In this document: positions 1-40,130 of the stretch, piece after piece
How the letters are laid out: every line of letters starts with the position of its first letter
Numbering within the stretch: position 1 is the stretch's first letter
IMG/VR virus record: IMGVR_UViG_3300009506_000092
Location: 1 to 40,130 of that record
Length of the DNA stretch: 40,130 nucleotides
Source of the DNA: a virus
Direction: 5' to 3' (one strand)
Made by a program: the position numbers and the translations under genes
Notes under the pieces: generated by a model
What the model was told of the DNA's origin: nothing
Seen by the model: only the letters and a program-made list of their open reading frames with translations
Databases searched by the model: none

Positions 1-130
1 CGGGCGGCGGCGGAGGCGGCGGCGTGGGCGGCGGCGCGGGCGGCGGCGTGGGAGGCGGCGTGGGCGGCGGCGGAGGCGGCGGCGTGGGCGGCGGCGCGGG
101 CGGCGGCGTGGGAGGCGGCGTGGGCGGCGG
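1..130 (+). repeat. 60-bp tandem repeat of 12-bp GC-rich units
   Basis: Bases 1-60 and 61-120 are identical except for the first base (c versus t), and a third partial copy follows at 121-130. Each 60-bp unit is made of five 12-bp (four-codon) units of the form NGG-GCG-GCG-GCG. The G-rich strand is the coding strand and could form G-quadruplexes or slip during replication or sequencing. It encodes the repeat part of the gene ending at 210. Confidence 0.9.
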
Positions 131-210
131 AACGAGACAAGCAAATAGCGATGCTGGCGCAGATGCTAATGGAGGCGCCACAACCGGAGACGCCGGAGGT
201 GAGACGATGA
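1..210 (+). CDS. 3' part of Ala-rich tetrapeptide-repeat protein (continues from the right end)
   Basis: Frame 1 is open from the first base and ends at TGA 208-210. It reads as a run of (W/R/E)-A-A-A and W-E-A-A tetrapeptides, then a short unique tail containing ERDKQIAMLAQMLMEAP. The same frame and composition are found in the gene that leaves the right end (39685-40130), so the two pieces are inferred to be one gene cut by the window border. Joining them literally leaves two surplus bases, which a 2-base 'cg' redundancy or a miscounted repeat would explain. The stop overlaps the start of the next gene (ATGA). Such a sequence should form a long helix; no function is known to me. Confidence 0.75.
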   Translation, partial: RAAAEAAAWAAARAAAWEAAWAAAEAAAWAAARAAAWEAAWAAERDKQIAMLAQMLMEAPQPETPEVRR

Positions 211-707
211 AAAAGAACGGCGGATACATGCCAAACAAAATCAACGAAACCGACCCCGATCGCCTGGTTCCTCCACCGTCGGGCACTGGCGTTAGAACCT
301 ACGCCATTAAACCGTCAGCAGCAAAAGCGGCCGCCGAACAACAGCGCGCCCAAACGGCCAAAAGTCTGAGCCTCGGCCAGTGGGCGGGTGGACCGATCAC
401 CAGCGCGGCGCAACTGGCCGGGGCGCTGGTCGCCAAGGGTGAGGCCGAAAAGCTGATCAAGCGATTCACGTCGGCTGCGAAGGCGTGGGTTGACGAACAC
501 GGGCCGGTCACCGGCGCTGATGGACGCACCTGGGGACCGATTGACGTCGTTCGCACGGAGGGGTGCAAAATGTCTGTTGATGAGCTGGTTTCCCTCGTTA
601 TCGACTGTGGGGCGTCATCAAAAACGGCAAAGGCGTTTTGTGCAGAGCTCCGGGCCCGCGGAATCGGACGCGAAATTATTTCTCGCCAGTTTAGATGGGC
701 GAAATAA
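207..707 (+). CDS. Hypothetical phage protein, first gene before the recombination genes
   Basis: 166 residues. The ATG at 207 overlaps the previous stop (ATGA), and GGAGGTGAGACG just upstream supplies a ribosome site. The open frame extends further left, but there it is only a poly-Gly reading of the repeat in another frame, so I reject a start at 24. Residues about 60-110 (AAQLAGALVAKGEAEKLI, then HGPV..GADGRTWG) look like a compact helical domain followed by a hairpin, a pattern seen in uncharacterised phage proteins. No catalytic motif is visible. The position at the head of the ERF/RusA module suggests a role in DNA metabolism, but this is only inference. Confidence 0.75.
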   Translation: MKKNGGYMPNKINETDPDRLVPPPSGTGVRTYAIKPSAAKAAAEQQRAQTAKSLSLGQWAGGPITSAAQLAGALVAKGEAEKLIKRFTSAAKAWVDEHGPVTGADGRTWGPIDVVRTEGCKMSVDELVSLVIDCGASSKTAKAFCAELRARGIGREIISRQFRWAK

Positions 708-725
708 CACACCTTTCCCACTGGA

Positions 726-763
726 CTTGATCTAGATCAAGAGATCGCTTGATCCAGATCAAG
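726..763 (+). promoter_or_regulatory. Tandem 16-bp palindromes matching FNR/Anr-type boxes
   Basis: CTTGATCTAGATCAAG (726-741) is a perfect palindrome. CTTGATCCAGATCAAG (748-763) is the same with one central mismatch. Both match the FNR/Anr consensus TTGAT-N4-ATCAA exactly. Their centres are 22 bp apart, about two helical turns, so two dimers would sit on one face of the DNA. They lie in the only sizeable gap of this part of the rightward array, between the genes ending at 707 and starting at 793. Binding by a host FNR/CRP-family protein or by a phage repressor is inferred. I do not see a convincing -35/-10 pair beside them. Confidence 0.7.
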
Positions 764-792
764 GCGCGTAACTCAAAAATGTTTTAGGCGGG

Positions 793-954
793 GTGACCAC
801 GGTGGACCACTGGTTTGACGGAGACGCACTGCCAGTGCAACCGGCCGGTAACGTCCGGGTGCCCGATTTGCCGATAGGGCGGCCACCGTTTGAGGCACCG
901 ATAGGACGTCGGGCCGACAGGGGAACCATAGCGGCACGAGTGAATAACAACTGA
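793..954 (+). CDS. Small hypothetical protein (GTG start)
   Basis: 53 residues starting MTTVDHWFDGDALP and rich in Pro, Gly and Arg (RVPDLPIGRPPFEAPIG). The frame begins at GTG 793, 30 bp downstream of the palindromic boxes, and ends at TGA 952-954, 16 bp before the next start. The upstream GGCGGG could serve as a weak ribosome site. It fills a gap in an array that otherwise has none, and the protein has a plausible composition. No known domain is visible. It could instead be non-coding leader. Confidence 0.45.
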   Translation: MTTVDHWFDGDALPVQPAGNVRVPDLPIGRPPFEAPIGRRADRGTIAARVNNN

Positions 955-970
955 CCACACGAGGGGACGA

Positions 971-1279
971 ATGCAACCAATCTCAGCCAAAAAATCGTAT
1001 GGGACACATCAACAAACCGAAAGGAAGGAAGGCTGGAAAAAAACTGGTTCACTGAACCAGAAAACAGCGGGTGCCTCACATCAACCGGCGGATGATCCAC
1101 GCGACGATCGCTATTACGCAACGAGATCGTGGGCAATTGCGGAAGTTAGTCGGATACGCAAAACGATCCCCCTCCTCTCGCCGGGAGCTACAAGGGATGC
1201 ACTACATGCCGAGCTCGAGCGGATCAAACGGGAGGGGTTCAGGGCCCTTGGGCCAAAATTTCTAAGGAGTATCGGATGA
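971..1279 (+). CDS. Small hypothetical protein upstream of ERF
   Basis: 102 residues with a GAGGGGACG ribosome site before the ATG. The C-terminal half (LLSPGATRDALHAELERI, then REGFRALGPKF) is clearly helical and protein-like; the N-terminal 50 residues are polar and low in structure, so the true start may be further in. The stop overlaps the ATG of the ERF gene (ATGA). This frame is preferred over another forward frame at 1071-1265, which has a Ser/Gly-rich unlikely sequence and no coupling. Function unknown. Confidence 0.55.
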   Translation: MQPISAKKSYGTHQQTERKEGWKKTGSLNQKTAGASHQPADDPRDDRYYATRSWAIAEVSRIRKTIPLLSPGATRDALHAELERIKREGFRALGPKFLRSIG

Positions 1280-2145
1280 GCAAAGAGCAAAAAACACCGT
1301 CGGAGGAAATTCAACTGCTGAAAAAACTCGCTGAAATCCAGCGTGCGGCGAGCTACATAAAAAAGGGGAGGAAACAGGGCGTTTCATACACGTACGCTGA
1401 AGCCTCGGCGGTGATCAATGCCGTCAGGGCGAAAATGGATGAGCTAAACGTCAGGCTCGAGCCCAGAGATTCCAATTTCGTGATCTCCCAGGATCATCAG
1501 ACAAAGGCCGGGGTTGCCTGGTATCAGTGCGTCGCCACGATCAACTGGTGGTGGATCGATTGCGATACCGGAGCCGAGCGCGGCCCGTTCCCGTGGGTCG
1601 GGCATGGGCTCGATAGCGGCGACAAATCGCCCGGGAAGGCTGCAACGTACTGTGAAAAATTCTTTCTTTTGAAGGACTTACACATCCCAACGGACGATCT
1701 CGATCCGGACGCCTTTGTTGAAAGGGAGATTGCGAGATCAGGAGGCGTCACAAGGGCCCCCAGCGGCCAAGAGAACGGCCCGGTTGACGGGGGTACAAAC
1801 GGGTCAAGGCACTCCGATCCGCGGCCGCCAGCACGGCCCGGCGGGCAGGATTCTAGCAATTTCGAGCGATGCACGGCGGCCCAGCTGCACCGTCTAGACG
1901 ATCTGCTTGCGTTTGCAATGACGGTCAGAAACGCACAGGCGATCACAGCAGCACTAAAAAACGCGCTGGACGTCCAGGCGCCGGCGGGGAAGCTCAGCAA
2001 AAACCACGCCGGATCACTGATCGGCAGGGTAAAGGCCGCCCTGGCGCCACACGGATATGCTGAGGACCAGGCCCCGGCGAGATCTCCACAGAGCGACGAT
2101 GAGCTCGAGCAAATAATCGATGCGGCCGAAAGGGATGGGATTTGA
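1276..2145 (+). CDS. erf: ERF-family single-strand DNA annealing protein
   Basis: 289 residues. The N-terminal 150 residues show the ERF-family pattern: LAEIQRAASYIKK, then YTYAEASAVINAVRAKMDEL, a core of strands with WYQCVATINWWWIDC, and AATYCEKFFLLKDLHIPTDD near residue 140, which is typical of the family's end. These proteins form rings, bind single-stranded DNA and anneal complementary strands in phage recombination and genome circularisation. A Gly/Pro-rich linker (about 160-200) leads to a C-terminal helical domain with a hydrophilic, acidic end, as expected for host SSB or partner contacts. The ribosome site is AAGGAG at 1263, and the gene is coupled to both neighbours. RusA follows four genes later, so the two probably act together. 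Confidence 0.88.
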   Translation: MSKEQKTPSEEIQLLKKLAEIQRAASYIKKGRKQGVSYTYAEASAVINAVRAKMDELNVRLEPRDSNFVISQDHQTKAGVAWYQCVATINWWWIDCDTGAERGPFPWVGHGLDSGDKSPGKAATYCEKFFLLKDLHIPTDDLDPDAFVEREIARSGGVTRAPSGQENGPVDGGTNGSRHSDPRPPARPGGQDSSNFERCTAAQLHRLDDLLAFAMTVRNAQAITAALKNALDVQAPAGKLSKNHAGSLIGRVKAALAPHGYAEDQAPARSPQSDDELEQIIDAAERDGI

Positions 2146-2438
2146 TGAAAACTGAAGGGGAAAAACTTAAACAACTCGGCCTCAACCTGGTCGAGGATCA
2201 CAACTTCGATTTTGTGGCCAAGATGAGGGCAAAGGCCGTTGAGATTTGTCGGAGAAACGGGAGCGTTACGATCGACGATCTCCGCCGCTATTCCGATCTG
2301 ACCGGAATAACCCCAAACCACCAAAACGCATGGGGAACAGTTTTCCGCGGAAGACCATTCATCAGATCGAGAATGAAGCGATCCACATATGCCAGCAACC
2401 ACGCCAGGATGATCTCCGTTTGGGAAATGGAGGACTAG
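2145..2438 (+). CDS. Small phage protein, putative winged-helix
   Basis: 97 residues. The ATG at 2145 overlaps the ERF stop by one base (TGATG); a TTG one codon earlier is also possible. The sequence NGSVTIDDLRRYSDLTGI, then NHQNAWGTVFRGRPF, is a pattern common in uncharacterised phage replication or recombination modules, and the N-terminal helices plus the short helix-turn-helix region suggest a DNA-binding fold. The protein ends in WEMED, and the junction with the next gene is an 18-nt sequence also found at 39043-39060. Confidence 0.7.
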   Translation: MKTEGEKLKQLGLNLVEDHNFDFVAKMRAKAVEICRRNGSVTIDDLRRYSDLTGITPNHQNAWGTVFRGRPFIRSRMKRSTYASNHARMISVWEMED

Positions 2439-2639
2439 ATGACCGATGAACAACTGCACCAGGAGATCAAGAGGCGGTTTCATCGCGGGTGGTTCTCGTC
2501 GTCCCAGATCAGAGATCTGGATTTCAGGCCGAAGCAAAGGCTTATCGCGCTGAACAGAAAGGGGCTTGTTGATGCGTCGATGTCAACCCCTCAGTCTGGC
2601 GCGATTGCCTGGAGGGCAAACTACAGTGACAACGACTGA
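2439..2639 (+). CDS. Small hypothetical protein
   Basis: 66 residues, starting directly after the TAG of the previous gene with GGAGG eight bases upstream. EQLHQEIKRRFHRGWFSSSQI followed by RPKQRLIALNRKGLVDA resembles a short helix-turn-helix or winged-helix core: two helices, then a basic helix and a strand. No family can be named. It is sandwiched between two other small HTH-like genes. Confidence 0.65.
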   Translation: MTDEQLHQEIKRRFHRGWFSSSQIRDLDFRPKQRLIALNRKGLVDASMSTPQSGAIAWRANYSDND

Positions 2640-2868
2640 TCGAATAATCGAGCATCTGAAAAAGACAAAGGCCTGGAAAACGAAACACCAGATCGCCAAA
2701 GCCCTCGATTTGCCGGTCGAATCGGTTTGGGTCTGCCTGGTGGCGCTTTGCAGGTTTTGCAGGGTAGAGGTTAGGGGGCCCGGGCCCGTGTTTAAATACA
2801 CGAACCGCAACCCGTTGCACACCGGATGGGAGGAGGCCAAGCGTGCACTTGAGGAGTCGATCGGATGA
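2626..2868 (+). CDS. Small winged-helix-like DNA-binding protein
   Basis: 80 residues from a GTG at 2626 preceded by GGAGGG nine bases upstream, overlapping the previous gene by 14 bases. The frame extends further left, but without a ribosome site. RIIEHLKKTKAWKTKHQIAKALDLPVESV (residues 6-34) has the layout of a winged helix: a first helix, the KHQIAKAL turn-helix, then the VWVCLVALCRF recognition helix, followed by a wing (RVEVRGPGPVFKY). The stop overlaps the RusA start (ATGA). It may regulate the module or assist DNA binding. Confidence 0.7.
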   Translation: MTTTDRIIEHLKKTKAWKTKHQIAKALDLPVESVWVCLVALCRFCRVEVRGPGPVFKYTNRNPLHTGWEEAKRALEESIG

Positions 2869-3293
2869 CAGGGATTAGTTTTTTCGTCAGGGGAACCCCA
2901 GTCCAAGAGGGAAATATTACCCCATGGGGGACGCACGCCGAAAACAAACGAAAGCGAGGGCAAAAACGCGGAAGGCTGGACGATTGGAGGGGCGCAATAA
3001 GGTCTGGGTTCATCGCCGCCGGCGGGGTACTGAATTATTCCGGGCCGGTTTCTGTCGTGATCCAATTCATACTGCCTGAACCGAAACACATACCAGCAAA
3101 CAGGGAGAATCGCCCGACGGTGAGGCCAGATCTTGACAAGCTGGCAAGGGCCGTCCTTGATGCCCTGACCGGTGCGGCCTATAAGGATGATTCACAGGTT
3201 GTTGTTTTGCATGCGACAAAAGCCTATGGATGCCACCCCGGAGCGACGATCGGCGTTAATGGTGGGGTTGTGGCGACCAAAATATGGATGTAA
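2865..3293 (+). CDS. rusA: RusA-family Holliday junction resolvase
   Basis: 142 residues. The RusA signature is visible: RPDLDKLARAVLDALTG at residues 88-103, followed by YKDDSQV at 106-112. Asp89, Asp91 and Asp108/109 are the likely metal ligands. N-terminal strands (ISFFVRGTPV, then PVSVVIQFILP) match the family's start. RusA proteins act as dimers that cut four-way junctions symmetrically in a divalent-metal reaction. In this phage it would resolve intermediates made by the ERF annealing protein. It is coupled to the upstream gene (ATGA) and is of near-usual length for the family (about 120-140). Confidence 0.9.
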   Translation: MTGISFFVRGTPVQEGNITPWGTHAENKRKRGQKRGRLDDWRGAIRSGFIAAGGVLNYSGPVSVVIQFILPEPKHIPANRENRPTVRPDLDKLARAVLDALTGAAYKDDSQVVVLHATKAYGCHPGATIGVNGGVVATKIWM

Positions 3294-3669
3294 TGATCTG
3301 AGGGTGGGGCGTCCGAAAAAGGGGATACATTGTCAGGTGCCATCGTACCCGGTAGACAAACAGGGGCATCCATTGCCACCAATCGGGCACAGTGACCGGG
3401 ACGGGAATTGTAGGCCATGGCGCCTCACCGATTGCAGCGTTGAAGCCGAAACGATCTCAAGGCTTGACCCTATCGGCGGAAACCATCCTGCGCCAAGGCG
3501 CGGAACCCTGGGAAACGGATCACGAATATTTGACGGCCAGTGTTTGAGCGGTTGCCTTCATGTTGCGGCGATCTTTGCTTGGCCGTCACTGGATTGCAGT
3601 TTTTGCGAAGTCTGGAAAGGGAAAAGATATGGAGCTAAGCGCGCCGGTGGGGGCCGGCGGAACGAATAG
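3259..3669 (+). CDS. Cys-rich small protein, possible metal-binding domain
   Basis: 136 residues if the ATG at 3259 is used, giving a 35-base overlap with rusA; a GTG at about 3306 would avoid it. Cysteines are frequent: YGC, HCQ, GNCRPW, TDC, then GQCLSGC and DCSFC near the end, including a CxxxC and a CxxC pair. HCQVPSYPVDKQGHPLPPIGH and WRLTDCSVE look like structured loops and strands. The Cys spacing suggests zinc binding, perhaps related to HNH-like folds, but no complete HNH motif is clear. The start is uncertain, and the 3' end overlaps the endolysin start by about 40 bases. Confidence 0.5.
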   Translation: MVGLWRPKYGCNDLRVGRPKKGIHCQVPSYPVDKQGHPLPPIGHSDRDGNCRPWRLTDCSVEAETISRLDPIGGNHPAPRRGTLGNGSRIFDGQCLSGCLHVAAIFAWPSLDCSFCEVWKGKRYGAKRAGGGRRNE

Positions 3670-4306
3670 AGGTGGTGACGTTTTGCAGGTTCAGCGCGGA
3701 CTAAATGAGGCAATGCCTTTCGATGGGGTTCCGCTGGTAATAGACGGTGTTTGTGGACCGAGGACAATTGACAAGATTGTTTTGTTTCAAAGGCGTTTTA
3801 TGAACCACCCCGACGGCAGGATCGATCCGCTCGGCGCAACACATCGCCGGATAAATCGGATCATCCCACCGGAGGGCTGGCGGGGAACGGAAAGGTCGTG
3901 GAAACAGAGCAAAAAGGAAAGCTCACTGCACCCCGCACTGTTGACGGTTTGGAGGCGGATAAAAGCGAGACTCCTTGAAATTGGTCACCGTCCGATCATC
4001 CACTATGGGTGGAGATCGATCCGGTGCCAGGCGGATATTTACCGTCGCGGGCTTTCTAATGTGAAATTCAGCTTCCACAACGTCCAAAAAGACGACGGAA
4101 CCCCAATAAGCTACGCGATCGATGCTGTTGATGAAAGGTATTATTGGGGGCCACTGTCAGGACCGTTTTTTAGGGACCTTGGCGAACAGTGTGATTTCGA
4201 AAATCTTTACTGGGGCGGGCATTGGAGGCCCAGCCCTGATAGCGCACACCTGCAACTGCTTCCAAACTACAAACTAGCAGAGCTCCGGAAATTGGCCGGG
4301 CTTTAG
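3629..4306 (+). CDS. Endolysin: peptidoglycan-binding domain plus M15-type peptidase
   Basis: 225 residues from the ATG at 3629, preceded by GGAAAGGGAAAAG; the longer open frame upstream has no ribosome site. Residues 17-65 (VLQVQRGLNEAM, then GVCGPRTIDKIVLFQRRF) match the peptidoglycan-binding type 1 pattern. Residues 120-212 fit an M15/VanY-like zinc peptidase: HYGWRS (125-130), SFH with H150, AID with D165, and SAHLQL with H207 are the expected zinc ligands and neighbours. It would cut peptide cross-links during lysis. It has no signal peptide, so release would depend on a holin. It is the last gene of the rightward array and its TAG overlaps the stop of the convergent holin-like gene. Confidence 0.88.
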   Translation: MELSAPVGAGGTNRGGDVLQVQRGLNEAMPFDGVPLVIDGVCGPRTIDKIVLFQRRFMNHPDGRIDPLGATHRRINRIIPPEGWRGTERSWKQSKKESSLHPALLTVWRRIKARLLEIGHRPIIHYGWRSIRCQADIYRRGLSNVKFSFHNVQKDDGTPISYAIDAVDERYYWGPLSGPFFRDLGEQCDFENLYWGGHWRPSPDSAHLQLLPNYKLAELRKLAGL

Positions 4307-4512
4307 CGGCGGCCGCCAACCTCGGCCCAGTCGGCCTCGATTTGACTTTGGAGGTTTGCCTGAGCGGAAGACAGCGCGGCAAGTTCGGCCTTGACCTCAT
4401 CCGCGCTTGCAACTTCCGGATTTTTTCGCACCAGATCTATCAAAAGCGCGGTGATCGCAACTGCACCCTTGATAGCCTGAACAACAATGTCGATCGTTAC
4501 CGCGGCGATCAT
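4303..4512 (-). CDS. Small membrane protein, putative holin
   Basis: 69 residues. The ATG at 4512 overlaps the stop of the lipoprotein gene (ATGA); an in-frame TTG at 4527 is less likely. One hydrophobic segment (residues about 2-27, IAAVTIDIVVQAIKGAVAIT) is followed by a charged Ala/Gln/Glu-rich tail that may form a coiled coil. Size and location at the end of a lysis-like cassette, next to the convergent endolysin, suggest a holin, but only one membrane span is visible and no family signature is recognised. Confidence 0.6.
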   Translation of the reverse strand: MIAAVTIDIVVQAIKGAVAITALLIDLVRKNPEVASADEVKAELAALSSAQANLQSQIEADWAEVGGRR

Positions 4513-4889
4513 ATTCTCAGCCCCCAATCTGCCAGCCCACCACGAACAAGCTCGATCGCTTGTCCGATTTCCGAAAGTGCCTTTTTGGCCGATAGCTCAT
4601 CGTTGGCATCTAGCGACAAGAGCCCAACCACGACTGCACGCTGCAGTGAGGACAGCACGCGCAAGATAAGCGCCTTTGTATCGTGACACTTTGAAAGCTT
4701 TGAGCACTTGTTATCCGGATCATTGGTGCGGATCCGTTTGCATTCATCGATCTGGGGTCGGCAGAATTCCGGACCTTCAACGAGCTTTCGCGCCATCACA
4801 CCGGTTTTGTGGCCGATGGTAATTTTTTCTCGCATCGAAAGACCACATCCGCCAAGCAGGATGATCGATAAGACGATCGCCTTTTTCAT
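4509..4889 (-). CDS. Lipoprotein, possible outer-membrane spanin subunit
   Basis: 126 residues from the ATG at 4889, with AAAGGTG directly upstream; a GTG two codons earlier is also in frame. The N-terminus MKKAIVLSIILLGGC is a classic lipoprotein signal with an LGGC lipobox (Cys15). The mature part has several Cys residues (FCRPQIDEC, NKCSKLSKC) and a C-terminal helical stretch. It follows an inner-membrane coiled-coil protein gene by 2 bp, an arrangement like i-spanin/o-spanin pairs that fuse inner and outer membranes. It is longer than typical Rz1 proteins, so the spanin role is inferred. Confidence 0.7.
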   Translation of the reverse strand: MKKAIVLSIILLGGCGLSMREKITIGHKTGVMARKLVEGPEFCRPQIDECKRIRTNDPDNKCSKLSKCHDTKALILRVLSSLQRAVVVGLLSLDANDELSAKKALSEIGQAIELVRGGLADWGLRI

Positions 4890-4891
4890 TT

Positions 4892-5341
4892 TCACCTTTC
4901 CGCCGCACGTCGGGTCCTCACAATCTCTTTGAGGATTGCTCTTTGTTCCTCGTGTAGCTTTTCACCCAGATCAACGATCTGCTTTTTCGTGTCAGCCCGC
5001 ACGCCATCGATCGCAACCTTTTGACGGTCGGCAATGTCTTTTACCATCCGCTCCCTTGCCCGCCTTGATTCGGCCTTGCTTTCACCGCGGATATGGATCT
5101 CTTTGTTCTGAAAGTGGACCTGGGCTTGAATATAGAACACGCTGGCCGTGCCGGCAAAGGCCAAAACGGCCCCTATAGCCGTACCGACGACCGTTTTAAT
5201 TAGCGGAGACGTTAGGCTTTTGACGGTTTCGCGGTTCAGCACGATCTCCGGAAGTCCGGATTTTTCGTCAGCCACAATGATCTGTCCGCTCGGCCGCTTT
5301 TGAGACATCTTTAGTGTACCGTGCGGGGGTTCTACCACCAT
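4892..5341 (-). CDS. Membrane-anchored coiled-coil protein, possible inner-membrane spanin
   Basis: 149 residues. A polar N-terminus is followed by one membrane segment (about 49-71, GTAIGAVLAFAGTASVFYI), then a highly charged helical region (ESKAESRRARERMVKDIADR onward) to the end, as in Rz-type i-spanins that span the periplasm. The start ATG overlaps the upstream stop by one base (TAATG); Met12 is an alternative. The cytoplasmic part before the membrane segment is longer than usual for Rz. Its neighbour is a lipoprotein, supporting a spanin pair. Confidence 0.65.
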   Translation of the reverse strand: MVVEPPHGTLKMSQKRPSGQIIVADEKSGLPEIVLNRETVKSLTSPLIKTVVGTAIGAVLAFAGTASVFYIQAQVHFQNKEIHIRGESKAESRRARERMVKDIADRQKVAIDGVRADTKKQIVDLGEKLHEEQRAILKEIVRTRRAAER

Positions 5342-5898
5342 TAGGGCGTTGGGGTAAGTGGTTCAAAGGTGACGAGGGTTCCACTGCAGCGATCGCCGGC
5401 GGCAGCCGAATTGACCTCAACCATGTATATCTCGTTTTGCCCTACAGAATAGGACAACCCCGAAACGGTGATCGTTGTCCAATATGGTGGGGTTCCACTG
5501 GGCGTTGAGGGGCTTAGGAGCAATGTTCGGACCGGTGGTGATGTCGGATTGCCGATTTGGATATCCTGCTTGATGATGTTGATCGCAAGTCCCGCTGTGG
5601 TGAGATATACCTTGGTCTGGATCTGTTTGATGATCGATCCGGCCCGAAGTGGCAACGGAACCCAAAGCTTTCTCGACGCCTCAAGGCACCCCATCTCAGG
5701 AAGGGAGCCACCGCCACCAACGGGCGTCCAGCTCATGTAGTCGGCGCCCGTTTGATTTTCGAAATTGGTAGGCCAAAAAACCTTTGTCTTGTCTCGATAG
5801 ATATCGACGATCCGATCCTGCACTTCGTTTGCGGTTGCACTTGGGACCGGAAGCCCCGGAGCGGCTGTTTTGTACCTTGCGTCGTTTGGCCAACCCAT
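5341..5898 (-). CDS. Putative tail-fibre-associated structural protein
   Basis: 185 residues. The N-terminus (PGLPVPSATANEVQDRIVDIYR) resembles the helix that begins many phage fibre or appendage proteins. The rest is rich in Thr, Ser, Pro and Gly with alternating hydrophobic residues, suggesting a beta-rich domain (TISVSGLSYS-like and IYMVEVNSAAAGDRCSG stretches). It starts 2 bp after the gp48-like gene stop and is the last gene before the lysis cassette. A receptor-binding or fibre role is inferred from place and composition only. Confidence 0.6.
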   Translation of the reverse strand: MGWPNDARYKTAAPGLPVPSATANEVQDRIVDIYRDKTKVFWPTNFENQTGADYMSWTPVGGGGSLPEMGCLEASRKLWVPLPLRAGSIIKQIQTKVYLTTAGLAINIIKQDIQIGNPTSPPVRTLLLSPSTPSGTPPYWTTITVSGLSYSVGQNEIYMVEVNSAAAGDRCSGTLVTFEPLTPTP

Positions 5899-5900
5899 TT

Positions 5901-7130
5901 TTACACCCCGTAGATGTCTCGATCGAAGAGGCTATGCGGATCATCATACCTGGCAACGTCAGATTCACCAACCAGGATCAGCGTATGCGCCTGTTTGCAT
6001 TTGTCCATTTGGCGTTGCGCGTTTTGGAGATCGTATGTCCCAGGATCGTCGGGCGATCGGTGGATGAATGCAAAAAAGATGTCCGACTGATCCCCGCTTG
6101 CGGCCGTCACTTCGTCGGTCATCTCGATGATTGTAACATTGTTTTCAGGCGTTTCGTGAATCAGGAAGGACTGAAATACGTCAAGCGTGGCCAGGTTGAA
6201 CGTGGGGGTAGTATTTTTGGCAAAGAGCCCAACCCTCCGTGTTGTGAATTCCTCGGTTACCCGGTGGAGCTCGTTTAGGGACGATTCGTCCTCACCGTAT
6301 CTGACGATGATCTCGCCGCCCTGGCGCTGTATTTGCAGAAATGGCGTACCCCCCGGATCGGCAATGTCGCTATTGTCAACGTCCTCGGTGAGCACCCCTT
6401 CCACAACCTTGTCGAGGCTTAGCCTCACCCCGGATCCGGAATTGCGAAAACCGAGCATGTAGAAATTCTGGTAATCACGAAACGCGATGATTCCCGCGGA
6501 ACAGTTGAGGCCGATCGATTTCGTCGAAACTTCGGTCATGAATGCCCAACCGTCATTGATGTCATTTAGGCGTTGCGTTATCAGTTGCCCGCCCTCGGAC
6601 TGGCCGTCAAGGCCGCAATCATTTCCCCCGGTGGCCTCGATCTGTAGGACGGCCCCGGACTCGGTGTGATCGCCGTTGCCAGTCTCATCCCAACGGAACG
6701 AAAGGTATTCATCATCAAAAATATCACGCCATGCGGTTGACGGCCTTAGCAGTGGATACAACATTTGACGTATTTCGCTTAGGCTGTTTCCGGCCGCGCC
6801 CCTCCACCTTGCCAGGATCGCGTCCCTGCGATCGTCGATAGTAGCCCCTGGTGGCGGCACAACCCCAAGCAGGCGCTCCCAGTCTGGTATGCACTCAAAG
6901 GCGGTATGTGGGAAGATCTCCGAAAAGAGCTGATTCGCCACCAGCTTAATATGTGCAAGCCCAACGGCATCACATCTTTGCAGATGGTTAACCGTCAGTG
7001 AATCATCGTTCGGAAGCAATCCGCGGGGGCCAAGAGATTTCAGGACGCGATAATAGATCAACGCAAGCGGATCGGATCCGCCAAACTTAAAACCCCCGCC
7101 GAATTGTCCCCAGCCTCCGAATTGGCTCAC
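5901..7130 (-). CDS. Mu gp48-like baseplate protein with inserted beta domain
   Basis: 409 residues from a GTG overlapping the upstream stop (GTGA). Residues about 60-130 (AFECIPDWERLLGVVPPPGA, DDRRDAILARWRGAAGNSLS, EIRQMLYPLL) match the N-terminal part of Mu gp48/YmfQ-type baseplate proteins. The last 40 residues (RQMDKCKQAHTLILVGE) resemble that family's end. Between them, about residues 150-345 form a jelly-roll/concanavalin-like beta domain (GIIAFRDYQNFYMLGFRN, RRVGLFAKN). Usual members are about 200 residues, so this looks like a host-domain insertion that may bind sugar. It lies 6.5 kb from gp47, unlike in Mu. The Gly-rich start (FGG repeats, GGSDPLA) resembles that of the gp37-like protein. 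Confidence 0.8.
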   Translation of the reverse strand: MSQFGGWGQFGGGFKFGGSDPLALIYYRVLKSLGPRGLLPNDDSLTVNHLQRCDAVGLAHIKLVANQLFSEIFPHTAFECIPDWERLLGVVPPPGATIDDRRDAILARWRGAAGNSLSEIRQMLYPLLRPSTAWRDIFDDEYLSFRWDETGNGDHTESGAVLQIEATGGNDCGLDGQSEGGQLITQRLNDINDGWAFMTEVSTKSIGLNCSAGIIAFRDYQNFYMLGFRNSGSGVRLSLDKVVEGVLTEDVDNSDIADPGGTPFLQIQRQGGEIIVRYGEDESSLNELHRVTEEFTTRRVGLFAKNTTPTFNLATLDVFQSFLIHETPENNVTIIEMTDEVTAASGDQSDIFFAFIHRSPDDPGTYDLQNAQRQMDKCKQAHTLILVGESDVARYDDPHSLFDRDIYGV

Positions 7131-7753
7131 ACCACGGGCCCCCCGTTGAAAAATTCTTTTGTTTGCGTCGATTTCGCGGCAAAGAACGGATCAAGGTTTG
7201 GCGGCCGCCTTACACGTAGCTCGGGCGTTGCAAAGAGCTCGGCGGCAATTTCGTGACCCCTCTTGTTTTTTTCAGCACTGGAAAGCGGGCTCCCCGTAGA
7301 TCGTCTGAGATTTTCGCTCTCGAGCTCAGTCGCCGACCATGACTGGTTAACAGCCTCGATGACTCGCCGCAATCGTTCTTTCATCGACAGCCCGCGCCAT
7401 TGTCCAACACCGAACAGCGAAAGAAGAAACAGGATCACGGCCTCAATCGCGCCGGACGCCTCATCGATCACGCGCTGGCGTTTTTCATGTGCAACCCGGG
7501 CCTCATATTGTGGCAACGTCTCGGTTTTATGCTCGAGGATCTTTGCCTGCTTGGCCTCTCCTTGCAGGCGCCTAAGCTGAGATTCGAGGATCATAAAATG
7601 GTTTCTAGCTTTTAATACTGCAGCCTCAGAGCACGGCGGAGGATTTGCCTTCGTGTTTTCGACGATCGGGACATCGCCAATCGTCGGCGGTTTTGTTTGT
7701 GCAACCACTGGAACGGAAACAAAAAGAAAAATCGCGATCAATCTGTAAATCAT
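7127..7753 (-). CDS. Exported or membrane coiled-coil protein of unknown function
   Basis: 208 residues. It starts with a signal-peptide-like segment (MIYRLIAIFLFVSVPVVAQT), followed by a helical coiled-coil region (about 46-100), a second hydrophobic stretch (101-118, GAIEAVILFLLSLFGVGQW) and a polar, basic C-terminal part. The ribosome site GGAGAGTGAG is close to the ATG. It lies between the secreted hydrolase-like gene and the gp48-like gene. It may be an envelope protein made during infection, such as a superinfection exclusion or lysis helper. No family is recognised. Confidence 0.7.
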   Translation of the reverse strand: MIYRLIAIFLFVSVPVVAQTKPPTIGDVPIVENTKANPPPCSEAAVLKARNHFMILESQLRRLQGEAKQAKILEHKTETLPQYEARVAHEKRQRVIDEASGAIEAVILFLLSLFGVGQWRGLSMKERLRRVIEAVNQSWSATELESENLRRSTGSPLSSAEKNKRGHEIAAELFATPELRVRRPPNLDPFFAAKSTQTKEFFNGGPVV

Positions 7754-7762
7754 CTCACTCTC

Positions 7763-9457
7763 CTAGTTTCCGACACATGCGAAATATCCAGAAACGATTG
7801 CGTCGGAGCAAACGTTGCTTGAACAGTCTGAATTTTGCAAACATGGTTGCATTGCGGCTAGGTTTGTACAGATCCTTGGATCTGCCGAATAGCCACCCGT
7901 TGGACCAGTGTCAGGGGTTAGACATCGCCGCACCCGATAAAGATTTCCGTTGCACCCACATGCACCGGACAGGCATTGATAATCGGTTTTACATTCCTCA
8001 CCGACCGCCTTTCGGCAATCGGACAGATCTTCAGAGCAATTACAGTCCCGGCCTATCTGAATTTCGAGCAACTGAAAGTCTTTGATGGTCGGATAGATTT
8101 CCGGCGCCGCGGCCGGCGAAACATTCCACGGCCACTTGCCGACCGGATCGTCACCGATCGCATAGGTTGGAGGCGGATCCTTTTGGTAGGTGGTGCTGTA
8201 TGTCTCATTACCGATTCTGAGTATTGCTCTCTGTGTCATCAGCGTGCGATCTTTTTCGTCAACCTTCTTATCACCGTTTAAATCCATGAAATCAGCGACT
8301 AGCGGATTTGACTGTCCCCCGAAGAACGGGTTACCTGAGAGTTCGACACCGTCCGGGCATCCATCCCCGTCTGTATCTGCGTTGTTGGTCTGGGTTCCGG
8401 ACACGTTGGTTTCGTAATAGTCGGTGAGCCCGTCTCCGTCTGTGTCGGTCCCTGCTACGAATTCCTTCTGATAGAGTCGGAACAGGTGCTCTCCGAGATC
8501 GTTTTTTGCGAAGTGGTTGAAGTGTCCGATCGTGCACGCAGTCAGATTATTAGACGCCGTGCATAGCGTCGGGTCTGTCGTTAGATATGTCGATTCCTCA
8601 TATCGTCCGAAAGCAACAAAATTTTCTGCAAGAAACTCAACGTAGATGGCGCCGTAGGTTGCAGATTCCGTCCTGATATAATCGTAAAATTCAGAATACG
8701 GCCCGCCCCAATTGCTGTTTGCTGTTTCCCCCCAGCAGTCCGGGAGCGTACTTGGGAGATAGGTCCAGTACTGATCCTGACTCCCATCGTTGTGGTACCC
8801 CCTTGGCTCAGACAAAACAAACACCGGGGCGTTAACGTTTGGGTTTGCGCTAATTGCGCTTGTTATGTCACTGATAGATGCAGTGATTCCGTCGAGCCAT
8901 GCGTCCCATGTCGCCGTGCTCCCGGCGTCGAATCCGATACAACTCAAGGCCAAATCATTTGAGGAGAAATTTAAAACTACACCTGCGATTTCGTTTGCCC
9001 CCGCGGCGGCGATTTCTGCGACAACATACGCAACTTGGCTCCCGGCCTGACAGGTTCCGCCTGAAACGTTGCAGATTGGCCTGCAATGATCTCCGGCCGG
9101 AATATTTGTGAAACTGCCGGCGCACGCTAGGTCGCAAAGGGGCTTGTTGTTTTGTGTGTCACAGGCCGGCCATCCTGCCGGGCACGTCGAGTTGGGCGGC
9201 CCGCTCCCATCGGTGCATTCGTCCGGATACGGTGCTCCACCGGCTGGCGTACCTCCGATTCCATGGCCGGCTAGCTGTGCTAATCGTTGCACAATCCCCT
9301 TGTCTTTTGACCACGGAATCGAATTCCCGGTGAGCCCGTTTCGTGGGACACCTGTCATCATCGACGCCCCGAGCACCTTCCAGCAAGGCGGAGATGAGCA
9401 ATTAGCAGAAGCGTCGAACGAAAACAGCAAGAAGAGAAAAAAAGCGATCAGTCTCAT
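7763..9457 (-). CDS. Secreted modular protein: SGNH-hydrolase-like domain, Ca-binding repeats, Cys-rich tail
   Basis: 564 residues from the ATG at 9457; a longer open frame lacks a ribosome site, and Met here begins a clean signal peptide (MRLIAFFLFLLFSFDASA). Residues 26-330 fit an SGNH/GDSL layout: GAS (Ser32) in block I, NFSSND (Asn167, Asp168) in block III, and GHFNHF (His312/315) near the end. Residues 338-372 hold two DTDGDG repeats of thrombospondin-3 type; 392-403 (DLNGDKKVDEKD) is an EF-hand/dockerin-like loop. The last 90 residues have paired-Cys repeats (CKTDYQCLSGAC, CLQNSDCSSNVC) typical of secreted myxobacterial proteins. An exported product among tail genes is odd; it may act on envelope or exopolysaccharide. 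The hydrolase call is moderate. Confidence 0.75.
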   Translation of the reverse strand: MRLIAFFLFLLFSFDASANCSSPPCWKVLGASMMTGVPRNGLTGNSIPWSKDKGIVQRLAQLAGHGIGGTPAGGAPYPDECTDGSGPPNSTCPAGWPACDTQNNKPLCDLACAGSFTNIPAGDHCRPICNVSGGTCQAGSQVAYVVAEIAAAGANEIAGVVLNFSSNDLALSCIGFDAGSTATWDAWLDGITASISDITSAISANPNVNAPVFVLSEPRGYHNDGSQDQYWTYLPSTLPDCWGETANSNWGGPYSEFYDYIRTESATYGAIYVEFLAENFVAFGRYEESTYLTTDPTLCTASNNLTACTIGHFNHFAKNDLGEHLFRLYQKEFVAGTDTDGDGLTDYYETNVSGTQTNNADTDGDGCPDGVELSGNPFFGGQSNPLVADFMDLNGDKKVDEKDRTLMTQRAILRIGNETYSTTYQKDPPPTYAIGDDPVGKWPWNVSPAAAPEIYPTIKDFQLLEIQIGRDCNCSEDLSDCRKAVGEECKTDYQCLSGACGCNGNLYRVRRCLTPDTGPTGGYSADPRICTNLAAMQPCLQNSDCSSNVCSDAIVSGYFACVGN

Positions 9458-9458
9458 T

Positions 9459-9959
9459 TTAGGCCGCCAGCGTTGGGGTGATTCCGTGGTTTGCGTAGAA
9501 GTCCAAAACGTATTGCGCCCGATCGGCCCAGTCTTGGATCGGTATCGCGGCGCCTTGCTGCATTGCGATCTCGGTATCGTTACAAAGAAACGACCACCCA
9601 AACCACATGATGCAAATTTCGTCGGCAGTTTCGGAAACAAGATGGCATCTCAGCCCACCGTCGGACGAAACCGCCCCGAGCGACAACACGTCGCCGGCGG
9701 ACTTGCCGCCCGGCACAACACCATGGTTGTCTTTGGCCCAGGCGAGAAAATACGCGCCGAGGTTCACGAATCCTTGCAGCCCAGAAAGCCTTTTTCCGGC
9801 CGCCCTGGTTTCGTCGGCATCGGTTAGTTTTTCCTCGCCACCACCACAACCAACGGTTTCGATGTTGACCGGGCCTAGACGTAGCGTGCGATCACCGATC
9901 GCCATATCTGCCGAAATCGCAACCCCGTCCTGTTTTTGTTCGTTCGAAAGCCAGTCCAT
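9459..9959 (-). CDS. Hypothetical protein between tail spike and secreted hydrolase
   Basis: 166 residues. The ATG at 9959 has GAGGAAAAG upstream, so the open frame before it (17 residues) is not used. The sequence has two Trp-rich amphipathic stretches (ICIMWFGWSFLCNDTEIA, ADRAQYVLDFYANHG) and a Gly-rich loop (VGCGGGEEK). No signal peptide or known domain is visible. It ends one base before the ATG of the secreted hydrolase-like gene. It may be a tail accessory protein or chaperone for the upstream spike. Confidence 0.65.
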   Translation of the reverse strand: MDWLSNEQKQDGVAISADMAIGDRTLRLGPVNIETVGCGGGEEKLTDADETRAAGKRLSGLQGFVNLGAYFLAWAKDNHGVVPGGKSAGDVLSLGAVSSDGGLRCHLVSETADEICIMWFGWSFLCNDTEIAMQQGAAIPIQDWADRAQYVLDFYANHGITPTLAA

Positions 9960-9970
9960 TCTTTTCCTCT

Positions 9971-12118
9971 TTAGGTCGCCGATACGATACGGACGTTTCG
10001 TAACACGCAAGTGCCGGTGAAGGTGTCAAGCGCGTCGGCTCCAAGCCTTTCGATCTTCAAAGAAAGGTTTTGGTAGTTGTCCGCGTGCGCCGCCGGAATT
10101 ACCAGATATGTCTCCTGCTGGACAAATGCCGCGACGGTCCCCTGAAAGGTGTGGGTTATGCCGGCCACAACCTCGGCCGCCGCCGCAACAACTTCACCGT
10201 TTGCCGTTGACGTATAGGACGCTTGCCAACGCACGGCCGTTCCGGTTCCGGCCACGGTACCATACCAAACCAGCTTCAACGTCACGGCTCCGTCTGAAAT
10301 ATGGTTCTGGTCAAATTGCATCTCCCATGTGGTTTCGTTGGTCGCGCCGTCTACATATCCGCGGCCAATAACGGGCCCACGCGTAACCTTGGTTGTGGCG
10401 CCGTCGTCGATTTTTAGGCAAAACATCGACACATTGCCGCCCTTTTGATACCCAACCCTTCTGGTCAATGTCGGCGAATATCGAACCGAGCGACGTAACA
10501 CACCGCTTTTGTCCAATTGATCGTAGAAACCGAAGTTTTTGATGTAGTTCGCGTTGGCAGCGTGCGGCACGATGTCAACGCCATTGACGCTTATCGTGCA
10601 ATCGTCGATGCAGGCGGCCGGGATCGCGTTTGCGTTTGTGGTCCCGCTAAGGTCAACCCCGTTTGTCGTCCCGGCGCCGCCGCCGATGATATCGCAACAA
10701 CGCAAAACCCCGGTTTCGTTCGACGTGCCCGTAAACGCAACACCAGTTGAAGTTCCGCTTGCCGGCGACGGTTTTACCTGGAAACGCTCCATCACCATTT
10801 CGGTTGCCATGGTGACCAGTGTTGTTGAGGTGGCAGTGTTCGACAGAATACATTTTTTCCGATCCATTCCACGAACCGAAACGCCGGGCTTATGGACGAT
10901 CGTTTGCCCGCTGTAGTCTGCCGGCGCACATTCGACGATCATGCCGGCGCTTGCGGCGTCAATTGCATCCTGTGGGGTTGGAAACGGCCTCGATCGATCG
11001 TTAATGATACCGATCGCGGTACTTCCGATCGTCGGGTCAACGTAAACGGTCCCCGACGCAAGCGCGTTATCGAAGGTGCTGTAGAGGCGAGCAAACGTCC
11101 CACCTCCGGAGATCGCCCCGGTGCGTTTCGTCTGCTGATCGTACCGAAAAACATTGCTGGCCAACGGTGCTGGGTTAAAGTAGGCGATTGCCCCGATCCA
11201 TGTGCAACCCTCGGAGCAAATTTCGCCGCCGACGCTAACAGCCTTGCCGCCGGTGCCGGTGATCGAAAAAACCGTGTCCTTTACCCATACGCGGTTGTTT
11301 GCCGCAAGGCCGCCGCCCTTGAGCCCGATCCCGGCACCCGCGCTGACACCAAACAGATCGCAACCCACGATGCACTTTTGGGCCTCGGTTGACAGTCCGG
11401 CGATCGACGAAGAGTCGGCGAGAATGGTGTCACCGGCGCCAGTGACAACGCCAAGGCAATTCACAACCTTTGATGTCAAATGGGCTGTCCCGGATCCGAA
11501 ATCCAGCAACGTTGCGGTGAAGCCCGAGGCGATAGTCCCGATGAACGCGATCCCGTCGTATATTGCGTTTTCCGCCACACTGACAACGGATCCGGTTGCG
11601 CCAAGCGCAAAGGTAAATGTGGTTTTGCGTGGGATGAGGGCCTTGATCGAAACACCGTCTTTCCATGTCGTTGGCATGGCAAACGAGCCCGGGAGGCAAA
11701 CGATCGTTTCGCCTGAGCTTGCGGCCGTCATGGCGGCCTGTGGGGTTAGAAACGGGCGGCCGATGTTGTCAACCTCGGCCGTACCATCGTTGCCAGATCC
11801 AGAAACCCAAAGCACCTTATCGGTTGCGGCCCAAAGATCGGCGAGCCTTCGTGCATCGGCTCCGGTCAAAAACCCATTGGCGCCGCCGGCGATGGCCGCC
11901 GCATGTAGCGATCCGCCGGCCTGGTCGCCGTGGGCGTGGATGTGATCTTGCCGCACAAATGAATCAGCGGAACCCTCAGCGTTGGCGGATCCGATCGTTG
12001 AAGGCACGCCGACGGACAGCTTGTCACTTCCAGATTGTGGTTTGTGGGTTTCGGCATGCGCCCCCGGGATCCCGCCACCGACGCAAACGGCCGCCCTGTC
12101 TCCGTACAGATCAGCCAT
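9971..12118 (-). CDS. Tail spike/fibre with two beta-helix modules
   Basis: 715 residues. After a short virion-anchoring start (GIPGAHAETHKPQSGSDKLS and DHIHAHG, typical of fibre attachment regions) come two related modules. Module one has NIGRPFLTPQAAMTAAS near residue 118 and module two DRSRPFPTPQDAIDAAS near residue 376. Each is followed by short repetitive strands of a right-handed beta-helix of pectate-lyase type, as in phage depolymerase spikes. The C-terminal 150 residues (ISDGAVTLKLVWYGTVAGTG onward) look like a jelly-roll receptor-binding or trimerisation head. It lies with other fibre genes downstream of the gp47-like gene. Polysaccharide binding or cleavage is inferred; no catalytic residues can be named. 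Confidence 0.8.
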   Translation of the reverse strand: MADLYGDRAAVCVGGGIPGAHAETHKPQSGSDKLSVGVPSTIGSANAEGSADSFVRQDHIHAHGDQAGGSLHAAAIAGGANGFLTGADARRLADLWAATDKVLWVSGSGNDGTAEVDNIGRPFLTPQAAMTAASSGETIVCLPGSFAMPTTWKDGVSIKALIPRKTTFTFALGATGSVVSVAENAIYDGIAFIGTIASGFTATLLDFGSGTAHLTSKVVNCLGVVTGAGDTILADSSSIAGLSTEAQKCIVGCDLFGVSAGAGIGLKGGGLAANNRVWVKDTVFSITGTGGKAVSVGGEICSEGCTWIGAIAYFNPAPLASNVFRYDQQTKRTGAISGGGTFARLYSTFDNALASGTVYVDPTIGSTAIGIINDRSRPFPTPQDAIDAASAGMIVECAPADYSGQTIVHKPGVSVRGMDRKKCILSNTATSTTLVTMATEMVMERFQVKPSPASGTSTGVAFTGTSNETGVLRCCDIIGGGAGTTNGVDLSGTTNANAIPAACIDDCTISVNGVDIVPHAANANYIKNFGFYDQLDKSGVLRRSVRYSPTLTRRVGYQKGGNVSMFCLKIDDGATTKVTRGPVIGRGYVDGATNETTWEMQFDQNHISDGAVTLKLVWYGTVAGTGTAVRWQASYTSTANGEVVAAAAEVVAGITHTFQGTVAAFVQQETYLVIPAAHADNYQNLSLKIERLGADALDTFTGTCVLRNVRIVSAT

Positions 12119-12473
12119 TTTGGTTACCCCTGTTGGCGTCGCCGGTTAGGGTTCCATCTCCGGCGGTCCTTGTCCATTGCCAACGCAGATAGTCTACGTT
12201 CACTCCTCCGGATGCAAAAGAAACCTCGGCCTCGAGGGCCGTAGCGGCAGATACGGAAATTGACGAAACGAGGGCACCTGTTCCGTCGTAAAATTGTTTC
12301 GTGTACCAATCGCTTTGACCCATCTTTGCCTCAAGGGTGAGCGTCCCCGCCCTGGTCCCCGATGGGCTCTTAATGAAAAAACCAACCGATCCGCGGTCCC
12401 TCATATCGATTATTTCGCTCGTTTCGTTCTGAGCCATCGACGCCAAATCAAAAAACCGTCCGTCGAGAATCAT
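12111..12473 (-). CDS. Small tail accessory protein, beta-rich
   Basis: 120 residues, beginning MILDGRFFDLAS and ending eight bases inside the spike gene. Alternating hydrophobic and Thr/Ser residues (GTLTLEAKMGQSDWYTKQFY, VSSISVSAATALEAEVSFAS) and the closing DYLRWQWTRTAGDGTLTG resemble a small beta-sandwich found in phage structural proteins. Its stop overlaps the start of the spike gene by 8 bases. Likely a fibre adaptor or decoration; the family is not recognised. Confidence 0.65.
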   Translation of the reverse strand: MILDGRFFDLASMAQNETSEIIDMRDRGSVGFFIKSPSGTRAGTLTLEAKMGQSDWYTKQFYDGTGALVSSISVSAATALEAEVSFASGGVNVDYLRWQWTRTAGDGTLTGDANRGNQNG

Positions 12474-13061
12474 CTAAATGCCCTCCTCTTCGCCGATCGA
12501 AAGATACAAAAAGGCGTCAAGTGCATCCGATCCGCCCCACGTCACGCCACCGGGGACAACAACGTCGCACTTGATGTTTGAAAACGCCGAGGCATCGTAA
12601 AGATCGTTCACCCCGCGATCTCCGGGGAGTTGGTGCACCCTTTTGACAATCTCACCATTGTTGAACGTGGCCACCATCGAAGTTACCGACGTATCCTTTT
12701 TGGCTCTGACTTGGATCCCGCCCCCATCGTTCGTAACCACCGATCCGAAAGCCGCTGTCATCCCAACGATCGTTGCGTCCTTGAAGGGAAGCGCGAAGGT
12801 TGTGGTTGATCCTGAAAGCTTTAACTCGGTTGTCGCGCCAACCGGGGTTGTGGTTAGCAGAAAATGGTAAAGGACAACGTTGCCGGTGCGGAGTCTGTTA
12901 TGGAGCTCCTGCAACAACTTAACGGCCTTGTTCCAGTCCATTGCATTGAAATCATAAACAGGGTTCCTCACCTCGTCGAAATTTTCGTGGCTATCGCCTC
13001 CGAGGTAGGTTTTGATCGAGCCCGGCCCAACATCTAACAGGATTTCGTCTCCGATTGACAC
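12474..13061 (-). CDS. Paralogous tail accessory protein, copy 2
   Basis: 195 residues from a GTG that overlaps the stop of the preceding paralogue by one base. It shares with that paralogue the start MSI-D-IL, the motif YLGGDSHENFDEVRNPVYD, a KLLQELHNRLRTGN helix and strand, a PGDRG/DLYDASA segment and the ending SIGEEEGI. The middle is beta-rich (VVLYHFLLTTTPVGATTELK, IVGMTAAFGS). The pair appears to come from an old tandem duplication. Location between the baseplate gp47-like gene and the spike suggests fibre or baseplate decoration. Confidence 0.75.
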   Translation of the reverse strand: MSIGDEILLDVGPGSIKTYLGGDSHENFDEVRNPVYDFNAMDWNKAVKLLQELHNRLRTGNVVLYHFLLTTTPVGATTELKLSGSTTTFALPFKDATIVGMTAAFGSVVTNDGGGIQVRAKKDTSVTSMVATFNNGEIVKRVHQLPGDRGVNDLYDASAFSNIKCDVVVPGGVTWGGSDALDAFLYLSIGEEEGI

Positions 13062-13645
13062 TAAATAGCCTCCTCTTCGCCAATGCTAACAAACACATCG
13101 ACTAGAAGTTTTGAATCGCCTGACCATGTTGCGCCATCCGTGATCGCATCAAGCTCGACGTATTGCAGGGCGCTAGCATCAAAAATATCCGACGGGTCGC
13201 CGTCGCCGGGGACCTGCCTGGAGATAGCCGCTGGTACACCGATCGGGATTACAAGGTTGATGGCGCAATCGCTTCCGTTGATCTTTGGCTGGATCGTCAC
13301 ATCGCCGGCCGTCACATTGGACTTGAATTGAGCAAAAATGCCCACGATCGTTCCGTCGCGGTGTCCAAGCCACCTGGTAAAGTCCGTTCCCAACCTTGGG
13401 ATCGGCGTGGTTCCGGTTCCTGGCGTTATAGACAGCTCAAACGAAACCGTAACAAGATTGCCGGGCCTGATCCGGTTTGCAGTTTCGGCGGCCAGCTTTT
13501 TCATCTTGTTAATGTGAACGGCGTCGATATCCTCAATTGGATCGTTGATCGTCTCTTCGTTTTCATGGTCGTCGCCGCCAAGATAAGCCTTGTATTCTGC
13601 CTCAGTGGCACCGCCATCTTTCAGAATGTTGTCTGTAATGCTCAT
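13061..13645 (-). CDS. Paralogous tail accessory protein, copy 1
   Basis: 194 residues, directly downstream of and overlapping the gp47-like gene by one base. Shared with the next gene: YLGGDDHENEETINDPIED, KLAAETANRIRPGNLVTVSF, IVGIFAQFKSNV, QVPGDGDPSDIFDASALQ and the ending SIGEEEAI. Helical N-terminus, beta-sandwich-like body. No database family comes to mind; Asp-rich loops may bind calcium. The conserved GGD-HEN motif is probably structural. Confidence 0.75.
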   Translation of the reverse strand: MSITDNILKDGGATEAEYKAYLGGDDHENEETINDPIEDIDAVHINKMKKLAAETANRIRPGNLVTVSFELSITPGTGTTPIPRLGTDFTRWLGHRDGTIVGIFAQFKSNVTAGDVTIQPKINGSDCAINLVIPIGVPAAISRQVPGDGDPSDIFDASALQYVELDAITDGATWSGDSKLLVDVFVSIGEEEAI

Positions 13646-15114
13646 TAGCTATCCGCTGGCCTTGGTGTGATGGTTCCGTAAATGCAGAGCACAGGAACAC
13701 CGGATGGCGCTCCGTCAACCGGAACAACGTTCGCCGCCGGCAGGTTGGTTTTTGTATCGAGAACTCCGGGCACTCCGATCTGTATCCCGTCCTCGATTCC
13801 GCGATCAATCAAAATTGCGTCCAGCGCGTTTACCCTGACGGTGTCATCCCAGTCCTGTTCGGGATCGGCCGCCGCACCCCTGGCGGGCCCCAAGGAATCC
13901 ATGTAAGCCTTAATCGCGATGATCGCAGGGCCGGTGAGCGGGCCCGCCGGGTAAACGCTATCACCGATCCCCGGTGTATCGGCGAAATCGGAGAGCTCAC
14001 TTTCATCATCCGACAAGGGCTGGATCTTTATCTCATCCGATCCAGTGGTCGGCGGCAATTCCAAAACCTTTGAGAGCTGGCCATTAACCAGGACGCGATC
14101 TCCGACGGCTATATCGTCGCTGAAGGTGTCAACGTCATCATCAAGGGTCAAGATCAGCGTGGAAGGGGCCCAGCTTCCAACCGTGCGACCTCCTAGTGAA
14201 AGATCGGTAAAATCAAACCCAAAACCGGTCTTCGGCGTAAGCTCCACATCAACCGGGACAACCTGTGTCGCCGGAAGCATCACCGAATATTCCTTGGTGG
14301 TGACCGGCCTTTTGGTTTCCAGGTAATCGATCACCGCAAGGCGAACGGTTTCTGAGGGTATACGGCTCGCCCCTGTTCCCCTCTTGAGCACCACCAGGTC
14401 AACGATCCCAAGCCCGCGGCGACCAGTCGGGGCCAGGCTACTGGGAACATAAACGTAAACCGCAACAACACCCTCAACGGCAGCACCCCATTGGCGCCAA
14501 TCGGATGCCCTGCCGGCCGCTGGAGGATTGGCATACGCATCAAGGACGCGCTTCAATAGCTCGCCGTCTGTTTCCTGATCCTCGCCCCCGTCGATCGCCG
14601 CCACGACCACTGCCTCGGCGTCGATTCCGACCGGGGCGGAGGAAAAGGTGAGCTTTTCGCCGATGTCCCTATTTGCGGCCGCGCCCTTTGTGGTTGATTC
14701 GACGGAGATATTACCTTCTCCGTTTGCGTCCAAGGTGTCCCCGGACGTTGCGCGGTATTCCTGACCGTCAGCGCTGGTCAGGGTTTCACCAATTCCAACA
14801 ACGGCCCCGGGATCGCCGGTGATGTCAACGGCGTCCGTGCCGCTGGCAATGGTGGCGCCCTTTCTGGGGTTGCTTCCGAAGCGCGCCTCGGCGTGTTTTT
14901 CGAGGGCCTCAGTTGAGGTTTTGCCGGAGACAAACAGATCGGCCTCAATGGTCCCAACCTGGACATAGATCCCAAATAGGGCCTCTGACAGTTTTTTGAC
15001 GCGGATCCCGAAATCGGATGCCTTGCTGACCACCAGGGTTTCGTCGAGCGCCGTCCCCGTGGACTGCATTTGTTTTTCGATTTCCTCGCGATCAAGGACG
15101 GTGATCGGCATCAT
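13645..15114 (-). CDS. Baseplate J-like protein (Mu gp47 family)
   Basis: 489 residues. The order TSTEALEKHAEARFGSNPRKGATIASG, GDPGAVVGIGETLTSADGQEY, AANRDIGEKLTFSSAP, then GGEDQETDGELLKRVLDAYANPP and ASDWRQWGAAVEGVVAVYVY is the baseplate J/gp47 pattern. In contractile tails this protein forms the wedge ring around the hub. A region at about residues 300-400 with Asp-rich strands (TLILTLDDDVDTFSDD) appears to be an insertion relative to the shorter Mu protein. It overlaps the gp46-like gene by 4 bases (ATGA), keeping Mu order. Confidence 0.9.
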   Translation of the reverse strand: MMPITVLDREEIEKQMQSTGTALDETLVVSKASDFGIRVKKLSEALFGIYVQVGTIEADLFVSGKTSTEALEKHAEARFGSNPRKGATIASGTDAVDITGDPGAVVGIGETLTSADGQEYRATSGDTLDANGEGNISVESTTKGAAANRDIGEKLTFSSAPVGIDAEAVVVAAIDGGEDQETDGELLKRVLDAYANPPAAGRASDWRQWGAAVEGVVAVYVYVPSSLAPTGRRGLGIVDLVVLKRGTGASRIPSETVRLAVIDYLETKRPVTTKEYSVMLPATQVVPVDVELTPKTGFGFDFTDLSLGGRTVGSWAPSTLILTLDDDVDTFSDDIAVGDRVLVNGQLSKVLELPPTTGSDEIKIQPLSDDESELSDFADTPGIGDSVYPAGPLTGPAIIAIKAYMDSLGPARGAAADPEQDWDDTVRVNALDAILIDRGIEDGIQIGVPGVLDTKTNLPAANVVPVDGAPSGVPVLCIYGTITPRPADS

Positions 15115-15812
15115 TCCCCCAATTGAAAACGCCCCAAGAATACGGCATTTTTCCCACCAACCGGAAGGACGGAAATTTCAACGTACATTGCCCCATCGGG
15201 CTCCTGAACCTGGACATTACTTACCGAAATTTCGGAGATCTTCCCGCTTTCGATCATTGGCTGTAGGGCCTGGCGGGCATAGGGTTCAGCCTTTTTCTTT
15301 GCGTCGGTGGTCGTCTTTATTGTCCAAAACAGCGATCCGATATCGAGATCAAATGGCCATTTTCCGCGGTGCACCTTTAGCCTGATGATGGCCTCCGTGG
15401 TCACCGTCGGGTCCCTCTTTAGGCGACCATCCCTGGTCTTGATGTTGTTCCCATCACCGTCAAGCGCCCATCCATCACCAACGTTTTCCTCCCTGGCGGG
15501 GGCAATGGTGCCAACGATCGTCACCTCGATCCCATTGTCGAACCGGATAGACCAATCAATGCCCGGAAGGCTCCCCCATGGGTCCTGCTTTGCCAGGACG
15601 TCCACATCAAACCCATTGGCGCCATTGGCCGAGATCGTGCCGATGAAATCCGACGTCTGAAGGACGTTATTGACAACGACCGGAACCCCTTCAACGGTAA
15701 GGCTTTCAATGTTAGCCGGGCTTGCGTCGGACTCTGTTGACCAGCTCATGATGTGCTTGGTTACGTCCGGATTTGGCGAAACAGGTTGTCTTGTGAGCGT
15801 CGGCGCGGCCAT
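15111..15812 (-). CDS. Baseplate protein, Mu gp46-like
   Basis: 233 residues. The second half (DLDIGSLFWTIKTTTDAKKKAEPYARQALQ, MIESGKISEISVSNVQVQE) is the Mu gp46/gp25-like wedge pattern. The first 100 residues are Ser/Thr-rich strands not obvious in Mu gp46. The ATG overlaps the previous gene's TAA or TAG region by one base. It should sit beside the sheath-initiating baseplate ring, with gp45 upstream and gp47 downstream as in Mu. Confidence 0.75.
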   Translation of the reverse strand: MAAPTLTRQPVSPNPDVTKHIMSWSTESDASPANIESLTVEGVPVVVNNVLQTSDFIGTISANGANGFDVDVLAKQDPWGSLPGIDWSIRFDNGIEVTIVGTIAPAREENVGDGWALDGDGNNIKTRDGRLKRDPTVTTEAIIRLKVHRGKWPFDLDIGSLFWTIKTTTDAKKKAEPYARQALQPMIESGKISEISVSNVQVQEPDGAMYVEISVLPVGGKNAVFLGRFQLGE

Positions 15813-16435
15813 TAGAAAACCTTCCCCTTCACGGTCTTGAAAGCGCTTCTGAGCCCCTCAAAGGTCGTGATCGCCGAGGCGGCTCCAGTGCATGCGCTGG
15901 TTGTGGATGGCAGAAGAACGGGATCTGAGGCCAACGCGCTAAACGCCGAGGCAAAGGAGGAAAGCAGGTTGCTATGGTAGGTGTTGAATGTCTCACCCTT
16001 GATCGCGAATTCGGCCGCCGCGCTGTTGGCGCCCAGTGTGGCAAAGCCAGAGGTTCCGGCCAAAACGTCAGTATCACCTCCGGCCTTGGCGTGTACCATT
16101 GCCTGTAGGCCGTTTGAGTCCTTCTTTCCCCAAAGTGCAGAGTCCCCGATCCCGAGGGCCTCCGGTCGATGATCTCTACTATGTGTGACAATCGCGATCG
16201 GCTTGTCGCCGTCTGCATCGATTAGTAAAACGATCGCCTCGGTCCCGTTGATCGGCCGAGAGGAAAACCCCCACTGTTGCCATAGCTCAACAAGGTCGTG
16301 GCCGTCCAATTCAAAGGCTTCAACCTGACAAAACCCGTCGGCAGCAACAGTCCTTATTATTCCTCGCTGCAACATTTGCCCAAGGGCTTCCCTTGCGCGC
16401 TCGACAGCGTTGCTTATGGCCCGCATCATTGTCAT
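15812..16435 (-). CDS. Baseplate assembly protein V / tail spike (Mu gp45-like)
   Basis: 207 residues. MLQRGIIRTVAADGFCQVEAF, then GHDLVELWQQWGFSSRPINGTEAIVLLIDADG and KPIAIVTHSRDHRPEAL, fit the OB-fold of gpV/gp45 spike proteins. A short repetitive region with GTSGFATLGANSAAAEFAIKGETF follows, the usual beta-helix end, and the C-terminal helices (ALASDPVLLPSTTSACTGAA) are typical of this family. The trimeric spike sits under the baseplate hub and pierces the cell envelope. It is coupled to the gp44-like gene (4-base overlap). Confidence 0.88.
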   Translation of the reverse strand: MTMMRAISNAVERAREALGQMLQRGIIRTVAADGFCQVEAFELDGHDLVELWQQWGFSSRPINGTEAIVLLIDADGDKPIAIVTHSRDHRPEALGIGDSALWGKKDSNGLQAMVHAKAGGDTDVLAGTSGFATLGANSAAAEFAIKGETFNTYHSNLLSSFASAFSALASDPVLLPSTTSACTGAASAITTFEGLRSAFKTVKGKVF

Positions 16436-17727
16436 GGATAAAAAATCCCCGCACGCCTGAGCGTCAATTCCGTCCTTTGTCCCTCATTGCCACCGGTGAA
16501 GCGCCTCCGGACAACATACATTTTTTCGTGAACGTCGTTTAGGTCGTCATCTACATTAACCAGTGTGTCAACCGTCCACAGGTTTCTGGAGCTCCCGATG
16601 TCCTGAAAATGCCCTCTGACGATATAGTCACAAATGATTGCGTCAAACTTCCTGCGCTGGACGTCCCTCTCTAACTCTGCCGCGGTTTGCCTCAGTGTTT
16701 GACCCTGGGCCCTTGCGATCACGAGCTCGCGGCCCTCAAGGGTGACGTCGGGATCCTCGAATCGCTGGTCAAACCTACTCCCCTCCCCGCTGGTCTGCCT
16801 TGTGTTTGCAGCATAGCCAAGAAGGCGATACTTTCTGAATCGTCCACGGCCGGAACGAATAGCTCTGGAGCCAAGGCAATTATTTTTCGTCGATTCCGGT
16901 TTTTCGCGGATGTACTGCCAAAGGTTGCCTGAAACTGGCTGGTTATAGTTTGGGCGCGCCAGGATGCCTTTTCCGTCGGCAGACAACCATACCAGCACGC
17001 CGACTTTTTGCGCGTATTTAACAATCACCTCGATCGGGCGATCGCCCTTTTCAACCTTCACCCTTGGGAAGTTTTCGGCCTTGATTCTCGAAAGGTTGGC
17101 TTTTGCCTTTGAGATATCCTCGGATGAACTTTTGCTCTGCTCAATCGCTTGCTGGTTCAGTTTCCCGACGGCCAACAATGCGGCGTTTTTTTGATCTTGG
17201 ATCTGCGGATCGCTACCAAGCGACGTGAGCGCATCTCTTTTCCGCTTGTTGGCCGCCTTTTCCTGTTCGCTGATCCTTGTCCGACGGCTAACCCTGGATC
17301 GGGCTTCCTTTTGCCGCGTGCGGTTTGCCTCGTTATCGTAAATCCACTCCTCAACAAATGGGACACTTAGCTTGGAGGCGATATCTGCAAGGTGTTCATT
17401 GTTGAACGTCCTTGGCTCGCTGGTTTTGTCTGTCAATTGGCCAAAGCGATCGCGCCCAATGAGCTCGAGCGTTGGTCCTGATCTCGGATCTGCACCGGTT
17501 GAAACATCGTCGATGTATCCGGTCATCTGCAGCGATCCGTCAACATATACCTTTGCCTCGTCGAACTCCTTGAATTCTCCGGATAGCTTGCCGCGTGGGT
17601 TTGCTACAGCAAAATGAAAGCTGTCAACCGTTTGAAGCATATTTGACTCGATCGAATATTCGAGCCACCTGGAAAGCTCCTTGCCGGCAACAACGATACT
17701 CACATCACTTTTCGGATTATCGGGCAT
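16432..17727 (-). CDS. Baseplate hub protein (Mu gp44-like, P) with helical insertion
   Basis: 431 residues from the ATG at 17727 (MPDNPKSDVSIVVAGKELSRW), one base after the upstream stop; a longer open frame overlaps the previous gene and is rejected. Residues 1-130 (FHFAVANPRGKL, YVDGSLQMTGYIDDVSTG, LELIGRDRFGQLTDKT, LADIASKLSVPF) and 220-431 (RPIEVIVKYAQKVGVLVWLS, RAQGQTLRQTAAELERDVQRR) match the gp44/gpD hub fold. Residues about 132-220 are an extra Lys/Glu/Gln-rich helical segment placed between the PF(G) strand and the next conserved strand. The hub joins tube and spike. Confidence 0.88.
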   Translation of the reverse strand: MPDNPKSDVSIVVAGKELSRWLEYSIESNMLQTVDSFHFAVANPRGKLSGEFKEFDEAKVYVDGSLQMTGYIDDVSTGADPRSGPTLELIGRDRFGQLTDKTSEPRTFNNEHLADIASKLSVPFVEEWIYDNEANRTRQKEARSRVSRRTRISEQEKAANKRKRDALTSLGSDPQIQDQKNAALLAVGKLNQQAIEQSKSSSEDISKAKANLSRIKAENFPRVKVEKGDRPIEVIVKYAQKVGVLVWLSADGKGILARPNYNQPVSGNLWQYIREKPESTKNNCLGSRAIRSGRGRFRKYRLLGYAANTRQTSGEGSRFDQRFEDPDVTLEGRELVIARAQGQTLRQTAAELERDVQRRKFDAIICDYIVRGHFQDIGSSRNLWTVDTLVNVDDDLNDVHEKMYVVRRRFTGGNEGQRTELTLRRAGIFYP

Positions 17728-17728
17728 G

Positions 17729-18589
17729 CTATTCTGAATAGAGGCGCAGTTTCGTCCCCGGTGGCACCAAGAATGGATCGCGTATTTTGTTGATGCGCAA
17801 GAAATCATCGCGCCTTTTTGGGTCGCGATAAACAGATCCGGCGATCGCAACCATTGGCGTATGCACCGAAAGCTCAATATCTGTTACCTGTGAGGCGAGA
17901 CGCTCCGTGCGCTCCTTGAGTTTTGCGGCCGAGTTGACCAGCCTCCTTGCGCTTTTTACCGTCTCCCAGTTGATAGCGTCCGAAACCTTTTCCTCGAGCT
18001 CGTCAACTGCCTCTTGTGCGCTTTTTTTGATCCTCTGAAACCGGGCCGTCAGATCTGTTATTTGGTCGTCGATTTCATCCACAAAAGACTGGGCATCGGC
18101 GATCAACCGGTCAACCTTTGAAACCTCGACGGGAAGTGCATCGTTTGCGGCCGTTAACGATTCAAGATCGCTGTTGAATTCATCGCGTGCCGTGCCGACC
18201 GATTCGATCTCCTGTAGGGTTGTGTTTACTCCGTCCTCCAGAAACTCAAGGCTCACCATTGCGAAATCACGGCGATCCTTCGTTTGCTCAACCTGGGCGC
18301 GGGTACACTTGGCCTCCCACCTGCCGAACAATGGATGCTGCAGGGTTTGGGTTTTGCCTTTGTCGATTTCGCGCAAAAACGCTGAAAGGTCGGCCAGATA
18401 ATCGGGGCCGTGAAAGATCGCCGTGAAGGTCGTCGGCCTCGGAGATCGCCCCAGGTCCTCAAGCTCCCCGCCGTCCTTGTGCGGATAGTCATAATCGATA
18501 ACGCGCCTTGACCAGTCGTCCGAAACATCCTGAACAGAAAACGCGAAATCGCCAAACATTACCCGTTGCAGTTGATCGTCCCAGCTCAT
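17729..18589 (-). CDS. DNA circularisation protein N-terminal domain (Mu N/gp43-like tail protein)
   Basis: 286 residues. Residues 1-130 (FGDFAFSVQDVSDDWSRRVI, DYPHKDGGELEDLGR, TTFTAIFHGPDYLADLSAFL, TLQHPLFGRWEAKCTR) match the DNA_circ_N domain of Mu gpN, a virion protein once linked to genome circularisation and now treated as a tail/baseplate protein. Residues 130-240 form long coiled coils. The end (FLRINKIRDPFLVPPGTKLRLY) resembles a LysM-like tail-terminal motif. It follows the tape measure gene with a 4-base overlap. Confidence 0.9.
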   Translation of the reverse strand: MSWDDQLQRVMFGDFAFSVQDVSDDWSRRVIDYDYPHKDGGELEDLGRSPRPTTFTAIFHGPDYLADLSAFLREIDKGKTQTLQHPLFGRWEAKCTRAQVEQTKDRRDFAMVSLEFLEDGVNTTLQEIESVGTARDEFNSDLESLTAANDALPVEVSKVDRLIADAQSFVDEIDDQITDLTARFQRIKKSAQEAVDELEEKVSDAINWETVKSARRLVNSAAKLKERTERLASQVTDIELSVHTPMVAIAGSVYRDPKRRDDFLRINKIRDPFLVPPGTKLRLYSE

Positions 18590-20241
18590 TGTGACGGCCC
18601 CAGGCTTTCTACAACTTTAGGCTGATCGATTCCTACCGCCTTTATCTGTACGAATTTCCCAGTTTTAAGGATCGCCAAAAGCTCAGGCATTACCTTTTGC
18701 ATTTGCTCCTGTGTCACACCTTGCTTTTTGGCCATATCGATCAGGGCCGACATTGCATTTTGTTGCGTCAACTGTTTTTGCTCACCCTTAGCACCAAACG
18801 ACGTGACGCCCTTTGAGCTCAAACCTGCGAACATCGCCGCCTGATCCTTCAGGGTTAAAAGAGCCTGCTCTTGATCATTCCGCTTTTGTTGAGCTGGAGT
18901 GACGTCGGGGTGTAGGAGCGCAAACATCCCCTTTGAGATCGCATCGGAGAATCCAAACGTTTTATCGATCAGTGTCCCGAGTGCATATCCAGCTGCTCCG
19001 GCCGCAACAATCAGTCCACCTTTCTTGGTTAGCGATCCGGCCGCACCACTGAGGCCAGAATTAAATGTGTTTAGCTTGAAAAGCAGGCTGACCAGGGTTG
19101 GCCCAAATTTCACGGCGGCGATGGCTCCGGCCGTTGTTTTCAGTGCGGCCGCTGGATCTTCGGCAACTGTGAGCATTAGCTTTTTGCCAAGGTTCTGAAA
19201 CATTTGCTCGGCCTGGGCCATACCCTTACGGAGCTTTTCTCCCTCGGCGTCAATTCCGCTGGCAAGCGTTGCGATCTTTTTATTGAAAAAGTCCTCCGGT
19301 GCTTCGGCGCCGGCCTTTTCGACCCTGGCAAAGGTTCCTTTACTGATCGTCCCAAGCTTTTCATCGAACGACAACATAAAAGCATCGACTGCCTTTCCTG
19401 CGTCTGTTCCGAAGATCTCCTGTAGCTTTATCGGATCGCGTTTTGTGGCCGTCAGTATTTCGCCCATTAAAACCTTGATGTTTCGCAGAACCTTCCTTTT
19501 TGCGCCGGTTGCCGGATCGGTCACAAATTCAAACGGATTGATCTTTTTCCCGCCGACGCTCAGTTGACTGATCTTTTTCTGGTTCTGAACCATGGCGGTT
19601 ACCATGGCCTTTAGCGATGTTCTGGCCTCTTGGACGTTGGGCACCACCTGGCCAACGGTCTGTAGCGACGTTACCAGCTGGGTGAAGTCCATGCCTTTGG
19701 ATTTGGCCATACCAACGAGCTCGGCTCCAACTGAAGCCAGTTGCTTCATGTTGATCGTTCCGTTTTCTGCCTGGTTCGCCATGGCGCGGATCTGCACCAT
19801 CACCTTTTCGGGGCCATCGCCGGCATTAACCATTGAGGCCGCGATTGTTCCGAGATCCTGCATTGAGGCCCCGGTTGCCTTTGAGGCCTTCGTGAGCTCC
19901 GGCATTAGCTGGATGCCCTGCTTGAGGTTCCCACCAAGATCTTGAAACACTTTCAGGACTCCGGTGATATCATCTTTTCCGATCGCAAATTCAGCGTTTA
20001 GACCAAGGATCTGGGCCCGGAGTTGTTTCATTTTTTCCGTCGAGAGGCCCGAATCGCGCTGAAGGGCCCCGAGTTGCTGATCAAAATCAAGCACCGCCTT
20101 TGCCCCGGCGGCAAGGCCGATTCCAGCACCGACGCCAGCAAGGGTGCTGCCAAGCATTCTGGCCTGCCCGGTGAGTGACCGAAAGCCCTTTTCGGCCTGT
20201 CTCAACCCCTGCGTTAGTATCCTGATCCTGCCTTCACTCAT
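18586..20241 (-). CDS. Tail tape measure protein
   Basis: 551 residues. The N-terminal helices (QAEKGFRSLTGQARMLGSTL and VLDFDQQLGALQRDSGLSTE) and the repeat-like core (DDITGVLKVFQDLGGNLKQG, GASMQDLGTIAASMVNAGDG) match TP901/phage-minor-tail tape measures. A hydrophobic segment at about 400-430 (KKGGLIVAAGAAGYALGTL) may insert in the membrane during DNA injection. The short length predicts a short tail of roughly 80 nm by the usual 0.15 nm per residue. It follows the chaperone-like ORFs, as in Mu. Confidence 0.92.
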   Translation of the reverse strand: MSEGRIRILTQGLRQAEKGFRSLTGQARMLGSTLAGVGAGIGLAAGAKAVLDFDQQLGALQRDSGLSTEKMKQLRAQILGLNAEFAIGKDDITGVLKVFQDLGGNLKQGIQLMPELTKASKATGASMQDLGTIAASMVNAGDGPEKVMVQIRAMANQAENGTINMKQLASVGAELVGMAKSKGMDFTQLVTSLQTVGQVVPNVQEARTSLKAMVTAMVQNQKKISQLSVGGKKINPFEFVTDPATGAKRKVLRNIKVLMGEILTATKRDPIKLQEIFGTDAGKAVDAFMLSFDEKLGTISKGTFARVEKAGAEAPEDFFNKKIATLASGIDAEGEKLRKGMAQAEQMFQNLGKKLMLTVAEDPAAALKTTAGAIAAVKFGPTLVSLLFKLNTFNSGLSGAAGSLTKKGGLIVAAGAAGYALGTLIDKTFGFSDAISKGMFALLHPDVTPAQQKRNDQEQALLTLKDQAAMFAGLSSKGVTSFGAKGEQKQLTQQNAMSALIDMAKKQGVTQEQMQKVMPELLAILKTGKFVQIKAVGIDQPKVVESLGPSQ

Positions 20242-20741
20242 ATCTGCGCCTTTAGGCTTTCAACCATCGCAACAATATCATTGTTGGTTGTGTCGTCGCC
20301 CAGGCCAAGCACTTTCTGGAGGCGCGGCAAAAGCTCGCCGTCCTCAACCCATGAGGACATTTGCTTCCGCTGCATTTTCGCCTCCTGATCAACGAACCAG
20401 TGTACCTCGTTTTGGTCAAGCTCTCTCCTTGCCTCGTTGCCGTCCTCAAAAACTGTTGCCTTCGGATCCTCTGAACCGGCCTCGATTAGCATCCTGGCAA
20501 CGAGCTGGCGTTGTACCTCAAGATCCAGATACACTTGACCGATCGAATCAACCTCAAGCCCGCGATCGTCAAATGCCTTTCTTGCGGCCGCGTAGCCGTC
20601 AAAGATTTCCTGGCAATGTAGCCTCATCAGGCCAACCGGCTCCTCTGTGCCGGGCCAATTGATCTGAATTACACTCCTGCCCGCTGGCTTGTATTTCCGG
20701 ATCGGCCTGCTTTTTCCCTCAGAGTCTCTAGGCTTACGCAT
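20238..20741 (-). CDS. Tail assembly chaperone-like protein, second ORF
   Basis: 167 residues. The ATG at 20741 has a strong GGAGGGG eight bases upstream, so it can be translated independently. It overlaps the preceding ORF by 73 bases in the -1 frame relative to it. The C-terminal half is helical and acidic (LDQNEVHWFVDQEAKMQRKQ, LLPRLQKVLGLGDDTTNN). Position between tube and tape measure is that of G/GT-type chaperones (Mu gp41/gp41'). A programmed -1 shift is possible but no canonical slippery heptamer is present. Confidence 0.75.
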   Translation of the reverse strand: MRKPRDSEGKSRPIRKYKPAGRSVIQINWPGTEEPVGLMRLHCQEIFDGYAAARKAFDDRGLEVDSIGQVYLDLEVQRQLVARMLIEAGSEDPKATVFEDGNEARRELDQNEVHWFVDQEAKMQRKQMSSWVEDGELLPRLQKVLGLGDDTTNNDIVAMVESLKAQI

Positions 20742-21295
20742 CTTGTTTTCCCCTCCGGAATGTTGTTCACTCGGTCAAAGACGTAAAGCAGCGCGAAATA
20801 ATATACCAGTTGTCCGTCGGTTACATGCTCGATCGGGACACCGTAAAACCGTCCCGCGTCCCCGGCCTGATAGGCGTTGTTCATTTGACCGATCGTGAAA
20901 CTGTCATTTTCGGCAACCCTTAGCTCAAGCTCGGCCTGTAATTTCGTCTGCTTTGTGGACGATTCGGCCTGAACCTCGAGCCAGGTTTTCTTTAGGGCTA
21001 TTATTTCGTCTGGCTCGAGCTCGGCCCGGAGCTCTGCCGCTGTAGCGATCGGGGCATGCGGCGGATCGATCTCACAGAGCGCCAATGCAAGCGCCTCGCT
21101 AGTCTCGACGATATCCCTAAGATGGTGTCGGGCACCAAGGTCTAAAAGGCGCCAAAGTTGCTCGACCCTAAACCCACAATCGTGGATCTGTGGCATCGAA
21201 AGCGGCTTGACGCCAACAACTTCGCCCGTATTGGGCCAGTGCCGCAACCTGGGCGCGCCAGATCGATAGAGGGAGACATCCACAGGGCGCCACAA
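20669..21295 (-). CDS. Tail assembly chaperone-like protein, first ORF
   Basis: 208 residues from a TTG that follows the tail tube stop directly (TAGTTG). The ribosome site is weak, so the real start may be the Met at 21196. Helical sequence (QLWRLLDLGARHHLRDIVET, AELRAELEPDEIIALKKTW, GQLVYYFALLYVFDRVNNIP) without known domains. It corresponds by position to the tail assembly chaperone that keeps the tape measure soluble while the tube grows around it. The 3' end overlaps the next ORF in a different frame. Confidence 0.7.
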   Translation of the reverse strand: MWRPVDVSLYRSGAPRLRHWPNTGEVVGVKPLSMPQIHDCGFRVEQLWRLLDLGARHHLRDIVETSEALALALCEIDPPHAPIATAAELRAELEPDEIIALKKTWLEVQAESSTKQTKLQAELELRVAENDSFTIGQMNNAYQAGDAGRFYGVPIEHVTDGQLVYYFALLYVFDRVNNIPEGKTRCVSLETLREKAGRSGNTSQRAGV

Positions 21296-21664
21296 CTATG
21301 CCTTGTCAAGCGCCTTGACCTCGATCGAATATTCTACCTTTTCCCCGTCCGATCCCTTGAGGCGATAGGTGGCGATCCGGCAGGTCTGAAAAACGATCGA
21401 GCGGCCGCTTTCAAGAACGATCGTGGTTTGGAAAATCTGCCGCTCCTCGGCGATCTCTTCGATGTCCAATCCGAGCTCGTTGATCGGGACCGGGACCGTC
21501 GCCGAATAGTCGAATTTTACGATCCCGTCAAAGAAGGCCTCGGCTCGGTTCGATTCATTCATAACCCCGGCAACATCAAGGCCGTTATCCATCCCATACT
21601 CGATATCGGAACAGCTAAGACGCTGTCCATTGATCTCGAGAAAAATCCTGCTGACATAGTTCAT
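21296..21664 (-). CDS. Tail tube protein (Mu gpM-like)
   Basis: 122 residues. The N-terminal NGQRLSCSDIEYGMDNGLDV and the later sequence FDGIVKFDYSATVPVPINEL and IVFQTCRIATYRLKGSDGEK fit the beta-barrel of contractile-tail tube proteins, whose usual size is about 120 residues. It polymerises inside the sheath and is the path for DNA. GGAG lies nine bases before the ATG. It follows the sheath gene as in Mu. Confidence 0.85.
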   Translation of the reverse strand: MNYVSRIFLEINGQRLSCSDIEYGMDNGLDVAGVMNESNRAEAFFDGIVKFDYSATVPVPINELGLDIEEIAEERQIFQTTIVLESGRSIVFQTCRIATYRLKGSDGEKVEYSIEVKALDKA

Positions 21665-21676
21665 TTGGGACTGCTC

Positions 21677-23146
21677 CTATTCCAAAAAGGCCGGGGTTGC
21701 CAGTGAGAACTTGAACGCTTTCACATGGCACGGGAAGGTTGTGATTAGCGGGCTTCCGATATCGATCCGTGTCGGATCGGTTGGGTTTCCGGTGGCCTTG
21801 ATGCGCTTGCTCTTGATGAGCTTTTTGGTTCCCTGCACGTAGTCGAGGGTTTCGGCGTCCAAAAGCACGCCAGCAAAAAGATCCTCGATCTTTTTTGGGG
21901 TGACGGTTTTTGGCCTGTTGGCCGGGCTCGCCGTTTTTAGCGGAGAATCAGAAAACTGCGCCTTGGCGCGCTGGATCGTGGCCTCGGCAATGTAGTATGC
22001 AATCTCGAAGGGTTCGGCGTCTCTGTATTTAACATCGGTCCGCTTTGAAACAACATTGCGCACCACCACAACCCGGTTTCCGTCACGCTCCGGCCTGAGA
22101 GGAATAACGCCCTCGGAAATTGCCAGCCGCTCATCGGCCCGGTTCGGCCACACTGACTCATCGGTTGGAAGTGTCAGGCCCGGAAGCTCGTGATCGTCCA
22201 GACTTTGGGCCCGGTCAACGACCCTTGCCCGCTCGGCCGCGTAAATTGCAGCAAGCTCGAAACATGGCTCCTCGGACTTGTAGAGCCAAGGGAATTGCAT
22301 GTTGTTGGAATCGATCAAGGTTGTCAGGGCCAGCGCAGTTGCGAAATTTCCGGTGCAACCGGTAGCGCAAAACCCCCATTTGGCGTTGAAGGCATCCGAC
22401 ATTTTTTCGATGTGATCCTTGAAGATGTCGGTAACCCCGCTGGCCGTCACATCGTCGGTGTTTTGCGCGATCATGTGGAAGCGATCGCCCTCGATTGCAG
22501 CCAGGGCCGTTGTGGGATCACCCTCGGTCGCCCCTCCGGTCAGCGTTTCGCCGGTAAAAACCGCTGTCATACCGATCCCTGAAGTGATGCTTCCGTTGTA
22601 GCGGATCGTGTTCCCGCTGGGGCCTTTGTTCCGTGCGGTGAGCGTCACGGTACCCGTGACATTGGCGGCCGTGACCGGGAGGTTTGGGTGAGCGTTGATC
22701 GCAACGGCCAAGAGATCGCCAACCTCCGTTGGTGTGTCGTCTTTCTGAACACCGACCCTGAAAAGCTTGCCGGCGATGCGAACCGTAAGGGTCCCGGGCC
22801 CGGTTGCCGTGGTGGCCAAAACGATCGTGTTTGCGGCCGCGGTAGCTGCTCCATTTTCGGCGTAGCTCATCCCATAAATGGGAAGGTTCGGCGAAACCCT
22901 CAGAGCGGCTTCGATCATCACCGCCACCTGTGAGCCGATGCCCCACAGCTCCTTTGCGCGATCGCTTGTCGTTGCCGGATAGGCCTGATTATTGTTGGCC
23001 GTCCCGGCGGCCGTTGCGTGGCCGACGCACAGAAGCTTTTTGCTCAACCCGGGGAGCCCAACCCTTGCCGATTTGAGATCGAGCTCGACGTATTCGCCGG
23101 GGATGAGGATTTCGCCTTGGAGTTCTTCAAATTGGATCTCGGTCAT
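21677..23146 (-). CDS. Contractile tail sheath protein (Mu gpL-like)
   Basis: 489 residues, near the Mu sheath length. Recognisable parts are IPGEYVELDLKSARVGLPGL near the start, a variable beta domain in the middle (RIAGKLFRVGVQKDD, TLTARNKGPSGNTIRYNG), and the conserved C-terminal part with ERDGNRVVVVRNVVSKRTDV and FEIAYYIAEATIQRAKAQFS, ending in HVKAFKFSLATPAFLE. It contracts to drive the tube. It overlaps the small upstream gene by 4 bases (ATGA). Confidence 0.92.
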   Translation of the reverse strand: MTEIQFEELQGEILIPGEYVELDLKSARVGLPGLSKKLLCVGHATAAGTANNNQAYPATTSDRAKELWGIGSQVAVMIEAALRVSPNLPIYGMSYAENGAATAAANTIVLATTATGPGTLTVRIAGKLFRVGVQKDDTPTEVGDLLAVAINAHPNLPVTAANVTGTVTLTARNKGPSGNTIRYNGSITSGIGMTAVFTGETLTGGATEGDPTTALAAIEGDRFHMIAQNTDDVTASGVTDIFKDHIEKMSDAFNAKWGFCATGCTGNFATALALTTLIDSNNMQFPWLYKSEEPCFELAAIYAAERARVVDRAQSLDDHELPGLTLPTDESVWPNRADERLAISEGVIPLRPERDGNRVVVVRNVVSKRTDVKYRDAEPFEIAYYIAEATIQRAKAQFSDSPLKTASPANRPKTVTPKKIEDLFAGVLLDAETLDYVQGTKKLIKSKRIKATGNPTDPTRIDIGSPLITTFPCHVKAFKFSLATPAFLE

Positions 23147-23349
23147 GGTTTTTCATCCTTTTTGGCCCTGGGGGCCGAAACCTGGCGAAGCTCGCCGTGC
23201 AGGATCTTCCGGAGGTAGTACGCCGACGCCAAAACCTCGAAGGCTCCGTCTGCCTCGGTGTGATACCGGCCGATCGTCCCTTCCTTGATAACGCGGCCGC
23301 CACCGGGAATCTTCACAACCTCAACCCAGATCGTTTTTTGCTTTTTCAT
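23143..23349 (-). CDS. Small Mu gp38-like protein (DUF2635 type)
   Basis: 68 residues: KKQKTIWVEVVKIPGGGRVI near the start, then EGTIGRYHTEADGAFEV and YYLRKILHGELRQV. A short basic protein of this layout lies just before the sheath gene in Mu-like phages (DUF2635). Function unknown, possibly head-tail joining. ATGA overlaps on both sides. Confidence 0.8.
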   Translation of the reverse strand: MKKQKTIWVEVVKIPGGGRVIKEGTIGRYHTEADGAFEVLASAYYLRKILHGELRQVSAPRAKKDEKP

Positions 23350-24047
23350 CCGCCACTCTTCAGATCGTTGTACCCGATCGCCGTTGTCGTCGGGTTGTTT
23401 GTGTTCGGCGTGACGTTATCATCCTTGAAAGGCTTGCCTTTGTTAAGTGGATCGAAGCAAATTCCGAGCCTGGCAAGCTTTTCTGTCCCGACGTCATCCA
23501 AAAAGCACGTAAAGGACATCGCCGAAAAACTAATCACCGAGATAAAATTTACGTCCTCATAGGCAAGGTATCTAATGCTCGTTGGGCGAAACCTCTGTAA
23601 TTTGCCAAGCTTGCGCGAAAGCTCGTTGCCTATGTAGTAAAGGGCGATCTTTGTCATTGCATCAAGGCCGGGCTCAACAAATCTCGAGCGGCCTCCCTCG
23701 AGCCTTTCGATCCTGGTTCCAAAATCGTTGGCAAGACAGATCGCCGAAAAGGTGTCCTCGGCCTCCCAGTCGTTCCCTGAGAGCTCCCCATAAATTTTAT
23801 CGAAAGTGGTTCCGCCGTAATGGACATAGATCGCCGGGGTGCCGCTTTGCATCATGTTGCCCCATGTTGCCGGATCGTCCAGTGGCCCCGAAAGGCGCTC
23901 GAGCGCCTGAAGGAAACCAACGTCTCCCCGTCGGCGGAATCGGTCGAGGGCGGCAATCATTCGCCGGCAAACGTATCCGACATCAAGGCCTAGCGGATCG
24001 CCCCCGTATTTCGCCGATCCAAACTTTGAGCGGCCGCCGTATTTCAA
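23346..24047 (-). CDS. Mu gp37-like tail terminator or joining protein
   Basis: 233 residues from a TTG supported by GGGAG and by overlap with the previous stop. The body (ALERLSGPLDDPATWGNMMQ, TPAIYVHYGGTTFDKI, TFSAICLANDFGTRIERLEG) is that of the gp37 family found between gpG and gp38 in Mu-like phages. Its N-terminus is Gly/Tyr-rich (KYGGRSKFGSAKYGGDPLG) and resembles the start of the gp48-like protein at 7130. It probably helps to finish or join tails. Confidence 0.82.
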   Translation of the reverse strand: MKYGGRSKFGSAKYGGDPLGLDVGYVCRRMIAALDRFRRRGDVGFLQALERLSGPLDDPATWGNMMQSGTPAIYVHYGGTTFDKIYGELSGNDWEAEDTFSAICLANDFGTRIERLEGGRSRFVEPGLDAMTKIALYYIGNELSRKLGKLQRFRPTSIRYLAYEDVNFISVISFSAMSFTCFLDDVGTEKLARLGICFDPLNKGKPFKDDNVTPNTNNPTTTAIGYNDLKSGG

Positions 24048-24496
24048 CGCATCTCCCTGACGATGTGGTCCACGATCGCACGCTCGATCTCTGGGATGTC
24101 GTTATCCTGCACCATCACAAACGGCCTGGCGGGGATCGGCCCGCGCCCGAATTGGTGCGTCGCCGCGTAGCTATTCGATCCACCAAGGTTGGTTCCGACC
24201 TCGATCCCGTAATTGTTCAGCTTGCGGTATGAGATCGATCTCAGCATGCGGCCGGTGTCCTGAAGTAGTTTTCCTCCCTGCCGTTTTTTAAGTGTGCTTG
24301 GGGCAAACGGTCGCCATTTCGCCGGCCTTCCTTCATCCCTGAAATTGAGCTGAATCGAGCGTATGACGATTTCGCCAACCTCATCCCAGGCTGGGCCCAT
24401 GTGAACCGTGCGCCGGTGTGTCCTAAAAAGGTCTTTTCGAAGGTCGCGATCCTCGAGTTTGACCCGTAGGATGTCAGGTCCCCTTTTTGCCGCCAT
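24044..24496 (-). CDS. Virion morphogenesis / tail completion protein (Mu gpG-like)
   Basis: 150 residues if the Met at 24496 is used; an in-frame ATG at 24580 has no ribosome site and would overlap the previous gene by 107 bases. RPAKWRPFAPSTLKKRQGG, LLQDTGRMLRSISYRKL and AATHQFGRGPIPARPFVMVQ are typical of phage virion morphogenesis (gpG/gpS) proteins. Such proteins act at the head-tail interface. It overlaps the downstream gp37-like gene by 4 bases. Confidence 0.85.
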   Translation of the reverse strand: MAAKRGPDILRVKLEDRDLRKDLFRTHRRTVHMGPAWDEVGEIVIRSIQLNFRDEGRPAKWRPFAPSTLKKRQGGKLLQDTGRMLRSISYRKLNNYGIEVGTNLGGSNSYAATHQFGRGPIPARPFVMVQDNDIPEIERAIVDHIVREMR

Positions 24497-24746
24497 TTTT
24501 CCGATTCCGATCGGGCTGGAAAAGATCCTCCCGGTGACACCATGCCTCGGCCTGAAGCTCGCTTCCGCTGGGAATCTCATAGGAGAAAAATTCCGGGCTT
24601 TGCTTGTTTCCGTCGGACGCCAGCCATTGCACGGAAAGTGCGACGGTGAGTCCTCCCTCGTAGACGTTAACGACGATCGCGGGCCTCATCGGCCTATGGT
24701 GGCCGGGGCAACATAAAACGACGTCGCCAATAATCGGTTTTCGCAT
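24474..24746 (-). CDS. Small hypothetical protein in head-tail region
   Basis: 90 residues from the ATG at 24746, which overlaps the previous stop (TGATG). MRKPIIGDVVLCCPGHHRPM and RPAIVVNVYEGGLTVALSVQ, then ASDGNKQSPEFFSYEIP, look like a small SH3-like beta-barrel of the kind often found in phage genomes near head-tail genes. Cys13, Cys14 and the HH pair are visible. Role unknown. The 3' end overlaps the gpG-like start by 23 bases. Confidence 0.75.
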   Translation of the reverse strand: MRKPIIGDVVLCCPGHHRPMRPAIVVNVYEGGLTVALSVQWLASDGNKQSPEFFSYEIPSGSELQAEAWCHREDLFQPDRNRKNGGKKGT

Positions 24747-25240
24747 CAATAAAAGTCCTTCAGCGTGTCACGGGTGAAGTTGGTGTCACCTCCACCGTCG
24801 ATGTATTCCGCTTGCACTGCCTCGGATTTGGCGGGCTGTGGCTCGACGCCTGGATCAATGATGCCCTTATAGATATTTTCGAGCACCTTTACTTGGCGAT
24901 CGTACATTCTCATGATCTGTTTTGGGACGTCCATTTCTGAGCGTCGCCGCATGTGCAGATTATACGTTGCTAGATCTGCCGCAACCTTCTTGATGATCTT
25001 TGGCGTGTTTCCGTCAGAATCAACAACCGGAGGTGCGAAACGCTGTCGGATGTAGCTGTTGATCTCAGCGTCGGCGTCATCGATCGCCTGGTCGATTCTA
25101 TCTGTGATCGCTGGGTTGTCTAGCTCACCCTGCGCCAGCGTGCCCTTATAGCTTACAACGGCGCGCTCATCGTCGCACAGCTGGAGGATCTTTTGTGTTG
25201 GGAGGCGGGCTTGAATGTCCGTCCTATCGCAGTAGGGCAT
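24746..25240 (-). CDS. Mu gp36-like head-tail protein (DUF1320 type)
   Basis: 164 residues. PYCDRTDIQARLPTQKILQL at the start and ITDRIDQAIDDADAEINSYI, then VAADLATYNLHMRRRSEMDV with KQIMRMYDRQVKVLENI, follow the gp36/DUF1320 pattern: a helical protein of the head-tail connector located just after the major capsid gene in Mu-like phages. A hairpin (25261-25300) separates it from the capsid gene, which may lower its expression. Confidence 0.88.
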   Translation of the reverse strand: MPYCDRTDIQARLPTQKILQLCDDERAVVSYKGTLAQGELDNPAITDRIDQAIDDADAEINSYIRQRFAPPVVDSDGNTPKIIKKVAADLATYNLHMRRRSEMDVPKQIMRMYDRQVKVLENIYKGIIDPGVEPQPAKSEAVQAEYIDGGGDTNFTRDTLKDFY

Positions 25241-25260
25241 CGGTTACCGCCTGAAAGTGT

Positions 25261-25300
25261 GCCCCGGCCCGTGGTTGAGGGGACGTACACGGGCCGGGGC
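25261..25300 (-). terminator. Strong hairpin after the major capsid gene
   Basis: A perfect 13-bp inverted repeat, GCCCCGGCCCGTG (25261-25273) and CACGGGCCGGGGC (25288-25300), with a 14-nt loop. It lies in the 88-bp gap between the capsid stop (25329) and the gp36-like start (25240). On the minus strand it is followed by ACACTTTC, not a pure T run, so it may be a partial terminator, an mRNA 3' stabiliser or an attenuator that keeps capsid mRNA in excess of downstream transcripts. Confidence 0.75.
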
Positions 25301-25328
25301 TATTTGCTAGCGCCCAACGCGCATCAAA

Positions 25329-26246
25329 TCATGATCCCAGTGAGCCTACCATCATTTCATAATGGTTGTAACCCACCTGTCCTCGCCAATCGGCTCCCCA
25401 TTTGAACCGATCCTTGTGAAAAACGTCGTCCGATTCCGGGTTGGTAACGGCGGTGAAACGCACCCCTCGGCGGTTTTGAAGGATGAACGGTTTGATCGGC
25501 TTGCGAAGGTCAGCCACGGCCCATTTGGTCCCGATCCCATCGATCACCAATGGCTGGGCGGATCCCATCGCGATGTTGTCCTCACCGTTTGCGAGGCGCG
25601 AGTTTTTCAGGATCTCAAGCGCAAGCCACTCGTTGTCCTCGCCAACGATCAGGTGGCTGCATCGGATCATCATCTCGCGACCCGCCGAGTTTTTGATCTT
25701 CCGCAATTGGGTGCACGCGGCCTTGAAATTGTCATTTGACAGGGCGCCGGTGAAAAGGTTGTCGTTGACAACCCCACCACCGTCCTTGAGCGGGTGATCG
25801 TCGGCGAAAAAGGTTTTCCCATCGCGGAAATCAGCGGTGAATCCGTTGATAAACAACTGCCGGACGAGATCGAATTTGTTGTAAACGCCCATGGTGACAA
25901 GGCCCTGGATCTGTTCGTTGTACAGATTCAGGCGATCGTCCTCGAGATCGTCAGCCTTGACCCAAATCCCCTTCCCCCATTTTTCATTGCGAAGGGTGAA
26001 CCCCTCAACGCCCATCGATGTCATGGGCCGCTCATCGGTCCATTTCTCGAACGCTGGCGAGGGATCGGCCCAATTGTATTCCTCGACCGGGCCCGTGGAT
26101 GGGCGCTCGTTGCAGAGCGACATGATGATCGGGTTCCACATCCCCTCTGCTTCGTTGAGGGCATTTTTGGCGACGGCGTTATACTGCCGGATCGCCTTCC
26201 AATATTGGGCCTGGACGCCCGAAACGCTTGCTCCGATTCCTGGCAT
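25329..26246 (-). CDS. Major capsid protein (Mu gpT-like)
   Basis: 305 residues, the usual length for Mu T-type capsids. It shows the family pattern: EYNWADPSPAFEKWTDERPM, EGFTLRNEKWGKGIWVKADD, LVTMGVYNKFDLVRQLFING, DGKTFFADDHPLKDGG and the closing DRFKWGADWRGQVGYNHYEM. It should assemble the icosahedral head with an HK97 fold. The ribosome site is AAAAGGAAG. It lies after the protease/scaffold and decoration genes, as in Mu-like heads, and is followed by a strong hairpin. Confidence 0.93.
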   Translation of the reverse strand: MPGIGASVSGVQAQYWKAIRQYNAVAKNALNEAEGMWNPIIMSLCNERPSTGPVEEYNWADPSPAFEKWTDERPMTSMGVEGFTLRNEKWGKGIWVKADDLEDDRLNLYNEQIQGLVTMGVYNKFDLVRQLFINGFTADFRDGKTFFADDHPLKDGGGVVNDNLFTGALSNDNFKAACTQLRKIKNSAGREMMIRCSHLIVGEDNEWLALEILKNSRLANGEDNIAMGSAQPLVIDGIGTKWAVADLRKPIKPFILQNRRGVRFTAVTNPESDDVFHKDRFKWGADWRGQVGYNHYEMMVGSLGS

Positions 26247-26267
26247 TTTTTTGCTTCCTTTTCTGGG

Positions 26268-26690
26268 CTAGCTGATCGGCCCGTTGCCCGGCATCAGTTT
26301 CACCGGCGCCTCGGTGGCGGATTTGTAAAACGCCAATTTGCCCACCAGGACGCTATTGGTGGTCGATTTGGCGACGGTTTGATCATCGGACACGTAAAGG
26401 GCGGCACCCCAATCGGTGATCGCCAGGCCGGCGGCGACGAATTCGTGCACCAGCTCTTGATCAACCTCGACTGACAGATCGCCGTCGGAGTAACCGGTCG
26501 AATCAACGCTCTGCATGGCGACGCCGGCAAAAACATGGTTTGCATCATCGGCGGCCGGATATCCGTAGCCGTCGGTTGAATCGATACAAACCAGCGCGCC
26601 GAGGTAAATTTTTTGGTCTGCCGCCACCGGGACGGAAATCGATCCCTTGTTCCGGTGCGGGGTTTTTCGGTCTGCAGCCAAAGCGGTCAT
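26268..26690 (-). CDS. Head decoration / stabilisation protein (DUF2190-like)
   Basis: 140 residues. ISVPVAADQKIYLGALVCID, GYPAADDANHVFAGVAMQSV and the closing strand region ALYVSDDQTVAKSTTNSVLV with KLAFYKSATEAPVKL fit the small beta-rich capsid decoration proteins (DUF2190 or gpD-like) that lie between scaffold and capsid genes. They bind assembled capsids and strengthen them. The ribosome site AGGGAGAAAAG precedes the ATG. Confidence 0.78.
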   Translation of the reverse strand: MTALAADRKTPHRNKGSISVPVAADQKIYLGALVCIDSTDGYGYPAADDANHVFAGVAMQSVDSTGYSDGDLSVEVDQELVHEFVAAGLAITDWGAALYVSDDQTVAKSTTNSVLVGKLAFYKSATEAPVKLMPGNGPIS

Positions 26691-26707
26691 TGTCGCTTTT
26701 CTCCCTA

Positions 26708-26722
26708 CCGGCCGATCGCCGG
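26708..26722 (-). other. Short hairpin between protease/scaffold and decoration genes
   Basis: CCGGC-CGATC-GCCGG in the 39-bp gap between the protease stop (26730) and the decoration gene start (26690). It sits just before the ribosome site. It could be an mRNA processing site or a weak attenuator, or be a chance product of the common CGATCG and GGCC words in this genome. Confidence 0.35.
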
Positions 26723-26729
26723 CCGTTGG

Positions 26730-27311
26730 TTATTTCATCAGGTAAATTGCGTTGGCCTCGGCATACACCTCGTCGGTGACGCCAGCATCACGCGCAAGCT
26801 TGCGATCCTCATCGCTCATCGCAGAAACAAGGCGTTTCACATCGTCCTTGGATGGATTCTGCGGATCGATATCCGAAAGGGACTTGCTGTCACCCTTTGG
26901 GGTTTTGATATCGGTCGGGACAATCGACGGGGCCGATTTGGCCCAGTCCGAAAAGGCCGCGAAATCTTTTTCGGCAAGCCTTGTCGCCCAATCCTTGTTG
27001 CTGGCGACGATCTTCCCTTCCTGGGTTGCCCTCTCAACCGCCGAAGAAATCTGAACCTTGCGTCCTTCGGCCGCCTGGGCGCGAAGGGATTTCACTTCGT
27101 CGGCGGGAAGGCTTTGCGCCTTGAGGGTCGTTACCGCATTGACGATCTCACCTCCGGTCGATCCGGATTCAAGCCCGGCGGCAAGGCAAACCCCCTCAAG
27201 GGCCTTGGCGTCCTTTTGGGCTTCCTTTGCTGCAGCGATCATGTCCTCCGGTGATGCGTCGGCGCTCAGGCCCAAGGCCAGGGCCAGCGCGGCCTGCTTT
27301 TTCGGATCCAT
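26730..27311 (-). CDS. Scaffold protein from internal in-frame start (Mu gpZ-like)
   Basis: 193 residues. An internal ATG (27309-27311) within the protease frame begins MDPKKQAALALALGLSAD and is preceded by GGTGGGGAGAATGAAAAC, a strong ribosome site for an in-gene position. In Mu the scaffold Z is made the same way, as the C-terminal part of I. The predicted product is helical and charged, suitable for a core inside the procapsid that is later degraded. Evidence is the ribosome site and the domain border; expression is inferred. Confidence 0.75.
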   Translation of the reverse strand: MDPKKQAALALALGLSADASPEDMIAAAKEAQKDAKALEGVCLAAGLESGSTGGEIVNAVTTLKAQSLPADEVKSLRAQAAEGRKVQISSAVERATQEGKIVASNKDWATRLAEKDFAAFSDWAKSAPSIVPTDIKTPKGDSKSLSDIDPQNPSKDDVKRLVSAMSDEDRKLARDAGVTDEVYAEANAIYLMK

Positions 27312-27920
27312 GTTTTCATTCTCCCCACCGACTGATAGTCCGGTGATTTTGGCCCTCAGACTGTTCAAATGGACTTCGGGCAATTCCTCGAGAAACGGGG
27401 TATTGGTCAGGGCAACACTATGTAGGCTCGTGCCCATGTCAACATTCGTTTTTCTGTCGGGCGTCCTCCAACGGATTGTCGGGGACAGATAGCGAAATTC
27501 TTTGTTTCGGATCGCCCTTGCGGCGTTTGGCGTCCAGTCGATGACACCAAAAAGCGCGTGCCCGCTGTCCTCTTCGCGAACCTCTAACGACTGAGGATCG
27601 AGCCAACCGCTTGCCTTGGTGCTGCCGGCCGGCGCAAAGAGCGAGAACACCGAGGCATGTTCATAATCGACGAGCGTGTCAACGCCCTGGCTCTTTGCGT
27701 TATTGACAACCCTGGTCAGATCGTCCTTGGTCACCGTAAAGGCGCCCATCCAATGACCCTTCCACGATCCGGTTATCAACAACTTATGACGCCTCTTGTT
27801 GCTCGGCGTTTCACCATCGCCCGATGGGATTTCCTCTGATCCGTCCAGCCCAAAGGAAAGGATCCGGGCATCGGGGACGTTCTTGTTAATTGCCTCGAGG
27901 ATCTTTTGAAGTTCTGGCAT
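26730..27920 (-). CDS. Phage I-like head protease with scaffold domain (Mu gpI)
   Basis: 396 residues from the ATG at 27920, preceded by GGAG and overlapping the previous stop (TGATG). The protease half (1-200) has the motifs of Mu I: KSQGVDTLVDYEHAS, AAGSTKASGWLDPQSLEV, NKEFRYLSPTIRW and LHSVALTNTPFLEEL. It would cleave the scaffold and capsid during maturation. The second half (after about 204) is helical, Ala/Glu/Lys-rich and matches scaffold composition. A second strong start lies at 27311. Confidence 0.9.
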   Translation of the reverse strand: MPELQKILEAINKNVPDARILSFGLDGSEEIPSGDGETPSNKRRHKLLITGSWKGHWMGAFTVTKDDLTRVVNNAKSQGVDTLVDYEHASVFSLFAPAGSTKASGWLDPQSLEVREEDSGHALFGVIDWTPNAARAIRNKEFRYLSPTIRWRTPDRKTNVDMGTSLHSVALTNTPFLEELPEVHLNSLRAKITGLSVGGENENMDPKKQAALALALGLSADASPEDMIAAAKEAQKDAKALEGVCLAAGLESGSTGGEIVNAVTTLKAQSLPADEVKSLRAQAAEGRKVQISSAVERATQEGKIVASNKDWATRLAEKDFAAFSDWAKSAPSIVPTDIKTPKGDSKSLSDIDPQNPSKDDVKRLVSAMSDEDRKLARDAGVTDEVYAEANAIYLMK

Positions 27921-29509
27921 CAAAGCTCCGTGAACCTGGCAAGTGTCACCAAAACACGTTCCGATGTGAAACCTTTTATGGGTTTTTTTGTCAACCTGAC
28001 CTCACGGCGCCCACCAAGGGCCCGGTGGTTGAGGTGGGCGAACCTGTACCCCTTCGTCGGTTTTATCGCACCGCGGATCACGATATCGGCGGCCTTGACT
28101 GCGTTTCGGACCGGCGCCCCGTGGCCGGCCTCGGCCTGGAGGACGACTTCCGCTAGCATTTTCAAGTCCTTACTGTTCGAGGCAACGATACTAATAACGT
28201 TCTCCGTTCCCCTACTGATCCCGTCAGCAACAACGAGCTCAGCCCGATCGCGGCTGGCCTCCATTGGCAAATAGGACGATTGCCCGCCGACCTTTGCACC
28301 TTTGGCGAGATCGCCGATCGCCTCATGGGATGCAACCCTGCGCACCAATTGATCGCCGGAGCCGGCGAACTGCGTTGCGATCGGCACCCTGGCCTCGGCC
28401 TGGTCGGCCGCAAGCTTCCGGAGGCTTCCCGACGAAAAAAACCGCCCAACGGTCGTTAGTTCGACGGCCTTTTGGGCGTCAATTCCTCCCAGCTCATCCA
28501 CGGTTCTTTTTTTCCTGTCCGGATCGCTTCGGCCCAGGTCGCCAGAATTCGAGAACGGGCGATCTCCGGATGCTGCGACCTTTGGCGCCTTGAGGCCCTT
28601 CACCCTTCCGGCACCATCGTAAAACCGCCTTGAGGCTGCATCGGCGCCCTTGCTGGCGGCCGGTGATGTTGACCAACCAGTGTCGGGTCTGGCGACCCTT
28701 GGCGGTTTGTTTTTTTCCTCAACGATCGGTGGCGACGTCTCGACGTCCAATCCTTCTGACTCAACATCCCTTTGGGTTAGCGAAACAACACCGCACCTGC
28801 ATTGATGGCCGTTTGGCGGATACCAGGTGTTCCAAACCGGGCTGTCTGCCGCAAAGACCTTTTGATCCATGGCCGCATGATCGGGCCTTACCCGATCGTC
28901 TCCAACTGTGACGTATTGCCAAAACGGCCGGCCGCGTTTCACGCGCTGGAGTTGATCCCACCGGCCGCGCTGGTAGCTTCCGATCACATTGTTGCGGAAC
29001 ACGACATCCGCATGGGCCTTGCTCATGTCGGGGACCAGTCGGCGGATCTCCTTGACCACGCTTGCCTGGGGTTCCCCGGTTTCGATCGCGTTTAACAACG
29101 CTGAGTGTACCTGTGTGATCGTATATTGGTTGGCCGTTCCAGCAATCGAGAAGGCATCTTGCTTGTATCTGTCCTGCAGTTTTTTGAAATCCGCCGGCCT
29201 CATGATTTTTTTGCTTTTGAAAAAATCAACTGCCTCCTGAAATTGTACCGACGTCCAATTGGCAAGGGCATTCCCGGCTTCTTTGCTGTCCACCTCCAGG
29301 CGGCCAAGGAGATCGGCCAAAAACGGCTCCTGATAAAGGGCCTTGATCAGCTCCGGCGCCTTGGTGGTCAAAAGACTAAAGATCGTATCCGATGCAGCCT
29401 CAAGGCTAACCGAGCTCTCGACGTGGTTGGCTATAGCTTCCGTGAGTAAAAGCCGATCCGGTTTGCTATTTCTAATCCCCCTTGCGGCTAGCGAAGAGGG
29501 ATCGCCCAA
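27920..29509 (-). CDS. Head morphogenesis protein (Mu gpF / SPP1 gp7-like) with C-terminal extension
   Basis: 529 residues from a TTG overlapping the portal gene end by 22 bases; no good ATG exists before residue 100, and the ribosome site is weak. The gp7/F core lies at about 120-250: VVFRNNVIGSYQRGRWDQLQ, FWQYVTVGDDRVRPDHAAMD, SPVWNTWYPPNGHQCRCGVV. It is a minor head protein that helps portal and scaffold assembly. A charged linker follows, then about 180 extra residues (SHEAIGDLAKGAKVGG onward, ending RALGGRREVRLTKK, TSERVLVTLARFTEL). Toxin-like RNase domains are known at this place in related proteins; that assignment here is only a guess. Confidence 0.85.
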   Translation of the reverse strand: MGDPSSLAARGIRNSKPDRLLLTEAIANHVESSVSLEAASDTIFSLLTTKAPELIKALYQEPFLADLLGRLEVDSKEAGNALANWTSVQFQEAVDFFKSKKIMRPADFKKLQDRYKQDAFSIAGTANQYTITQVHSALLNAIETGEPQASVVKEIRRLVPDMSKAHADVVFRNNVIGSYQRGRWDQLQRVKRGRPFWQYVTVGDDRVRPDHAAMDQKVFAADSPVWNTWYPPNGHQCRCGVVSLTQRDVESEGLDVETSPPIVEEKNKPPRVARPDTGWSTSPAASKGADAASRRFYDGAGRVKGLKAPKVAASGDRPFSNSGDLGRSDPDRKKRTVDELGGIDAQKAVELTTVGRFFSSGSLRKLAADQAEARVPIATQFAGSGDQLVRRVASHEAIGDLAKGAKVGGQSSYLPMEASRDRAELVVADGISRGTENVISIVASNSKDLKMLAEVVLQAEAGHGAPVRNAVKAADIVIRGAIKPTKGYRFAHLNHRALGGRREVRLTKKPIKGFTSERVLVTLARFTEL

Positions 29510-31020
29510 TCCAGTGACTTTTTTTTTGAGCCATCATCGGCAAGCGCGATCCAGCGATCGCCGGCCCAGGCAAATTTCCGGCCGGCGCATTGGCGAGTGA
29601 CCACAGCATAGCGCACACCGTTTGCGTTGGCCTCCTGTTCGGCGTCCTCGATCTCATCCTCTGTCGGCGAGCTTTGATCCTCTGGCTGTTGGCCCGTTGT
29701 GGGCGCCGGGGCCCTTCCACCAACCGTCGGCTCATCGTCCTGTGGGGGTGGTATCTCGTGTGTCTCGTAAAGGTGGCTGACGGGGATCTTTAGACCCATG
29801 CCGGCAAGCTTCACATGTCGATCGGCCAGCGCCCCCCTGTCGATGGATTCCTGGGTTGCCAGGGTCACATATGGGACCGGGTAATCATCGCCAAGGTTGA
29901 ACCTGACGATCGGGGTCATTAGATACCTGCGGTAAGATTCGGCGATCCTCCTCGCATCATCCTCGGCAAATAGCGATTGCTCGCCCTTCTGAACCTCGCC
30001 CAGGCTCCTTGCACCACGATCCGGCGCCTCGGTGGTCATTGTTTGACCGAGGATCGCCTTGCTGATTTCAGCGTTGCACATGTCAATGTGCTTGGCGTGC
30101 GGAACCTCACCGCGAATAACGCTTTCGATCATCTCGATATTTGTACTATCCGGCAATACCGCCCCGCCGTCCTTGCCAAAATTTATGATCGCCTTCTTCA
30201 GCTCTTTTTTCTCTTCGTCCTGAGCCCCTGGCCCATAGGTCCCCTTTCGAAACGGGAGCCCATACCGCTCAAGGAAGATCCCCCAGTCGGCTACTGAAAA
30301 GTGCTTGAAAAGATACCACCACGCTACAATTCGCAAAAGTGCGGCACGGTAGAGAACGTCCGATCTGACCTTGTGTTTGTGGACGATCCATTGCCAATCT
30401 TTTAACTCTTCTAGGTTGCCGTCTGATTCAGGGTTCAGCCTGATGTGATCCGGGGGGATGTCCTCCTCGTTGGCATAGGGCCCAATCCAGCATCTCGACT
30501 GTGGCCAGTAATGCAAAAAGGCCGGAACAGCGATCAGATCGCGCCTTTGGTCACGCTTCCAAACAATTTGAGTGATCGAGAAACCGCGACCAATCCCATC
30601 TGCCACATCGAGCTGCGCTTGCTGAAATTCCGCGATCCCTGGCTCCCCGTCGGAGCCAAAAACAAGTGTATTGCACATGTCAGAGGCGACGATCGCCCTC
30701 TCCCTCTTTGACTGTTCGACGCCCTCTTTTTCCTCAACCGATGGGGTGATCTGCATCTGGCGTCCGGTCACCGCAAGCTTTCGTTTGCTCAGCGTTGCGT
30801 GTACGTGCGCATCCTCCTCGACAGAATGAAATACTTCATACATTCCCTGGGGGTCGCCATCATCTGCCCTGCGGAAAATGCTTCCAAGTTTTGCGGGGTT
30901 CAGCCTCTTGGAGTTGGTAACAAGATCATATGTCTGGCCCCATCCGCCGAGGATAACGCCGGGTTTTGGGTTTGGGATTGCTTGGCGCCTCGGCGGATAT
31001 TCGACGTATCGGCTGCTCAT
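29488..31020 (-). CDS. Portal protein (Mu gp29-like, DUF935)
   Basis: 510 residues, near the Mu length. Typical sequence: DGDPQGMYEVFHSVEEDAHV, HATLSKRKLAVTGRQMQITP, FSITQIVWKRDQRRD, LRIVAWWYLFKHFSVADWGI, LERYGLPFRKGTYGPGA and LGQTMTTEAPDRGARSLGEV. It forms the ring through which terminase packs DNA and to which the tail attaches. The C-terminal 80 residues are Pro/Gln/Asp-rich and likely flexible. The ATG overlaps a possible 25-codon ORF (ATGA). Confidence 0.93.
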   Translation of the reverse strand: MSSRYVEYPPRRQAIPNPKPGVILGGWGQTYDLVTNSKRLNPAKLGSIFRRADDGDPQGMYEVFHSVEEDAHVHATLSKRKLAVTGRQMQITPSVEEKEGVEQSKRERAIVASDMCNTLVFGSDGEPGIAEFQQAQLDVADGIGRGFSITQIVWKRDQRRDLIAVPAFLHYWPQSRCWIGPYANEEDIPPDHIRLNPESDGNLEELKDWQWIVHKHKVRSDVLYRAALLRIVAWWYLFKHFSVADWGIFLERYGLPFRKGTYGPGAQDEEKKELKKAIINFGKDGGAVLPDSTNIEMIESVIRGEVPHAKHIDMCNAEISKAILGQTMTTEAPDRGARSLGEVQKGEQSLFAEDDARRIAESYRRYLMTPIVRFNLGDDYPVPYVTLATQESIDRGALADRHVKLAGMGLKIPVSHLYETHEIPPPQDDEPTVGGRAPAPTTGQQPEDQSSPTEDEIEDAEQEANANGVRYAVVTRQCAGRKFAWAGDRWIALADDGSKKKSLDWAIPLR

Positions 31021-31094
31021 GGCTGCAATATGCCAGAATTCGGCGCCCCGTGGAAGGTCCCCGCGTTTTGGGCGCGTGGCCGCGGGGGTGCCAT
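31017..31094 (-). CDS. Possible 25-residue leader peptide before portal
   Basis: ATG at 31094 gives MAPPRPRAQNAGTFHGAPNS and five more residues, and the TGA overlaps the portal ATG (ATGA), the same coupling used all over this genome. It is preceded by GACGGGGC, a modest ribosome site. It could serve to couple portal translation to upstream genes. Composition alone cannot prove coding. Confidence 0.35.
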   Translation of the reverse strand: MAPPRPRAQNAGTFHGAPNSGILQP

Positions 31095-31120
31095 CTGCCC
31101 CGTCACTGGTTAGGTGAATG

Positions 31121-31299
31121 CCCCGGGATCAACATGCTAATCACCCATGTTCGGCTCCATGTTCGTCTAACGTTGCGGTCATCTTTTCCTCCGTTTAGCA
31201 AAAATCGCCCCCGGGATCAACATGCTAATCACCCATGTTCGGCTCCATGTTCGTCTAACGTTGCGGTCATCTTTTCCTCCGTTTAGCAAAAATCGCCCC
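31121..31299 (-). repeat. Perfect 88-bp tandem duplication between terminase and portal
   Basis: Bases 31121-31211 recur without mismatch at 31209-31299 (period 88, 91 matching positions). The copy nearest terminase includes its last four codons and stop. Each copy holds a strong ribosome site (GGAGGAAAAG) before an ATG and a 13-codon ORF (MTATLDEHGAEHG). Identical copies indicate a very recent duplication or an assembly artefact. Confidence 0.92.
31229..31270 (-). CDS. 13-residue ORF with strong ribosome site, duplicated at 31141-31182
   Basis: ATG at 31270, preceded by GGAGGAAAAG, encodes MTATLDEHGAEHG and stops at TGA 31229-31231. An identical copy with the same ribosome site lies 88 bp further downstream. 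Such a short frame may be a leader peptide or the remnant of a gene whose 3' part was lost. The ribosome site is one of the best in the window, yet no longer frame follows. Confidence 0.3.
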   Translation of the reverse strand: MTATLDEHGAEHG

Positions 31300-32674
31300 A
31301 GTCACGACGGCTACCAATTGACTCAATATCCCCGGTCTTCAGTGGTGGGGCTGCATCTTCGGCAACGGCGATCGCTAGGCCGGCCGCCCAAAAGCGATCG
31401 GCGTGGCCGTCCTTTGTCCTTGGGGCCTCGAATCGCTGTTTCCCGAGATCGGTATATGTCCTTCTGACGGCATGCAGATCCTTTCTGACGTCCGGATCGT
31501 CGGGGATCCAAAAAGCATCTTCCTCTAGCGCATTCTTGAGTTTTGTTGCGATCTGGGCCGGTGTGTCTCCGGTGAAGTTGTATCCCTCAACACGCAGCTT
31601 TCCGAATCGCTTTTGCATTCGTTCGGTCATCTCCGTGCCGATTCCTGTTCGGTCAAGACCGGCCCGACGGCATAGCGGTATCAGGTCGCCGAGTTGCCTT
31701 TGTTGCACCGGAAGTGGCGTGTTTTTCAATGCGATCACCCCCCTTGTATGTGCAACATGGTTGCGCACCTCGTTGATCCAAAAAACGGTAAGATCCCTTT
31801 TGCGGCCGATGTCTCCGCCAAGGTAGAGCGGGCCCGCCGGGGCCTGGGTGTGGTCAAAAACGATCGAACACTCGGCATGCGTGCGCCTGTCAAGAAGCGA
31901 GTAGGGTAGCCACGAAAATGCCTCATCCAAAAATTGGCACATGTATTCTTGGGCGAAGGTTTCGGAATTGCCGGCAAGGGCTCTGCACTTCTCAATGTCA
32001 ACCGGATGGCCCTGGGAGCTCGCCTCCATGATATCAACGGAATGCCTCGACCATCCATCGGCGATAACGTCCACGGTCCTTTTGGCCAGGTCATTGACAT
32101 CGTTTGGCTGGTGGGCGCCGTTGTTTGTCCAAAGTGCACAATATTTGCCCTGGTTTCCATTTGGCGTCGAGATCACATGCAGGCAATATCCCCACGTTGT
32201 AACAGGGAAAACGGCCTCCCATATTTTCGCGGCGTCGTGGTGGTGGCCGAATTCGTCGAGAGTGACATTTCCGCTGCAACCGCGGGCAGTGACCGGATTC
32301 GCCGGAAGGCCGATCAGTCTTGATCCATTTGGAAAAACGATCGTTAGTTGCTTGTACTTGATCCCCTTGAAGTAAGGGTGGGGGATGTAACCCTCCTCGA
32401 TCGTGTAATCGCCGATCGCTAGCCCCATCACCTTTAGGTGGTTGGTGGCGTAGTCAATCGCCTCCTTGGCTCGCTCCTCGGAAATGCTCAGATAATACCA
32501 GCGCTGGCGTTTCACCATGAGCCGCTGGACAATCGACAGGGTTTCGGTGAACGTGATCCCGATCTGCCTGGCCTTGCAGATAATCTTCAGCCTATTGAAG
32601 TCCAGCAACCATGCGAGCTGATACCCAAAAAGCGCAAGTATTGCTGGAAAGCGGCCTTTAGCTTTCGCCACCAT
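31283..32674 (-). CDS. Terminase large subunit (Mu gp28-like)
   Basis: 463 residues. The ATPase half has a Walker A-like KARQIGIT (34-41) and Walker B NVTLDE (136-141, Asp140-Glu141). The RNase H-like nuclease half has LGGDIGRKRDLTVFW, an Asp-bearing first strand, and DGHADRFWAAGLA near the end, the usual last acidic residue. It packages DNA into the head through the portal and cuts it. The ATG overlaps the small subunit gene by 17 bases. It is somewhat shorter than the Mu protein. Confidence 0.92.
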   Translation of the reverse strand: MVAKAKGRFPAILALFGYQLAWLLDFNRLKIICKARQIGITFTETLSIVQRLMVKRQRWYYLSISEERAKEAIDYATNHLKVMGLAIGDYTIEEGYIPHPYFKGIKYKQLTIVFPNGSRLIGLPANPVTARGCSGNVTLDEFGHHHDAAKIWEAVFPVTTWGYCLHVISTPNGNQGKYCALWTNNGAHQPNDVNDLAKRTVDVIADGWSRHSVDIMEASSQGHPVDIEKCRALAGNSETFAQEYMCQFLDEAFSWLPYSLLDRRTHAECSIVFDHTQAPAGPLYLGGDIGRKRDLTVFWINEVRNHVAHTRGVIALKNTPLPVQQRQLGDLIPLCRRAGLDRTGIGTEMTERMQKRFGKLRVEGYNFTGDTPAQIATKLKNALEEDAFWIPDDPDVRKDLHAVRRTYTDLGKQRFEAPRTKDGHADRFWAAGLAIAVAEDAAPPLKTGDIESIGSRRDWGDFC

Positions 32675-33173
32675 ATGGGTCTTCGTCGCGCTGGTAGCGA
32701 TCCCACATTTCCCGTGTCCATTGCGGCTGATTATAAAGCGCGATCGCGGCGTTATAGACCTCGAGAGTCATCTCTTTTGGTGATGAAAGGTCGCACATCT
32801 TTGCGGCCGCCAGTTGTTGCGGAAGCGTCAACCCCTGGAGCTCCCAGATCGATCGAAGCACAGCATGCGCCGTGCGGTAATCCTTTTTGACCAGGGCCTT
32901 CGCATATAGGGTTTCGGCCTTGGCGATCCCTTCGTTGAGCATCATTTTACGCTCACCCCAAGAGTGCATATTTGGGATCTGTCTACGCACCTCCGAAAGA
33001 TATTTTTCGACCGTCCTGGTGTGGAGGCCATACTTGCCGGAACACTGCCTAATTATGTCGGCCTGTGGGACCCCACCGGTCAACATTTCGAAAATTTCGG
33101 CTTTGCGTTTTTTCTTTCGCGCCCGTCCTTCCGCTGAGTTATTGGCGACGGGCTTTTTTTGTTCGCGATCCAT
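32658..33173 (-). CDS. Terminase small subunit-like protein
   Basis: 171 residues. The N-terminal 70 residues (RKAEIFEMLTGGVPQADIIR, YGLHTRTVEKYLSEVRRQI) form a helix-turn-helix, and the rest is helical (GIAKAETLYAKALVKKDYRT, AHAVLRSIWELQGLTLPQQL), as in small terminase subunits of Mu-like phages that bind pac/cos DNA and stimulate the large subunit. It lies directly before the large subunit gene and overlaps it by 17 bases. Confidence 0.83.
   Translation of the reverse strand: MDREQKKPVANNSAEGRARKKKRKAEIFEMLTGGVPQADIIRQCSGKYGLHTRTVEKYLSEVRRQIPNMHSWGERKMMLNEGIAKAETLYAKALVKKDYRTAHAVLRSIWELQGLTLPQQLAAAKMCDLSSPKEMTLEVYNAAIALYNQPQWTREMWDRYQRDEDPYGGES
33121..33160 (+). terminator. Terminator-like hairpin on the plus strand, antisense inside terS
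   Basis: GCCCGTC (33121-33127), 19-nt loop, GACGGGC (33147-33153), then seven T (33154-33160). It has the form of an intrinsic terminator for rightward transcription, although no rightward gene exists here. It could stop antisense transcripts, or be a by-product of the KKPVANN codons. Confidence 0.35.
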
Positions 33174-33184
33174 ACCGGTCTATT

Positions 33185-34723
33185 TTACCCGATCCCCATG
33201 GTTTTTTTGTAGGCCGCCCATCCCCTGGCAAGCTTTGCGTCGGTGGCCATTGTCTTGACCCTTTTGCGCCACGGGAGATCGTCCCCTTGTCCCTTTTCTG
33301 ACAACGCCCATTGCAGATGCTCGAGAACGCCAAGCCTTTTTGCTAGGCGATCGATCTGCCGAAACCCGTTCTTTCCGAGCTTCCCACGCTGGCCCGCGAT
33401 CGCAACGATCAATGGGGCAGCCTGTGGTCCGCATCTCAGGGCCAGCGTTTCAAGGGTTCTGCTCGTCGCCCCATTGGCGCGTCCAAGGAGCTTGTGTTTT
33501 AGCGGCCGCCGCTCCTTGTCCCCCATGATGTCGATGAATCCCATGTAATCGTCAGTGAGGTTGCGTCTTCTATTGATACCGGCCCACTGCAGTGGGGTGT
33601 GGGGCGTTGGGGAAAATGCGTTTAGGGTGACGATCGCATAAAACCGCTCTGCAGAAAAACCGCGGGAGATGTCGATCTTTGAAAGTTTCCGGGTTGGCTC
33701 GAGCTCAACCGACGCCAGCGTTTCGAACCACTCGACAAAATCAGCGTCGGATTCCCCCGGAAGATCGAGAATCATATACATGCCAATGGATCCCATGTGT
33801 CCGTTGGCGAGCTCTATGATTTTTTTTATGTCGGCGGCCTTCAGTGGCTTTGCCACTGCCGCACGTATCCGCTCAGAAAGCCCATCGATTCCCGTTGAGT
33901 AGACCCGGCTTTTCTCGAACCCCGACGATAGGATTTTGGTGCTAGAGATATCGCGGGCCTGGTTAAACTTCCCGACCAGATCATAGGCATCCGAAATCTC
34001 CGGCCATCCGGAGTGCCTTGACGGATCGGCGCCAAAGGCCTTGACGGCGCCCTTGGTTTCTATGACGGCCTTGACGCAAAGATCTGTTGGGACTTCCCTG
34101 TATTTTTTCGTCCAGCCCAGGGCGCAGTAAAAGCACGCACGCTTGCACCCCCTGGCAACTTCAAGGCGCCTCACAAATGTTTGAACGCTGTCAACGCCCT
34201 CTTTGCTGCGCTTGCGCTTTTGATCGTAGAAGGGCCACTTTATCGTCGCTGAAACATCGTCAACATGTTGCCAGGTTGCCCGGTTGTCATCTTCGCTGAC
34301 ATAAATTCCTTGGATGTCCTTTAGCGCGCCCATGCGGCCTGAAAAAATTGCGTCAAGTGCTGCCGGAGCGGCCTCCTCACCGTCACCAATGCAGGCGAGA
34401 TCAAAGACATCCCTCAAGGGGGCGGGGTTGTAGGAAACAAGGCCACCACCGACAAACACAACCGGCCAACCGCGATCCTTCCGCCAGTATGGGATCCCGC
34501 GGTTCGCCAAAAGCCTGACGAGCTCATAGGCATGCTCCCACCAAAAAAGGCTCACCATCAGGACGTCAACCTTTTGCCATCGTTCGCAAAGATCAACGAC
34601 GTCGAAACCACGCTCAATGCAGGAATTCCTTACGATTTGACTTCCCTGGGATAGCGATCGTTTTGGCTCCTTGCCGGTGGCAGGTGATGCGCCGGCTCCA
34701 AAGCTGATAATACCGGCCTTCAT
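33185..34723 (-). CDS. Radical SAM enzyme with N-terminal B12-binding-like domain
   Basis: 512 residues. CKRACFYC at residues 193-200 supplies Cys193, Cys197 and Cys200, the CxxxCxxC ligands of the SAM-cleaving 4Fe-4S cluster. Residues about 45-130 (VDVLMVSLFWWEHAYELVRL, GWPVVFVGGGLVSYNPAP, DLACIGDGEEAAP) match the Rossmann-like B12-binding fold that precedes many such enzymes, but no DxHxxG cobalamin motif is present. Core strands follow (SIGMYMILDLPGESDADFVE). Members modify tRNA, proteins, lipids or small molecules. Placed directly before terminase and after Cys-rich microproteins, it may act on nucleic acid. The ATG overlaps the upstream stop. Substrate unknown. Confidence 0.88.
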   Translation of the reverse strand: MKAGIISFGAGASPATGKEPKRSLSQGSQIVRNSCIERGFDVVDLCERWQKVDVLMVSLFWWEHAYELVRLLANRGIPYWRKDRGWPVVFVGGGLVSYNPAPLRDVFDLACIGDGEEAAPAALDAIFSGRMGALKDIQGIYVSEDDNRATWQHVDDVSATIKWPFYDQKRKRSKEGVDSVQTFVRRLEVARGCKRACFYCALGWTKKYREVPTDLCVKAVIETKGAVKAFGADPSRHSGWPEISDAYDLVGKFNQARDISSTKILSSGFEKSRVYSTGIDGLSERIRAAVAKPLKAADIKKIIELANGHMGSIGMYMILDLPGESDADFVEWFETLASVELEPTRKLSKIDISRGFSAERFYAIVTLNAFSPTPHTPLQWAGINRRRNLTDDYMGFIDIMGDKERRPLKHKLLGRANGATSRTLETLALRCGPQAAPLIVAIAGQRGKLGKNGFRQIDRLAKRLGVLEHLQWALSEKGQGDDLPWRKRVKTMATDAKLARGWAAYKKTMGIG

Positions 34724-34956
34724 GCTGGCCCCACGATCTGCCTGGCGTTGTCAATGATCGATGCCCGCATGTTGCACATGCCATCATCTGAGATCAAAAG
34801 CGAAATTGCCTCTCTGAGCTTTTCGTTGCCAGCTGTCACCTGATCGTAGTTGTAGATCAACTGCACCAGTGCGACGGGACATTGCGGGCCGCCTGGGCAG
34901 TTTGGGCACTGTGCGTCGAGAATTGCACCCTCGGTCGCATTTGAGAAGTAGGCCAC
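34720..34956 (-). CDS. Small Cys-rich protein upstream of the radical SAM gene
   Basis: 78 residues from a GTG. YFSNATEGAILDAQ, then CPNCPGGPQCPVALVQLIYN, is a known phage pattern: a Cys cluster (three Cys in 10 residues) followed by CPV and a helix. It probably binds zinc. A later Cys (MCNM) is present. ATGA coupling to the radical SAM gene suggests co-translation. Confidence 0.78.
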   Translation of the reverse strand: MAYFSNATEGAILDAQCPNCPGGPQCPVALVQLIYNYDQVTAGNEKLREAISLLISDDGMCNMRASIIDNARQIVGPA

Positions 34957-34958
34957 GG

Positions 34959-35258
34959 CTATGCCCTATGCCGGGAGCAATAGCTTTTCGCGGACACCAT
35001 CGGCGTGTCTTCGGCCGTTGGCGGATCTACGAAACACACACCCCAGCCCGGCTCACTTCCCCCGTCATAGTATCGGCAACCGTGACAGCGTGGCGATACC
35101 GGCGAGAATTCCCCACACCAATCACTTGGACGCATAATGGGAAACCTCCATATAACTCCAGAGTTAGGCGCCCGACGGCGACAATGGCCCCATTTTTCAT
35201 TTGTTTTCGGATCGATTTCTTCATTGGAAAAAAATTCGCAGTTTTCGCAGTTTTTCAT
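34959..35258 (-). CDS. Duplicated four-Cys protein
   Basis: 99 residues with two homologous halves: CENCEFF, WGHCRRRAP, SDWCGEF in the first and CHGCRYY, WGVCFVDPP, SYCSRH in the second. Each half has a CxxC, a WG-C and a final Cys, which suggests one metal site per half. Single-domain versions of this pattern are common in prophages, with no assigned function. It starts with an ATG that overlaps the stop of the 27-residue zinc-ribbon-like gene. Confidence 0.8.
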   Translation of the reverse strand: MKNCENCEFFSNEEIDPKTNEKWGHCRRRAPNSGVIWRFPIMRPSDWCGEFSPVSPRCHGCRYYDGGSEPGWGVCFVDPPTAEDTPMVSAKSYCSRHRA

Positions 35259-35338
35259 TCATCCACCGTCCTAAAATTACATTCCGTTTCAACGAGAACG
35301 ATCGCGCCACACCTCGGACAACCGGACCCGCCCCTCAC
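35255..35338 (-). CDS. 27-residue zinc-ribbon-like microprotein
   Basis: A GTG at 35338 overlaps the previous TGA (GTGA) and the TGA at 35255-35257 overlaps the next ATG (ATGA), so the frame fills the gap exactly. The product, MRGGSGCPRCGAIVLVETE followed by CNFRTVDE, has a CPRC knuckle and a third Cys. It is too short for default gene callers. Perfect coupling on both sides is the main evidence. Confidence 0.65.
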   Translation of the reverse strand: MRGGSGCPRCGAIVLVETECNFRTVDE

Positions 35339-35898
35339 AGTCTGGCCCTGATTATGGCCATGAAAATTTGCGAATCGTCGCCTTTTCCCTTTTCCCGCTC
35401 CTTTGCAAAGACACGATCCACGATCGCGCCTTGCTCGAGTGTCACCGTAAACGTAAACGATCGCGTTTCAACCTGATCGCTGATCTCCGGCCCATCCTGC
35501 AAAAGGTCCCTTCCTAAGAGGGCCTCGAGCTCATCCTGGGTAAACCCAACGGCCTCGATCGGTATCCCGTCCTTAGATAGTCTCTCCAACATATCGGCGA
35601 GCTCGCCAGACCATTCGGCGAGCTCGGCCGTCCTGTTATCTGCTATCCCATAGGCTAGAGCCTCGGCACCCGCGAGATCTGTCCGCACGCAAAACACGGT
35701 TTCCCATCCAAGATCGATCGCGGCTGCGAGTGTTCCGTTCCCTGCTAGCACAACGTTTTTCCCGTTCACGACGATCGGTTTCTGTTGGCCGAATCTAGCC
35801 AGGCTCGCCTTTATTGCCGCAACGTTTCTTGCTCCATGGGATCGGCAATTCGCCGGATCCGGAAGTAGATCTGACACTGATATTTGTTCTGTTTTCAT
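35335..35898 (-). CDS. ParB-like nuclease-domain protein
   Basis: 187 residues. SVSDLLPDPANCRSHGARNV, AAIKASLARFGQQKPIVVNG, VVLAGNGTLAAAIDLGWETV, then ALAYGIADNRTAELAEW, is the ParB/Srx-type N-terminal fold with the GNGT (usual GxxR/H) loop. In phages these domains often lie beside DNA methyltransferases and terminases, as here, and may act as CTP-binding or DNA-binding switches. The C-terminal 60 residues are unlike ParB's DNA-binding part. Coupled to its neighbours by 4-base overlaps. Confidence 0.85.
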   Translation of the reverse strand: MKTEQISVSDLLPDPANCRSHGARNVAAIKASLARFGQQKPIVVNGKNVVLAGNGTLAAAIDLGWETVFCVRTDLAGAEALAYGIADNRTAELAEWSGELADMLERLSKDGIPIEAVGFTQDELEALLGRDLLQDGPEISDQVETRSFTFTVTLEQGAIVDRVFAKEREKGKGDDSQIFMAIIRARL

Positions 35899-36104
35899 GG
35901 TTCATCCACGGCCGTCACGATCACGGCCCGAAATTTCAAAAGCGGGCACCATGTTGGCCAGCCCGGCCCGCAAAAGTCCTGTTTGTCCAGCACGCAAACC
36001 TCATCTAAGTGAAACGGACACTCGTTCTCCGGGCCGCGGACGTTGACCGAAACCATTAGCGGATGGGTGACGCGTGAATGCAATGCGGCGTCGATGGTCT
36101 TCAT
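35895..36104 (-). CDS. Small Cys-rich hypothetical protein
   Basis: 69 residues. ECPFHLDEVCVLDKQDFC followed by GPGWPTWCPLL has four Cys in 28 residues, probably a metal site. Overlaps both neighbours by 4 bases. It is one of several tiny Cys proteins between 34.7 and 38 kb. Function unknown. Confidence 0.72.
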   Translation of the reverse strand: MKTIDAALHSRVTHPLMVSVNVRGPENECPFHLDEVCVLDKQDFCGPGWPTWCPLLKFRAVIVTAVDEP

Positions 36105-36325
36105 ATCCTATCCCACCTTTTCAGCCCTTCAGCGGTAAACCTATGGTCCCGATCTGAGCCTTCGACGATTCCGAGCCTCGCGAGGCAACCAAGCGCGTCT
36201 TCACCGGCGCACATAAACTGATGATCAAGCGAATAGTTGCAATCTGCGGTTCTTTTGCCAAGATACTGAACCGACATTGTGATCAACGCGTCGACCAATT
36301 CGTCATATGTTGGCTTTGGCTGCAT
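36101..36325 (-). CDS. Small hypothetical protein
   Basis: 74 residues from the ATG at 36325, with GGAGG nine bases upstream; a TTG at 36334 would lie on top of that site. Helical (YDELVDALITMSVQYLGKR, GEDALGCLARLGIVE) and ending in FTAEGLKRWDRI, which resembles a winged-helix end. No known family. Coupled to the next gene. Confidence 0.72.
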   Translation of the reverse strand: MQPKPTYDELVDALITMSVQYLGKRTADCNYSLDHQFMCAGEDALGCLARLGIVEGSDRDHRFTAEGLKRWDRI

Positions 36326-36326
36326 T

Positions 36327-36434
36327 TCATCCAACCTCCATTACCGCGCCAGTGCCCATACAATATGGGCACGCAAAATCGCCATCGCCGCGGCAAAGCT
36401 CGCAATCAACCTGTCCAACTAGCTCATTCGGCAT
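36327..36434 (-). CDS. 35-residue DnaJ-type zinc-finger microprotein
   Basis: ATG at 36434 overlaps the previous gene by 11 bases. The product MPNELVGQVDCELCRGDGDF continues with ACPYCMGTGAVMEVG. It has two CxxCxGxG-type units (CELCRGDG, CPYCMGTG) like the DnaJ zinc finger. The longer frame to the left is a shadow of the next gene. Such minimal fingers occur in phage small genes. Confidence 0.7.
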   Translation of the reverse strand: MPNELVGQVDCELCRGDGDFACPYCMGTGAVMEVG

Positions 36435-36753
36435 CGTCGAATCCCTCAATCCTCGAAGCGCGCCAGAAAAGGTGTTCGTTTGCGATTGCTGGCGCTGTTC
36501 TCCTTTTTTCGCCAGCAAAGAGGCGCGCTTTCCAAGCCCAATATTCTCCAGCGAGCATGACGCAACCGCACCCTGCAATGGTACCGTTGCTTTTCCAAAT
36601 CCCGGCAAACCTCAACGTCGGCGTTGGCTCGTACCAAACGCGATCGCCGGCATTAAACCATGGCGGCTGACGCCCTTCTAATTTGGCGATGCGTTGACGA
36701 AGAATGACAATTTCGTCGCGAAGGTTCTTTATGAGTTGTTCGTTGTTGGTCAC
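36424..36753 (-). CDS. Small hypothetical protein with N-terminal coiled coil
   Basis: 109 residues from a GTG. Residues 5-28 (EQLIKNLRDEIVILRQRIAK) form a short coiled coil; then PPWFNAGDRVWYEPTP, a WKSNGTIAGCGCVMLAG stretch and WKARLFAGEKRR suggest a small SH3-like barrel. It lies after the methyltransferase gene with a 27-base gap. Function unknown. Confidence 0.72.
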   Translation of the reverse strand: MTNNEQLIKNLRDEIVILRQRIAKLEGRQPPWFNAGDRVWYEPTPTLRFAGIWKSNGTIAGCGCVMLAGEYWAWKARLFAGEKRRTAPAIANEHLFWRASRIEGFDDAE

Positions 36754-36780
36754 GGAATCACCTGCATCCTCTGCGGCCCA

Positions 36781-37461
36781 TTAAAACAAAACCAGCTGCG
36801 ATAACCTCGATATTGCCACGTTGCAGTAGTCGATGTTTACATCGACGCCTATAGCTTTTCGGCCGCAATCCATCGCCGCCCGTAGCGTTGAACCAGATCC
36901 ACAAAAAGGGTCAAGGATCGTTTCGCCAGGATTGGTAAATTGCTCTATTAGCTCCCTCATTAGCGACAATGGTTTTTGCGTTGGATGCTGCTTTTTATTT
37001 CTCTCGACCATCCATCGCCAGATCGCCGCCTTCCCTCCACCGTTCCATTCCATGTTTTTTCGTTTTGCGTGGAGGATCGCTATACCCTCAACCGCCTGTG
37101 CTGGACGATCGCCTGATAATTGTGGAGTGTTTGTGATCCTGTCCCAGATCCCGCCCCTAACATAGTTTTGATAATTTTCCCCTTGGATCTTTCCGAGCGA
37201 TTCAACTGGGCAAAACATCAAAACCCAAAATCTAGCCTTGTTTATTAACGCCTTCGCCAGCCCTCCGGGTTCATCGATCGGATCAAACTCAATTCCGAAT
37301 TCTTTAAGTCTTCCGGTCTTCGTTGTTGCCCCCGTGTGGGTTGTTCGATCATACGGCGGATCTGTGATCACGTGATCGACCTTTTCCAGATCCTCGCAGA
37401 TCGCAAAAAAATCGGCACAGTAAATGCCGATTCCGTCTTTTTGATAAATCGGATCCGTCAC
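36781..37461 (-). CDS. DNA methyltransferase (N6-adenine or N4-cytosine type)
   Basis: 226 residues from a GTG overlapping the previous stop. Catalytic motif IV is DPPYD (34-38); HPTQKP (159-164) and the SAM-binding motif DPFCGSGST (184-192) follow, so the order is the beta class. DPPY favours adenine N6. There is no separate target-recognition domain and no restriction nuclease nearby, so it is an orphan phage enzyme, likely protecting DNA from host restriction or marking it. Its target cannot be read from the sequence; GATC is very frequent in this genome, but that link is speculation. Confidence 0.9.
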   Translation of the reverse strand: MTDPIYQKDGIGIYCADFFAICEDLEKVDHVITDPPYDRTTHTGATTKTGRLKEFGIEFDPIDEPGGLAKALINKARFWVLMFCPVESLGKIQGENYQNYVRGGIWDRITNTPQLSGDRPAQAVEGIAILHAKRKNMEWNGGGKAAIWRWMVERNKKQHPTQKPLSLMRELIEQFTNPGETILDPFCGSGSTLRAAMDCGRKAIGVDVNIDYCNVAISRLSQLVLF

Positions 37462-37688
37462 ACCGATTCGCCCTTTTTCCGCCGAGGCTTGCGAGTCCGT
37501 TGCTTTTCGACGGCCTCAAGGCCAAGCCCCACCAAGTAGCGGATAAACGCGGCTTGGGTTAGTTCAATCCCGTAAAGGCTCCCGGCGGCCTGTTCCTTGC
37601 AGAATTCAAACGCGGCGTCCAACCTGTTTGCCGTTGTGTCCGTTGCAGCAAATGTGCATTGCCATCTTGCTTTCGGTTTCTCGCTCAT
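37458..37688 (-). CDS. Small basic protein, possibly ribbon-helix-helix
   Basis: 76 residues from the ATG at 37688, which has the strong site GGAGGGG; the open frame before it is not used. A strand-like start (KARWQCTFAATDTTANRLDA) and two helices (AFEFCKEQAAGSLYG, LTQAAFIRYLVGLGLEAVEK) with a very basic tail (RTRKPRRKKGES) suggest a small DNA-binding protein. It follows two hairpins after the RHH gene. Confidence 0.7.
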   Translation of the reverse strand: MSEKPKARWQCTFAATDTTANRLDAAFEFCKEQAAGSLYGIELTQAAFIRYLVGLGLEAVEKQRTRKPRRKKGESV

Positions 37689-37709
37689 TTTCCCCTCCGT
37701 TGAATTAAA

Positions 37710-37756
37710 TGCGGCCGCCTGCATCGTTAACCGCGACCCGTGCACAGGCGGCCGCA
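37710..37756 (-). terminator. 12-bp inverted repeat in gap after the RHH gene
   Basis: TGCGGCCGCCTG (37710-37721) and CAGGCGGCCGCA (37745-37756), perfect, loop 23 nt. On the minus strand the second arm is followed by TTTAATT. With the smaller hairpin next to it, it could terminate or attenuate transcription between the regulator gene and the long downstream operon. Confidence 0.6.
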
Positions 37757-37759
37757 AGT

Positions 37760-37775
37760 GGGGCACCATTGCCCC
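37760..37775 (-). terminator. Second small hairpin after the RHH gene
   Basis: GGGGC-ACCATT-GCCCC on the plus strand (37760-37775), 5-bp stem, 6-nt loop, about 15 bp after the RHH stop codon. It is short and lacks a T run on the minus strand, so it is weak evidence on its own. Confidence 0.35.
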
Positions 37776-37789
37776 GTTTCGGATCGTTG

Positions 37790-37960
37790 CTATTTTCCGC
37801 ACGTCGGGCACTTGTCGATATTGTCCATCAGATACCGGCGCACCATTTCGGCCATCGAAACACCGGCCGCCTTGGACCTGCGCTTTAGGCCTCGATAGAC
37901 GCGGCTCGAAACCCTAACCTGAACCACTTCCGTTTTTTGCTGGTCTTTTTGTCTGGCCAT
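37790..37960 (-). CDS. Ribbon-helix-helix (Arc/CopG-like) regulator with CPTC tail
   Basis: 56 residues from the ATG at 37960, with AAAGGTG upstream; the longer open frame crosses the promoter region and is rejected. TEVVQVRVSSRVYRGLKRRS (10-29) is the DNA-binding strand and first helix and AAGVSMAEMVRRYLMDNI (31-48) the second helix, the RHH plan. The tail CPTCGK may bind metal. RHH dimers bind inverted or direct repeats. As first gene leftward from the divergent promoter region, it is the best candidate for a phage repressor or autoregulator. Confidence 0.82.
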   Translation of the reverse strand: MARQKDQQKTEVVQVRVSSRVYRGLKRRSKAAGVSMAEMVRRYLMDNIDKCPTCGK

Positions 37961-38095
37961 TTTTTCACCTTTCGACCGGCGCACCATCTCATAGGGCCGT
38001 GTTGCCGTCAATACAGTATTAACTTGTATGCGTGCATTGATAACGGTACAATAATGGCAGTGTATTGTTTTCAACCATTTACACAGGAGGATCGG
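37961..38095. promoter_or_regulatory. Divergent control region of the two gene arrays
   Basis: This 135-bp gap lies between the leftward RHH gene and the rightward array. Rightward promoter: TTGTAT (38024-38029), 17-bp spacer, TACAAT (38047-38052). A leftward promoter may be TTATCA, 16-bp spacer, TAATAC on the minus strand. The palindrome AATACAGTATT (38010-38020) overlaps it. CAATACA (38009-38015) recurs inverted as TGTATTG (38061-38067), so the rightward promoter is bracketed by related half-sites. These are likely RHH operator sites. AGGAGG precedes the rightward ATG at 38096. Confidence 0.75.
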
Positions 38096-38596
38096 ATGAG
38101 AGAACCGGAAAATTACACGATAGTCGAGGAGATGAGAGGATATGCGCTTTTGCAGTCGTCGGACAATCGGCGGAATTGGACGGTGGTTAATATCGATTGG
38201 TACAGGGGGCAGGTTTATTCCGCCATGCCCGGCGATATACCAACGGATGGGGGCCGATGGTTTGCGCGAATTGGTCCCGCCGGCGTCGCCCACGTCTCGA
38301 GCTGGTATTCTGAGAGCTGGGCCAAAAAAATCTTTTCACAGCTAACCGGATTTCGCTCGATCGTGCCGGTTGTTGTCGAGAACAATTTTCACAACACGGC
38401 AGTTACTCTGCACGTAAAACGCGGTAGGAGGGGGCGGTACTATTTGTCGGACTGGCAGGTTAGACGGGCCAAGGTAACGCTTTGCCAAAGCGGATGCACA
38501 TGTTCCGACGATCTTGGTAGGAGAGGACCGCAACCGGGTCCGTATTTTGTTTTCGACGGCTACGGGTGGGGCCTCACATCGGAGAATGAGCGATGA
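38096..38596 (+). CDS. First rightward gene, hypothetical protein
   Basis: 166 residues; ATG preceded by CAGGAGG, a very strong ribosome site, 40 bp after the inferred -10 box. Residues 1-90 (YTIVEEMRGYALLQSSDNRR, VVNIDWYRGQVYSAM, FARIGPAGVAHVSSWY) look like beta strands; the second half has CQSGCTCSDD and ends in FVFDGYGWGLTSENER. No known family. It is the first gene expressed rightward and so is probably an early host-interaction or regulatory protein. Stop overlaps the next ATG (ATGA). Confidence 0.75.
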   Translation: MREPENYTIVEEMRGYALLQSSDNRRNWTVVNIDWYRGQVYSAMPGDIPTDGGRWFARIGPAGVAHVSSWYSESWAKKIFSQLTGFRSIVPVVVENNFHNTAVTLHVKRGRRGRYYLSDWQVRRAKVTLCQSGCTCSDDLGRRGPQPGPYFVFDGYGWGLTSENER

Positions 38597-38832
38597 AACG
38601 GATGAAGCTGATTTGGACAAACAGCGTCGGGCAATATATCGATTGCGGGACGTATAGCGATCGCGAATACCGATCGGATGCAAAACGAGACGAAATCGAA
38701 ACGATGGTTTGGGGGGACCTTTTGAATTCGGGCGATCGTTTTTTCTCTCTCGAGCGAGAGGCGATCATCAAGGATGGTTGGCTCCACTGGGGGCCCGATG
38801 GAATCGACGAGGACACGGAGGCAAGGCGATGA
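38593..38832 (+). CDS. Small early hypothetical protein
   Basis: 79 residues. KLIWTNSVGQYIDCGTYSD and WGDLLNSGDRFFSLEREAII, then DGWLHWGPDG. ATGA overlap on both sides. The start (KLIWT-S..QYIDC) resembles the tiny ORF at 39623 (RLIWLSDDRSEQIDLEQ), which might be a truncated relative. Function unknown. Confidence 0.7.
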   Translation: MKRMKLIWTNSVGQYIDCGTYSDREYRSDAKRDEIETMVWGDLLNSGDRFFSLEREAIIKDGWLHWGPDGIDEDTEARR

Positions 38833-39056
38833 AAAATCACGATCGAGACGAATCGGACATAGGGGCGATGTTTGGACGTTTGACGGAATCTGGCGATGTC
38901 GCCGTTTTTTGGCAGGACGGAGAGACAGTAACCAGAATCGATATCGCTGGACTTTACCCGGTTGGCTCAGATCTCGGATCTAGATATGAACACGCAAATG
39001 GAATCGTGATCAGCCAACCGAATGCCAAAAAAATTGGGCTCAAAATGGAGGACTAG
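38829..39056 (+). CDS. Small early hypothetical protein
   Basis: 75 residues from the ATG at 38829 (ATGA overlap). GAMFGRLTESGDVAVFWQDG and IDIAGLYPVGSDLGSRYEHA are beta-rich; it ends KIGLKMED. The codons for the end and the following start are the same 18-nt sequence (aaatggaggactagatga) seen at 2425-2442. Unknown function. Confidence 0.7.
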   Translation: MKNHDRDESDIGAMFGRLTESGDVAVFWQDGETVTRIDIAGLYPVGSDLGSRYEHANGIVISQPNAKKIGLKMED

Positions 39057-39374
39057 ATGAGCGGAGAAAGATCCAGCGAAGATTACCTTGGCGGGGTTGC
39101 CAATAAAACGATCGGCATGTGTATCGAGGTCGCCACCAGCATTGCAGGCCGAATGCAGGAGCGAAACCTGCATGCGCTTGAGGTGGCGATCACTGGAATG
39201 TTTATCGGGGCAATCGGCGCAATTGCCCACGGGATGGATTTTGAAACATTCATTAGCGGCTGCATAAGGGCATATCAGTCTTCGGAAAAAGCTCACCGGG
39301 AAAGCGTCGATAATGCGATCTCTCAGATCGGATCACAGGTTGACTCAATTTTTAGAGCAAGGAGGGGACAGTGA
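39057..39374 (+). CDS. Small helical protein, possibly membrane-associated
   Basis: 105 residues. GMCIEVATSIAGRMQERN and LEVAITGMFIGAIGAIAHGM are helices, the latter partly hydrophobic, and the end ESVDNAISQIGSQVDSIFRA is amphipathic. It starts right after a TAG with GGAGG upstream. Function unknown. Confidence 0.7.
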   Translation: MSGERSSEDYLGGVANKTIGMCIEVATSIAGRMQERNLHALEVAITGMFIGAIGAIAHGMDFETFISGCIRAYQSSEKAHRESVDNAISQIGSQVDSIFRARRGQ

Positions 39375-39619
39375 AAATAATAAGGTTTGCAAACGATTTC
39401 CATGAAACGGAGACAACACTGATCGTCGGTGACGACTGGACAATTTCAGCACGCCAGCTCTCATCTCTGAAAAATAGGCTTTGCGGCAATGGGGCATGTA
39501 AGTGTTCTGGCCCCGACGGTGCAAGGGGGGCGCAAGATCATGGCGGCAAATATTACACGATCGATTGCGGATACGATGAAAACGATGAAATTGTCGCAGT
39601 ACTACTTGAAAGGGGGTGA
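39371..39619 (+). CDS. Small early hypothetical protein with Cys pair
   Basis: 82 residues from a GTG that overlaps the previous stop (GTGA), with GGAGGGGAC upstream. FHETETTLIVGDDWTISARQ, LSSLKNRLCGNGACKCSG, YYTIDCGYDENDEIVAVLLE. The NGACKCSG segment may bind metal, and strands alternate. Unknown function. Confidence 0.7.
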   Translation: MKIIRFANDFHETETTLIVGDDWTISARQLSSLKNRLCGNGACKCSGPDGARGAQDHGGKYYTIDCGYDENDEIVAVLLERG

Positions 39620-39622
39620 CCA

Positions 39623-39688
39623 ATGCGCCGACTAATTTGGCTCAGCGACGATAGGTCAGAACAAATCGACTTGGAGCAAAGACGATGA
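39623..39688 (+). CDS. 21-residue ORF coupled to the repeat gene
   Basis: ATG preceded by AAAGGGGG; product MRRLIWLSDDRSEQIDLEQ plus RR. The TGA overlaps the next ATG (ATGA), as usual here. It resembles the start of the protein at 38593 (KLIWTNSVGQYID), so it could be a degraded copy that survives as a coupling peptide. Confidence 0.4.
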   Translation: MRRLIWLSDDRSEQIDLEQRR

Positions 39689-40130
39689 TCATCACCTACG
39701 AGCTGATTTTTTCACGCGGCGCTTGCGAAGATCAGCGCGAGACATTCCGTAGGCTATGGCCCAACGGGATGGTCCCGACCGTGGATCAATTGTTCGCCGC
39801 GGCATCGGCCGGACTTGACGTTTTCTGGGCCGTCCGATTGTTGCCATCCGAGGGGCCAGGTAGTGCACTGGCGCTGGCGCTTTGGCTCGCGGAACAGGTG
39901 GAGCATTTAGCGCCGCGTGGGTCTAGGTCTGCGCTTGACGCTGTTCGGCGCCGCGTCGCCGATCCGAAATCCGTATCAAATGATGAATTGGAAGTATCGG
40001 CGGAGGCGGCGGCGCGGGAGGCGGCGCGGGCGGCGGCGCGGGAGGCGGCGTGGGCGGAGGCGGCGGCGCGGGAGGCGGCGCGGGCGGCGGCGCGGGCGGC
40101 GGCGGAGGCGGCGGCGCGGGAGGCGGCGCG
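39685..40130 (+). CDS. 5' part of Ala-rich tetrapeptide-repeat protein (runs off the right end)
   Basis: About 148 codons within the window. Residues 1-100 form a unique domain (LIFSRGACEDQRETFRRLWP, VPTVDQLFAAASAGLDVFWA, LALALWLAEQVEHLAPRG), with a pattern found in phage proteins whose following part is a long short-period repeat. From codon 106 (40000) the sequence becomes AEAAAREAARAAAREAAW-like repeats that reach the right end and resume at base 1. It should form a very long alanine-rich helix with Arg/Trp/Glu every fourth residue. Repeat number across the break is unknown. Role unknown. Confidence 0.75.
   Translation, partial: MIITYELIFSRGACEDQRETFRRLWPNGMVPTVDQLFAAASAGLDVFWAVRLLPSEGPGSALALALWLAEQVEHLAPRGSRSALDAVRRRVADPKSVSNDELEVSAEAAAREAARAAAREAAWAEAAAREAARAAARAAAEAAAREAA
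40000..40130 (+). repeat. GC-rich 12-bp-unit repeat at the right end
   Basis: Codons gag/cgg/tgg followed by gcg runs, in a 12-bp period as at positions 1-130 but with more GAG and CGG than TGG. It continues the repeat tract of the gene at the left end. No C runs occur on the coding strand, so G clusters are dense. The contig probably ends here because the repeat could not be resolved. Confidence 0.85.

Follow-up and report, generated by a model that had tools for sequence, protein, structure and literature searches.

By definition, class B radical SAM methylases combine a cobalamin domain at the N-terminus with a radical SAM core, whereas class A methylases (RlmN/Cfr) need two further conserved catalytic cysteines (PMC9692996). 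MgmA (PDB 9ccb), a cobalamin-dependent radical SAM enzyme, is a glutamine methylase whose substrate is methyl-coenzyme M reductase (PMC11796369). In phages, ParBc genes are found beside the DNA carboxymethyltransferase CmoX, where the role of ParB was called unknown (PMC12783734), and relatives of the ParB/Srx family can show nucleotide-processing activity (PMC10853773). Our literature search returned no paper on radical SAM enzymes with DNA hypermodification in phages. A paper on thymidine hypermodification is said to have proposed a radical SAM step.

The window analyzed here is the whole of a 40,130-base IMG/VR contig, which encodes a Mu-type portal, a head maturation protease, and a capsid, as well as a contractile-tail sheath, baseplate, Erf, and RusA. 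A reading made from the sequence only had placed a radical SAM (rSAM) gene in this contig. Its coordinates were exact (Table 1); the strand was not, as the gene lies on the minus strand, and the plus strand has 13 stops across the same interval. The ORF starts with ATG and encodes 512 aa. The CxxxCxxC motif claimed by the sequence-only reading is present and lies inside the core domain, placing the protein in the radical SAM superfamily. Its description of the N-terminus as B12-binding-like was fair: the B12-binding match (PF02310) falls below the Pfam cut-off and the match to PF19864 above it, and the family model has a B12-type Rossmann domain and a TIM-barrel. The length of the frame (512 aa) and an alignment of 29 homologues, in which the cluster cysteines and further residues are invariant, put this gene beyond chance.

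Along the minus strand, the genes follow the order N6/N4 methyltransferase, small ORFs, ParB-like gene, two Cys-containing small ORFs, rSAM, and then the packaging genes (terminase small-subunit position, terminase large subunit, Mu portal). The methyltransferase belongs to a cluster (c5) that is also found near rSAM in some other loci. The rSAM start codon lies within the stop of the preceding gene, and this ATGA overlap (34720-34723) predicts that rSAM is translationally coupled to the preceding 78-aa ORF. The 99-aa protein contains two tandem Cys units with resemblance to HiPIP. The coupling of rSAM to Cys-rich microproteins, which had been read as one hint of a modification, did not extend to its relatives: both ORFs are real, but neither has a homologue among 38 related loci.

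Table 1. Coordinates of the rSAM gene, its domains, and its neighbors in the window.
Feature	Position	Strand	Evidence
B12-type Rossmann / radical SAM protein	33185..34723	-	ORF, Pfam, homologues, model
Radical_SAM_N2 / B12-binding-like Rossmann domain, aa 49-128	34340..34579	-	PF19864 1.8e-13; PF02310 8.5e-4
CKRACFYC, aa 193-200, CxxxCxxC [4Fe-4S]/SAM motif	34124..34147	-	29/29 family members
Radical SAM core, aa 188-335	33719..34162	-	PF04055 (Radical_SAM) 1.5e-8, 35.5 bits, above cut-off
C-terminal helical region, aa 419-512	33188..33469	-	Alignment by eye and model
Small ORF, 171 aa, terminase small-subunit position	32658..33173	-	Weak HTH match; assigned by position
Terminase large subunit	31283..32674	-	PF03237 (Terminase_6N) 1.7e-14; PF17289 2e-9
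Mu-type portal	29488..31020	-	PF06074 2e-80
N6/N4 DNA methyltransferase, upstream of ParB gene	36781..37461	-	PF01555 5e-26; cluster c5
ParB/Srx-like protein, 187 aa	35335..35898	-	phrog_620 1.9e-35; phrog_498 1.6e-32; ParB-family HMM 8e-45
Cys-containing small ORF, 78 aa	34720..34956	-	4-nt overlap with rSAM start; window-specific
Cys-rich ORF, 99 aa, two HiPIP-like C-x2-C units	34959..35258	-	PF01355 3e-4; window-specific

With the single rSAM sequence of the window as query, no close relative was found in INPHARED (1e-5), and searches of plasmids, viral contigs, and genome contigs gave only distant TIGR03960 proteins of use. No PHROGs family matched rSAM, and scans by terminase and by the Cys-rich microproteins recovered no syntenic relative. 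Weak matches labeled "Bacteriophage sp." came from bacterial TIGR03960-TIGR03936-like loci and were rejected as relatives; their sole use was to bridge the alignment (A1), and through this bridge we reached locus L011 (E 4e-31) and then the family. L011 has the order ParB-like gene, rSAM, terminase-position genes, Mu-like portal, and head genes. Searching with an alignment of this pair yielded 17 IMG/VR loci, and the family alignment yielded 42, from which about 34 distinct IMG/VR contigs are rSAM family members by HMM. Two profile patterns, which cover the core rSAM clade only, had no match in 84,980 species genomes. Some database records deserve comment. L003, L004, and L012 ("Bacteriophage sp." and IMG/VR records) hold bacterial TIGR03960-TIGR03936-like pairs and are probably bacterial contamination or mis-called viral contigs, and L007 (MW495066, "Microcystis phage MaAM05") contains mqnC and ispG and is perhaps not a phage.

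Rather than the Cys-rich microproteins, the constant partner of rSAM is a ParB-like gene. It belongs to the phrog_620/498 group and is located upstream of the enzyme gene on the same strand in every one of the 34 contigs that include upstream sequence (30 contigs when dereplicated at 90%). Since the loci were retrieved through the rSAM sequence alone, this association is not built into the collection. ParB adjoins or overlaps rSAM in 30 of those 34 contigs; the distance is 3.5 kb in L018, 1.4 kb in L041, 0.4 kb in L064, and 0.6 kb in the window, where two small ORFs part the genes. The ParBs of L019, L020, L051, and L060 were detected only with an HMM on six frames. In the loci checked, neither outgroup radical SAM genes nor control Mu-like terminases had a ParB nearby. 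We conclude that ParB and the B12-type rSAM form a real, conserved two-gene phage module. The sequence-only reading had proposed looking for its gene pair in other phages; rSAM does recur there as part of a pair, with ParB and not with the Cys-rich ORFs as the other member.

Fusions of ParB to rSAM were not found in the family. One candidate, a 652-aa ORF in L051, was rejected as a wrong-frame call that holds another rSAM. The same locus (~2109-4067) has a second, distinct radical SAM motif, TGCAHNCKYC, straight after the family rSAM.

In the core rSAM clade, ParB ends in a C-terminal tail of 43 aa with the approximate consensus KDPNILVRLSFHPGxWLGKREEIxxxLEKMKKTYxCExKIEE. This tail was seen in about 17 contigs, all paired with rSAM and all from one clade, and in none of the ParBs of 15 control loci. 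Its mean identity is 0.44, compared to 0.26 for the ParB body (13 proteins, pairwise). The distances between tails correlate with the distances between the rSAM proteins (Mantel r = 0.40, p = 0.007), whereas the distances between ParB bodies do not (r = 0.17, p = 0.15). Distances between ParBs and between rSAMs are correlated across the family at large (r = 0.36, p = 0.0005). The simplest reading is that a docking tail may have been grafted onto different ParB bodies. The ParB of the window has no recognizable 43-aa tail, and any docking between the ParB and the rSAM of the window would therefore have to take another form.

The link between rSAM and terminase, first suggested by the window, is borne out across the family: a terminase large subunit gene lies within about 4 kb of the rSAM homologue in 25 of 35 contigs. 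These terminases are of unrelated types (gpA, Terminase_6, HK97), and the pair thus crosses packaging lineages. In L015, L016, and L017 (~9367-11228, minus strand), an uncharacterised convergent family, c7, replaces terminase downstream of the pair; L016 and L017 each carry it twice.

The nearest sequence family is TIGR03960 (B12-binding radical SAM, NCBIfam; E 2.5e-15), with which the window rSAM has an alignable core and Radical_SAM_N2 in common. Nevertheless, the window protein should not be filed under TIGR03960, because it scores 56 bits against a curated cut-off of 462.3 and its gene is without an adjacent TIGR03936/DUF2344 partner (the neighbors are ParB and terminase; locus L006 has that partner). 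TIGR03960 proteins also have a terminal Cys motif that the window rSAM lacks, though the C-termini align by eye. In the phylogeny, the window rSAM is one of 18 family members that make up a supported set (99/96). All ParB-linked members come together in one weakly supported group (65/56), which is separate from TIGR03960 (100/98). TIGR03960 genes are located beside ribosome or RNase genes, a position that could indicate an RNA link; our literature search found no paper on TIGR03960, nor on DUF2344 with radical SAM.

We calculated AlphaFold2 models for the window rSAM (pLDDT 72.7, pTM 0.77) and for the family member in L026 (pLDDT 91.6, pTM 0.90). The closest solved folds are MgmA (3.8e-14), AprD4, MtaB, CysS, TokK, RimO, MiaB, and OxsB, and the closest predicted viral structure is an "Fe-S oxidoreductase" of Siphoviridae sp. 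ctdcr45 (A0A8S5QA32; E 1.5e-18, TM 0.63-0.70). As in class B enzymes, a cobalamin-type Rossmann domain, with its PF02310 match below cut-off, precedes the core. MgmA is the best solved structure by profile (1.4e-11) as well as by fold; however, the identity is 19% (TM ~0.5), and MgmA acts on a protein and has another genomic context. The methylthiotransferases MiaB, RimO, and MtaB resemble the family in the folds of both the N-terminal and the radical SAM domain, but the family has no conserved auxiliary-cluster cysteines and the window rSAM has no TRAM match.

Among the 29 aligned members, no cysteines other than the three cluster ligands are invariant. MiaB/RimO-type methylthiolation, which requires an auxiliary cluster held by three N-terminal cysteines, is therefore disfavored, as is RlmN/Cfr (class A) chemistry with its two additional catalytic cysteines. 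To our knowledge, AprD4 functions without cobalamin. Because the top fold matches include AprD4 and the RNA-acting MiaB, the N-terminal domain is no proof of cobalamin use, and since AprD4 has the same fold, the type of reaction remains a guess. Cobalamin-dependent C-methylation is the likeliest chemistry, at less than even chances.

The ParB of the window matches phrog_620 as well as phrog_498, a family of ParB-DNA methyltransferases, in the latter case over its ParB part. In 15 INPHARED loci with the same ParB, hand-picked for diversity, the gene fused or next to ParB is a recognized DNA modifier in seven. Psychrobacter phage Y8A has the order ParB-Mom-TerS-TerL-Mu portal (Mom PF25680, 1.8e-55); a TET-associated glycosyltransferase (TAGT) is found beside ParB in HHTV-2 (2e-30) and DelaGarza (1.9e-17); and ParB is fused to an N6/N4 methyltransferase in L070, L071, L073, and L075, with an extra C5 or D12 methyltransferase in L070 and L071. 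PAPS-reductase-like genes adjoin ParB in Bacillus phage 031MP003 (L081:3736-4851) and Rhizobium phage L338C (L082:4402-5478) and possibly represent further modification chemistry. Two fusions are to uncharacterised domains. In Streptococcus phage phiARI0468-4 (L083:2998-4086), ParB is fused to DUF4417 (PF14386, 2.4e-70) upstream of terminase, and by its position DUF4417 is another candidate DNA-modification domain. In Methanomassiliicoccales virus vir215 (L084:1303-2334, 3004-4176), ParB is fused to an uncharacterised domain of about 300 aa, and a different radical SAM gene (phrog_9298) is located three genes upstream. The slot had no recognizable gene in 4 of the 15 loci.

We consider it probable that ParB and rSAM constitute a phage DNA-modification module, which would carry out a radical modification before packaging. 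The enzyme class, the fold, the pairing with ParB, the usual site at terminase, the slot, and the co-variation of the tail are direct observations; that DNA is the substrate we infer from the ParB pairing and from a site where other phages keep their DNA modifiers. ParB, the proposed DNA-targeting subunit, would bind or slide along phage DNA and present it to the rSAM enzyme. The latter would cleave SAM reductively at its [4Fe-4S] cluster and functionalize a DNA base at a carbon, with C-methylation as the most plausible reaction and the cobalamin perhaps held in the N-terminal Rossmann domain. The enzyme would act late, before or during packaging of the genome by terminase, and our guess at the benefit is that the DNA may be shielded from host nucleases. 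The sequence-only reading had named phage DNA, tRNA, or a virion protein as possible substrates of a modification before packaging; the context (a ParB that partners Mom, TAGT, and DNA methylases) favors the DNA and gave no pointers to the other two.

The rSAM enzyme might instead modify RNA, either tRNA or rRNA, of the host or the phage in the course of infection, as MiaB and MtaB do, with the ParB/terminase region merely collecting accessory genes. Fold matches to MiaB and MtaB fit this idea, and phages do repurpose RNA-modification enzymes (PMC12783734); however, no Cys beyond the cluster is invariant, hence there is no auxiliary cluster for methylthiolation, ParB pairing holds in 34/34 contigs, and the same ParB accompanies DNA modifiers in other phages. 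We regard an RNA substrate as unlikely. An MgmA-like modification of a protein, be it terminase, capsid, or a small Cys-rich protein, strikes us as quite improbable: terminase and head types vary across the family while ParB is constant, and the Cys-rich proteins are specific to the window, even though the best structural match is a protein methylase (PMC11796369) and terminase is next to rSAM. Equally hard to credit is a cargo pair whose rSAM makes or consumes a small metabolite, such as a modified nucleotide precursor, and not polymeric DNA. AprD4, CysS, and TokK share the fold and act on small molecules, and ParB/Srx relatives are capable of nucleotide processing (PMC10853773), yet co-variation of the ParB tail with rSAM suggests that the two form a physical complex, and no precursor-pathway genes are constantly linked.

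The module could belong to a widespread, unrecognised form of DNA modification in phages, with a cobalamin-dependent rSAM that is guided by ParB and places a C-C bonded group directly on bases; we put this forward tentatively, with more doubt than confidence. If true, it would be the first B12 radical enzyme on DNA (we know of none earlier), and ParB would be a general, swappable DNA-targeting subunit for many chemistries. Through DNA modifications, phages defeat both restriction and CRISPR; the modifications are also a source of enzymes for biotechnology, and an rSAM in the slot would make DNA carbons accessible to radical chemistry. From this comparison, a general rule can be proposed: a ParB-like gene next to terminase would mark an enzyme of DNA modification. 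Such a rule gives testable roles to other uncharacterised neighbors, for example the ParB-DUF4417 fusion, and bears on the role of ParB domains beside phage DNA methylases (PMC12783734).

The window's ParB-like family is the same as that of the known ParB-coupled loci (Mom, TAGT, DNA methyltransferase, CmoX), and the ParB-Mom locus has the order ParB-enzyme-TerS-TerL that is seen in the rSAM loci. What differs is the enzyme, which is a methyltransferase, Mom, or a glycosyltransferase in the known loci and a predicted radical SAM protein here. An enzyme class without a known DNA substrate occupies the slot that in other phages belongs to Mom, TAGT, and methyltransferases.
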